Of a stretch of 64,000 bases of DNA, positions 1 to 64,000 are shown piece after piece. Under the pieces are notes generated by a model, which did not search any database, was not told where the DNA came from, and saw only the letters and a program-made list of their open reading frames with translations. Source of the DNA: Nymphaea colorata (taxonomy: Eukaryota > Streptophyta > Magnoliopsida > Nymphaeales > Nymphaeaceae); assembly GCF_008831285.2 (NCBI RefSeq), contig NC_045140.1, forward strand, positions 17,606,370 through 17,670,369, read 5' to 3'. Position 1 is the first letter of the stretch; every line of letters starts with the position of its first letter. Position numbers and translations under genes: made by a program.

Positions 1-2363
1 AAAATCTATCAGCCGTCGACTGATACAAATATCAATGCTGTCGCTTCTTTGTTTTATTTTATTGTTTTCAATAATTTTTTTTTGTCATTTGGAATTAATA
101 TCAGAACATTATTGTGTATGATGAGGGTCGGGTCTGTTTGATGTGGTGGACAAACAACTTCTCCAGAAAAGAGCAAGAAAAAGTTTTCACTTTAATCACA
201 AGGAATTAAATTTGCATACGACTTAACCCCGATTGAACGAACGTTGTGGTCAGTGTAACTGAAGGGAAGAATCAACATTTAACTGCGAGAATATCAAACG
301 AACTAATACATGCCGTATTTTGCAAAAGAACAAAAAATATTCCATTTTCTGTATCATACCATCTTTTTCGAAAAAAAAGAAAACTTCCAATAACTTTTTT
401 TGGCCTATACAAGCTGGATATTTTCCATTATATTCTTGGGCATATGCCAATTCCTAATCAATTCCATAATCTTTATGTTTTAAGCTTTGATTTGTGAATG
501 GTCGATAGGGCGAATATATGCCATGGAAAATGTATATAGCCGCTTTAAATTCCGAATAAATATTGCATTCCTATTTGTAATTGATTCAGTACATAAAAGA
601 AAGGGGGCTTCAAATTTTTTTGTAGTCAAGCATCTAAATAAACATTTAAAAGAAAAACCAGAAGGGGTTGGTGCTTCGGATGGAGTGGAGTTTGGTAGGT
701 GGTCAGTGTCTCCATTTTAAATCTTTAGAACATCAATTCCTTTTGATGCATAAAGAAGGTTTTTTCGACATTCAAGGAGAAGCGTAGCATAGGTGGCATC
801 TCAAAACACTGAAAGCAGACCCTGTACCTTAAAAAGACAAAGAGTTGAATGAGGACTTTGACCTCAAGTCTAGTAGTGGGTCTCCCCTGCTCAACAGAAA
901 AAGAAAGACATTATAACCTTGGCATTTAGGAGGCCACTAGATCAGATTTGGACAGGACTTAATTTCTATTAACTTTCGTTAACTTGATAGCTGCACTTTT
1001 GGATTCGAGTTCAGTCATAAAAAGAAGAAGCTAAAACCATATCTCAACTATCTGATTGTTAAAGTCACAGCAAAGCGCGACTCATAAAAATCTGACTTCG
1101 ATAGAAGCTTCAAGTACATTTGAATCCAATCCCATATTCGATAATAGAATTGACATCCGAATTCGAAAGTTTAATTGAATATCATGAACTTTAATTACCC
1201 AATAAGATATTTATGTAAAAGATATAACTTTTTAAAACCTAATCTAATCCCCCACGCTACCACTAGTTTCCACAAAAGTGTTGATTTCTTTCAAATTGGA
1301 CCAACTAACTAGTCCCAAGATCACAGTATTGAAAAAAAAAAACAAAAACTCTTTTAAGCATAAAAACTCAAATATCCTCGATCACGAAACATATCGCATA
1401 AAAAATCATGATTTTCTCCACGATTCCAATAGTAGTGATCAATAACAAAATAAAAGAATCAATTAAGTAGCAAAACTCTAATTATAAACAATTCACTACT
1501 TTTGTCACTCCACAAGAGTCCATAATAAATGAATGTGATCATAAGAGAACTATTTCTCGCTTAGATTATTGGCAAATGATATCTCGTCACGTTGGCATAT
1601 CTTTGAACTCTATGGGCGCTACTTTTCCTTATTGCGTTGAGATAGATTAGAGAGCGGTTTCTCTCTTTTCCTATCCCTCTTTTCAATCTCCTGGTGAGAC
1701 AAAGACAAACATTGAATTCAAATTTCAGAAATTGTTTTTTACCTTGAATCCATCGACATCCCTATTAATAAACACGGCCTAATGATAATTATAGTGGTCT
1801 TAGCGTCATCCAAATGGGGCTTTTAGTTTCGGAAATATAGATCAGGTTTTGCCTTATAATTCTAAAGCATGGAAACCAATAGCAGAGTTATTGTGTGACT
1901 AGTGTGCGCCACTGCCCACCCCAGCCCTTAAAATCTTATATTGTGATTAAGTTGGACCTAGGTTCAGCTAGGTCCAACCGCATGTGAGGACTACACCAAA
2001 CCTGAGTCCGTGCCTACAATCACTGATTCTCTTAAACAAGAGATGAGTTAGTGCTCCTCAATTAAAATTTTCTAACTCCGTAACTTATGGAAACCAGAGA
2101 CGATTGGGTGAAGTGGATCTAACGGATTTGAGGCCCCAGACCCAGCTTTAGTATGAACTTCTGGGGTTACTTTCATAAGTGAATTTTTGCCAGCTAGATC
2201 TAGCCTTGTTTTTCCTTCCATCTTTTCAATGTTCTCAAGTCTTGAGAGGGCTGGTGCTACAATTTAGGATGAAGTTGGTTGGTTGTCAATCTTTATTCTA
2301 AATATTACGAGATTAAAAGGGAGGTCATTAATGTGCATGTCAAAATGCAGTGAAGTCGACATC
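1..2363. other. Intergenic, no gene recognised
   Basis: AT-rich DNA with no reading frame that looks coding; short open frames around 246-720 lack ATG starts or family resemblance. Short patches near 1105-1165 resemble a diverged dispersed repeat rich in GAATCC and TCCGAAT words. One perfect short hairpin lies at 1951-1978 (separate entry). Nothing else supported. Confidence 0.6.
1951..1978. repeat. Perfect 11-bp hairpin
   Basis: Arms 1951-1961 (GTTGGACCTAG) and 1968-1978 (CTAGGTCCAAC) are exact reverse complements around a 6-base loop. No U-run follows it and no gene ends here. It could be the internal fold of a degenerate mobile element; its function is unknown. Confidence 0.7.
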
Positions 2364-2366
2364 TTA

Positions 2367-2841
2367 GGGCCTGTTTGGTTGGAAGGAAAGGAAGGGAAAG
2401 AGAGGGATTGAGCAATCCCTCCTGTGTTTGGTTGGCTAATTAGAAAGGAGGGAAAGGAAGGGAAAGAGAGAAAGCCTGTTTGGATGGGAGGGGAGGGAAA
2501 TGAAAGGAAAGGAAAGGAAAGGATTGTATAGTGTAAATTCAATCCCTTCCAAATCGGACGGATTGGGAGGGAAAGGAAAGGGAGTAAGTACAAAAATGTT
2601 GACTGCCCACAATACCCCTCCACGTTTTTCCTTCCAACCTTTTGACTATTGAGGGTATTATTATAAATTGTATCGTTTCCTTTCCATTCCATTCACTTTT
2701 ATCCAAACAAGCTTTTATAATCACCTCTTTCCATTCCATTCCCTTCCCTTCCCTTTCTCTTCCCTTCCTTTCCCTTTCCATTCCTTTCCCTCCCTTTCCC
2801 TCCATCCCTTTCCCTCCCTTTCCCTCCAACCAAACAGGGCG
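2367..2841. mobile_element. PIF/Harbinger (Tourist)-like MITE
   Basis: A 475-bp non-autonomous element. The left end reads GGGCCTGTTTGGTTGG and the reverse complement of the right end reads CGCCCTGTTTGGTTGG, so terminal inverted repeats match over about 14 bases and continue as purine-rich GGAAAGGAAGGGAAA arms. Both ends are flanked by TTA (2364-2366 and 2842-2844), the target duplication typical of PIF/Harbinger elements. Subterminal copies of GTTTGG words recur inside (near 2428 and 2477, and complementary near 2703). One half is nearly all purine and the other nearly all pyrimidine, so the element can fold into a long imperfect hairpin. The Lys/Gly-rich and Phe/Pro-rich open frames here are by-products of this composition. 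No transposase is present. Confidence 0.85.
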
Positions 2842-2844
2842 TTA

Positions 2845-3591
2845 AAGTACCAAAAGCAGGTCTTATACTCTAAGGAGACAAAAGAACAAAATGTACTCCG
2901 GTGTCAGGTGATGAGTCTCATCTGTTCACCCAAAACCACGTACTGAAAAGGGCACATATGAGTACAAGGTAAAATGCATGGCATCTAATTCTCTTACAGC
3001 TCACCATGCTCCACTATTTGGTTTAATATGGTTCTGAATAAATGCTTCATGTCAAAACGATATGATTAGGATGCGATAAAAACATCTCATGTTAGTGGCT
3101 TTTGAATTTGGTCTTATTGAAAGAAGTTGTTTGAATCTGAATCCAAATCATAGTCGACCCGTACCCGAACAGCTCCCTCCTTCCCCAGGCGTGAAGGACA
3201 AGTTGCAGGAGGGCTCATAAATTAATATTCCAAAACAAATGAAAAAGTGGGTGCAAAGTTAAAGCAGCCGCTGGGGGCCAAGCTGATTTAACAGGTTCAT
3301 CGACCTGCTTCTGTATTTGCAGAGCCATGAATTGACCCTTGTGTCCTTCTTGTCCTCATTCACACAGAAGGTGGGGCGAATATGACTGTAGATGAATAAT
3401 CATTCATTGATACCTCCACGGGATAAAGATCAAAAACCAAAACTGCGAAGTAGATGATCAAATCAACCAATGTTTAGCAAAGGTAATGCACATGGCGACA
3501 CAGAAAGTAGTTTGTCATCTTCCTCCGCTTGTATAAGAACATAGCGTGCACCGGGCTTTTCTTTCATCTCTGCACCTGCTTGCTTGTTGGC
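2845..3591. other. Intergenic, upstream of microprotein copy 1
   Basis: No gene recognised. A TATAAGA word at 3532-3538 lies 60 bases before the ATG at 3592 and could serve as its TATA box. A short GAATCTGAATCC patch near 3134-3146 belongs to the dispersed repeat noted elsewhere. Confidence 0.45.
3532..3538 (+). promoter_or_regulatory. Possible TATA box for microprotein copy 1
   Basis: TATAAGA, 60 bases before the ATG at 3592. Transcription starting about 30 bases downstream would leave a leader of about 30 bases. The word alone is weak evidence. Confidence 0.3.
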
Positions 3592-3789
3592 ATGGATGGT
3601 CTCTGGTTGTATTTGGCAGTTCCTGTGGTTTCGCTTCTCTATTTCCTGCTGCTGGCATTCGAGTCTGCATGGAGCAATCAGGCAGCATATTTGCCACCCG
3701 ACTCTTGTTTCCCTTGCAGTGCCTGGTTGGAGCAGCAAGGCCGGGATCAAATCGACCGCCGCTCGTCTCCGGCGTCGAGGATCCGGTGA
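3592..3789 (+). CDS. Small single-pass membrane protein, diverged paralogue (copy 1)
   Basis: A 65-residue ORF from ATG 3592 to TGA. Residues 4-24 form one hydrophobic helix, followed by a short polar tail. It shares with the ORFs at 8170 and 13578 an L-x-x-A helix opening, a Glu at the helix end followed six residues later by Gln, and then a PD-x-CFP motif. The CFP-x-S part matches the 13578 copy, while LYLAV and the E-x-x-W spacing match the 8170 copy. The tail differs (Arg/Ser-rich). No known family is recognised. This is the most diverged of the three and could be a decaying copy or chance; the upstream in-frame extension lacks an ATG. The arrangement on one strand within 10 kb suggests old tandem duplication (inference). 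Confidence 0.45.
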   Translation: MDGLWLYLAVPVVSLLYFLLLAFESAWSNQAAYLPPDSCFPCSAWLEQQGRDQIDRRSSPASRIR

Positions 3790-5866
3790 GCAGCTTTTCC
3801 GGGGATAGAAAGCATTGCCGATGACACATCGAAAAATCTGACTGAACCAAGATACTTGTAGGATCAAAATATCAAGTGTCGTAATTTCTGTTCATTTTAA
3901 GGCGGAGGAATTCAGGGTTCCAGCATTGGGACGTTGCTGTGGATGTCATAATGGGACTTCTTCTTCGTGGCTGTTCTTGTGTGGGAGGAGCAGAAAGAAT
4001 CCTGTGTCATTCCATTTTGCCATGACGGTGCTTCCAAAGTCAACGAAAGCTCATCAAGGAAAGATACAGATGTAAATGATGACAGCTTCCATCTTGATGT
4101 ACATCTAATCTTACAATTTTTCCTGTAAATATTGCATTTTTTATGTGTTTTGTGTGTGAGAAAGTTGTCATGCCCACTTGTGTCTTATATGCACTCTATG
4201 CTTCCTCTCATACACGGATGCAAACTTTCATGAAACCAGAGGAAAGGCCAACTCAAAGACCAAGAAAAATCTTTACATTTGAGTGATGTTTTCCGACAGT
4301 TTTTGTAAACCATCTCGTTGGCAGCAATCCTATTCAGCAACCAGGTATGAAAGATGATAAAGTATCAAGGTCTATTGTAGTCTTAAACAGGAAAGAACGA
4401 AGAAGCAGCACCACAGAACCATTTCTGCGCAGAGGTAAGGTTTCATGAAGATGACGGTAAGGGCATCGATGAAAGCAACAACAGGAACGACAATTTTTTT
4501 CCCTCTAAGCATCTGTTAAAGAAATCATGGTGTCGATGGGGAGCCGCAGATACAATACCATTTCACTCTAAGGCCCTGTTACCGAATTTATCAGATGGAT
4601 GATTTTGAGGTCAATTTCTGCTCCTTGAAACTCATAAAAGAACAGTTTCTCCTGCAGAGATCAACATGCTAGAGCAGCCATGAGGTATTTCTTGCACCAA
4701 CATGCTTCTCTCCTTTTCTTTTTCAAAAACCATCATTAAAAAGGGGAAAAAAACAGGAAGAGGCTAGATATGAAAACTTGAAAGGAGGAAATCAGGAAAG
4801 CGATAGGCGGATATTGATCCAGCGGAGGCGAGCAGTGTACCCCTCATGAAAAAGTTTTATTCTCGTAACCCTGTCAAACCTTTTTGCTTATTAACCTCAG
4901 GAATTGGACCACCATTAGATGCCAATCATGTCACTGCTTGGCGCCTGCAGGGCCTGAAGACCGGATGCTGTTGTCGAACTACGATTTGTCCGAGGACTTT
5001 GATTTCGACGCTTTGCTTTCCTTTTTTTTTTCCTGACAATGAGACAACTGAGTATTTTGTTTTCGAAATCAGAAAACTCAAACTTTGAATTTTGATTTCA
5101 TTGCAGTTTCAGGAGGAATTATGATTTTATAATTTTGATTCTTGAATCGAAATTTTAAACCATCAAACGCTCCGTCTCTTTCGCACTGTAAGCCACGAAC
5201 AGATGGGACGGAGTCACGGAGCGTCTCACACGCTTGGCGTTCGTGTTTGGTTACGGCCTTGGGACAGAGCGTCTCAAAAATTATGTGAGATTTAAAACAC
5301 CCTCCGTCCACCTATTCAAACATGCGATTGTAGACATTTTATTTTTTCGATTCGAATACAAAGGAAATTGCACTCAGGCTGGGAAGCTTCATTGCTCGCC
5401 TGCCAGTGCAAAATTCCTAGGATCCTTTAACTCTAGGAATTATGTTTTAATTGGGTTTATTGAAGGGGAGTGAGTTGATACACCCAACAAAAACGCACTG
5501 AAATGCTCATTTAGTTGGTACTCTTTCCTATTAAAAGGGGAAAGGAATTGAATCAAACACCTCTGCAAAGAGAACCCAAAGCCACCCACTTACATTAATT
5601 AATATTCTTCTTCCCTCTTCCTTATTTATTGGCCATCACAATCAAGCCCAAGAGGGTGTAGCACATTTGATTGGACCGGCGGCCAGCCTTTAGTTTAGTT
5701 CAAATCTTGGAGGTGCTTGCACTTTGGGAAAGCAAACCCATGCCAGCAGCACGACGACGGAAGACGACTGGCCTTGCGGGGTTTTATGCCTTAGGCAAGC
5801 CATGCGGTCCTTCAGCTTGGAGTGGTTTCTCTTTTGTTAGTCACTTGGTGGAAGAATCCATGTCAT
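3790..5866. other. Intergenic
   Basis: No gene recognised. The first few hundred bases may be the 3' UTR of the ORF at 3592-3789. A patch around 5180-5280 repeats GGAGCGTCTC/AGAGCGTCTC words and has GTGTTTGGTTACGG, suggestive of a degraded MITE, but clean ends were not found. Confidence 0.45.
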
Positions 5867-5901
5867 GTTATGACATAATCTTAGTCATTTCTAGTAATAT
5901 A

Positions 5902-5968
<67 letters not shown>

Positions 5969-6172
5969 ATATATATCTTGAAGTTTTTAGGTGGTGGATT
6001 TTTTTTATTATAATAGCCTTTTGAAAAGAAAAAACCAGTTTTGAGGTGTTATGACATAATCTTAAGTCATTTATAGTAATATATGCATATATGTATATAT
6101 CTTAAAGTTTCTAGGTGGTGGAATTTTTTTGTTACAATAGCCTTTTGAAAAGAAAAAACCAATTTTGAGGTG
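5867..6172. repeat. Tandem duplication, one copy with expanded AT microsatellite
   Basis: Two adjacent direct copies, about 5867-6047 and 6048-6172. Each begins GTTATGACATAATCTTA, passes through AGTAATATATGCATATAT and continues CTTGAAG/CTTAAAG, TTCTAGGTGGTGGA-type sequence, TAGCCTTTTGAAAAG and TTTTGAGGTG. The first copy contains a long (AT)n tract where the second has only a short ATGTATATAT, which accounts for most of the length difference. Several point differences separate the copies. Confidence 0.85.
5905..5976. repeat. AT microsatellite with GTAT units
   Basis: About 26 uninterrupted AT units (5905-5956) followed by GTAT repeats and a second short AT run. The long Tyr/Ile open frame across it is an artefact. 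Confidence 0.95.
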
Positions 6173-6323
6173 TGCTGACTCTTCACCGGCCAATGACAGA
6201 GCCGAAACCCTTATCCTTTCCCATCTCTTGGGTCCCGACCTACTTTGATCCCACCTCATAATTAAGCCAACCTAAATTTATTGTGTTTTTAAAAGCTATG
6301 TACAAATTTGAATTACTTGTGCA

Positions 6324-6511
6324 CAGGGGCAAAGCCAAGGTGAACGCGCCCTGGCTCCACCTCAATTTTTTTTAAAAAAAAATTACATGTAAATTTTAGA
6401 AAATTTTACTTATTCTATATAAAAATTTTGAAAAATGATATTTCAAACCTAATCAAAAATTAAAAACTTTAATTTGGTACTATTCATAAAAAATTTGAAG
6501 CTCTACTCCTA
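6324..6511. mobile_element. hAT-like MITE with 8-bp target duplication
   Basis: A 188-bp element bounded by exact 8-bp direct repeats CTTGTGCA (6316-6323 and 6512-6519). The left end reads CAGGGGCAAAGCC and the reverse complement of the right end reads TAGGAGTAGAGCTT, an imperfect terminal inverted repeat. An 8-bp target duplication and CAGGG-type ends are characteristic of hAT elements. The interior is AT-rich and encodes nothing, so it is non-autonomous. Confidence 0.75.
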
Positions 6512-6519
6512 CTTGTGCA

Positions 6520-7302
6520 CATTGGCAAGCCATAGCATGGTAAATCTGGACGTTCTTCCTTAGCTGAGAAGTACAAAAGAACGTTGAACTTATGGCAATG
6601 GAAGCTCCTGACCATTTCAAACTTGTGATGACGTTTTGTCAAGATCCCAAGTATGTGTCATTTTCATCCTCCTATTTCGGGGAGCTCCTGCAAATATAGT
6701 CATGTTTCTTTTTAGACCAGACAAGAATATAAATGGAGTAGCGTTTAGTTGTCAATAGTTTTTTTTTTTTTTCATTTGGTGCCAGTATTTGATGAAACCC
6801 ATATAAAGAAGCATGCAATTTACAAAAATAATCTTGTGAATTTGATATTCTTATAATACATAAAATATATGTATCATACTCTGCATCATATTATGATTAA
6901 TTTGATTGATTTTGATTTAAATAAGAGTAGATTCTATTTTTTCATAAAAATGCACACTTCAGGTTTTGATTAAGCATTTTTAGAGATATTCTATGTACAT
7001 CTTTGTATTTGTTAGAGAAGCTAAACAAGAAATGAAGTTTGACCCTTTGACATCAATAGTTTCTTATTTATTCCACTGAAACTTCAAGTAAACGAATAGC
7101 TAAATTTCTTAGAGCCCTCTCTCTTTCTCTCTCACACTCTCACCTCCTTGGTATTTTACCATCTTTCAGACCATGATCATCTGTGCCTATCAAATTCTCA
7201 CATGGGAACCTTTGAGGAATATCCATGCCATCTGTTCTGAAGGATTGTTCGTTCTTGTTAAAATGCAAACATGAACTTGAAGGTTCACTGTAACTACACA
7301 GT
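6520..7302. other. Intergenic
   Basis: AT-rich; no gene or element recognised beyond a CT-rich patch near 7117-7142. Confidence 0.5.
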
Positions 7303-7592
7303 CAGGGGTGGAGCCAAAGAATTTTTCATGAGAGACCCGAATTACAGTTTCAAAATTTTAATGAGGGCCGAAATATAAAAGTTTATAAAGGACAAATAAC
7401 TTTTTAAAAAAAAATTACAGTAATTTTTTTTTTAGATGCTGGGGGGGGTTAAACAAAATTTAGACATTTTACCCTTTCAAACACAAAGTAACGCACTATG
7501 ACACACTAACATGTAATGAAAACCAATTCATGTAGGTCTGTGTGGGCAACAGCCCACACAAGCAAGTTTGCCCACATCTGGCTCCGCCACTG
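7303..7592. mobile_element. hAT-like non-autonomous element, no visible target duplication
   Basis: The left end CAGGGGTGGAGCCA and the reverse complement of the right end CAGTGGCGGAGCCA match at 12 of 14 positions, a terminal repeat of the type common in plant hAT derivatives. The 8 bases on either side differ, so the target duplication is lost or the boundaries are imperfect. A perfect 9-bp hairpin, TGTGTGGGC / GCCCACACA, lies inside at 7539-7560, and a poly-G run near 7441. No transposase frame. Confidence 0.55.
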
Positions 7593-8169
7593 GATGATCG
7601 AGATGATAGAGCCACGCAGATTTTATTATGATGAAGAGAGCTATCAAATACGGAAAATGTGGCTGGAAATTAGCTGCCGTGGAGCACCAAGCTGGATATG
7701 CACTTGACCAACATGATATATAACATCCACACACTTGGGAAACACAACTGGGTCCAGATATCTGTGGATGCCGCTATCTTTGCAATGTTGACATATTTAG
7801 TTAGTGTGCTCATTAAACTAAGGCTAATTAAGGCGTGCCGACATGATCTGGATGCATAAGTACGTTAATCACTTGAGAATTATTATTTAACAAGTAGAGC
7901 ATTTTGTGATGTTGACACCCAAGAGATGATATGCACTGAAGAATGTCGAATATGAAGGTTAATGAGATGCCAAGTTGGGACAAGCTTCATGTGACATAAG
8001 ATTTTTGCATGCATCATCATGTCACATGCAACACCAGTCCTTTCAACTTCATTGTTGCTGTAATGTTTCATTTGCCCACATAACCAACAGTAGAGCTTCA
8101 CAAATTCAGACCAACTCTTCTGTGCCTTCCCAAGGGAATAGCAAGAAACCTTCTTCTTCTCTCTCAGAA
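7593..8169. other. Upstream region of microprotein copy 2
   Basis: No gene recognised. TATATAA occurs near 7714 but lies far from the ATG at 8170. The 30 bases before that ATG are CT-rich, as in a plant 5' leader. Confidence 0.4.
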
Positions 8170-8415
8170 ATGGCAGTTGCAGCTTGTTTTGACCAGTTTG
8201 GGCTTTACCTGGCAGTTGGCCTTCTCTTCTTCCCTTACTTTCTGATGTTCTTCATGGAGGTTACCTGGAGGAAACAGGTGAGGGGCTTGGAGCTTCAGTT
8301 CTGCCCTTCTACCCATGAATCATGGGGTCATCAGCGTGATGATGGAGTTGCTTTTCCCAGATTGGGGCCTCAATTTTTTTATGGGTATGTCGCCAATGGC
8401 CAGAGATTGCCATAG
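8170..8415 (+). CDS. Small single-pass membrane protein (copy 2)
   Basis: An 81-residue ORF. The ATG at 8170 is chosen because it aligns with the start of the 13578 paralogue and sits in a good context (AGAAATGGC); the longer upstream frame opens only with TTG. Residues 1-10 contain AACF, residues 11-30 form a hydrophobic helix with LLFFPYF, then come Glu30, a basic stretch, QVRGLE and a Cys-Pro-Ser motif, followed by a polar tail. The helix, the E-to-Q spacing and QVR-x-LE match the 13578 copy closely. No cleavable signal peptide is obvious, so it is probably a type II or III membrane-anchored peptide (inference). Family and function are not recognised. Similarity between two separate ORFs argues that both are real. 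Confidence 0.65.
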   Translation: MAVAACFDQFGLYLAVGLLFFPYFLMFFMEVTWRKQVRGLELQFCPSTHESWGHQRDDGVAFPRLGPQFFYGYVANGQRLP

Positions 8416-9190
8416 AGCTGCAAGCAACAGTAAGGATAATCTACAGAAAAGCAGAGACAGATGAGAGAAAGATCAAATTCAAAACGCGGAGAACATTCCG
8501 CAGTCTGCCTGGAGAAGCATCAAAAGGCATCTCGAAGCTGTTCGCTTTCTGTCTCTGTACTTGGGTTGGAACCGAGCAATTGGGTTCTTCTGTAACATTG
8601 TATGAATGTGTACCTGTAATTCTGCATAAAGAGTTCTCACTATCTAGAAATCTGTCTTTATTTGTAAATTTCTCCCCTTCTGTATCTTCATCATTCAATG
8701 TTAATGAACACCATCATCAATAATGCCCTCAGCCATTCTGCTTCTTTTTTCTGTCCCTTGCTGCAAGGATGACCCCAATGATTACATGATTTTTTCTTTC
8801 GTATCAGGATCTGAGGTAACTTAGTTCCTGACGCCATTGATTTCTTTTGTTTTTCGTTTCTAAAGATTCATCCATGATATATGTACTCTGAGATAGGATC
8901 TGTCATTATTTAGTGACAACCTAGATCGATGAACCAAGATGTATATATTTGTCTCAAGTTGATTATCAGTTTTCATGTTTTTAGTTTGGAGTTAGTGATA
9001 TTGATACCATAATTTGTATTTACTGAGGTTCTGCATCTTCCATCACTATGGGCACAGTACTTGGTGTTTTGAATGTCCTCTATGATGCTCATTATAGAGT
9101 TCTTTCTATATGATCAGGGTGCCAAGCTGTTCATGAATAGAGAGAGGTGGTCCTTAATGACTCAGCTTAGATGTGTGTATATGTGTGTAT

Positions 9191-9209
9191 GAGAGAGAGA
9201 GAGAGAGAG
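9191..9209. repeat. GA microsatellite
   Basis: Uninterrupted GA dinucleotides. Confidence 0.95.
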
Positions 9210-10179
9210 TTAAGCTTTCTAAAATTCAACAGCCCCCTTACCATTTACAATGTAGGACCTTAGTTGACTGCATTTACTACCATCGCTATAATGTTTCACT
9301 TTGAAAAGCTAAAATTTATCTTTTTGTCGAAGATTGCAAGGAATCTTTAAAAAGAGTTGTTAAGTGGTTGGTTGTTCTAGCTTCTATCGAGCTGAAATAG
9401 AAGCCACTAGGAGGCAGGGTGTGATCCGCCAGCCATTTGTTACCTCCTCCATAGGAGCGAAAGTAGGACAAGATTCAGATGCAATAAGTGCATAAATTGG
9501 GATGGATAAAGCCAAAAATTGCAGAAACCCCAACTTGAATTAGATCGGCCATGGATTCGGCTTGGAGCTAGCACCTCATTCTTCACTTGGATTTCGATCA
9601 AGCCGAAATTATGGCCTTAATTCAATCCACAATTCACAAGACGAAGTTCAGCATTCTCAATACCACCTTAAGGAAAAGTTTTGGCAGATCCATCAAAATC
9701 TTTGATGTCCACAACCAAATACCCATGTAAGACACGGAAATAGAGATATCCCATATGTTTGCCAATATGCATAGTCTCAAAAATCACAGTCCTAGTAAAT
9801 ATGAAGAAGAACTAGACAATGCTATCTGATCGATATCAGCATTGGAGGTAAGATTTTTTTTTCCCTTCTACAGTATACCGGATATGCGTGTACGTATGTC
9901 AATTTATTGGTCCAGCATATTGATTACTCATTCAAGTCGTTTATTCAAAAAAGGCTGTGCATGAAATCGTACATTAGCAGGATGGATGCATGCAAGTTAA
10001 TTTTTCACTGTGAGAAAACTGGTCCCCAGTTTGAGTCGTATGAACAGTAGTGGTAGAACGTTCAAGTGCAGGACTAAGCCATAGTAAAAAAAAAAAAAAG
10101 TGTTTTTTTTTTCTAAAAAAACACTTTAAAAATGCAAAAAATAAGTCGTTCAAAGAAAACGGTAAAAATATCATTTTTT

Positions 10180-10241
10180 AAAAAACACCAAAATGAAAAA
10201 AACGTGTTTTTTTACCGTTTTTCTCATTTTAGGTGTTTTTT
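10180..10241. repeat. AT-rich inverted repeat
   Basis: The left arm 10180-10204 (AAAAAACACCAAAATGAAAA...) pairs with the right arm 10216-10241 (CGTTTTTCTCATTTTAGG...) with about one base of bulge, around an 11-base loop. A smaller AAAAAGTGTTTTT / AAAAAACACTTT fold lies just upstream at about 10094-10128. Coding is unlikely at this composition. Confidence 0.7.
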
Positions 10242-12389
10242 CATGTTGTTTTTTTTAATGCCAACGTGCTTGTTTCCATTTTCTAATTTTTATTTTTTGC
10301 TTATCCCTTCTTTTTTTCTTACTAGTATTTCACTTATTTTATTTTATTTCTTAATTTTTAAGTTTTTTTTTAAATTTGTCATAGTTTTCTCTCTTTTTTT
10401 TCCAAATTCACTCTATTACATCATAGAAAAACATTACCGTTTAAAACCCGAAAACAATATTTATAATTATGGTCTAAACATTAAATATGGGTTTCTCAAG
10501 GCAAGGCAGCCATTCACTGCTTTGTCTGCATTCAAAAAGGCATCATTCTCTTTCAAGGCCGTGGACTCCACTAGACTGCGACAAAGTCAGAAGTTGTCAA
10601 AAGAGGAAGAGAGCTATCAAACATGAATGCTGCGGCAAGATATTAAGTTTTGGTACAACTTGTCATGAAGCAAGTGGAGTCATCCATCCCTTGAAGGACC
10701 ACACTGGCCATATGCACCGAAAAACATTTAACTATATGCTTGGGAAAGGATGTTTTATTAGATGAGTGTAAGTATATGCATAACAAATATAATAATTATA
10801 GAGATAGATTATGAGTTGCCTAATCAAATTTATTGGTAGAGACATCACGTGGAAAATTATTTTTTATTGTGCTTTGTCTTCCACAAACACATGACAACTT
10901 ATAGATGACGATCAAGGAGTGAAGCTGATTACACAAACTCATATAGAAATCAGTCAAGATAGTCGTTATATTGATTTAGACAACATAAATGAAGATAGTC
11001 GTTATAGCTCTATAAAATCCGCCTTATCCTTTTAGGATAGATTCATGATATAATAACAGTGTGTTACTATTACCAAACAACCCCTTATATTTGAAAGACA
11101 TTGTGTCCGAAATCTATCAAGACCGACTTAAAGGTAATCAAAGGCACAAAGAGTTTGTCATAGTCGCAAATCTTGCTACGGAAACTTTTTGGGAAGATAC
11201 AACCACAAAATAACAGGATAGTGACACGACAATCAAAAACAGGTATTAGTTTTAAAAATGCTGTTTGTAGCTATTGTCTGATACAACATAGCAGGAACAG
11301 AGGTAGGTGTAGGCTGCGTGGGGTGTATGCCCCATGGACCCCACTCTAAAACCTTGTTCTTAATAATTAGATTTTGGTAGATTTGGGTGCAATTATATGA
11401 ATCGGTCTTACCAGACCCTGGTTATTTGCTCAAAACTAATTGAAAATTTGTTATTTATATATTTAGTATTTCATAAACAAAAATTTATGGCTTTGCCCGT
11501 GCAACGAAGACCACTTCTAGACAAGTGAAAAGATTTAGGATTTTACCTTATTGCCATGGGGAGCTGAACTCACAGGTTCAGATGGAACTGGTCAATTCCT
11601 TTAGTAAGAAGACAATGGAGTTTTATGTACAAATTGGTTAATTACCTCGACATAATTAATTTCATAAGAATATGCTTGACATGTGAACCCCTCGCCCATT
11701 TTTAAGATGTTTTTGGTTCATTCTTAGGGGTAGGTGTCATGCCGCATAACCAGCTTGGAGCAATCACGGCAAGATAACCATGGTCGCCATTCTGACAGCT
11801 AACTGTCGACTGGTTCCCTGTGTCCCACCACTTGAGAAATGAGGAAAGAAGCTTCAATGGCTTCTCAGATCATTGGCGATCGATCGTTGTCTTCATTAAA
11901 GCCCTTGATTGGAATCGCTCTTTCACTGGACTTGCCTTCTTTCCGTTTCTCTTTCTTTCGTAACTTAACTCCATCACACAACCAACCACGAGTAGTAACA
12001 GCAGCCTTGATGAAAAAACTGTATGAATATGCCGGCCGGCCCCATAGCCATCTGTGGAGTGGAGTTTGTCCTTCGTCAGATTAGCTCAAACTGGTACACA
12101 AGCTCCACCATTAAATGTAGGGTTGCATGGTGCAGAGCTCCGAGCTGGCGAGACCTTTTCCTTTTGAAAATGGCAGCCATTATTAACACAACATATATAG
12201 GTAGGTACATGACCATGAGGTGCTTGGTCTTTGATCTTTTAAAGATGGAACATTGATAGAAAAGTAAGGGAATAACTCTATGTATCTGTCCAGTGGACAT
12301 CTATGCACCCAAAGTCATGGTTCAATTTTCTTTATATGTGAGAAAGAGAGAGAGAGAATTGGTAGGTTGGAGACGTTTCAAGTGCTACA

Positions 12390-12536
12390 AATCATCTTGG
12401 CCATTGGTTTTCCCAAGATAGACACCGGGGAGAAATACAAGTTGAATGCTAAATGGCTAAAATACTGTATCTCATTTCTTTCGTTGATTTTCTCTCCGCT
12501 ATTCATCATGTTGAAATATCCTCGGCCAAGATGATT
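12390..12536. repeat. Inverted repeat, 13-bp perfect arms
   Basis: AATCATCTTGGCC at 12390-12402 is exactly complementary to GGCCAAGATGATT at 12524-12536. The inner 121 bases do not pair well. No flanking target duplication is seen, so it may be a degraded MITE or chance. Confidence 0.6.
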
Positions 12537-13458
12537 CCTTATACATCTAACACGAAAATGTCTCGTAACTACGAATAAAACTATTTTATATATATATATA
12601 CCAACCAAGCTGTCACATGGGCTTCTGCTTTGGACTAAGAAGAGGAAATTGCCTGACAAGAAGGGAAGGACTCACAACCACAAGAAGTTGGAGAAGAACC
12701 TGCTAAGGATCAATGCTGTGGGCCATCACCCATCTGAGGAATCCAACATGACATGCATGGAACCAACAAAAGCATCACCCAGGCACATGCATGGATGTGG
12801 CTGCATGAATGGTGTTGAGAAGCTCAACCTGCCGATGCAATTGTGAATGAATCTCAAGGCTATGACACCTGCTCTTCATCCATGCCCCTGCTGCGTACGA
12901 CAATATCCAGTCATTTGCTATCGTGGATGTGTTGTGATCAGGCCTTTGGTCCCCATCTTCTAGAATTAGTTGGTTTCATATTGCTTTCGCGGATTTGTTT
13001 GAACAATCTTGATGGATCGTGGTCCCTTTTCAAGATCTGCAGTGATTTCAAACATTGAACCTCATATCATATGTTCATGTTTCAACATCAGATAAATTTA
13101 CAAAAATACAGGTTTCGTCTAAAGGCAATTATAATCTCAGGTTTAATCATCACGATGGTGGTCAAATTCACAGTCTAGTTATTATCAGATGTTGATTCTG
13201 TAAACAATTAAGCAAAGAAACCTTACAAATTCTTAGACGTACTAGATCTGAAACCACGAAAAGGTAGGCCATGCAATGGCTGGTTCCGGACCTTGACAGC
13301 AACAGACGGTATGCGTGCAAGGAGAATGACGTGCTTGACAAAACTAACGGCGTGCAGCGGCACCTTATCAAGTTGCAGGCAAGAACAGGTTCTCAGGGCA
13401 CCCTGCCAAGCACATGCAACACAAGCCCTCTCACTTTCACGGAGTCGGCCGCCTCACT

Positions 13459-13466
13459 TATATAAA
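13459..13466 (+). promoter_or_regulatory. TATA box of microprotein copy 3
   Basis: TATATAAA in a locally GC-rich context, about 119 bases before the ATG at 13578. A start site about 30 bases downstream would give a leader of about 90 bases that includes the CT/GT tract at 13536-13569. Confidence 0.6.
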
Positions 13467-13535
13467 CAGCAATGGAGCTCAACAGTGCTCATAACACTTC
13501 TTCTTCGCCCGCTTTTCCCAAAGTGGGAGAGAAAA

Positions 13536-13569
13536 TCTCTCTCTCTCTCTTTCTCTGTGTGTGTGTGAG
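13536..13569 (+). repeat. CT then GT microsatellite in the predicted 5' leader
   Basis: A TC-dinucleotide run followed by a GT run, immediately upstream of the ATG at 13578. CT-rich leaders are common in plant genes. A complementary GA run lies downstream of the ORF at 13862-13889. Confidence 0.85.
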
Positions 13570-13577
13570 TTGTGGAA

Positions 13578-13802
13578 ATGGCGGCAGTTTCGGCTTGCTT
13601 TGGGGAACTTGAGCTCTGCATAGCAGCTGTTCTTCTCTTCTTTCCCTACTTCATGGTGATGGCCGTAGAGTTTGGCAGGAGGAGCCAAGTAAGAGATTTG
13701 GAGCCCGACGTCTGCTTCCCTTCTAGCTATGGATGGGCTGGTGAAGATGGCGATGGCTTCCCTGCTGATCGATTGAGAGTCCACAATCTTTATGGGATGT
13801 AA
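13578..13802 (+). CDS. Small single-pass membrane protein (copy 3)
   Basis: A 74-residue ORF starting at ATG 13578 (a GTG six bases earlier is in frame but not a plant start). Residues 12-31 form a hydrophobic helix with LLFFPYF, followed by Glu, an RRSQVRDLE basic/acidic segment, a PD-x-CFPSS motif and an acidic GEDGDG tail ending in NLYGM. It resembles the 8170 ORF over the N-terminal ACF, the helix and QVR-x-LE, and the 3592 ORF over PD-x-CFP-x-S. A good TATA box and a CT-rich leader precede it, making this the best-supported member of the trio. No characterised family is recognised. The product is probably membrane-anchored with a short soluble tail; its role is unknown. Confidence 0.65.
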   Translation: MAAVSACFGELELCIAAVLLFFPYFMVMAVEFGRRSQVRDLEPDVCFPSSYGWAGEDGDGFPADRLRVHNLYGM

Positions 13803-13861
13803 TTGGTGGGTAGAGATTCATATAGAGATGAAATTATGGAGGTAAGAACCAACAGATTAAT

Positions 13862-13889
<28 letters not shown>
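13862..13889. repeat. GA microsatellite in probable 3' UTR
   Basis: AG dinucleotides starting 60 bases after the stop of the 13578 ORF, complementary to the CT run in its leader. Confidence 0.95.
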
Positions 13890-13893
<4 letters not shown>

Positions 13894-16544
13894 TAGTGTT
13901 TGTTTTGTTAAGACAAGAGAACAGGCTAGCGAAACATCAAAGCTTATTTCATGCGGAATTGTTTTCTCCGAGTTGTGTGTGTGGATTGATGCCTCTGACT
14001 TGTAAAGAAGGGAAACTATATGGTGAAAATCTGTCAAATTGATGCCGAAAAAAGAGTTTGCTTCTACTGTTTGCCTTGTTCGGCGATTTATAGCTCTCAG
14101 TATTTGCAGGTTTATTTCCCTCTGTTCATCGCCAATCTTAGCAGAATCCGGCCGCCGGTTGGCCTTTCGAAAAATAACCTTTCCTATTGTGTTAAGTGCT
14201 CTCAAACATTTATTCAATAATTAAGAAAATAGAAAATCTTCATGTCAAGCTATCCGATATTATCATTAGATGGAAACCAATATTTTCTACTGCTTCCAAC
14301 TTTTCAATTTTTTCTTTTTTTTTTTTTTGAAAAGGATCGGTTTAGAACCGCATTAACTAACTATAGCACAATGTCGAGCTACACATTAGATCCTCTTTGA
14401 TCAATCAATGCAAATGACCAGGTGAATTGGAGTATCCTTTAAAGTTCAAAACTTAACGAGAAATTTCTGGCTTCATCTGGTCAAACCAAACCGGATTCGT
14501 ATTCTGGCATGTGCCTCACCTTAATTTAGATTTATGCGGGCGGCCATATGTTCGGGCCGAAAATAGGCAGATAGATAGATTGAGAGGTGTGCACGGAACA
14601 AATATGCACCAACGGGGTTGAGACATTTTTGGATTTTTTATAAAAGAAATGGATGTTTCAAACTTTTTTTTACCTTTTTATTTTTTTATTAATTTAATAA
14701 GAGTATTTTGGACGTTGCTGCTCCTATGCACCAATTAGTTATTTTAAATGTAAAATAAAAATAAAAATAGGTCTCTAGTTAAAAATCAACTTAGCTTATT
14801 TCTTTCTCTCACGCCCCACAAAAATAAAATAAAACAAAATTCAGCAACATTCTCATTCAAGTGATTCTTTTGGAGAATCATTTAGAAAAGCAAAGAAGAA
14901 ACTAAAATAACATTTGAAAACCTGAAAAAGTCAAAATTCAAGGCCGTTTAATAGTTTTTTGTCATTAATGATCACCGTCAGGAAACGAGAGATTAACTTT
15001 ACTGATGAAAGAACAGTAATTGGCAGGCCGGTTAGGTTAAGTGTGATTGTCATTGGTGATCATATACTTGCCCATTTCAAGTTGGATATATTCTTAACTG
15101 CATCCACTTTTTCGGATATTCTCATACTCGGATTTGAATGCGGATAAAGAAAAATTAATATTCAAAGCTGATCGTTACATTCATTTCTGGATTCGAATCT
15201 CAAATTTTGAACGACCGATTTTCATAATGCAAGAATATTAGATATAGGATATTTATTTAAAACTAAATTTAATCCGTCTGAATCTGAATCTAATCAGATA
15301 TTTTTGTATATCCGAAATCAGATATTTTTGTATATCCGAATCTCATAGGATGTGATTATTTAAATTTGAAACCAATTCGTTTTCTTCATCAATGAGATAT
15401 TAAGTTTTTCTTGCCATCCGATTTTTGAAAACGGTTCGATCAAATCCAAATCCTAATATTTTGAATTCCCCATGCTCCTAATTGCCAGATGCATCGCAGA
15501 TTCGGATCCACCAGGAAACATCCCAGTTTTTCTATATATTAAATCTCATACTAAGTACAAAATTGTTCACATCCCTTACTTTTTCTCTTTTCTCTTCAAT
15601 CATTTGCTGCTCCCACAGGAAACCCTAAACCTGTGGGCTGGTTTTTCTTATTTTAATATTTTTTGGGAGGTTTTCTCCATTAAAATTATCAGTCTGCCCC
15701 CACAATGCCACCCATGACATGACGGAGGATGACTTCACCTCTCCTTCATGCTGTTCTATCTTGAACCTTATCTGACCATTAAAAAATTTTTAAAAATTAT
15801 TGGTTCAAGTAGATAAAAAGAAAATTAATATGATTTAAAATTATAATGTTCTGGTTTGACTCTTGCACATTACATGCTGCATGCTTTCCTTCATATGAGT
15901 TGTTTATTTTTATTTTTTTTATCTCCTAAACACTTTCATAACTTTTTGTGAAATTATTCATGTAAGAAGATGGCAGTTCTCTATACCTGGAATCACTCTT
16001 TCGATTTTTCAAGAAATGAACTCTAAATTCAAATTAAAAAATATGCATATTTGAGCTGTAAACCTCTTGAACCACTTCTCTAAGTATAAGATTTCGGACT
16101 ATGAAATATTCTTTAATATATTTTAAAAAAAATAAGAAAAATTCTGAAGTAAATTTTTGGAGTGCAAATTGCACCAAATAGTGTTTGGGTGAGAACGATC
16201 TTAATGAGGGGTCTCCCAAAATAGAATACCTGCATTTTATCGCATATATTAGTAAGTGCACAACAACAACCGGGGATTTCACCAAAATTACTATGTACCC
16301 CTCCCTTGGTTGCCGGTTGTTATTTGAACGTGGGGACATTGTTGCAAATTAAAAGGAATGCGTGGCTTCTTTGTCAGCAAGTTTCGGACAACTGCAAGCT
16401 CCTTGTCCTGATATGCGGCGTGCTTTTTTCCCATTATCTGGCTACCGCCAGAGTATCAAGAAGCCAGCGACCTGATCGACTGCGTCACTCCGCCGGGAAA
16501 TTCTACGGATCAAGTTTTCTGGCCAGGCTTCCTTGCCGACGGTT
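13890..16544. other. Intergenic
   Basis: No gene recognised. 15040-15470 is a patch of a diverged dispersed repeat rich in TCCGAAT, GGATTTGAAT and CTGAATC words, with a 24-bp tandem repeat inside (separate entry). The last 200 bases, before the ATG at 16545, should hold the promoter and leader of the kelch gene; no clear TATA box was identified. Confidence 0.5.
15292..15339. repeat. 24-bp tandem repeat, two copies
   Basis: Two exact adjacent copies beginning AATCAGATATTTTTG and ending ATATCCGA (15292-15315 and 15316-15339), inside the TCCGAAT-rich patch. Confidence 0.9.
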
Positions 16545-19074
16545 ATGGCGAAGTTTCAAGGAAGATGGATGAAGGTAAGTCGTCGTCTTCGTCTTGTAAC
16601 TAGTTCTACCACACCCATTTCTTGTCGATGCGTTTGATTTCACGGATACCCAAATCGTTCCGAATCTTATTTTTCATGTATTAAGGTGATTTAAGGCCAA
16701 CTTCCTTTTGCCCTCTGTAGAGTCATGCAATTGGGGAGAGAATATTCTCTTCAATTCTCACTGGGCATCCAATAGAGCCGCAGAAAACGATGTTCTTAAG
16801 AGATAATGAGGGGAAGATGGCCTTCAATACGGTCGACAGTCGACACTTTTTCCTTTCCAAAATTTTCTTTGCATTGTCTCAATAAAAGCTCCAGGGATTA
16901 TGAACAAGTCTTTTTCGTGCAAAGATTCATAAGTAATTCTTGTATTGGATTCTAATAAGATTGACTTTTGTCCCCCGAAAGAAGAGAGTTTCAGTCATGA
17001 CCGGGACTAGCATAATCAAGCTGGTGAAATTTCTTGAAAATGTTCCTGTTTTCTTGAATTTTTTCATTGATGGGACTACTTTTTTTTGCCATAATACAAG
17101 AATGGGCCCCTGTCATTTAATTATCTAGATAGGGGCTTAACTTTTGCTGTAAACTGCTAAAAAAAGGCCTCATTCAAATCATGAAATACCGATCACTTGA
17201 AATTATGTATTTTCCAATATTCCCTGTCTTTTGGGGGCAAGATTGTCATTTTCTTTGTCCTAACTCAGAATTGGACTAGCTCTTCAGTTAAAAATCAGAT
17301 AACATAGTGATCAGGAGGCCTTTTTACAGGAAAGATTTCACTTCACAGCCTATCTTAAGAAAAATCAGAAACGTGGAGCTTATATTATTATAAGCAAAAG
17401 GTGGTCTTCTAAATGAAAGTTCTTCTAAAGAACGTTGTGCATGTTCGAGGAACAGCTTTCCCAAAAAACATGGTGTAATTAATGGCCTGGAAGATGGCAT
17501 GTCAAGCGTCAAAGATGAATTCTGAACAAAAATAAGACAAGGGGATTTTCCGCAAGATACTTTCAGAATTCATCTTTTTTACTGACAATCTGGTAGGTTA
17601 CCCATGTTTAGTGCTGAGCAACGCTAAAGTGATTGTAGAACTATAGATTGAAGCTTATTTCTTTCGGAACTGTTATGACTCTTTACTGTCGACCTATACG
17701 CAATTGTTCTTTTGTGCAAGCCAAAGGTGTAGTTGTGCAACATGGGCTAATAAGATATATCCTAGGGTATTCATTATTTTACTGATACTCTTTCAAGAGG
17801 ACGGTTTTCCTCCAAACATAATTCTGAAATAAACTGAATTAACCCAGTTGAACTAAGCAACTGTTAACATTAACTTTCTCGTCATCTTAAATAGCTCCAG
17901 CCATGAGCCAATCATGTACACTCACTCCAGTGTTAATGCTGTCAAACGTTCTTGCACTTCAACGAATTTGTATAATAGAAATTAGTAAAGATGAAATATT
18001 CATTAGCAGAAAATTTTGCATGATTCAGAGCTCCGTGCTATGAACATAAAAAAGCAGTATGGTGGGATAGCGGGAGGCTCTGTTCTTTTACATTCTACTA
18101 CTGCAGTATAAGAATTACTCTGTTTTCTTACTCTTTGCTAGATGGAGCAGAAGGGTGATGGACCAGGAGCCAGGAGCTCTCATGCAGTGGCAATTGTGGG
18201 AAGGAAGGCCTATGTATTTGGTGGAGAGTTCGAGCCGCGTGTCCCGATTGATAACAAGACATACGTCTTTGATCTAGATCAATCGGCATGGTCCCTTGTG
18301 CCAGCAAATGGAGACATACCACCACCAAGGGTTGGTGTGATGATGGCTGCAGTTGGTCATACTATTTATGTATTTGGTGGCAGAGATGCTGATCACTCTG
18401 AGCTAAATGAGTTCTACTCGTTTGATACGACAACCAACCAATGGAAGCTCCTATCTTCAGGTCAAACTGGCCCTGAGAACAGGAGCTATCACTCCATGAC
18501 TGCTGATGATCAGTATGTGTATGTCTTTGGAGGTTGTGGTGTGAAAGGCAGATTGAATGACTTATGGTCTTATGATACCAAAGCCGGTTGCTGGATCAGT
18601 TATCCAGCGCCAGGGGATGCTTGTAAACCAAGAGGAGGTCCTGGCCTTGAGGTATGCGGTGGAAAAGTGTGGGTTGTGTATGGTTTTTCTGGAGAGGAGC
18701 TCGATGACGTCCACTGCTTCGACCCTATCACCAGTGAATGGAAGCAGGTTGAGCCAAGGGGTGACAAGCCAAGTGCCCGCAGTGTCTTTGCTGCTGTTGG
18801 TATTGGGAAGTATGTGATAGTCTATGGTGGGGAGGTAGATCCTAGTGATCAGGGCCATCTTGGTGCTGGGAAGTTCTCAGACGAGGCCTATGCTTTGGAC
18901 ACAGAGACACTTCTATGGACCAAGCTTGAAGATAAAGGCCACTGTGAGCATCCGGGCCCGCGTGGATGGTGCGCCTTCTCTGGTGCCCGCGGAGAAGGAA
19001 TGCTGGTTTATGGAGGGAATTCTCCTACCAATGACAGGTTGGATGATATTTTCTTCTTCACTCCTGTTCTCTGA
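16545..19074 (+). CDS. NSP5-like kelch-repeat protein (two exons)
   Basis: Exon 1 is 16545-16574 (MAKFQGRWMK) and exon 2 is 18142-19074, joined by a phase-0 GT-AG intron of 1567 bases, giving 320 residues. The short first exon is chosen because it supplies the G-x-W-x-K N-terminus expected before the EQKGDGPGARSSH motif and has a GTAAGT donor. Six kelch blades are visible, each with a GG or G-x-x-G turn (VFGGEFEPR, VFGGRDAD, VFGGCG, a degenerate VYGFSG, VYGGEVDP, VYGGNSP), so it should fold as a beta-propeller. In Brassicaceae, related specifier proteins direct glucosinolate-derived aglucones to nitriles; NSP5 is the ancestral-type member found widely in plants, where its substrate is unclear. 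The iron-site pattern EXXXDXXXH is not exact: Glu241 and His249 are present, but the fourth position after Glu is Ser. Expected to be cytosolic. Confidence 0.9.
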
Positions 19075-19092
19075 TAGTTGACGATACAACTG

Positions 19093-19169
19093 TTTGTAAG
19101 ACTTCTGCTAAATCGGACTCCTCTCTGAATGTTGGGATGCACCAACCTTTTGTAAGCCTTCTGCTAAAT
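19093..19169 (+). repeat. Duplicated 21-bp segment in the kelch 3' UTR
   Basis: TTTGTAAGACTTCTGCTAAA-type sequence at 19093-19113 recurs at 19149-19169 with one mismatch. It lies between the stop codon and the AATAAA signal, so it is transcribed. Confidence 0.8.
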
Positions 19170-19203
19170 AACCTTGTGATGCTCTCCCTCTCCTGTTTGT
19201 ATC

Positions 19204-19209
19204 AATAAA
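19204..19209 (+). terminator. Polyadenylation signal of the kelch gene
   Basis: AATAAA, 130 bases after the stop codon, following a T-rich stretch. Confidence 0.6.
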
Positions 19210-21337
19210 CAATCCCCATAAATTGCTCTTTTCTATCGAATCATGGCGCCAACAGATATACAGGGACAATTTCTAGAAGGTTTAACTTTATCAAATGCAA
19301 GCAGAAAAACAACTCTTGAAGCTATGTTGAAAAGTGCCTTAAAATGTTGCATATATTGATCACCCTTGTGAAATTGGTGCAAGAATGGGGTCAACTGTGT
19401 ATGTTACATGCTAATTACTTGTTTGCCTACTCTGTTGTTTTTGCCACAGAAACGACCATTCCAGCCCAATCAAGACTATGAAACAAAGCAAGCCATGAGA
19501 AATAATAACACCAGGATCAAAGGATTCATAACATCCGATAACGTAGTATGCGGGGTAGCATTGTTGTTAGAAGTTTGAGAAAGATATACTAAACGCCTTC
19601 AATAAGCTAGCATTTGCAAGCCCCGGTGGTAGCTAATGCAAATACTTGCACTGCAGCTTGTTTTCCGACCCTACACTTGGGACGATTCCGCAAGGTTCCT
19701 TAGAAAAATGAATGATGCAAATTTATTTGACAACAGATCAGATTCTAGCAGTTCAAACACAAAGAAAGCATCAAAATCATGTGTGGCTAGTTTTCACCAA
19801 AGTGACGTAACTATGAACATGGGCAGCTCTGTTCTGCTTCATGTTCGTGGCATAGAGATAAGGAGGGATTCTGCAACTTCCATAGAAAGAAGATCATGAT
19901 CCGTTGTCTTTGGAAAGAGATAGGATACAGATTTTGATGTATCAATCATCTCCAAGATTATTGCAATCAATCCTGCTGGAGGATTCTCATAAATCTCTCA
20001 TGAAACTGTTTCCATCTTAATCCCATGTATCCAAAACCTATACGAGGAGCTGTATCTCTGCTGTAAAGAATCATCAAAGAATGAAGTAGTGAAGTAGAAG
20101 AGTGCCTCTTTTTCTCTCGTGGATGTAGGCTAACAAACCGAACCACGTAAATCTCTGTTATGCTCTGTTTTATCGCTTCTTTAGTTTCCCCTTTTCTTTT
20201 AACACTTCCAACGTATAGGCCCAGTATAAATCATGCGTGCAGCGTGCCTATTATATATGTTTCATATGCTATATGTACATCATATACAACAATGCATATC
20301 CTTCACACGTTTATGATAGACATATTTATTTAGTATATACTTAAAATTTTATGAAGTAGTATTTAAAAAGAATGAGATTCAGATATTCAGCTCATAGAAA
20401 ATGAACTCGGACTCCATTAATTCATGGCGTGTTAGTGATTTATCCGTAATGGACGTGCTCCGACAAGGACTGCTGAGCCTGTTACTAGCCTACCAAAGTG
20501 CATGTGTAAAACTAGTGTGCAGCAGAACTAGAGAAACAAGGGAACAGACACGCACTTGACACTACAATTGAAAGAGTTCCAGTCCATGGCAGCGAGAAGA
20601 AATGCAAGCAGAATAGGGAACAGGCTTCTGGAAGAGACACAGAACAAATGAACTTCAGCATTCCAGAAAAGAAACAAACTTAGCTGCTAATCATTATTTT
20701 CTTTCTTCCTTTTGGCTTAAGTTTTAGGGTACTTAATTCCTTCAGCTGAAGCAGTGCCTGCCTGCGTGGTGCTTGCAAGAAAGAGCATCCAGGAGTTTAG
20801 ATCATGTTATCATCTGCACGTTTCGCCCAGCAAAGGTGGATCATACATCCCTGATCTGATAGAATAGCATTCTGCAGACGGGAATATGCTACCAACCCTG
20901 ATTAAGGGTCTCGTCACTTGGCGACACAAAAATGGTAAGATGGGTGGAGCTGCGGCGACTGTGGATTAGAACATGCTCCGTTTGGTTTCTCTTGGTTCAA
21001 GACCTCAGAGCTTGTATAATTGAGAGTATGCCGGCATTTGAAAGATTTCTTGCGTTCTTGCAGGTGGTGCACCCCACGTCTTCTAATCAAACAAAGAGTT
21101 CTAGGAACACTCCACTTTTGTTCTTGAAAAATGCTTTTCAAGTCTTATAAGCATTTCTACTACCCATGGAACCATGGAACCGGAAACTCTTTTCTGGAAT
21201 AGGTGATTCAGTAAACCAATGAAACAAGTTCTTAATCTCCTGCAAATGCATCTGTTTTATTCAGCAAGAAACATGTGCATGCATGCAGGCACGGGCATAT
21301 GCAGACATGTTCCAAGTTCGTTTGAATCTGACTCTTC

Positions 21338-21511
21338 CTGTACCTGTGTTATCCTAATCCAAAACCTCGAACTATGCAATGAGCTTCTATTGGCTGATCC
21401 GTTAAATTTACCTTTTTTTTTTTTCCTTTTTCTAAATTCGGTGATTACGAAGAAAAGCTTCTCTGTACTTGTGTTATCTCAATCCGAAACCTTGAACCAT
21501 GTAGACGAGCT
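21338..21511. repeat. Diverged direct repeat, about 49 bp, period about 125 bp
   Basis: CTGTACCTGTGTTATCCTAA... at 21338-21386 and CTGTACTTGTGTTATCTCAA... at 21463-21511 align along their length with scattered substitutions. The repeat explains the internal similarity of the 143-codon frame here. Confidence 0.7.
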
Positions 21512-23327
21512 CTTTACTTTACTGTATCTACTAAAACTGAATGGTTTTCATTTGCCTTGTTTACTTCATTTTGTTAGAATCAAGAAATTTCTCTTCAGAA
21601 AAAAGAGTTTCCAGCGTGCAAGTGAGGGGCACTTAGTGGTTTTACAGTAAGAGACATGGTCGTTCTCCTAGTTTACCCATAGGGCGAAAAAAATGTCCAA
21701 GAAACCGCGCTTCTCACCATGTTATGACCATTTGCATAACCAGAACGTGTTACAGAAAGGCTCTTGTATGTTCAAAAATCTTTTGCAAGATGCAATGCAT
21801 CAGATGATTTTGTCATTCTTAGAAGCTTTTGTGGCTTAAACCCGAAAAATTGGACAGGAAGAACACTGTCTCTTCTTAGAACACACGGTTCAAGCGCACC
21901 ATCTTTTTGTTTTAGAAAACAAAGTTCAACTATAGATATGTTATTCTTGGACCCAACAGCCAGAAGCCGGATATAGCAGCACTATGTTCCTTGCAAGAAG
22001 AGTACGGTGATTTATATGTTCTAAAAATGTGTGTTCCAACGGCACAATATTTTCTTCTATCAAATCAATGCCCTATACCTTGGCAGTTGGTGTTCACCCT
22101 CAATTCAAAAGAAAGCTATGGAGAGACTAGCCAATAAGCAGCTAAATATGACTTACAACCCCATTTTGGTCTCTTATAAGGCAGAGCTCCCTATGCTTCA
22201 TCAGGTTAAAAGTTCATAGGGTTCAATGGACCTTCCTGTAGTGTTTTACACTATTGAGAAGGTGACCAGATAGCAAGTTAAGGTGAACATGGCCAAATCT
22301 CTAACATGGTAATAGTATTTATAATATATTTGAAAAACACAACAGAGAAATTTATAAAAAAAAAAAAAAATTTGTTGTAACACTAATTGCACCCCGCTTG
22401 GATCTGAATCGAAATTCAGATAGGAAAAAAAAATCAGTATTTCAAATTCAACAAAATATGGATCCATATCCCCGTCTGCAACACCAGGCCTATAGTTACA
22501 AAAGAAAAAAAAAAATATCTTGAAGACCTGAAAAAGCAAGCTTTCTCCCCTAATAAAGTGCTCCAACTTTACTTGGGGAGGCCATCCATATTTGGACCAC
22601 AATGTGCACCTTTTTGTAGGGCTCGTGCTCATATAATGATGGGTGCATGTGGGTCAGTGCAGTTTAGTTACTGACCCAGCAGACCACACTGCAATCTGCT
22701 GCTAGGCTTTACAAGTGATGCAGGTAAAGCACATGAAGGGCGTTTTAGAATCGAGATCATGTTTGCTGTAAGGTTTTAGTTTGAAACGGGGCGATAATAA
22801 ACCATGGTCATGATGAGTGGAGGAAACCCATTATCCGATATCCGACTGAAGGCCGAAGTCCCCATTCAATTTCTCTCGTCCACTTAATACATAAGGTTTG
22901 CTTTTAGTGTCTCGAGATGCAACTCTAAATCACTTATCCAATGACATAGTCTTCACATCATACATGATAAAACGCGGGGAGTTGGAGAACGAGATCGTCC
23001 AAACTCGAGAACTACAAAGTTCTCCATGCCACAAAGGTGCCCACTTTCTCTCGATTGATTAACTAATTTGACGTCAACACGACATTCTCTAATAGTTTTC
23101 TTCCATGTTCAAAAAATGGGGAAACTAATGGAAAGGTCTTTGTGACAATAAAAAAAATATTTAAGCTTTAAAAAATAATTAAACTTTTGACATTTTTTTT
23201 TATCATCCAGAGGTTGGGATATGATGACTTTTTGGGTTCATTGTTGGGAAATGGGTGATGAATGGTTTGACCATCAATGTGAAGAAACATGACTATATTG
23301 TATCTCGAATTAATCATGGAAAAGGGT

Positions 23328-23353
23328 TATATATATATATATATATATATATA
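23328..23353. repeat. TA microsatellite
   Basis: Thirteen TA units. Confidence 0.95.
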
Positions 23354-25331
23354 GATCAAGGGGACATAATTTTTTGGCTAACTTCTGATAACTTTTAGAA
23401 GAACATCAAATTTTGATCATGAATGCAACAATTGGCGTTTCTAAGAGTAGGTGCACCAAACTTTAGTGTCTAAATGTAAACATTTTAAATTGGGTGGTCA
23501 TTCATAATTTCCACAAACATGGGGTGTCTTTTTAAATTTTTTCTTTCTTTTCGCAATTTATACCACAAATGTAGGCGCCAATTTGTAGAACACTAAAAAC
23601 AATTTGCCTTTGTCTTTTTAATTGGTTAACGTAGAGAATGGGTCCATTTTCTTGGGAGTCATTCATTTGAGTAGAAGTGACGTTAATCTGGACTCAGAAT
23701 GGATTTGCATCTTTCAAGACCTAGAGGGTTGGTGGATAGTAAATGGTCCACTCTCTCCTTGGATCTTGGTTCAAATCGCGCTGGTTTCTAGACTTGTGCC
23801 TTCGTGATAACTAACATTAACATGCATCGGCACATGGGTGGGCACATGCACACACACACTAGTCCAATGTAGACACATGCCATGGAATTAGTAGATACAA
23901 ATGTCTGGTGCAATTTGTAGTTGAGGGGTACTATTATTAAATTTTATATTTTAAAGTAAAACATTAAAAAAATGAAATATCAATTCTGGGTCTGATTATC
24001 CATTTATATATGTGTTATGTCTAATAGATATTAACGATTTATAAGCATATGAAATAATGGTTCAAGTACAGTTGAATGCTTGAAATGAGTTCTTCTTTTT
24101 GCACATGCACACCGGCACCGGAGGATGGGTCAGAAAGGAGGAACCTTGTCACTTTTCTCTGACAATGTTTTCTCGTGTATCCATCCACGGCGACACTGAG
24201 ACAAATGTTTCAATGGAAAAGAAGTCCATTCCCTTTTCCCTGAGATCATTAAGTTTACTGGTCTAGGAAAGTGGTGACATGTCCAATCTCATACATGGAC
24301 CCGGGCTTCATTGCTCGGGGACCGATTAGATGAACTGCACCATCTTAACCATTAGTTTCTATGTATGAATCAATATTTGATTTTCAATGTCGCACTTGGG
24401 TAATCCAAGTCCAAACCATTTTCATCTCTGTAACTTTTCCTGATTTGGATCTTAAAATTTAACGGGATGCAGTACTTGGATAAGGTTTGGTAGTTGAAAA
24501 TTCCACATCTTTAGTAAAGACTTTGATGTTAAGGTCCTTGATTTAGATCCTTGGTTTCCTGACCTCTCTCCCCACTCCATGGATGAAGGTGGGCCCTTGT
24601 TAAGACATTACCTTGGATTTAAGATTCAGGGTAATCCAAAGGCCCTCAATGAGATCAGATCAATCCAAATAAGGGACACCCAAATTTATTTATTAACATC
24701 ATTCATTCTCTAGGAATAAAACTAATAAGAATCAAAACTATAAGATACCATCGCTTTTTCCTATGAGGTTGGCACAACGATTGAGGCAAAGGCTAGTAGG
24801 TGATCAATTTCAATTTCAAACTTTTATGTAAGTTGAAATATAACAAGAATGTTACCTCAAGACATCAAAAGCAGTTCAGTAGTTGAGAAGAATAATTTTC
24901 TTAGGTGAAGAACTCAAAACCGCAGAGGTGAAGAACTCAAAAGTTATCTGCAATACAGATCATCAGCCGCTCCTTCTGCAAAAACATGATGGTCAATCAT
25001 GCTGCAAAGCTCACAATCATCTCTTGTCGAACACCGTTGATCCTAGAGATGGACGGCGGATGCTGCACGTCACAAAAGCAGGACGAGGTTGACCTCCTCA
25101 AGTTCTGCGAAAGCCAATAATTAAAAATCGCATGCTCCCTCTCTCTCTCTCTTGAATGAAAAAGCAACTCTAGCCAACCCAGCTTCATAAATATGTCTCC
25201 CACTGTTCTCACGCTTTAACCGTGACATCTTCATTACACACATGTGCACGCGATATATATATAATCTTTCTCCTGAGAAGAGGTTCATCCTGCATTGCTA
25301 TAAATTCAGGCTCAAGAAAAGCAAGAGGACG

Positions 25332-25823
25332 ATGGAGATGGAGACGGAGACAAAGATGAAGATAGGAAACGCAGAGGAAGAGCAGTGCCGCCGAGTCTGC
25401 CACCGGCAAGAGCAATATCGCCACCTTACAAGGACTGCATTGTTAGCAATGATCATTTCGCTGCTGCTGGTAGCCATCCGCCACCTCCTCTTCCTGTTGC
25501 TCCTGCAGAGGCAGCGGCCCCCGATGGCGCCGCCCATACTGTTCCTGCTGCTGCATGTCATCGTAGGTTCCATCCTCATCACCTCCATGAACACGCCGCA
25601 GATCGACCAGAAGAAGCAAAGGAAGACGAAGTCCAAGCCCGTGCCGGAAGTGCGGGAAAGGTGCAAATCCGACGAAGGCAGCGGCGACGGCGACGGCGAT
25701 GACGATCTGCAGGTGTCGGCAGAGGAGGTGAACGCGAAGGTGGAGGCGTTTATAGCGAATTTCAGGAGACAGTTGGTAATGCAGAGGAGAGTGCACTCCT
25801 TGAGGAAACAGCATGGGTTGTGA
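25332..25823 (+). CDS. Two-helix membrane protein with C-terminal DUF761 motif
   Basis: A 163-residue intronless ORF. The ATG at 25332 opens MEMETETKMK; the longer frame to 25242 begins upstream of likely promoter sequence and is not used. Residues 1-35 are charged. Two hydrophobic helices (about 36-58 and 66-86) are separated by a short Arg/Pro loop. A Lys-rich stretch and an acidic SDEGSGDGDGDDD run follow, and residues 130-152 carry EEVNAKVEAFIANFRRQL, a clear DUF761 motif (N-x-x-x-EAFI-x-x-FR-x-QL). DUF761 proteins are plant-specific, often small with N-terminal helices, and mostly uncharacterised; some are called cotton-fibre-expressed proteins. The location is presumably a membrane. A 240-codon frame on the opposite strand is a shadow of its GC-rich codons. 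Confidence 0.8.
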   Translation: MEMETETKMKIGNAEEEQCRRVCHRQEQYRHLTRTALLAMIISLLLVAIRHLLFLLLLQRQRPPMAPPILFLLLHVIVGSILITSMNTPQIDQKKQRKTKSKPVPEVRERCKSDEGSGDGDGDDDLQVSAEEVNAKVEAFIANFRRQLVMQRRVHSLRKQHGL

Positions 25824-25937
25824 TGAAAGCGTTGAACGTTTAGTTGTGGTGCTGATCTTAACATCCTTTTTCTGGTATGTATTAGAGAAGATCTGGAGCA
25901 CTTGATTTGCCTATTAATTGGACCTAACTCTCGTGTT

Positions 25938-25943
25938 AATAAA
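25938..25943 (+). terminator. Polyadenylation signal of the DUF761 gene
   Basis: AATAAA within AATAAAATAAA, 115 bases after the stop codon. Confidence 0.6.
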
Positions 25944-26385
25944 ATAAAATGTTTCTGCAAAGTGCATTCCATGGCGGTTTCTCTGGTATCATGAGAAGAA
26001 AAGATGAACACCACAACCAAGTTTGCAAAGGTTTAATTGGTGAATCAATGGAACTCCACAGTTAGTTTCAGGAAGAGCTCAGTGGATCTGGTAAGGCTGA
26101 GTTCTGGACTTGAGGCTTTAAGGCTTCCAAGTTGCAAGCAGCAGCCATGGTGGGTCTTTACGATATTGATCAGACTGTAGCTTGGCTAAAATCGTTAGGC
26201 AAGACAGAGTTTAGACGAAGTGAGCAACTCCCTTACGATTTACGAGCCTTACTGGGAAGCAAAATCCATATTGAAAATTTCGAAGGCCATTTTCAAGTAG
26301 ACTACATATTATATTAAGGCAATACTCCCCATGAAAAAGAGTTGATAATTATGCAATATAAAATTCGTTCTCCTTATGTGTGCTT

Positions 26386-26402
26386 GAGAGAGAGAGAGAG
26401 AG
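26386..26402. repeat. GA microsatellite
   Basis: Uninterrupted GA dinucleotides. Confidence 0.95.
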
Positions 26403-26933
26403 CATACTTGTTATGAAGGTGGGACTATTCTGCAAGGTGAAATTACCCACTGCTAAAAGGATCTATCTTAAGTCATATGGGTATGTGAGATCTTGGGTAT
26501 GGCTACACGGTTCATGGGGTCAAGTTGGGTAGTGTTGTATTTTATAAATTAAAAATGTATATTATTATATATCTAATATATATATTTACATATACACTCT
26601 ACCATACCTTGTATTGTATCCAAATTTTCTAAGATTGTTGCACCTAGCATCCACTTTATGTATCCGTACTCGAACCCATAGTCATATTCATGTGACTTAG
26701 ACTTTATCAAAGAATGCACTCGACAAACATCACCTCATACATGAATATACTAAGACATTTTACAAATCTGAACAATATTTCAGTGTCAAACCTCAAAAAG
26801 TCTTTTTTGCTTGACAAAACATTTTTTATCTAACGCACCATCACACAAACATCTGAGACCCACATGCTGAATTTGAAATTATTCCTTCCTCTTCACAATG
26901 ATCGACTACACAAGCAGAGTGGAGGGTTCTGAG

Positions 26934-26936
<3 letters not shown>

Positions 26937-26969
<33 letters not shown>
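26937..26969. repeat. TC microsatellite
   Basis: Sixteen TC units. Confidence 0.95.
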
Positions 26970-26970
<1 letters not shown>

Positions 26971-27963
26971 ATGTGTTTAATAATACTAATTTGCTACAAG
27001 TCAAATCATTCTTTAGATTGCAGAATAAGTATTTGTGATAATTTACTTTAAAGAGTTCGCTTTTGTTCCTAACCCAACTTGGGTAGGAGATACCTGCCTC
27101 TCTTTTGCACCGGATCAACGACACTCCTCCTTGACAGCCAGAAGGCAGTGAGTTGGACTCAGTAAAGAAATTCAAATACGATGCTATTTTGAATCTGATC
27201 ATGGATTTGGTATGCATTTCTATAATTGAATTGGAATTTGAGTCCCACCCATTTGGGATTGAGATCCAATGAAGATCTTACTCTGTCACATATAAAGTTC
27301 TCCAGTCGGATCTGAACTTGGATTCAAAAAATAGCGTTTCAAATGGGATGTGATTGCATTGGGCCTCATTGAATCAAATTCGGTGAAGAATGGATCTAAC
27401 TGTGCTTGCTGTTGCAAATTGGGTTCGATTTTGTTCTGTATCGGCCGGTAGGTGGTGGAACTCCCACTTTGTTCTGTCTCTCTGTCAGCGTCCGGGAATT
27501 GCTGGTTGCCCAGGAATCCGGCAGTCAGCCAGCAACAGCCAAAACATCCATGAAATCCTCCCTCAACTCCCACCAGTCCGCAGCCTTCCAGGATTCCCGT
27601 GATTGGACTGAAAGTCACGTGAAGAGTTTGACCGTGTGTTGGGTTGCAGTTTCCCCTTGAAGCCACTGATCAGAAGCGAGCATCCCCTTCAATTCCCCCA
27701 CTCAATTTCAACCTGAATTGGCTTTGTTCAAGTATTCAACGAATCCCCATGAGCCCCCCCTTCACAGGCTCGTCGTCGTCCTCATCATCCGGTCTCTGCC
27801 CACCTGCACCATCATCAAAATACTGTAATCTTGTCGTGAATCTCTTAACTGCTGAGAAATTTGGGTATCTTCAAGATATTTTGAAAATATCATAATTTGT
27901 ATTGCAACAATAGCAACCGAAACAGTTTTTTTTTTTCCTTTCTATATTATTTATGATTTTGAT

Positions 27964-27994
27964 GGTGTTTTTGTTTTACATTGACAAAAACACC
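27964..27994. repeat. Perfect 11-bp hairpin
   Basis: GGTGTTTTTGT (27964-27974) pairs exactly with ACAAAAACACC (27984-27994) around a 9-base loop. The GGTGTTTTT core also forms the arms of the inverted repeat at 10180-10241. Confidence 0.75.
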
Positions 27995-30900
27995 AACTTT
28001 TCCAAGGGAAATCATTTTGCAGAGATAAACGAGGAAGAAAGTTGTGAAAGCTAAAAGATCAGTGATTAATTGGTGCCTATTTGGTGGAAGCAGAGCTTAA
28101 TGTCAACTTTAGGGTTTTGAAATCTTGAATTTTTGGTTAAGACGTTGGATTTTAAGATCTTTCTTTTCTTACTAATTCTTCCCCTCGTTGTTGGTCTTTC
28201 CTAATGCTTCTTTACCTTCTCGTCGAGCACTCCCAGGGAAGCGACACAAAAGTCAATCTTGAGGTGCTGATCTTACAGGATTAGTATCTCATTGAGTTGC
28301 TCTTAAATGGTGCTTCTCTACTAGGACTGCAATTTGATTGAATAGGATACAGCAAAATGTAGTCCTCGACTGCACTAGAAAATGACAAACTCTTCAAACC
28401 AGATCTGAACCAAGTGCACCTCCACAACCAAACAGCACATTCAAGGAGTCCCAATTTCAAATCCCGTGGTCATTGTATATGGTGGTAAGCGCATAAGAAT
28501 GCACCTTAGATCCAGCTAACCCTGAAGCAAGCCAAAACCTTCAAAGTAAAAAGATATTGTCTTTGATCGTTTAGGCCGTACGCAATTTTTCTAAGTAAAC
28601 ATTTTTGAAAAAAGAAAGCGTACGATGGCGCTAAAAAGTGACTTACAATTAGAATCTGCAGGCCTATGCCAATAGGAAGCAAGGATATAAGGGTAGGCTT
28701 GCACGAAAACGGCATTCTGCTGCTCGCAATGTTGAATGAAAAGAGACTGCATTGTAATGGGAGAATGACAGAAAATCTCATTAATCCAACAAAGATCGCG
28801 GGAAATTTTCACCCAGTTACATACGCGTTACTGTATTATAGACAGATGCAGAATCTGGCATCTACGTATCCAAGAAATGTGCAGCAACTGAACCTGAAGT
28901 CGGAAGAACTTCATAGTAAAGCATTCAGAGGTATGGTTGAAAGGAAAAGGGAAGCATACATCGGCGAATAGTAGAAACTGGAGTTCCAAGCAAGGCGCTG
29001 CGAATAGCAAATTTCTTTATTGGCGTCTAAATAAGTTTTGAGAGAGCAACAGTTTAAACCAGAAAAAGGAGCAAGGCCTGAGCCAACTGGTTTCTTAATT
29101 ACCCCGTAAAATGCGAAAGAGACTAACTGGCTTTCTTTCAGTGTCTTCTGATATGCTTTTTTGATAAGCCAGTTACCGTTTCATGGTTAAAGAAGCATGC
29201 GTTCAGTGGAGAAAACTTCCACAAAAGCGACCCAGGAGAATAGACCCCTGAACTGAACGGGCTTCATATGCCCTTATTTTACCATCTGTTATACTAACAC
29301 GATGGGATTAACGCAACATCCACCGATTGATACAAGAGAATTTTCATACAAGATCTTCCATTCTACCTTGTGTTTCATCCATTTGTATAATAATCACATA
29401 TTCAGAAGAACAGCACACCAAAGTGTTATGTTAAGTGGAAAACTTCCGAACTTAAGTTGCACGGATTATTGAACTTATCCAACCAAGAAATTATCGGTAA
29501 CTCTTGTAACAGAATAAGAAGACTGAACCAAGTATTGTACTTCATCTTATAAAAGCTTGCCAAAAATTCCGAAGAAAAAAAGACAATCCACAAAATGTGA
29601 ATTTTTCTACAAACCAAATTTTTGACACTTTAATGTATAAATCTAGAATATCGTCACATTAAGGATAGAACACAATGGCCACTAGAAGTCGCCAGCAAAA
29701 TGACAATGTACCACATGCTGAAAGGGCCACAGAATTTTTCAGCATGTGCACCCTCTTTCGAGGGCATGTGCTATGTCCAAAAAATCAGCTGAAAGTGCAG
29801 TTTTCATTAGAAAAATTACAAAACTTTTGGTTTTATATGTAACTTGTACAATCCAATTTGAAGGCCCATGAACAATTTCTGCTGCAAAAAAGAATTCGGC
29901 AAATGGATATGATGTGAGAATGCTGGGGTGCAACATGGTAAATCAAATTTTTAGAGGAGAATGAACCCTATGAAATGCAGTGAAAAGATCAGAACAGCTC
30001 AAGCCAACAACTTGCCAATACATTCTACTCACAACAATTATCTTTAACACATAGAGAGGTCCAACCCTTCTCGAGGAGCCAGGGAATGCTAGAACAGGCA
30101 GGATAGAATACGCATATCGCATATACTGCAACAGAATCAAAATACAGAACATAGACTACATGAACACTGATTTTGACCAATGATTAGTCAACCCTTTTAT
30201 ACTGTCCTCACAAACAAGCTACCTTCCATTGTTTTTCCTACCATATAGCCTCATGAGTTGCAGCAAAGGGACTTTATTACTTTGCATTCAAAAATGCATG
30301 GAAATATGTTAAAATGTTCCACAGAGGATTGTGCTTTCTATAACCAGTTAAATAAATCTTATATTCACATAAATTTGAGGTAATAAGAAAAAATGAGAAA
30401 TGCATCAGTTTTCTTTTTTAATTTCAAAAATAAAATTTTCCGTTTATGACTTCATTTGCTTGTACAGGATGACCAATCCTGCCATGGTTTCAGGCAGCTC
30501 TCACCTTTTCCTGATGAAGTTCACAGTTGTCCTCTAAGCATAATAAGAAAAAAAAATCCCAACAGATCACTCTATTATTTCATGCATTAAGAGCTGCTTT
30601 CCGGGAATGGAACACTATTTCTGTGAGGATTTCATTTATTTATCCTACAATTTGTACACAACTTCAAACAAGAGCCTAGAAAAAAAAACAAATTTAAAAG
30701 GGATTGTGCTTCCCTTACTCGACTCGCCATGCTTATCCATTCATCAACACTTTCTACTATTTCTTTTTTGTCCTATTAAGTCAGAAGACTCAGAACCAAT
30801 AACCTTTTTATGCCTGGTAATTTTTATGCTACGCAGAATCTGAGGTTCTGAGCAACTTTTGTTCATCAGGCTTTCTTCCTAACCACATTCCGTAGTTTAT

Positions 30901-32170
30901 GAGCCAACAAAACAAGCTTCCCTAATCCCCTGCAGTGTCTCCTAAATTCCTAATCCGCTAATCTCCCTTTAGAGTCAAGTCCGTAACAAAATGTTTATGC
31001 AGTCAAAAATTTGATCTTATAATGAATAACGCATCAATTGAGGGGAACAAGAATTTAATAAAGTTAACAGAAAAAAAGGAACTCCGTGTCAATGATCCAA
31101 TATGCATATCCCTTTGTCTCGAAGTTCTTTGCTTACAGTACTGCAGTGTATATATGCTCCGAGCAGCATGTTCATAGTTTCAATATCTAGTCATTTTCAG
31201 TGACAGCATGGCACAAATACACATGCCGAGTGTTCTTTTCCTCACAAGATCTTTCATGATCAACCATCCATGCAGCCATGCATGCAACAGTTGCCAGTAG
31301 CATGTCCTTGTAATAACCACCAAGTCCTGCCCGAGCTAGACAGAGACAGCTCTTTGCTTAAATAGCCTGAGCAGATACTAGACGAAAAATGAACCTTAAA
31401 ACGTATAAACCAGTAAGCATTTTGTGCATGGTCAAAGTGCAGAATGCTTTAACGGTTTAACCACAAAAAATTTACCAAATAACCATGTGGCATCAACCAA
31501 AATCTCTGAATCTCATTAGGCAGACAATTAGACTATCCTTTCAGCTGATGCCACACATATTTGGTTTAATACAAAACTCATTCACATCCAAAATGAAACT
31601 CTGGTCAACCTTTGGAAAATGATAACCTGATCATGTTAAAACTGGAAAGGGGATAGCTATAACTCCTCTCTCTTGTGTATAATTCTACTCAATGGTTCAA
31701 GTTCAAACTGAATTCAAACATTTAACTAGTCATTACTCAAATGGATAATAAAACAAAATGGAAAAGCATAGGCCATCCAATGCCAGGTAAGACAATATAT
31801 CTCACAGGAAAATAACTGGACAGGATCTGCATAATGTTCTGCGTGAAGGATAGAATGAACAAATAACAAATAGCCAGCTTAAGAGTAATAATGGAAGACT
31901 AAACAGCCCAAGAAAATTATTCTGACAACCACCCACTGTGAGATTTCTTTGTCACGGACCCCAAGAAACTCATGAAAATTAAAAAGGTTCATAATCTTAC
32001 AAAGGAAAGTAATTTGATACAAAATACATTAATTCCAGGAGAATGGAGCGCATCTTGAAGATTACACAAAAATCTAAAACATACCATGATACAACATGAT
32101 GCTGAAGTGAAGGGCAGAGGAACTCATTTCCCGAGGATGATCGTCAGTTTCTTCACTTGCTTGAGTAAGT

Positions 32171-33985
32171 TCATTCAAGGCGGTCCTCATCTTCCTTGTT
32201 TACTACCATAGGAAACTCATCAAAATGCTCAGAGAAATCATACGACTCGCCAATGTTCTTGAGCAACTGATAGACTTGATACATGGACGCTCTCTCTTTT
32301 GGTCTTGGTGACACACAAGCAAATGCTATCCTAAGGAACTGCAAGATCTCTTCATCGTTACCTTTGTCGCACAGACACTTATCAATGGCGTCCTTAAGGT
32401 GGCCGGCAGCGGAAAGGTGGTTCACCCAATCAACCAAGTTCCCTTTGAATCCTTCATCTGCATTTGACACATCCAGGGGCTTCTGCCCTGTCACCAGTTC
32501 CAACAGCAGTACTCCGAACCCATACACATCCCCTTTAAATGAAGCAACCAATGTGCTCGAATACTCAGGCGCTATATACCCAAAATCGCCAAAATTGCCA
32601 TCGATGAACGTACTAAGGTTATTATCAGAAGAACCTAGCAATCTGGCGAGTCCGAAATCCATGATCCGCGCTTCATAGTCCTCGTTTAAGAGCACAGTTG
32701 TAGCACTGATGTTCTGGTGAATGAATGCTGGTTGGCAGCCATGATGAAGCCAAGCAAGCCCCCTCGCTGCCCCGATGCCAATCTTCAACCTCGTAGCCCA
32801 ATCGACCTCACTCGGCCGCATAGGGCCATTCCCATGCAGCAGAGACCACATTGTCCCGTTGGCCATGTGTTTGTACACCAAAAGCCTCTCTTCCTCAACG
32901 ATGCAGTAGCCCAACAATGGCACCAAATTGGGGTGCCTGAGCTGACCAAGCCTAGCCATCTCAGCCCGGAATTGCTTCTCCGACAATCGGCAATTCGGAA
33001 GACGTTTGATTGCCAATGCCGACCCATCATACAGCAACGCCCGATAGGTGGTACCGGTTCGATTCGACAAGATGATATTTTCGGGATCGAAATTGTTGGT
33101 GGCCGCCATTAAATCCGCCAATTTGATCTTGACGATGGGCTTCTGAAACATGAAAACATGGACCAATTTGTGTGCTCTCAATCGATCCACCCATCCGTCG
33201 CCACTGCCGTCGACCTCACCGTGACCTCCCTTCCTGCCGCCGAAGTACCACCAACGGATGAAGAAGCCGAACAGCAGCGAGACGAAGGCGCCGAAGACTC
33301 CAGCGGCGATGATGATGATCATGCTAGTTCTTCCCAGCCCCCCGCATTTCGATCCGAGCGGGTCGCCGCAGAGCTTGCTGTTGCCGCTAAACCAAGACGA
33401 ATCGAATCCGGCAAAGGTCGAGGGGATCGAGCCAGAGAGCATGTTATTCGCGACAGAGAACTTCTTCAGCCGGTTGAGTTGGGATAATTGGCTGGGGATG
33501 GAGCCCGTGAGCTGGTTGTCGCTGAGCATGAGGGCGTTGAGGAAGTGGCAGTCGGCGAGCTCCGGCGGGATGGGGCCGGAGAAGCGGTTATTGGATAGGT
33601 CGAGGGTGACAAGGTAGGGAAGCCACTTGCAGACGCCGGCTGGTATGGCGCCAGAGAACTGGTTGTTGGAGAGGTCAAGGGATGTCATGCTAGAGCAGTA
33701 TTGAAGAGAGTCCGGTATGCTGCCGGAGAGCTTCATACCGGAGAGGCGAAGCTCGAGGACCCGATTCTCGCGACTGTTCCAGCACCCGACTCCGTTAAAG
33801 TTGCAGATAAATCCGACCGACGAGTTGGCGAAAGTCCAGCTGTTCAGGTTCCCGTCAGGATCCGATAGCGCTTGACTAAGCCCCTTGAGGCAGCGGACAT
33901 CATCCTCTGCGCTGAATACATGAAGGAGCATAGGCGAGGCAAGGAGAAAGACGAGAGATACACGGAAAATTAGGGTATTTTCCAT
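32171..33985 (-). CDS. BIR2/BIR3-like LRR receptor pseudokinase
   Basis: A 604-residue intronless gene. Signal peptide about 1-26; an LRR N-cap with CNFNGVGCW (61-69); about five leucine-rich repeats (75-200); transmembrane helix about 221-245; kinase-like domain about 300-580. The short ectodomain, KPIVKIKLADLMAATNNF linker and LLELVTGQKPL segment are typical of the BAK1-interacting receptor-like (BIR) family, whose members sequester or modulate BAK1/SERK co-receptors at the plasma membrane in immunity and brassinosteroid signalling. The kinase is probably inactive: the glycine-rich loop has become NRTGTTYRA and the catalytic HRD is HQN (423-425), although Lys327 of AIK and DFG (443-445) remain. 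The N-terminal SAEDD after the signal peptide also fits the family. It cannot be assigned to BIR2 versus BIR3 from the motifs. The gene is transcribed divergently from SIK1. Confidence 0.93.
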   Translation of the reverse strand: MENTLIFRVSLVFLLASPMLLHVFSAEDDVRCLKGLSQALSDPDGNLNSWTFANSSVGFICNFNGVGCWNSRENRVLELRLSGMKLSGSIPDSLQYCSSMTSLDLSNNQFSGAIPAGVCKWLPYLVTLDLSNNRFSGPIPPELADCHFLNALMLSDNQLTGSIPSQLSQLNRLKKFSVANNMLSGSIPSTFAGFDSSWFSGNSKLCGDPLGSKCGGLGRTSMIIIIAAGVFGAFVSLLFGFFIRWWYFGGRKGGHGEVDGSGDGWVDRLRAHKLVHVFMFQKPIVKIKLADLMAATNNFDPENIILSNRTGTTYRALLYDGSALAIKRLPNCRLSEKQFRAEMARLGQLRHPNLVPLLGYCIVEEERLLVYKHMANGTMWSLLHGNGPMRPSEVDWATRLKIGIGAARGLAWLHHGCQPAFIHQNISATTVLLNEDYEARIMDFGLARLLGSSDNNLSTFIDGNFGDFGYIAPEYSSTLVASFKGDVYGFGVLLLELVTGQKPLDVSNADEGFKGNLVDWVNHLSAAGHLKDAIDKCLCDKGNDEEILQFLRIAFACVSPRPKERASMYQVYQLLKNIGESYDFSEHFDEFPMVVNKEDEDRLE

Positions 33986-36900
33986 GTCGCTGCTTCGTGC
34001 TGTTGCAGAAAGGTGTGGAAGAAGATGGGTAGTTTCGATTAAGGCTTCTCCACCTGGTCGATGACTCTAGATCAAAAGCTTACACCTTCCAGCGAAGGCG
34101 GTGATTCGTGGTGAGAGGGTTCAGAGGAATGATAGACAGCAAATCAGGGTTTATCCTCCTCTGCAGATGCACAGTATCGGGTAATTAGGCATTTCCCTGA
34201 TGTGGGTATTGGTGTTCCTCCTTCTGGTTTCACATAAGGAAGAAGAAGACCACTCGGATTCCAGCCTCCAGGGGTTTTACCTTAAACTCAAGATTGAGAG
34301 CAGTAGGATTTGGAAAACGAGATGGTGTGGAGAATGGGAGGGCTCTGCCTAGACCCTACCTCAGTTAATGGATCAGCACGAAGAAAATCAGGTGATTCTG
34401 TGATGATGGGGATTGCTCCTCCTGCAGCAAAAGAAGATGAAAAGAAAGAAAAGAAAAGAAATCAGGGTTTCTCCTTCCCCATGTATGACAAACCATGAAA
34501 AGATTAGGGCTTTTCTTTGGTGGTATCGGTTAGGCAGGAAGGAAAGGAAGACCTGGTTTCCATGTGAAAGATAGAAAGGAGTGGATGGGCACGAATGAGA
34601 AGCAAGCAGCCATTGACTGGAGAGACAGAGAGAGATAAAAGAGGGACAGAGAAGGAGCAGTTAATGGCCAGTGCAGTCGAAATAATTTTAAAAAATCAAT
34701 TATGTCAAATTACAACTAACAATTAAATGTTTTTTGTGCATTTTAATTTCTAATAATCCCAGAGTTTAATTTTTTTTTTCCTTTTTCACTAGTTCATTCA
34801 ATTTTAATAAATGAAATGATTTGGTTGAGATTGATTGCAAGTCAGCATAGTTGAAAACGGCGGTATCCGGATCGGGTCAGAATTCACATAGTCTGGATCC
34901 TTATTTCTATAAGGCTCGAGTGCAGGTGGACGAGTGCAGTCGGCAGATTGAGGGGAAAAGACGTTTCCTTCTCTTCGAAAAGTCGGCAGATTGAGCTTAA
35001 GAAATTGTAAACCATTAGAATTAAGAAAAAAATGCAAAGATCGTGAATATAATGAAAAAGATTTTTAAAGATGACTTACATGCAAATATTTCACCATTTG
35101 ATACAGATGCAAGAATTGGATCAAGGTTCCCCATGCATATATTAGATCTGACTCAGATCCATACAAACATGAGCAGATCCATCAATGCAGTCATTGATCG
35201 CATTGGACATAATCTGCCAGCCGGATACAGATCTAAATCTAAGAAATACGACGCCCGATCTGATTTCTATACCCCTAATATAAAAATTCTTATGCCAAAT
35301 CCCGTTATAATCGCTAATTTGTGGAACTAATTGCACTAAGACCTCTAATTCAGATGGCATTAGGTTTCAGGTCTGATGAAGTCATCATCACAAGTGGGCT
35401 ACCCGATCCAAATCTAGATCTATAAACTCCAATCTGATTTTTATACAAAAATCCAAATCCAATCATTGAATTTTTAGGGATAATGCACCAGGACAGGACC
35501 CAACCCAAAGTGGGTCAGGTTTGGCATTTTCACTTTTTGATTTGTCCGGTAAAAACTGGTGTTCTTTTTGGCCTTGTCCAACTTTTCAGCGACCATGAGA
35601 CTGAACCACTTTCCCTCCTAAAAACATATATATACAAATTGGCAACAGGTATTTCCCCTCACATTTCTAACTTAAACTTTATTTGTATTGGTTTTATTTT
35701 TCATCTGAAGTAATCTGAAATCGGCATATGCTGCAGACGACAGACCATGAAACGGGCACGACTCAGTTGCTCACGGTACTTAATAGTAGCGTGCAAGCTT
35801 TGCGGTCCCTACTATTTCTAAAAGAAAGTTCCTGTTGAGCCAATTCAGTAAATTTTTTTTTGCATTCAACCGCGGATTTGAGATCCACTGCTTAAACAAA
35901 TTTCACAGTAGAGCGGATCTCAAATCACATAGGGTCTCATATCCAAGAGTGTCAAATGCAGTCCTGCATTGAAATAAATAAAAATCTTACTGAAGTTTGT
36001 GTATCCGCGTAGTTTGAGACTTAGTGTCAGATCATTTCCCCTTGTATAAATAAATAATGCACCTGGACCCTCCTTGCTTTTTTTTTTTCTCGGGTCAATA
36101 AAGTGTTCGAAGAAGTTCCAAATCGATGATGTTGTATTTGAATTCGGCGTGTGGGCACCACGGCGACTGATTAAGCAGCTCTTGAAATAAATGATTTTTT
36201 GTTTTTTGAAAACAATTGAGGAAGTTGATGTGAAAGTTCTCCAATTCTTCAGTTTTTTTTTCTCTTTTTTGTTTAATTGTTCTATTTACTTTCCTTTTTT
36301 AGTTATCATTTTGTTATTCTTCAGTTTTTTTTTAGTATTTTAGTTTTTTTTGTTTAATCAATAAGGAAAAGTTGTTTGATTTGTACATAATGATTCTTTC
36401 ATTAGCAAAAATAGATGGGGTTTTCCCAGCCCGATTTCTTCCGAACAAAAAATAACAAGATGGAAAAGAGAAGAGGTTTTATTTAAAATTTGAGGTCCAT
36501 GCATTATTTAAAATCAGGCCTTCTAAGTTAGACTTCTTTTTTCAAATGCAAAAAAAAAAAAGATTTTTTTTGACATCCATAAATTAACGTTGGTCAATGC
36601 AAAAAGTAAAATAAGAATTTAAAGTCATTACTTTGTCTAAGCTTTGTCCCATCAAATTTATGGATCTAGACCTTATGTTGAAAAACACTTCTTTGAAAAA
36701 ATCAATCAACGAACTTAATATTAAAATTATATTTAAGAGACAATAATTAAATAATCCAATTTTTTTTTATAGAAACATAGACGTGGAGAGTAACACTTTT
36801 ACAATTATAACTAAATGAGCAACATAAGGTGTGCGGAATGGACCATGCCATACGCATGAGTAGGCAAACGGGTCGTGGATCCCAGTCACCTAAATGCTTT

Positions 36901-37179
36901 GAATTCGGGTTGGATCCACTATTTCCCATATTTGACTTAATCAGACCTGCCTCTGCCTTCATTGAATTTGATGTCCGACTTGAATTTCTGAAATGGATTT
37001 CGGAACCAGCAAAGAAATTGCTCGGACTTTACTTATAATCGGGTCAGATCCTTATCGGATCTTTGAGATTCCATCACTCAAACCGTATCCTGGGTCCACT
37101 GATCCATGTATCTTTACGGGATCCAACCAAGTGAATCCGGTTTCCTGTTGTGGAATCTTGTTGACTCGTCCACCATCTA
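33986..37179. other. Divergent spacer between receptor and SIK1 genes (part 1)
   Basis: 33986-34200 is the probable leader and promoter of the minus-strand receptor. A plus-strand 62-codon frame at 34310-34498 is unrecognised. 34850-35480 and 36890-37150 are patches of the dispersed GATCC/GATCTGA repeat. Poly-T runs occur around 36080-36350. No gene recognised. Confidence 0.5.
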
Positions 37180-37396
37180 AGGGTGGGCGTCAGGCAGGGC
37201 CGCCGCCGGGCCCAGGCCTGGCCGAGAAAAACCTGGCTTGGGTTAGTACGTTTAGATTAAAAAAATATTTTTTTAAATAATATATATTCATTATTATTAA
37301 TTATATTTTATATTTAAAAATTATTTTATAATTAAAACTTTATTTTTAAATTTTAAATGGCCTAGACCCGGGCTGGCCGGCCCGATGCCCACCCCT
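37180..37396. mobile_element. MITE with GC-rich arms and AT-rich core
   Basis: A 217-bp element. The left end AGGGTGGGCGTCAGGCAGGG matches the reverse complement of the right end AGGGGTGGGCATCGGGCC, and the similarity runs on for about 40 bases through GGCCCAGGCCTGGCC-like sequence. The core is almost pure A/T. Each end is bordered by TA (37178-37179 and 37397-37398), which could be a 2-bp target duplication; no longer duplication is visible. Superfamily is uncertain (mariner-like by TA, hAT-like by GGGGTGGGC ends). Non-coding. Confidence 0.75.
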
Positions 37397-38448
37397 TAGT
37401 ATGGGTCCCTACGCCCTGTGGTATGATATGTTGAAACCGGTAAAGGTGAGTTAGGTGGAACCTCTCAATTATTTACTTTGAATTGATAAAGAATTAGGAA
37501 TTGACCCAAGTCCCAACCATTCCAAAATCCAATCTAAAAGATAAACTTATTATATAGTTAACTTTACGCAATGCATCAATACATTCAAGCGATATCATAT
37601 AACTACAAACCAACATACTTCATATAATTTTCTGCTGTATTAGTTAGACTTTACACGTAAAAAAGAAAAAAGAAAAAGAAAACTTAGACCCTTAACTTGT
37701 AAACATTTATAAAATCTGAAACTGAATTGGAGATTTATATATGATATACCAAAGCTTATGACTTTGGACATGTATATTGCATTTTACTGTATGATTAGAT
37801 ATGTGAGAAAAGAGAAACACATAATGTTGGCACTAAGTCCAGTGATATCAATAATTCATGGTGGCCAATTATTGTTCTGAGTATGATCTGAACTTGAAAA
37901 GGAAAACTAATGCTGAAATATCTTTATGCATTAAAAAATTGCGTTATTGTTTGAACCATTTTAAGGACGCCCTTGTGTGCGGGATTTATTAGTTGATCAC
38001 TCTTCGTCAGAACTTTAATAAATACGGTGCATTAGAACGAAGTAAACCAATTAATATTGTAAAAATCGCATCAAGCCACTTCATATGGATTAGATTGAAT
38101 GTTCCAAGTCATTGGAGAAAGTGTGCGAGACAACTTCTCTCACTGACAATATATCTGGGATGGGCTGTCGCGAGAGACCCGAACAAGCGTTACAAGAGCA
38201 GGCACGACGTTTGGAGCCTGTGGACTAACTACTCAAGCCTCACCTTTCAATTTGCTGAATCGGAAAATTGGGGCATCGGTTGGCATACGACTCGTACCGA
38301 CTCGCATCGCTTAGGTTTCGGAAACTCGCGTGCGGGACGGCTGGCAGAGCCACGCGATCGTCTCCGTCCTCACCGCCGTCATCCTCTCTCTGTTGCTCTC
38401 GCTCTCTCCGTCACAGGCGTGCAAGGGGAAAGGGAAACCGAGGGAAAA
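37397..38448. other. Upstream region of SIK1
   Basis: AT-rich to about 38150, then GC-rich. A CTCTCTCTGTTGCTCTCGCTCTC stretch near 38380-38410 looks like a plant 5' leader. The long frame from 37993 opens with TTG and is not called. Confidence 0.45.
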
Positions 38449-38526
38449 ATGAATTCCAGGAAAACGGAACCCAGGTTGCGCTCTATGGGCGAGGGGAGGA
38501 GGGAGGGTTGTGAGCCGGTGCCATAG
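38449..38526 (+). CDS. Possible uORF in the SIK1 leader (25 codons)
   Basis: An ATG at 38449 in context AAAAATGAA opens a 25-residue frame beginning MNSRKTEPRL and ending with TAG 47 bases before the SIK1 ATG at 38574. It lies in GC-rich sequence that looks like the SIK1 5' leader. If transcribed, ribosomes would meet it first, so it could dampen or condition SIK1 translation. No conservation is known; the peptide is basic and unrecognised. Confidence 0.35.
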   Translation: MNSRKTEPRLRSMGEGRREGCEPVP

Positions 38527-38573
38527 ATTCGACCTCGACATCCCGGAAAGCCAGACGATCTCCGGCAACGGAA

Positions 38574-41500
38574 ATGTACTCGACCGTCGTGATCCACTCC
38601 GACGATGAAGAGGAAGCCGGAGTGAGCGATCGGCAGGACGATGCCGACTTGTACGCCACCGTCGTTCGGAGGGACGACGTCGAGAACGACGATTCCTACC
38701 TCCCTCCCCTCCTCCAACGCCTCCCGAAGGACTTCGACGCAGCTGTCGACGACGACGGCGAGGACGACGAAGAGATCGGCGGTTCGGGGACAGTCGTCAT
38801 TCGCCGGAACCGTACGCCTCGGAAATCCTATCTCAGGGAGAGGAATTGGGGGGTTTCGAGGAAGGCCGACCAGGAGGAGGATCCCTACTCGACGTTTGTG
38901 GTGAAGTCAAACGAGAACAGCCCTCGCGATTCTTTTCTTGGGACAATGATCCGCCGGACTGGCGGTGGTGGAAGCGGGCTCCCGTTTGCGATGGTCAGTG
39001 GCTGGCGGCAGGAGGAGGGAGCTGCGCAGGGAGGGTTTCTGCAGCAGAGGAAGGACGCTTTTGGCGTCGATGAGGGTACGAGGAAGTCGGTGAGAAAGGG
39101 TTCAGTGAGCTCGGTTCCGGATAGCGTCGTCGTCAGGGAGGATCCTTCAACGAAGTATGAGTTGCTCAATGAGCTCGGTGAGTTTGTTTTTGGCATTTTT
39201 TTGCATTTATTTCGAATACTTCTGGATTCTTTGCCGTCGTAGCTGAATCTTCGCCTCAGCTGCTCGTGGGTTGATTTCTGCAGAAAATTTCTGTTTCTTC
39301 TGTTCTAAATTGCGAGACAATGGTTCTCTTGTTCGTTTTAATAGTTTATTTTCTTTAACCAAGTAAGGTGGTCGAGCAGTGCTTTTGGTTTCCTGTTGTT
39401 CTTTCCCCCCCTCCCTTTCGATACGCTCGATTTGTGCGCATCTCTCTCTCTCTTTCTCACACACACACACGCATCGCATACACAGTTGCCGGACTGTTTG
39501 TGTAAGGTTTGTATTGGTCGTGGGAAATTGTCGTTTTCATATCATATGCTGTTGGGTTGTAACAATAGAATTGTAGCAAAATCACAGCTTTCTGGAAATG
39601 TAGAGATCAATCTATTTTCTCGGGACAATCATAACTAAGAATCCTTTCACCTTTAGAATTTTTTCCGAGCCTTGTTCAGTTCCGTCCAAGTTCAGCAACT
39701 TCACTTTTCTGGTTCAGTTGACAAGCTTTGGTCAGTGAAGCTCTAAATTTCTTCACTGTTCTCAAATGGTAATTTCAGGATCTGCAAGGTCGCCTTTGGT
39801 TTATGAAAATGTGAAAATGTAATATTTTACGAAGATATTGGTGATTATGACAAATTATTGCTTTCTCTCATCAATGTAATAACAGTGTTGGCCTTCTGTG
39901 TTAGGATATTGACACATATATCAGTAATTTGATTATGAAAGCATGTAAGATATGCCTCATGAAAGTTTGACTCAAATGTTGCTTTCATTGGGCTGGTAGC
40001 CTTGCTTTTTGTGCAGATAGCTTGCCTCTGGATTTTCCTTTTACGTAGTAGAAATGTGCTTAATTGGATAAAGCATTCCTTTTATAGGGTTTCATAAGTC
40101 TGTTCCTCACAGTATGAATATATTATTATTGATCAATTTTCGCTTACTTCTGCAGGGAAGGGCTCATATGGGGCTGTTTATAAAGCTAGAGATTTGAAGA
40201 CGTCAGAGTTAGTTGCAATTAAAGTTATATCCCTAAGTGAAGGGGTTTGTTTCATTAACAACCTTTTTTTTGTTTCTTCTGTAAATGACAGAAAATGTAG
40301 TAGTGAGATGAAGTCAGAGAATCTAAATCTGAAATTAGGATGGTTATATGTTTTTTCTAGTAGTATTGATTCTATTGTTGTTCTCAGGAAGAAGGTTATG
40401 AAGAAATCCGTGGTGAAATCGAAATGCTGCAGCAGTGTAATCATCCAAATGTTGTCCGATATCTTGGAAGCTACCAAGGAGAAGAATATCTTTGGGTATA
40501 TAACTGGATGATTTACTCTTTTTGCATCACCAAAAATTTTGGCAGTTTTATTGTAAATGCGTATCACACTTTAGTAATCTTTTCTACTTGAAGGTGGATA
40601 ACTATTTTCATGTCTTCATGAACATGGCATATGTTTTTATAGTTGTGCTTTTAAAGACTCCATTAACTTATTCTGCTGCCGCAATCTATGTCAGATGTAT
40701 GTCTTTTTTTGAGCACTCAAAATGTTAAATTCTGCTTTTATTCTAGACATTATGTGTCAATCTTCTACTTGTCATGACCCACAAGTTGAGTTCCACCATG
40801 CCATTGTAAGACATGCTTGCTGCCCATAGAAATTTCTTATAAAATCCTGGTATGATTTGGTGTTCTAATAGACCAATTGTTTTTTGTTCATGTGTGAGTG
40901 TCAACTGATACCTGTCCCATACCAAACAGTATGTTTTTCGGGGTTCTGGATTTGATTAAACTTTGGCATGACAAAGCAAGAGTTGTCAAATCCTAGTTTC
41001 TTTTTCCTTTTTCTGTTTTTATCCTTTCTGAATTGATTACTTACGTTGAGAAGTTGATGAATGTCCATAATCCATGTTGAAGCAATGCGTGGTTGTGTAT
41101 CAAATAAGAAGGTAGCACCACTGGTGTCTTCTAGTAGTATTATTGGCTTGGTTTTTCATGCTAGAATCTGTCCATTTTATTTTTGTGGACCCCAAGTTTT
41201 TGCAAGCTAATGTCTTTTGGTTCTTATGTTTTCTTTTAAAGTGTTAAATTGGTGGTTCTTGTATTTTCAGGTGTACACAATCTTTTAATGCCTGATGCTC
41301 TGATACTAATGTAATATTTGCAGATAGTAATGGAGTATTGTGGTGGTGGAAGTATTGCTGATTTAATGAATATTACAGAAGAACCTTTGGACGAACAGCA
41401 GATTGCCTACATCTGTAGGGAAGCCCTGAAGGTGCTATCTGTATGCCTTTATATAGGACCACTTGTTTACACGTTGCTGCATCCCCCTTATTTTTGGGCA

Positions 41501-44500
41501 AGTTGAATTCACTGACAAATTAAGTGTTTTTGCTTTCTTACAACTGAAGGTTCACAACTGGTGATGCAGCATGTTCATGCTAAAATAGGTTATCATATGT
41601 CTGTAACGTAGGGAAAGAACACACTTACACATACTTGCCCCAAAATTATTTGTCCTTGAGAAGCAAGCAAATCATATCTTCACGTTTTTAACAAAGTTAG
41701 CCTTGTGAGAAAGTTCATGCTGAGGTTCATTATGATTGCAACCTTGCATCTATGGATCAGTGTTTGGTTTTATACTGCTTTGCGGAGCCTCTGATAACTG
41801 ATAGTCCTCTTGCCACTTCTGTTTGGGATTATCTATGAATCATTGAGGTGATAACTCCCCATCTGAGGAGGGTTCATGGCATTGTCTCAAATGTAGCCCT
41901 TTTCTTGAAAGTATCTTGTTAACAATGGAAACGTAGAAAAATCAAAGAACATGAAAAATTGTGATATTTGAGAAAAATGAGAAATAAAAATGTTGTGTTT
42001 CTGTCACTTTTTTTTCTGCATTTTTTCACCAAAATGTTTTTGAACTATATCTAACCTTTTGAGGTTTCTTTTAATAATTTAATAACTGTTGTGATTTTTT
42101 GTCAGTGGTTTCATATGAGTAGACAACTCAGTTGATTAGATTTTTCTGTCTTTTTATCTATTTTAAATTTTTTGAATTTCTGATATTTTCCTGAGAAAAA
42201 CAAATGTATCGATTAGTTTCCAAGAAAAACTTCGCAGATAAAAACCCAAGAACTATGGCAATGGCTCATGGACTTACAATGATGTTATACATGTCTTTAA
42301 TGTTTGACTAAGACATCTCTGCATGAACAAACATGGATTCTTCATCATGCATGTTTCTTTTATCTGTCTGATTCTTGTTTGTGTGTTATACACATTTTAT
42401 CTTTTGGCACATTTGTTTTTGCATGCATTTTTGCATTTATGTCCATTTTAATGTCAGTTGCGGCTTCTGAGGATTTTAATTAAGGATGACGCTTTTTAGT
42501 GCAGGGATTATCATATTTGCACTCGATTTTTAAGGTTCATAGAGATATAAAAGGTGGCAATATCTTGCTGACAGAACAAGGAGAGGTAAAATTAGGTGAG
42601 TCAATTTTCACTTTTTTCAGGCATTGTTATTTGCCATTTTCATTGTTTCAAATTGTGTTCTTGCTACAGCATGTTGTAAAACTATGTTGTAAATTCAACC
42701 TTGCAGTCGGCTTAGCTGAACGTTTGCTGCATTCTTTTGTTATGGATCAAGATATTTGAGGATGAGTCTCTTTGTGCCTAGATATGCATGAGTTTCTCTG
42801 CTGTTCGTGAACCTGTGCTACAAGCAGGAAATTGTAGTTTCATACTTTCATGTCCTCTACAATTTGGCGAAACTATTAGTCTCTTAGTAATCTTCAAAGT
42901 TCATTATCAACGGATAACACTGAAAAATTGGCCCCTTCTGCCCTTCCTTTCTTCCTCTTTTTTATTTTATTTTATTTTATTCCATTATCATTAAGAATGA
43001 AAATTAATCCCTTCCCTCTCTCTCTCTCTCTCTCTCTCACGGTTAAGGAGAGTGAAGCTATACTGGATCTCATTGATCCTGGTATCATTCAGGGTTGAAG
43101 GAATCAAGCTTGCGACAATGAAGAACGACGAATCATGTGGTTTGTCATTTATACATCTATGGACAAATGAAATGCTTCCATGGGGAATTTCCTTTGAGAC
43201 TAACGGAAATTTTAGTTGCAAGTAATTTGCAAGCTGTTATTTTGTTTTTCTGCTGCAATGAATCTGGACAAGTTACAATGTAAACAATAGCCTACAATAT
43301 AGGAGTTATAATATTTTAAAGAAGATTTAGGGTTACATTTTTCCGGTGGAATGTTGACTTTATTACTGTTTTCCAGTTCTTGCTTGGTCTTTTGTATTCT
43401 TTATCTAGCACTAATACATTCGAGGTTGTTTTTTAGGGGATTTTGGTGTTGCTGCGCAGCTTACAAGGACTATGTCAAAACGCAACACGGTATGATCTCT
43501 TTTCAAATAATGCACTCTATGCTTGCCTTGGGCGAAACTGTTTACTTGATTTGCAAATTTGTGACATATATTGTCATGGTGGAAAGTTAAAAATTTAATG
43601 GTTTTATTTGCAGATTCATGTTTTTGTGGATTGGGTGTTTTTTGTTCTGTAACTTCTCAGATGCCACGTTAAGAGGTCCCACGCTGCATTGTTGAGTCAA
43701 TTTAGTAGTGTCAATTATAGACTGCTTATACTGTTCAATTTCATATGTTCATGTTTCATAACAACTTCATAGTTATTTAGACCCCTGCATCCTCCTCCAC
43801 CTCGTGAGTTTTTCTTTTCCATTTTTTTGTATTTCAGGTAATGATTGAAACTGATGTTGTGAATGGGTAAAGACTAAAGAGGTAGCGGTCAATGTAGCCC
43901 GGTGTTTTATTGAGTTATTTGGCACCTGCATTATTGGTGTCAATGTAGCCCAGTGTTTTATTGAGTTATTTGGAAGCCTAGGATATGTTTCACAGGAACC
44001 TTATAGTTCTGTTTGTCAGAAAAATGGCCATATTGAAAAAGATTAATTTCAGAAAGGAAGAAGGATGGATTGATACTTAGGGAGCTACAAGATGTTACAT
44101 AAGTTTGTGGGTGAGTTGGTTGTAGCTCTAAACCTGCAGGCTTGAAGAAACAACTTTCAGAAGCCAATTTCATGCAACCAGGATAAGGCTTGATGATGAT
44201 AAAGGCATGCCTATCATTGGTGAAGTCTAGTATCCCATCTGATGCGGTGTCTGATTGATCCAAGTTTTCCATTAAGCAGATCACTCCTATTCATTTACTT
44301 GGAAAGTTATGAAGTGGTCTCAGGTTTAATTGTAGCCGGCCCAATTAAATGATGCCCAAGAAAACAGAAATGATGTCCTGTCATCATGTTCAACAATTTT
44401 TTTTGGGAACAGAATTAAGCATCTTGTTAATTTCCATGCGAAGGCTTAAGACTTTTGCTATTGGCCTTTATGTTTGTGTACACCGATGTTGCCCGGAGTT

Positions 44501-47500
44501 TGACCATGATGTGACTAACACAAGGCAGATGCTTTTGGGAGGAGAATGTGACTGGTGTTAAATGTCCCTGTGCATGTTCATGTTTGAGTTAGAATAATAT
44601 GTAATGTAATTTTGTGTCCTCAGTTATGCAACTTCATAGTGGAATTATAGTTCTTGACTAAGAAAATGCTGTCATTCCTAAAATGTTTATGTTATTGGTT
44701 CTGGCTCATAGCATGATTGGTCTTGTCTTTTCATGATGCAATGCAATTAAGAATCTACTAAGTAGTTTAATCTTGAACTTGCAGTTTATTGGTACTCCTC
44801 ATTGGATGGCTCCTGAGGTTATTCAAGAAAGCCGTTATGATGGAAAGGTATCATAATAAGAAAAGATACACAAGGATTGTCTTTAATTGAACTATTTGTT
44901 TTTGGATCACTTGTTGAAAATAATATAGCCTTTTCACTTCAGATATTGTGTTTCAGGGCAGTACATACTTGAACAATATTCTGGGTTTGCTGTAGATGCA
45001 TGAAGAACTTATTCATGTTTCCTATCATTTCTTTCTTTCTTGTTCTTCTTTGATTTTTAACCAATGGTGACTATCATTTTCTTTAAGACAATTGGCTTCC
45101 TTTGCAGAAACTTACAATAATTTATCTCTGAACAGGTTGATGTTTGGGCCCTTGGTGTATCTGCAATTGAAATGGCTGAGGTTTGTTTTTTTTTAAAGTT
45201 CTGCTTTTTCAGAAATATCCTTTACTAGATTGTTTTTGAACTCCTCTTAGCATTCATGAGGCCTTTAGAGTTACAAAAAGCCTGTTGACCTGTGTAACAC
45301 TTATTTTTCTACCTTTTCAGGGGCTTCCACCAAGATCCACTGTGCATCCAATGAGAGTCAGTATATGTGCTTCATACCTATTTGATTTGCTTTCAATGTG
45401 ATTTCAACCTTATATCACAGATTTACAGTAGCATTATCGTGCTGCTAGACATACTCAGGTGCATGAGGTCACCTTCATGTTCAACAAAGTGGTTTTTCTA
45501 GAAACAGTAAAGATGATAAATAGGTTCCAATCTCTCATCACATGGCAATTAGTTCATGTTTTTTTAGCTATTTGAGGTTGTGAATTTTAGTTAGAGCTTC
45601 GTTTCTTTTCTGGATGACCTTTTGGTGGCAAGATGTCATTATCTTTGTTTAAGACAACAATTTATCCCTTGTTTTTGGCATATTATTGTCATTCGTTATA
45701 TATCTTTCAACTTGCCTCTTGCAGTTTATCATTACCTTATTAAGGCTGTTTAAATTTTCACCTGCATTTCCAACGAAAATGGGCTGGGTTGGTCCCCTTC
45801 CATTGGAGAAAAATAAAGAATAATATGTACAAATCAAAGTCGACCAAAAGGTCTAAGTACGCCTGCTTACAAAGCAAGGAAAGAACATCAAAAGATAAAG
45901 CTTGTTTACATCAAAAGATAAAGTTTGTTTGCACACTATCATCTTGCCAAGGACATTATTATCATGGTAAAAACTAAAAACCATTGATTAGAGCTGACTC
46001 CTTAAGACCATGAAGCCATGATTTTTTCACCTGCATTTCAACTTCATCCATAATGATGCTTATCAAAGATAAAAGAAAGAAAGGTTTCAACCCACATTAA
46101 TAGTAATTATTTATCCCTCTTTTGTCATTGTTCATTGCTTTAATCTTCAAAAATGATATTATCAAGTTTATCATTTCTTAACAATATTCAGCTGTACCAG
46201 CCACCCATATCAACAATTTCTTGATTCATCATCACCTTCCTTTCAGGTGTTTGAGATGATACTCTTAATTTTCTTCTTTAAATACGTCTCTTGAAAAGTA
46301 TCTTCCAGACATATGCAATCTGAATGATGGTTGGAAACTATGTTCCCAGAAACACACAGTGGTCGCCATAGGCGAAACCTATATTGACTCGTCAATTTCA
46401 TTAGACTATTTCATTATTCTTGGACTTTTCTCTGTGCCTGTTATTTACTATTGACACAAACTTGTTTTTGAAGGAGCTACATGACTTAATCAAAAGAAAT
46501 TCTTTGGCCTGTAGCTGGATTAGCTTTTTCTAGTAGCTTATAACTTGACGGATATGCTAAATTGTCCTGCAGTGCTTATTGTAGTGTTTGAGTTTGTTTA
46601 CTGTGTGTCTGAATCTTTCCATAGGCCGTCTTGATGGTGTGGGGAACAAATTAGGGGACTGTTGAAAGTTTGAAGTTCTTGATGATGACAGATGTTTTTG
46701 ATTTTATCAGTATATAATTACAAAGTCATATTAGTTTCAAACTTTTTGATGCTAATCTCTGATGCCGTGGTGCATCATGATTACATGACGTTAGGTCAAT
46801 GATGTTAAGTGGCTGGTGATCCTTAGTCCTCCAATGTCTTTTATAGAACTGTGTTTCGCCAATGTATTGTTATTCCTTGTTGAAGTTTGATATGAGTGTT
46901 ACTCCATGAGCCTTCATCATAGTAGATGTTATTTGGCCATGTTCCATTATCCTTTACGATTATGTCCTGAAAGGATGATTATTTGGTCACAGTTCATTAT
47001 TGAACTTTTCAAACATTTTTTGTATATCAACTGGTTTTTCTCTCTCCTTTCTGTTGCATCATTTGTAGGCTCCTATCTTGCATTAACTTCTGTTGTTTTG
47101 GTTTTGATGCTTATAACCTCAAGGAATTTATTCACATGCCTTGGATGAACATGTTTCATGTGATGTTGCCAAGCTTTTTCATCATGGAATGCATCTTTGA
47201 CATTAAATCTTTATGTAGGTACTGTTTATGATATCAATTGAACCTGCTCCTATGCTTGAGGACAAAGAAAAATGGTATGTTTGCTCTGATGGTGTTGTAT
47301 GGAGATTTTCCTGATGTATATGACCAGTTCATTCTTATGTTCTCATCGCCTTTGTGTATTCTGAATAAGAACTGCCAAGTTAATTGCACTATATACACTA
47401 CTATCCGACCTATGAACATAAAATGGCTTAACTATTTGTATAAATTAGGTTCTTGTTACCTGGCATGTAAGATTGCATGTAAAATTGTTGTAGTTCTGGT

Positions 47501-50500
47501 GAACAGGTTGGACTAAAACGAAGTTACTTGTTACTTATTGCACATTTATTTTGCTAATGGTTTTGAGACCTTTCTTTTCCGCATTTAAACAATTACCGCA
47601 TACCTTGTTCTGTCGTTTTTGTCTCTTGTATGATTGATATGTTTTTAATGAAATATGTGTGGCGAAAGTGTTGTTGGCTTTTGAACTAAAAGTACTTGTG
47701 TGCCCATGCTAAGGTGCAAACAGTGGACAATCAGTTACTGATTAGTGTTTGAGTATATTTTCTGGTCATTTTTATTATGGGCATTTTCTTAATAATGAAT
47801 ACTCTATGTTTTATATGGTGAGCTGTGTCCTCTTCCCAGTTGCCACTGCCTTGAAACCGGCAGCATCCTTTTAGCATTTTGTCCAAAAGTTGCGACTGTG
47901 TGTGTTCCATAATTCCATTTGGCAGATTGGCATTTAAAGAGCTCTCCATCAAGTCTATGAGGAACTGAATTAGTGTTGAAGATAAAACTTAAGCATCAAC
48001 ATACAGAAGGCTTCAAAAGAATGATGTTAGACTGATTTTAAGCAACATAATCTTTCAAGTGGCTCCATTCCATCTTTCAACTGGATGCAATCTCAACTCT
48101 TGTACAACATGAAACATTTCCATTTTTACAGTGGTGAATGCCCTGACTCTTTATGGGAAAGTAATTTCTTAACAGTTTAACTCTGTCTACAATGATATTA
48201 CCGCTGGCCATGAGTTATGTTTTGTCATTAATTTCTATGTGCAGTTGTTTCTCCTGCAATACGTGAATTTGTTTCTATGATGTCTGCTTATTAGGGTGTG
48301 AAACGATCAGATTTGAAGCAGATCCTACTTTATCTGACCCATTTCCAAAATGCTACTATTAAATCTCAATTCCAAAAATAAATCTGAATCTACATCTGAA
48401 AATTTCCTCTGGCCCTTAACAGTTACAATGTTTATCTGTTTGTTGTCGTGGATGTAATCCAATTTACAATGAAGGTTTAGTTATGGATACCTTGCTTAGC
48501 AAGGTTTCCATTGAGATTCTTTCATTTATGTTTTTTTTAGGTGTAGTCTCTCTTGGAAAGATAAAGTGAAGCTTATTTGACCAGATAAAATTTGATCTCA
48601 TATCTCCACCAAGTATCTGAAGCTGAATCTTAACTAGACTGATAACAAGTTCGGGTTTGGTGCACCAGTTAACCTCAAACACGAGTAGTTCTGGTTGAAC
48701 CCAATTTCATATTTAGTTATCCTATCACATTTCCAAGTTTGATTTTAGTCGGATATACAGCATGTTCTGTTCTGCAAACATGAGTGAACTAATGTCAAGT
48801 TGCCAACTCTTCAGTCTGAACCTAAAATAGTGACTGGAATTTTCCTTTTCTTTTATGGAATAATTTTGCTTCTTTGTTAAGCTTACACTGTTTTTTGATT
48901 CTCATCTTTTGACATGACTGTGACCCTGTGATAGTGGTTACTGGTTAGCTTTATGATGGTGCTGATGACTATGACATTCTCATGATTGCAGTCTTTTTTA
49001 TTCTACATTGATGGGATACTTTGCAATGGTCTCAATGCATAATCTGGATGCTGATTTTTCTTTTCTATTGACTTCATATGTAGGTCTTTAGTCTTTCATG
49101 ATTTTGTAGCAAAGTGCCTTACTAAGGAGCCTCGTGCACGTCCTACCGCAATAGAGATGCTAAAGGTGAAATTATTATTTCCTTTTTTATGAGATATTTA
49201 TAATGATGATAAAGTGTGGCACTCTTTGAGAGCACATAGGCCACACACGACCGTACTCAGATTTTCTGGCCCAACAGCCATTCTTCCATGTTTGATATTA
49301 GGCACTATCACCATCTATATATAAGTCTTTCAGCATATGATACATATATACCAGATTCACTTATCTCCACACACACATATAATACAGTAAACACTTTTAA
49401 TTTACGTTGGCACTGATTTGCCATTATGGGACATCATAACTGGACCAGTGACACCTGTTGTACATTTGAGTGAAGAAAGGGTGGCTTTACCCTTCTTAGT
49501 GTTATCTTGTTCTCCATAGCTGGTCTATGTGCACTTCCTGCTTTCTTCTTTTTGGTGGATACTTCTTTTTGGTGGACATTGGTGGACTGATATCTGTGTG
49601 TTTTTTGGTCCAAGCACTATATGAAGCATTTTATGAGCTGCTAATGGTTATGTACCTGATATATAAATTGTGATTTTTCAAGTTCTTGGTGTAGTAATGG
49701 TGGCACCCTTTTGTTTGTTTTGTAATTATTAATTTGAATACGTCGTCTCTTGTATTCATGAAATACTTTTAATAACAGCACAAGTTCATTGAAAAATGTA
49801 AATGGGGAGCCTATATAATGTTACCCAAAATCGAAAGAGCTAAGCAGATCAAAGCTGCAATTGCTGCCCAAGCACCTGCAGTTGTTTCAGAATCTTCAGC
49901 TGTCAATGAAGATTATGGTGATACCGTACCATCCAGGCCCAACAGAGTTCTGGGTGAAGAGGGACAAGATGCAGTCAATGTTGAGGATAAGCTTGGACAG
50001 AGAAGTACAACTGCTGTTGAGGAAGATACAGGAGGTATTAGTCTCCTCTTTGGTAGTTTCTTTCTTCTATAACAATTGTATTTTGTTTTATCTCATCAAA
50101 TTATTTTTATATGCTCATTTTATTAGCTAACTGAATGCAAGTTTGTTCATCCAGTACATTAAGGGGTCTTTGCATTTACTGATTGATCTGACGATGCTCA
50201 TATTTTGAGATCAGTAGGTTTAAGATTGGAGTGCTTCCCACCTGATCTTAAATCAGAGCTTTCGGCTTTCAACAATTTAAAATGGCCAGACCATCGATTA
50301 GACGTTTCAACAATTTAAAATGGTCAAACTGTCTCCCAAGTTCCTAACTGATCTTAGATGATTGTAGTTATAAACCTAAGATTCTGACCTGATATCCTTA
50401 GCTTGTTAAACAATGGATTTGGTCTGAAGTCTGTGCAACATCGAAAGCTATGCCACATCAGATCCACAAACTTAAGATCAAACCTCAGTCGTAACTCCAA

Positions 50501-53500
50501 ACTAGGTTGAGCTAAACTATTGTTGCTGCAACAACATCATTTCACCCTTTCCACAAGGATGGGTTTCTTGCTAACAACGTAGGTGAGGTGCACTTCAATA
50601 ATGAGTCTGTTCTCGGGCGCTAGACCCCTGCACCACTTAGCTAACCCTTTTTATAGTGAGCTTGATTAGCATACAGGATCAAACACTCTTAAAAAAGAAT
50701 TTTGTGGACCTCTTATCCGTAGTAGCAATTACTCATCCATTTTCCGTATTCTCTGTATTTCTGCTTTGACGTGTTTTGAAGTTGTTAATATAGCTCATGG
50801 AATATTGATTTAGTGGTAGCTTATTATGCTGAGTGGACATGGATGCATCACTAACTTTAGGATTATGAAGCTCGATTTTTCTATGAATCATTAGCTCCTT
50901 ACCTTCCATGGTTATGTCCAGAATTCTCCCGTTCTCAGAAGACAAGGGAAGTATCAATGGCTGTATTTACACCAAGGTGATTTTGGTTTCTCATGGTTGG
51001 ATGCTCATAGTTATTCAATTTGGACAAAACTATCCTAAATAATAAGATTTGAAACGATAAAATAAATGAGAGCTCTGCCTATAGCCAAAATAGGGACAGA
51101 TTTTGCTTGGGTGAATTGGAAACTTTGCGAACATCAAGCTGTAGGTTCCAGCCCTCAGATGTAGGAGAAAAGGAGGATAGATCATAGTTGGCCATATACC
51201 ATAGAAGGTATAGGGTATTCTTGATCTAGGTTTAGGTTCTCATGTAGCTTGTTTTGGCATGTGAAGTGGAAAGCATGTTGGAGAAGAGGAGTACTTAGTA
51301 GATGAAGAGGAGAAGCAACTGAAACCTCCTCTTCTTTTCTCACCTTGTTTTCTTTGTTCGTTGACAAAATAGAGGCTGATGCTGTATTAGCATCTTAAAA
51401 CTATGCAGTCATCTCATCTAGTTTCGAGTCTTTCTGCCACTATAAGTTCAGAAAATAATCGTGGATGTTTGATGTACAGTATTGAGTGGGTACTCAACTT
51501 CTACTGTCTGCAGTGAAGCAAAACTGCATTGGCATGTCAACAGTGTGTGTTGTTTGTTCTCTGTGTAGCTTGCAAGGATCAAATAGTGTGGTTTTGTTCA
51601 TCTTGGGAGAAGTATAGTAGGGATCTCCCACGTAAGAATCTCATTAGTTCTGTAACTTGTCCATGACCACATCTGTGGAAGTTTAAAGTGATCTTCTATG
51701 CCATCACTGAAGCAGCATTCTTGAATTGGCTTAGCAGGTGATTTTGGGACCTTCATAGTCCATACATCAGAAACTTTACGTGTCACAGATATGGGTGCAC
51801 CAACTTCCACTACCAATCTGGCAACTTCCTCTGTCAAAGATTCCAAAATCGCTTCTTCAGATGTGAATGGAGAGGAGTCAACAGAAATTATGTAGGTTTC
51901 CTATTATTTTCTTTCTTATAATTTTCTTCTTTACCTTTTTGATGTGGTTTTTGTATTGTAGAGTTTTGATCATGGGTGCTTGCTATAAATTTTCCTGTTA
52001 AATTTTTGGACATGCTCTTATTCCTGTAAGGAATAGTTTAAAATGAATATGAAATGAAATGGCACGGTGCATGTGGACAGTTCACAAGTTAATTAAGTCT
52101 TGCAGTTGTTTGTACAGCTAATAATCCGGTGAAACTATTCAAATTTAACTTTTTGGCTGTGCCTTTTCATTTCTTTAATAGTCTGTGGTTTTTTGGAAGC
52201 GTCTTATCTTTCTGAATGATCATTGAGGGTGTCGATGTATCCTGCCAGGAAAGAGAAGGCAAAAGAGACACTGGAATTGGAGGTGGCAGCCGACAGGAAA
52301 ACCTTACAAGATATTGCTGCTTCAGAGCAAAGCCTGCAGCCAGATGTCTCTTCTCATATGCTGCTCGGTGGTGGTGGTACATTCAAGTCCTCAGGCCACC
52401 AAGGTTTTGCTTTGCAGGATAAGGTAATATTGTGATGTTCCTCGGCTTGGTAAAGAATTTATTTTTGGTGAGAGGGTCCTTTAAACAAATACTAGTAATA
52501 CATTGCAGTTATGCTTGACTAATCACAAATGACTTCTTGGACGCTTGAAATGTCTACTGCAGTTATGGTCCATCTATTCAGCTGGCAATACCATTCCTGT
52601 GCCATTTTTAAAAGCAACAGACATATCCCCACTTGCTTTGGTGTCAAACCATATAAGTAGTAGTGAATCTAGAGCTGGTAGTAATTTTGCACTGGAGGCT
52701 ATTCAAGAGCTTTACAATGGTGAGAGTCAATCGAAAAAGGGCAGGAGGTCACAAAATAACGAGGTTTGTCTGAAATCTGATTTGTGATCTCATTATTCTT
52801 TATCTCCATATTTTCAGTCATTTTATCAGTTTTTTTTTTTTGCAGATTCCTCTTCCAACAAGTGTGTCTCAAAGACTGGCAGCTAGTTCAACTCTTCGTA
52901 ACCTCGCACAGGCCTTGGCCTACCATAAAATGTACGCATTATTTTTTTATTTGTTTTTTTTGCTCAATTATACGCGCTACTGAGCTTTTGCATAACTTTG
53001 GCATGATCTTGTGGATTATTGCCAAGGTTTGAACTGTTGAATGAATCTCAAGAACTTGGTTGTTTGAGGAAGAGTTGACTAATTTTGAGTAGGCTGAGGA
53101 ATTCCAATCACAAGTCTGGTACTCTGCTGGAAGAACGAGGATACTATAGGGAGTTCCAGACTTCAGAGTTCTAGCCTACATCAGCCAAGCAGAACTGCTT
53201 AGAAGTGCACCATTTTTTTTTTTGGTTCACCATGATTGTGTTTTTAATTGAACATAAATCAAACTACAAGTCCAAAATTCCATGTTGGCAGATATAGAAA
53301 GATTAAAAATGTAAATGTTGATGCGACCTGAGTCACGCGACTTGGCTACTTCTTTTTAGTACATGTAGTTGCAACCACATACAAAGCTTGTTACCAATAT
53401 CTTTAATGTTTTCAATATTTTTCTTATTAAGAGGTGTGAAACCTTGTAAGAGTAGGTTGCTCATTGGGCCCTACTGACGAAGTAAGGCTTGGTTGGAGTT

Positions 53501-54071
53501 GCCAGCACCAACCCCTTGTCGACATTTTAGAATCAGCCATTAATATTGGCAAATACAATGATGTGTTATTTGTCCTCGTATACAAGAGTTTCTAATATTG
53601 TGATTCCTTTTACAATTTCGAAATATTTTATGTTCCATCCTTTTCATTTTTTTAAGGAAAGAGCTTGACAAGCACTGCTCTCTTTTGAAAGCAAGTTGAT
53701 TATTTGGTTGACTACTTACCTGGAAACTCGTTGAGAATTACTAGATGTGACACTGATTTTCTCACTCAAACATCATGCAGTGCATGAGATTTAAAATTGG
53801 CTGTAGAGTTCAGTGGTTTGTTAAGGAACATCTGCGTTTGTTTGAGTCACTTGGTGCTTGGTAATGGGCTGCTACCGAGCTGAATACTAGGCCCAAGTAC
53901 TGTGTCTGCGCTGCTTGTCACTCTGTTGTTGGTTAAATGCTGAAAATTGTTTGTCTAACCAATTGCCGCAGGTGCTACGAGGAAATGCCGCTTCAAGGGC
54001 TGCAAGCTGCACAGGAGCAGCAAACCATTCAGAACCTTAGCGATACGCTTAGAACTATTTTGCGCTTGTAA
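38574..54071 (+). CDS. SIK1, Ste20/Hippo-like MAP4K (17 exons)
   Basis: Exons: 38574-39177, 40156-40244, 40388-40495, 41324-41431, 42505-42595, 43437-43489, 44785-44847, 45136-45180, 45321-45356, 47219-47274, 49084-49165, 49779-50034, 51738-51891, 52249-52423, 52563-52763, 52846-52931, 53972-54071. All introns are GT-AG and the joined frame is open for 768 residues. The N-terminus is acidic with repeated TVV motifs. The kinase domain (about 195-453) has GKGSYG, Lys224 in [12 protein letters not shown] (Asp317), DFG (335-337) and an activation loop with GTPHWMAPE (Thr355), so it should be active. The following [14 protein letters not shown] and [13 protein letters not shown] segments are typical of plant SIK1. 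A Ser-rich region and a short helical end complete it. Arabidopsis SIK1 is the Hippo/MST homologue: it works with MOB1 in cell proliferation and has been reported to stabilise BIK1 and act on RBOHD in immunity. Length is slightly below the Arabidopsis protein. Confidence 0.93.
43016..43038. repeat. CT microsatellite in SIK1 intron 5
   Basis: About eleven CT units. Confidence 0.95.
43888..43973. repeat. 35-bp direct repeat in SIK1 intron 6
   Basis: GTCAATGTAGCCCGGTGTTT... at 43888-43922 and the same with one substitution at 43939-43973, period 51 bases. Confidence 0.85.
45885..45930. repeat. 23-bp tandem repeat in SIK1 intron 9
   Basis: Two adjacent copies beginning ACATCAAAAGATAAAG and ending TTGTTT with one substitution. 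Confidence 0.75.
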
Positions 54072-55507
54072 TCTATACCACTTAATGAATGTGTCTGTCA
54101 TCTTGTTCTTTATTTTTTCTCCATCTTTTTATAGGCTGTATCAGCAGGGAGCATGTTTTCAGCCTTATTTGCTTTCTAATGGGCATCAATTTGCTGTATG
54201 TTCTCCTGTACATGTCAATCTTTACATTTTATGTCATTAGCCTTCTTTTAGTGGCTAGTTTGCAATCTTGGTTCTGTTTCTTGCAATTTTTTTTTACTTG
54301 CAAGCAACAGAGTGATTATCATTGTTGAATCAAGGTACGATCATAATTTATGCATCAATTGTTGTGTTTTCATTTGTTTTGAGCTTAATAAGATGTACAA
54401 CGCAGGGATGAGGTTCTTATTACTAACAACTAGTGATGATCCATTAATAGCGCCATGTATGAAGAACGGTTCTGTTTGACGTAAGCACATAATCAACTGT
54501 AACGGGTCCGAACTGATTTCTGCGAATCAATTTTATGTTGCATTCAATTATTTACCTTTTCCCCTGTGATCAGATTGTTTCCCTTGGAATACTGGACGTT
54601 GGGAGGAACTGTGAGCTGTAGCAGTGGATTCAGCTTAGAAAAAAATTCAACACAAAAAAAGATTTGTGGATCACGTGGATTCAACATAAAAAAACTGCTG
54701 ACTTGAACCCACAATCGTGATCGATTCCCATTTTGACTTTACCCTCCTTTAGAATGGAGAAAACGGTAGCTCCAGACAAACACAGCAAACATGAAACTCG
54801 AGCCGTTGCATTGAATTTGATTAAACAGCCTGTTCTATTAATTACTCTCTTTTGGAAACAAAATCATGACCTTCACTCATCAAATTTTAATGGGTGGTGG
54901 GTGGTTGATTTTTGATGTTATTGATTGTCTACCTTACATATTCAAATGATGTAACTCAAATTTTACTATTTGTTAAATAAATTATGTATATTACATCTAT
55001 AAAATCGTATGAACTATCCAATAACCTGATCGGATGGTTTTATGGTGGAAACAATGAAAGATAACTCTTTGGAACTTATATGAAAAGCGAGTAGGGGACG
55101 TTGTGCTAGATGTTAATGGCTTTGGTCTGGTTTTAGTAGGTTCAACACTAAATTAGGGTTTGAAATCAATCCAAAATACGGCTCACATAGTTTCACCCTT
55201 GCGGCAAGTGATACGTGATGCAAGTATTCAACTGGATGCTATACACGTCTCTAACCTTGATTCTTGAGCACCAATTGGTTTGGATCGAACTGATCCGAAG
55301 TTGTTGGACAGATCGCATGCATTGGCTCCAGACAAGTCGTGGTTCATATGAAAAGATTCGATTCACTGGTCAACTCCATGACACCTTCCTCCATTGATTC
55401 TGAAGCTCAAGGAAAATGGGGTTTGCTGCAGAAAACGCATATGCTGCCGAAGTTAGGGTTGGCGTTAGAGTGCAAGTTTGAGAGGAGGAGGAAGAGGAAG
55501 CGAGAAA
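54072..55507. other. SIK1 3' region and promoter of the DUF716 gene
   Basis: The T-rich first few hundred bases probably hold the SIK1 3' UTR; no canonical AATAAA was identified. The remainder is AT-rich. The final 200 bases are GA-rich just before the ATG at 55508 and contain upstream ATGs, including one at 55348 whose frame overlaps the next gene's start out of frame. Confidence 0.5.
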
Positions 55508-56452
55508 ATGGGCTCATTCGTGACCACCTTCCTTGGTGGGTTAGGATTCATAGCAGTTGGATGCTTCCGAGCATTTAGGGCATCAATTGCTCCTCCTTCT
55601 CCCTCAATCTCAGACAAAAAACGGCCCTTCTACTCTCTCGAGCTGACCCTGATCGCTGCCGTATCCTTTCTCTTCCTTCTTAACTCCTTCGTCCTGATTT
55701 TCAAGGCGTTAGAGATCTCAGATCACCTTGGGTTCGCCCTCCAGCTCCAGAACTCCGCCGTTTCCTCCCTCTTTCTCCTCTATTCCGTCGTGGGTATCGC
55801 TGATTTCTTCACGGACTGCCTCCCGCTTTCGCCCTCGATCCGGAATCTCGTAGCCCTTTTTGCCTTCCTGGAAGAATTCCTCCTCTTCTACTACCAGAAG
55901 AAGGACCCGGCCGGAGTCGAGAATCGCTACTTCAGCCTTCTGCTGGTACCGATTGCTATCTGCATCTGCTGCATCGTTCTGGAGATCTCGTACCCTCGTT
56001 CTCGATTCCCTGGATTGGGGATCGGAATCGGCCTGATTCTTCAGGGTACTTGGTTTCTGCAAATGGGTTTCTCCTTCTTCACGAGTTGGATCACGCACGG
56101 TTGCTTTCTGCACGAGCGGAGCCGGGGAGATTACAGCATCAAGTGTAAAGGGCACGCTGAGTATCATCGAAGCAGAGCAATTGCCACTCTACAATTCAAT
56201 CTGCATCTGGCTGCGCTCGTAATCTTGACGGTTGGGGCGTATTCGATACTGAGTAGGAAGATGGGTACTCGGGATTATGATTCTTATAAGAGGATCAGCC
56301 GGAACGAAGAGTTGCAGGATATGGGGAACGTGAATTATGGGCAATTCACGCTGGATTCAGATGAAGAGGAGGCAGTGGATGAGATAATTGTGGAAAAGCA
56401 GCAGCCAACGTCGGCATCTGCACCGAAGACTAATGGTTTGAGTAATAACTGA
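55508..56452 (+). CDS. DUF716 / TMEM45-like multi-pass membrane protein
   Basis: A 314-residue intronless ORF. The ATG at 55508 (AGAAAATGGGC) is preferred over the in-frame start 30 bases upstream because MGSFVTTFLGGLGF matches the usual family N-terminus. Several hydrophobic helices are spread over about residues 5-250: one in the first 20 residues, one near 33-57, others near 70-90, 100-120, 135-155, 165-190 and 225-250. The segment with WFLQMGF, a Trp-x-x-HGCFLHERSRG motif and CKGHAEYHR (about 180-220) is characteristic of plant DUF716 (TMEM45A/B-related) proteins. The C-terminal tail is cytosolic-looking, with an acidic DSDEEEAVDE stretch. Biochemical activity is unknown; Golgi or plasma-membrane location is assumed for the family rather than shown here. 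Confidence 0.88.
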   Translation: MGSFVTTFLGGLGFIAVGCFRAFRASIAPPSPSISDKKRPFYSLELTLIAAVSFLFLLNSFVLIFKALEISDHLGFALQLQNSAVSSLFLLYSVVGIADFFTDCLPLSPSIRNLVALFAFLEEFLLFYYQKKDPAGVENRYFSLLLVPIAICICCIVLEISYPRSRFPGLGIGIGLILQGTWFLQMGFSFFTSWITHGCFLHERSRGDYSIKCKGHAEYHRSRAIATLQFNLHLAALVILTVGAYSILSRKMGTRDYDSYKRISRNEELQDMGNVNYGQFTLDSDEEEAVDEIIVEKQQPTSASAPKTNGLSNN

Positions 56453-56757
56453 CATTCTTCAAGTTTCCTTTGCTGGGCAATTGTTGTTTATGAACTTCTA
56501 CTAGCTTGGTTGATAATGTGACTTGGGTCCTTGAAAGCATTTCTGTGGGTAGCAATTCTTTGTAGTAAGAAATGTAAAAATCTTACTTTAGTTTTTCAGA
56601 TACTGTCAGTTGTATTATGCTTTTTCAAATTTGTGAGTAAGATTCTGTATCCAAGTGCTTTCTGAGTGGGACTCATACGTATTGGCTATTGCGCGCTTTT
56701 TAGATATGGACACTTCGGGGTTGTACAAATGAATGAATAGATAAATAAGTGCATACG

Positions 56758-56778
56758 GAGAGAGAGAGAGAGAGAGCC
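56758..56778. repeat. GA microsatellite
   Basis: Ten GA units. Confidence 0.95.
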
Positions 56779-59700
56779 GTTTTTGTTATTTTTTCTTGAA
56801 TATGTCTGCAAAATTTTCTGGTTTACTATTTGGGTTACTTTAATTTTGGCAATTGACTTATATTCATGTATATTTGTTTTCGTTCCCTTTCTTTATGTTT
56901 GCTTTTTTTTAATCTAGCTCTGCCGCTAACTGTGGGACTGCTGTATTTTGTTTGACTTCCGTATATTATTTTGTTATGCTATTATGAGTAAAAAATTATG
57001 ATCGCAATTTTTAGGTAAAACGTGTCTTTAATCCCATTGATTTCTTGGGAAGTGCTTCAGACTGGAGATATTACTGTGCTTTAACCAGAGAACTTGCACT
57101 ATTTTCGTAGCTTAGCAGGTTCCGCTTTTTGAGAAGTACCATTGTTTTGTAGCGCTTCCACGTTCTGTTTTTGTCTTGATTTGGAGTCAGGTGCAATCTT
57201 TCTTCCTCATGAAAAAAAAAAAGAAATGAGCTTGAGGTAATTATCAATAAAATTTGAAAGCAATCATCTCTTTGTTGTATTATGTATCACAATATAGCTG
57301 CTTGATCTTTTGTGGTTCAATGTAATTGCAAGGACACATGCTAAACTTAAGCTGCACATGTCCGGTAACTTTCCCTCAACTTTCTTTCTACTCAAATTGT
57401 TAGTAGTAGTAGCAATTGGAAGTGCACCCAAACGGCCTATTTAGCAGCCCATTATAACAGGTCGACTAAGCCTGTTTTTTGGTATCTGCAGGACCAGTGT
57501 TTCCGCAAGGGAGAGAATAGCCCCATACAAAAATTGATCTAGCTTTAAAATTTATCATAAGAACTTTGCTCAATTATTTGAAAGAATTCTTTTTCTGTTT
57601 TGGCCATTTCATTTACCTTGAACTTTTTCTATAAAAAAATGTTCATCCTTTTCCAGTTTTCCCTGCATTTGCCCTAAAGATAGTTAATGGTGCTCCGACT
57701 ACCTGCACCTGTCCTGTATGTCCCACCTATTGAAATTCAGACTGCTCATTGCTAGAGAAGAAAAATCAGAGGAGATTCATGGTCTTCTGTGATGAGTTTT
57801 ATGTATCGGGAGATAAGTTGGAAGGTCTGCTTTCAGTTGTATTTTGACCTTATAAAACTTGGTGGGTAACAACCCTATGGAACAAGACGTTGGAACGCTT
57901 GAAATTTATGTAGGGCGTTTTACTTAGTAAATATTCTAGAATTGAATGAAGCGAAGAGCCTGTTTTGTGGTAACAGCAGCACTGGAAATAATGTAGAGCT
58001 GTGGCTTTCTAATTCATTGTTCAAGTGAAAGGAAAATGATGGATGGACAACCAGGTTGTCCTTGTGGGATGGTAGATTTGTTTGAGGATCAGTCGGAACT
58101 TGGAACATAGTTCAACTCTCCTTTCTTTTGTACCAATAATATTGCATCAATGACAGGATGAGGGGGACATAGTTAATCTTCCTTTGATTTATGTAGTAGA
58201 TTCATGGAGCAGCAGCCATTTTATGCCAAAAAAGTTTTGGCATTTTAATTGCAAAATGAGAGCTAGTATTATATTTCAGCCTGGCAGGAAGAAACATAGG
58301 CCAGTACTAAAGCATGCAATCTTTTTCACATTTTATGAAGCAAGCTTATACAAGATCTTGTTCCCAGATGGGAAGAAGAAATCTATTTCACTTGCATTTT
58401 ATTCATCCCTAGTGGAAGTCATCATGTATAGTGTAACCAATTCTTATCACCTAGAACGCCAATAAGTGAAAAAGGTGTGAACCTCTTGGAGTTCATTTGC
58501 TCTGTATAAAGCGAGCAAATTTGCTCAAGCCTGTATTGCATGTATGAAGCGTGTACGTTGGTGAAGCAGATTGCCAGCATACTTTCTTCCACTCCTAACA
58601 AAGTTTAACAAGTTGATTGACTTGTTTGAAAGATGTTCTTGGATGGGGATTCTGGATGGCAAGCAGGTAGCGTGAGCATTTTGGGTACTCAGAGTAAATT
58701 TGGAGAAAAAGTTCCTTGCAGCTAGGAGTCAGCCAGTCCAAATGTTGTTGCAGGTTGTAGAATTGTCATGTTGCAGGTGCTTCTCAGTACTCATTAATTG
58801 ATCTTTTGTCCTCTGGCAGCAACTTTTTGTGCTTGAGATGTAAAAACTTGTTGAAAATATTGACGTCGCTTTTACCTGCCTTTTCTATGTGGCACCCAAA
58901 AAAGAAATTTGTTCGTAAGCCAATTCAGAAGAAGAGCAAAATGTTCTTACCTCCACCCATATTTGCCCGTCTCCCTGAGAAAAAAGGAAATTGCTATTTC
59001 TAGTAACAGTACATGGTGGAGTTTGCATGGCCAGCTAACAGCGTTGCGATGATGACTCGGTTGCATAATAAACAACCTGGAGGAATGATAGGCCAGAGGC
59101 CACACTTGTTGGAGTCCCATCTACTATTAGCCAGGCCTTTCTATCTTTCTTATTCTCATTTATTATTACAGTATCCGGTGGACAAAGAGTTCTCTCTCTC
59201 TTTTCGTGTTCTGTATTTGCCTGAAAAAGGTAGTTTATATTTGAAAATGATCGACATAAGGAACAGCCATGATTCTGAAAAGATTATGTGAATTGAAGAT
59301 TGAGAAAAACCATAGTCCTGGGTTGGTGTTCCAGTTGGTGTCTGCTCTCTTTGCACAGGCAAGAGATGCATGCTTTGCTTGAGCACCTGCTCGGCTGCTC
59401 GTTGCAGTTAGGTATGTTTTTGAACGATCAAGCATTTGCATAGGCTTATTGACAAAAATGAGGTCCAACCCTCTGTAAGTTGTGCACCAACATGAAAACT
59501 TGGTCATCCCTAACTACCTTCCAATGAAGGCTAAAATTTGGGTTGCCATGGAGACTTACTGTTCTACAGGAGGTGGATGTACCATATGTACTGGATCTAA
59601 TGGGAGGTACAATCTGAATCTAAATTATACAGATTTGTTTAGCACAACAGAATCATATTAATCATTGGATACTGTCTAGTAAACAGAATATGGATTCATG

Positions 59701-60283
59701 ATGATCCTGGTCCAGATAAAGTTGAATTGACTACAACTGCTCTTGAAAGGATTGGCTTTTGGTTTTCTGGATCATTCGTTGGGGTCGATCTAACTAGATC
59801 TACATTTGCAAACCAAAATGAGTTTAGACTCAATGCAATTCAAATTTGATGTCTGGAAACGTGCTCACCAAGCTTGAGCCCGTGGTTGGAACCAAGATCC
59901 ATAAGTGGTTAGCTGAAAACGCCAAGGTACAAATATGTCGGATTTGCCGACCGGCTCCAATCCAACTTATATCCTTGCATTTGATTCGGACGGTACCATT
60001 GCTGATGCAGGTGAATACTCGTTGCAGTTTATAGTTAGTTGAATTGTGGTAAGGTCATCGGCCACGATTAGAGGAATAAAACATTGTTTTCTTAGAACAC
60101 ATTCTTATACCACATAATTTAAACATAAAATAAGACTTTAAACCTTGCAATTAAACACTAGAGAAAATCACATGGAGTTTTTACTGCTTCAAATGTTATA
60201 TAACATACGTGATTGAGAGCCAAAATTTTTTTGTTGAAGGGTGCAATGGAAAGGCCGATAGATCAACTCTGTCCCCATTAAAT

Positions 60284-60301
60284 TTATCAAAATTTTGATA
60301 A
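60284..60301. repeat. 18-bp perfect palindrome
   Basis: TTATCAAAATTTTGATAA, within AT-rich DNA. Chance is possible at this composition. Confidence 0.6.
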
Positions 60302-61297
60302 GGGGTGAAATAAAATTTTCATAAAATGTTTCCTCAGTAAAATTTTATTTTTCAAATCTGGGTCTGATCCAGGTTTCTAAATTTTGGTGCTACCGAATCC
60401 ATACTTGGCCCGCTCGCAACCATCAGGGCCCTACGTCGGTTAGAGGATCATTTCCGTCCAACTGTATAAGTCAACCCCCTCGTCTTCCTTGCTAAACGAA
60501 ATGGTCGGGCGCCGTGAAGGCGGCGGCGGCAACAACCAACTCCCCTCAAGCGCCCCCTCCAACGAAGGCCCCCACGCCATTGCGATAAATTGCAGAAACG
60601 CCACCCCAGTTGCCATCTTCACGAGTCCTACCCTAACACCCCAAACTTGATTAAGCTCGACTGTAGTGACAATGAACTAGCACATTCTGAATTCTAACAC
60701 CTACGCGGCTCCAATCTTTACATGTTAACGGACCATCTAGATTTAGCTATGGTTAAGCAGTTATTTTCCTTAATTTGCAACTTAATTAAGTTTTTACTGT
60801 TTGAAGTTTTAAGCTGTCGATCACTTGCTAGCGTGGGTTAACGGCGCGGTTAATATCTCCGGCGACCATCTACGGAAAAGGGTTGGTTCATTGGCATGGC
60901 CGTCAATGTACGCCATCTGCAGCGTTTTAAACATTCATGGAGTCGTGGGCTTTGCTTAGAGTTTGGGTTCTATGCTTAAGTTGGTCGAATCAAGAAGGTT
61001 AAAGCGGCATGAGCGACTGGACCAACGGTGCCGGGCGACCGAACCAAGCGACAAGCATGGGCGGCCCTGCCCGAGGGTAAGTGCCTAAAGGGTTGTTAGG
61101 TTAGTTTAGGAGAAGGAAAGGGTGTTTAGGTAATTGTGTTTGATTTGTATCGTTTCATAACAGCTGCAAAGGGAAAAACGACCACCGAAGCCACATTCCC
61201 TGAGGGGGAGGAGGCGGTCTGAGAACCGCGGCATCTCTTTCTTTCTCTCCCTCTCTTTCTCACTCTCAAATTCCTCGTTCCCTCGCTTTCCACTGCA

Positions 61298-64000
61298 ATG
61301 GATGCCGAGGTAAGCTAATAACTCCTCTCTCTCTCTCTCTCTGGTCTCTGTCTTTCTTTCTCTCTCTCTCTCTCTCTCTACAGATTATCACTCTTAAGGA
61401 TTGCTCCAATCGAAGGCTTCTTGAAAAGCTGCCGTCTCTCTCCATCGCTCCCAAAGGGGCGAACTTTTCATCCTTTTGCTTGTTACCTACACTTCTTTCA
61501 ACCAGATGTCTCTGTCTCTCTAACCGTACAGTTTTTACAGGTGATGGTTCCTCCGCTACCAAGCATTTCTGCGACACCAACTATGGATTTCTACGGTCTG
61601 AACATTCCTCCCAAATGGGTTTCTCAGGAGACCATACAGTGCATCGCCAGAGAAGCGGCGGGGAGGATTCTCGTTGCCGAGCGCAAGGCGGTTCGATGTC
61701 AACAGGACTTGGCTGCTACGAAGGAGGAGGCAGTGAAGATGCTCGTTCGGATGAAGCAGATGATGGATTCCAAGGTGAGAGAATGGTCCTTTTGAAACTG
61801 GATTTTTGTGTTGTCTTTCGTTTTGGCTGGTGGACGGTGGAGTTGGTCCCCAGTTTTTATTCGATGATCCTAGACTGTGGTCGGTTTTTTGCTTGTTCTG
61901 CTGCGTTGGTAGTCGATTACAGTATAGTTGTTTACCTTTCTTCATTTGTAGTTTCCGGTTTGCTGTTGCTTACATTAAGAAATTTTAGCGATTTCCCCTT
62001 TTACCTTGGGCGGTGTTCTTTAGAGTGGGAGTTCGGCGCCCTATGCTCTGGGCTTGCTGTTTCTGATGCTTTATTGGGTTTTCTTCCTTCACTTATTCTT
62101 TGCTGTTATCTTTTGCATTACCCACGCAGATTTGCTTTGGAAAGCTTTAGCTTTCCGATGGTGATAGCTAATGGTTTTGATGTTGGGATCTTGAAATGTT
62201 TGGTAAAGTAACTTAGAGGTGAACATTGTTCCTTTTTTTGTGTGTGTGTGTGTGTGTTGTTGTGGATTGTTTGAGAAAGAAAAGGGGGAGGGAGGGTGTG
62301 GGCAGTGAACGTCTGAAGAGTTTTCTTGTATCGATCTTTACCAGTTCTTTTCAGATTCTCCCAGCTTTTATTGCTCATATTTGTCCAGCGTATTTTCTAG
62401 AATCAATTTTTAGTGCAAGTTAATAATTTGTTAAGAGATGGTTTTCCTTGATGTTTCATTGGCAAGGGCATTAATGGCACTGAGGGTTCTGGTATAGAAG
62501 CTTATCCTAAACAGTAAGAGAGGAGGTACATCTTTTGGTGAAAATGGTGGTGATAGAATATTGGATGTAGTGGGAAGAGCAAGAAATCGTGATGAAACTC
62601 AAGAGCCAAAAATGTTCTCTGCAAGAAGATGCCGAGATCATTTTTAGGGCCTTATAAAGAAAGGATGTGTTAGAATATGGCGCTGAGTCATGTAAAAACA
62701 CAACCATAATAGATACGGAGCTCACGTTAGAAGCTCACCCGACAAGACTTCAGCAGTTATAAATTTATAATCATAGTATGCTTCTTAGTTTGTGCATTGG
62801 GTTGGTACCACAATCTGCTATCCTTTAGTAAACTGAAAATATATGAACTATAAAGACAATAGTCTGATATTCTTGTATTCTCTTTGCATCATTCACTTTG
62901 GTATATGTTTGCTCACGTTGGGATTGTTCTGCTGAATTGAAGTCTCTAAAGAACAATTTTTTAAAGGAAGGTTTGTCAGAGTTGTTTTTTTTTTGAGTTT
63001 TTATATCAGTTTCACTCTTTTTCATTTTACATCTTTCTTTCTTATCCTGGCAGCAATTCGTCACAAAATAAATATACAATAATGTGTACCTTGTCAAATT
63101 TGTCATCCTATAAATACAGCATGATCATCAATTGGAGCATGATAAGCAACAACAAAGACAAAACTTATACTAATAAAAATATCTGTTTACTCCTTGAGTG
63201 CCATTGATCTGCATAAGCATGGCTTGTAAATGAGAGCACTTACTATCTTTTCTAAGTTTTCTTGTCAGATAGCTGAAGCGGAAAAGGAGTCATTAGTTCA
63301 GAGCAGACAGATTAAAGAGCTTGAGTATCAACTCATGGAAGCTGAAGACATAATCCTAAGCCTTAGAACTGAATTATCAGAACTTTTAGGAAAGTTTGAC
63401 AGGAGGAAAGGTGGATTGGCGACATCAGATGAGCATATTCCAAAAGAAAGTGCTCCTGTCCTTGAAGATGCATATAATCAGAAGAAGTTTAGTTCTGCTT
63501 CTCCTCACCCTGAACCGCTTAAATGCACTGATGAGGGTACGGACGCTAATGCTAGAATTACAAGTGGTCTCCAACATGGAAACAACTCAAGATTATGCAG
63601 TGCAGAAAATAGGGCATCCATGAAAAATTTCGATGTACAGAATCCAGACTTAGCCTCAATAATTATGAGGCACAAAGAAACAGAATCATGTAGGAATGGG
63701 TGCACTCAACGAATTCGTGCATTTGAGAATAGCTTGCTTTCTGAACATTGGCCTAATCCTGGAGGACATACTCATCGGTCCTCCTTTCTGAAGAATGTTT
63801 GTAATGTTGCCAATGCCATCGAACAGCCTTCTGCTATTCCATCTGCTATGGCTAAACAGGAGAACAAAATGACAAAGAGTGGCGGTTTAACATGGCCAAA
63901 ACAAATGATTGATGTTGGTGGAAGGACCGACGCTAGATATTCAGACATGGTTTTCTCTACATCCTTCTCAAGGAGTAAAAAAAATGCCTGTCAGCAGAGC
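61298..64000 (+). CDS. Coiled-coil protein of unknown function (5' part, runs off the window)
   Basis: Exons: 61298-61309 (MDAE), 61541-61774, and 63269 onward to the window edge. Introns are phase 0 with GTAAGC and GTGAGA donors and CAG acceptors, and the joined frame stays open for 326 visible residues. The N-terminus is Pro-rich. From about 35 to 130 there is a charged, heptad-like helix: WVSQETIQCIAREAAGRI, then AERKAVRCQQDL, MLVRMKQMMDSK, AEKESLVQSRQIKELEYQLMEAEDI and LRTELSELL. The rest is Ser/Asn-rich and probably disordered, with a TQRIRAFENSLL motif near 238-250. The family is not recognised. A CT-rich leader precedes the start, supporting a promoter nearby. The 12-base first exon is inferred; translation could instead begin at MVPPLP in exon 2. 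No enzyme motif is seen. Confidence 0.75.
61325..61380. repeat. CT microsatellites in intron 1 of the coiled-coil gene
   Basis: Two CT runs separated by GGTCTCTGTC-type sequence, just after the first donor site. Confidence 0.9.
62239..62256. repeat. TG microsatellite in intron 2 of the coiled-coil gene
   Basis: Nine TG units following a T run. Confidence 0.95.

Follow-up and report, generated by a model that had tools for sequence, protein, structure and literature searches.

A seven-copy family of predicted single-helix microproteins in two collinear clusters of the water lily Nymphaea colorata

Among short plant proteins, the closest described systems are the ROT4/DVL (RTFL) and ARGOS/OSR families. 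In the accessible part of the source, ROT4 is described as dependent on S-acylation, mainly of one cysteine, as binding the kinase BSK5 and as having no predicted transmembrane domain (PMC10897394). ARGOS/OSR proteins are presented, in the portion of the source available, as small plant membrane proteins modulating signalling, and ARGOS as having two predicted transmembrane domains with a proline-rich linker between them (PMC4478640).

This study revealed a family that resembles ROT4/DVL, as far as the available text describes it, in being short, multi-copy, plant-borne and, here by prediction, membrane-associated, a likeness which bears on possible mechanism only. Unlike ROT4, for which that text gives no predicted transmembrane domain, all seven copies have a hydrophobic segment. 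The family also shares with ARGOS/OSR the character of small plant membrane proteins, again by prediction, but instead of the two transmembrane domains and proline-rich linker given in the accessible text, we found one hydrophobic segment, a single modelled helix in copy C and no Pfam match. A Pfam scan of A, B and C returned no family at E up to 10, in line with the earlier note, which had recognised no named family. Pfam-A includes a DVL model, and RTFL/DVL membership by profile was thus not found for these three proteins. A profile search of the PDB gave a single match (E 0.7), judged to be chance. With C8c as query, 135 pattern-matching stretches were found in prokaryotes, but tblastn at E 1e-3 identified no relative among them. 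No description of the family, nor the string LLFFPYF, was found among the literature matches listed, which came mainly from the accessible parts of the open literature.

The window, i.e. the whole 64-kb stretch of DNA that was analysed, contains the three open reading frames A, B and C (Table 1), all of which were found on the plus strand, with 65, 81 and 74 codons, where the earlier note had put them. Its readings of the motifs ACF and LLFFPYF in B and C, and of a Gln six residues after a Glu in A, B and C, also agreed with the sequences. By sequence comparison, A, B and C are homologous, clearly so for B and C and weakly by E-value for A-C and A-B. In tblastn searches of the window with the filter off, the C query gave E 1.5e-12 for B and 4.5e-5 for A. 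The B query gave 2.2e-5 for C (filter on) and, for A, 0.008 (filter off) or 6.2 (filter on). The three were indeed related, as the earlier note had proposed, but its set of three was incomplete: a search of the genome (407.8 Mb) identified four further copies, C8a-d, in tandem on the large contig C8, the window being on contig C3. No credible eighth copy was found genome-wide with two queries. Eight residues (M1, L13, A16, F25, E31, L41, C46 and W53 in the numbering of C) are invariant in all seven copies, which themselves define the set. The Gln six residues after the Glu is present in six of the seven and replaced by Arg in C8a, and the box around the Cys reads LPPDxCxPSS in the C8 copies. 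We consider it reasonably likely that A, B and C are three of seven short, apparently intronless plant genes for membrane-anchored adaptor proteins of 65-85 residues with a single, bitopic helix.

Table 1. Features located in the window (window positions unless stated otherwise).
Feature	Position	Strand	Remark
Microprotein A	3592..3789	+	65 aa
Microprotein B	8170..8415	+	81 aa
TATA-box region CACTTATATAAACA of C	13455..13468	+	TATATA starts at -119 from ATG
Microprotein C	13578..13802	+	74 aa
Right flanking gene, coiled-coil-like	61322..64000, continues past window	+	Collinear with C8 21306381-21309961

With regard to genomic context, each cluster is flanked by a Nudix-like gene on its left and a coiled-coil-like gene on its right; gene order is identical, and all genes are on the plus strand, on both contigs. 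The right-hand gene has at least two coding stretches, with open frames at 61322-61792 and 63230-64000; its label comes from reading of the sequence and from a Rod_CreS Pfam match of 18.5 bits, against a cut-off of 100. This right anchor has matches at only these two places genome-wide (E up to 0.001), and its dS, 0.96 and 1.13 over the two stretches, is close to the value of about 0.9 at which the accessible part of PMC7015852 puts the Ks peak of N. colorata. The clusters look like two halves of an old duplication. Because of the collinear flanks, the unique right anchor and its dS, it is probable that one or more of the copies were already present before a segmental or whole-genome duplication, which is most likely the Nymphaealean whole-genome duplication. 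The A/C8d and B/C types possibly both existed already before this event. An AU test did not reject A, B and C as one clade (p-AU 0.291), and in the tree of copies no branch reached the stricter support level, the branch uniting A and C8d having only 55/47. The dS between A and C8d was 2.78 (NG86; undefined in the core), much higher than the dS of the flanking gene, and the microproteins themselves therefore cannot date the duplication. The close tandem copies C8a-c probably arose later on C8.

The collinearity search, which used frames of at least 50 residues from 94 kb of C3 and 105 kb of C8, also gave an off-order match between C3 17611450-17611680, minus strand, and C8 21249247 (E 4e-5). 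A further off-order match, by blastn, joined C3 17621457-17621692 to C8 21249527-21249787. Either may be a repeat. The spacers A-B and B-C had no DNA similarity at E 1e-6, consistent with the statement of the earlier note that duplication within the window was not recent. The C8 spacers do have DNA in common, as expected, because the tandem copies there are recent. An origin from a repeat or transposon was also considered; no similarity was seen among the C3 spacers and flanks compared.

Upstream of the ATG, TATATAAACA was found at 99-119 bp in five of the seven copies, namely C and the four C8 copies, in which it lies at -99 to -108. A has a TATA-like CTTGTATAAGAACA at -62. B showed no match to TATAWA in the 400 bp upstream, and the site aligned to the TATA boxes of the other copies reads CACATAACCAACA. 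Larger-gene readings were also considered. That the frames are upstream ORFs of a longer gene seems less likely, the longest plus-strand stop-to-stop frame listed within 1 kb 3' of the stops being one of 126 residues (8343-8723), which overlaps the end of B; a downstream gene that is spliced is nevertheless possible. By eye, a splice-donor-like sequence follows the conserved Gln codon in B (GTGAGG) and C (GTAAGA), and could make these frames the first exons of multi-exon genes; this is the less favoured reading, as tail similarity persists past the donor-like site in most comparisons. Of 2000 tail shuffles, 0 scored as high for C8c-C8d, 7 for B-C8d, 7 for C-C8c, 17 for B-C and 40 for B-C8c; C-C8d was not significant (656). 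The frames are open, the tail of B is similar to that of C8d, and the similarity of B with both C and C8d extends past the donor-like site. We infer a single exon for the genes of the family.

Signs of coding constraint were seen in the recent copies C8a-c, where omega over the full CDS was 0.22-0.41 (NG86). Their identity was 0.90-0.94 in the CDS, compared with 0.61-0.86 upstream and 0.80-0.85 downstream of it (300 bp on each side), and the sole gap in the CDS was one of 3 columns. The dN/dS check proposed in the earlier note was favourable for these copies, but not for the tail of C8a-C8b, where the ratio was near 1 (dN 0.154, dS 0.158), or for the older pairs, where dS was saturated and omega ranged from 0.02 to 1.41 with pair and method. 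Four estimates exceeded 1 (ML: 1.41 for B-C8d full, 1.01 for B-C8d core and 1.10 for B-C8a core; YN00: 1.08 for C8a-C8d full), and for 29 of the 42 estimates YN00 returned no value. A placement test, in which nucleotide differences were placed at random in 5000 runs, covered 10 of the 21 pairs. It was borderline for B-C (236 of 5000 runs as low) and non-significant for C8a-C8b (1364), C8a-C8d (358), C-C8d (549) and B-C8d (636). Overall, the dN/dS evidence for coding constraint is moderate and uneven. The family members look like real genes.

The main alternative is that some copies are marginal or decaying duplicates, at least A and perhaps B having once been real genes and now being pseudogenes, which is possible but a minority reading. 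It is consistent with the altered TATA box of B, and with A, whose N-terminus is 4-7 residues shorter than in the other copies, whose TATA-like site is so close to the ATG and whose tail after CFP has no recognisable homology in its own frame. A frameshift may lie behind this tail; as a check, the three forward frames of A after the Cys were compared with four tails (12 comparisons against shuffles). The best was the tail of C against the second frame (2/2000), the others being at 142/2000 or worse; the C8d tail matched no A frame (570 to 1881 of 2000). Against decay, the frame of A is still open and encodes all eight invariant residues. Moreover, A and its best relative on C8, C8d (58% over 48 residues by tblastn), show 27 amino-acid differences versus a mean of 38.8 for their 70 nucleotide differences placed at random (0/5000 as low), a constraint that could date from the C8d lineage or from A before decay. 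Rather than standing on a par with the other copies, A may be truncated or in decay.

As the earlier note had anticipated, the proteins have one hydrophobic segment. Reporting the best segment per protein, 19 residues with a mean hydropathy of 2.0-2.9 were found in all seven copies, starting at residue 4-12 (10-28 in B, 12-30 in C). The invariant Cys lies 16-17 residues past this segment, and the tails are polar by reading. In an AlphaFold2 model of C, one helix spans residues 3-39 and the remainder is of low confidence (pTM 0.34). Charge does not set the topology for A, C and C8a-d. We propose that the acidic N-terminus would lie outside or in the lumen, that the helix would serve as membrane anchor, and that a disordered cytosolic tail, carrying the invariant Glu, the Cys box and the invariant Trp, may bind and modulate a larger membrane protein, e.g. 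a receptor kinase or transporter. S-acylation may occur at the invariant Cys.

Such proteins could instead be precursors of secreted peptides. The hydrophobic segment would then act as a signal peptide that is cut off, and the other 40-60 residues, which include the Cys box, would reach the apoplast as a signalling molecule. This possibility is favoured by the start of the segment near the N-terminus with a conserved box after it, and by the frequent occurrence of secreted peptide families in tandem arrays whose tails change rapidly. However, none of the seven copies has a Lys or Arg ahead of the segment, where the net charge is -1 or -2; the invariant Glu stands at most two residues past the segment; inspection by eye showed no evident small-x-small cleavage site; and the helix predicted for C extends to residue 39. 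We regard secretion as unlikely, and retain the membrane-anchored adaptor as the preferred reading.

The relatedness of the copies was further assessed with 2000 full shuffles and 2000 that kept the hydrophobic block apart, for each of the 21 pairs that the seven copies form. Neither type ever attained the observed score in any pair, the narrowest margin being that of A-B (58 versus a full-shuffle maximum of 56). A chance or low-complexity resemblance of hydrophobic frames that are not genes, to which membrane helices common to many proteins could contribute by inflating similarity and which fits the weakness of A-B alone with the filter on, is accordingly very improbable, given the block-preserving shuffles and the second cluster, located in a collinear block, to which the genome search also points.

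The wider proposal, that these bitopic plant microproteins form a so far undescribed family which predates the water-lily whole-genome duplication, acts as Cys-acylated membrane-anchored adaptors of larger membrane proteins and is mostly unannotated across flowering plants, is a speculative one that we hold to be rather doubtful as a whole. Annotation often misses short plant genes. The pair of collinear clusters suggests long retention of such genes, even without other species, and the approach of combining homology, collinearity, core promoter and coding constraint is repeatable elsewhere. If these genes are expressed, they would provide a handful of as yet uncharacterised membrane proteins in an early-diverging angiosperm.

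This analysis indicated that the three microprotein ORFs of the window, A, B and C, are homologous, as judged from their sequences, and that they belong to a family of at least seven copies. The same-strand ORFs and the relatedness claimed in the earlier note were both recovered. In tblastn searches of the window with the low-complexity filter off, C matched B (E 1.5e-12) and A (E 4.5e-5), and B matched A at E 0.008, which rose to 6.2 when the filter was turned on. Of 2000 block-preserving shuffles per pair, in which the hydrophobic block is kept apart from the remaining residues, none matched the observed score in any of the 21 pairs that the seven copies form; full shuffles likewise never reached it, the closest pair being A-B (58 vs a shuffle maximum of 56). 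Whole-genome searches (407,766,735 bases in 783 contigs) with C and with C8d returned the same seven places, three on NC_045140.1 (C3, of which the window covers 17606370-17670369) and four on contig C8 (C8a-d). Seven is a lower bound, since the search scores best candidates only. An eighth match on C4, from the search with C8d, is not credible (E 4.48, two internal stops).

Microprotein copies and neighbouring genes (C3 positions of up to five digits are those of the window, all others those of the contig)
Feature	Contig	Position	Strand	Evidence or size
Microprotein A	C3	3592-3789	+	65 aa
Microprotein B	C3	8170-8415	+	81 aa
Microprotein C	C3	13578-13802	+	74 aa
C8a	C8	ATG at 21271536		whole-genome search
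C8b	C8	ATG at 21274600		whole-genome search
C8c	C8	ATG at 21279021		whole-genome search
C8d	C8	ATG at 21284709		whole-genome search
Nudix-like gene	C3	17598813-17602780		five ORFs; ORF comparison with C8
Nudix-like gene	C8	between 21243022 and 21267066		three tandem copies; ORF comparison with C3
Coiled-coil-like gene	C3	17667573-17670369		ORF comparison
Coiled-coil-like gene	C8	21306381-21309949		ORF comparison
Kelch-repeat gene	C3	18142-19074	+	PF24681, E 7e-80; single open frame, 310 aa
LRR receptor-like kinase gene	C3	32171-34066	-	PK_Tyr_Ser-Thr and LRR matches; single open frame, 631 aa
DUF716 gene	C3	55469-56452	+	E 9e-42; single open frame, 327 aa
ORF	C3	25191-25823	+	DUF761 (E 2e-8), DUF4408 (E 1e-4)

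In all seven copies a 19-residue segment with a mean hydropathy of 2.0-2.9 begins between residues 4 and 12, preceded by an N-terminus of net charge -1 or -2 without Lys or Arg. M1, L13, A16, F25, E31, L41, C46 and W53 (numbering of C) are invariant, the Cys lying 16-17 residues beyond the segment. The structure of C modelled by AlphaFold2 from a 7-row alignment (mean pLDDT 65, pTM 0.34) has one helix, 3-39, and a low-confidence tail. Tail similarity is retained between B and C8d (7/2000 shuffles as high); C and C8d tails showed no significant similarity (656/2000), and A's tail in its own frame matched no other tail (best 142/2000).

With regard to known families, a Pfam search of A, B and C at E up to 10 gave no match, in line with the earlier view that the family is unnamed; literature text searches yielded no description among the matches listed, which weighs little. 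RTFL/DVL membership fails on the Pfam result and because ROT4, in an excerpt of PMC10897394, lacks a predicted TM domain, whereas the hydrophobic segment is present in every copy. ARGOS/OSR membership fails likewise: that family has two TM domains and a proline-rich linker (excerpt of PMC4478640), in contrast to the single helix modelled for C.

TATATAAACA lies 99-119 bp upstream of the ATG in C and C8a-d, and in A a TATA-like site lies at -62; TATAWA was absent within 400 bp upstream of B. C8a-c are close to each other, with CDS identity of 0.90-0.94 vs 0.61-0.86 in the 300 bp upstream and 0.80-0.85 in the 300 bp downstream, and their CDS alignment has a single, 3-column gap. Amino acid changes were compared with 5000 random placements of the same nucleotide changes for 10 of the 21 pairs; placements as low numbered 0 (A-C8d), 44 (A-C), 66 (C8b-C8c), 110 (C8c-C8d), 159 (C8a-C8c), 236 (B-C), 358 (C8a-C8d), 549 (C-C8d), 636 (B-C8d) and 1364 (C8a-C8b). 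The dN/dS check was favourable for the full CDS of C8a-c (NG86 omega 0.22-0.41) and less so elsewhere: their tails alone (31 codons) gave 0.154/0.158, 0.104/0.158 and 0.043/0.22, and older pairs are saturated, with omega from 0.02 to 1.41 depending on method. Given these placements and omega values, coding constraint is likely but moderate, and it is more evident in the core than it is in the tail.

Comparison of ORFs of at least 50 aa between 94 kb of C3 and 105 kb of C8 revealed three anchors, with the microprotein cluster lying between a Nudix-like gene and a coiled-coil-like gene in identical order and strand on both contigs. The Nudix label rests on PF18290 matches in three exon pieces of C3, with the curated cut-off reached by two of them; the gene adjoins the clusters, once on C3 vs three tandem copies on C8. 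A genome-wide search with the coiled-coil-like gene gave, at E up to 0.001, only these two matches, and its dS (NG86) is 0.96 and 1.13 over two stretches; Nudix exons gave 0.82 to 3.67 (undefined in 1 of 12). Given the collinear anchors, the dS of the coiled-coil-like gene and a Ks peak of ~0.9 in N. colorata (excerpt of PMC7015852), the simplest account of the clusters is that they are a duplicated pair. Between the anchors lie Kelch, LRR receptor kinase and DUF716 genes on C3 and MA3-domain and alpha/beta-hydrolase genes on C8, as expected from gene loss after duplication. Two small C3-C8 matches are out of collinear order.

The microprotein tree places B and C apart from A and C8a-d (support 92/94), with A+C8d at 55/47; none of the branches attains the stricter level of support, and A+B+C as a single clade is not rejected (p-AU 0.291). 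A's top tblastn relative on C8 is C8d (58% over 48 aa). From the tree, the p-AU result and the A-C8d relationship, at least one copy probably predates the duplication, and two types, A/C8d and B/C, may plausibly have existed before it. The C3 spacers share no DNA with each other, as the earlier note had held, and the C8 spacers retain DNA similarity. Bases 1182-1570 of the C8a-C8b spacer match the C8b-C8c spacer in reverse orientation (C8 21271794-21284708), which suggests a local inverted copy.

As the best reading, we infer that the microproteins may be bitopic membrane proteins whose short cytosolic tail would bind a larger membrane protein as partner. An outside N-terminus is a tentative suggestion; B alone among the copies has net positive charge after the helix. 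The invariant Cys might be acylated, by analogy with an acylated Cys of ROT4 (excerpt of PMC10897394). This bitopic, N-terminus-out, tail-binding mechanism is doubtful and the gene family itself very probably real, so the two as a joint statement are somewhat favoured.
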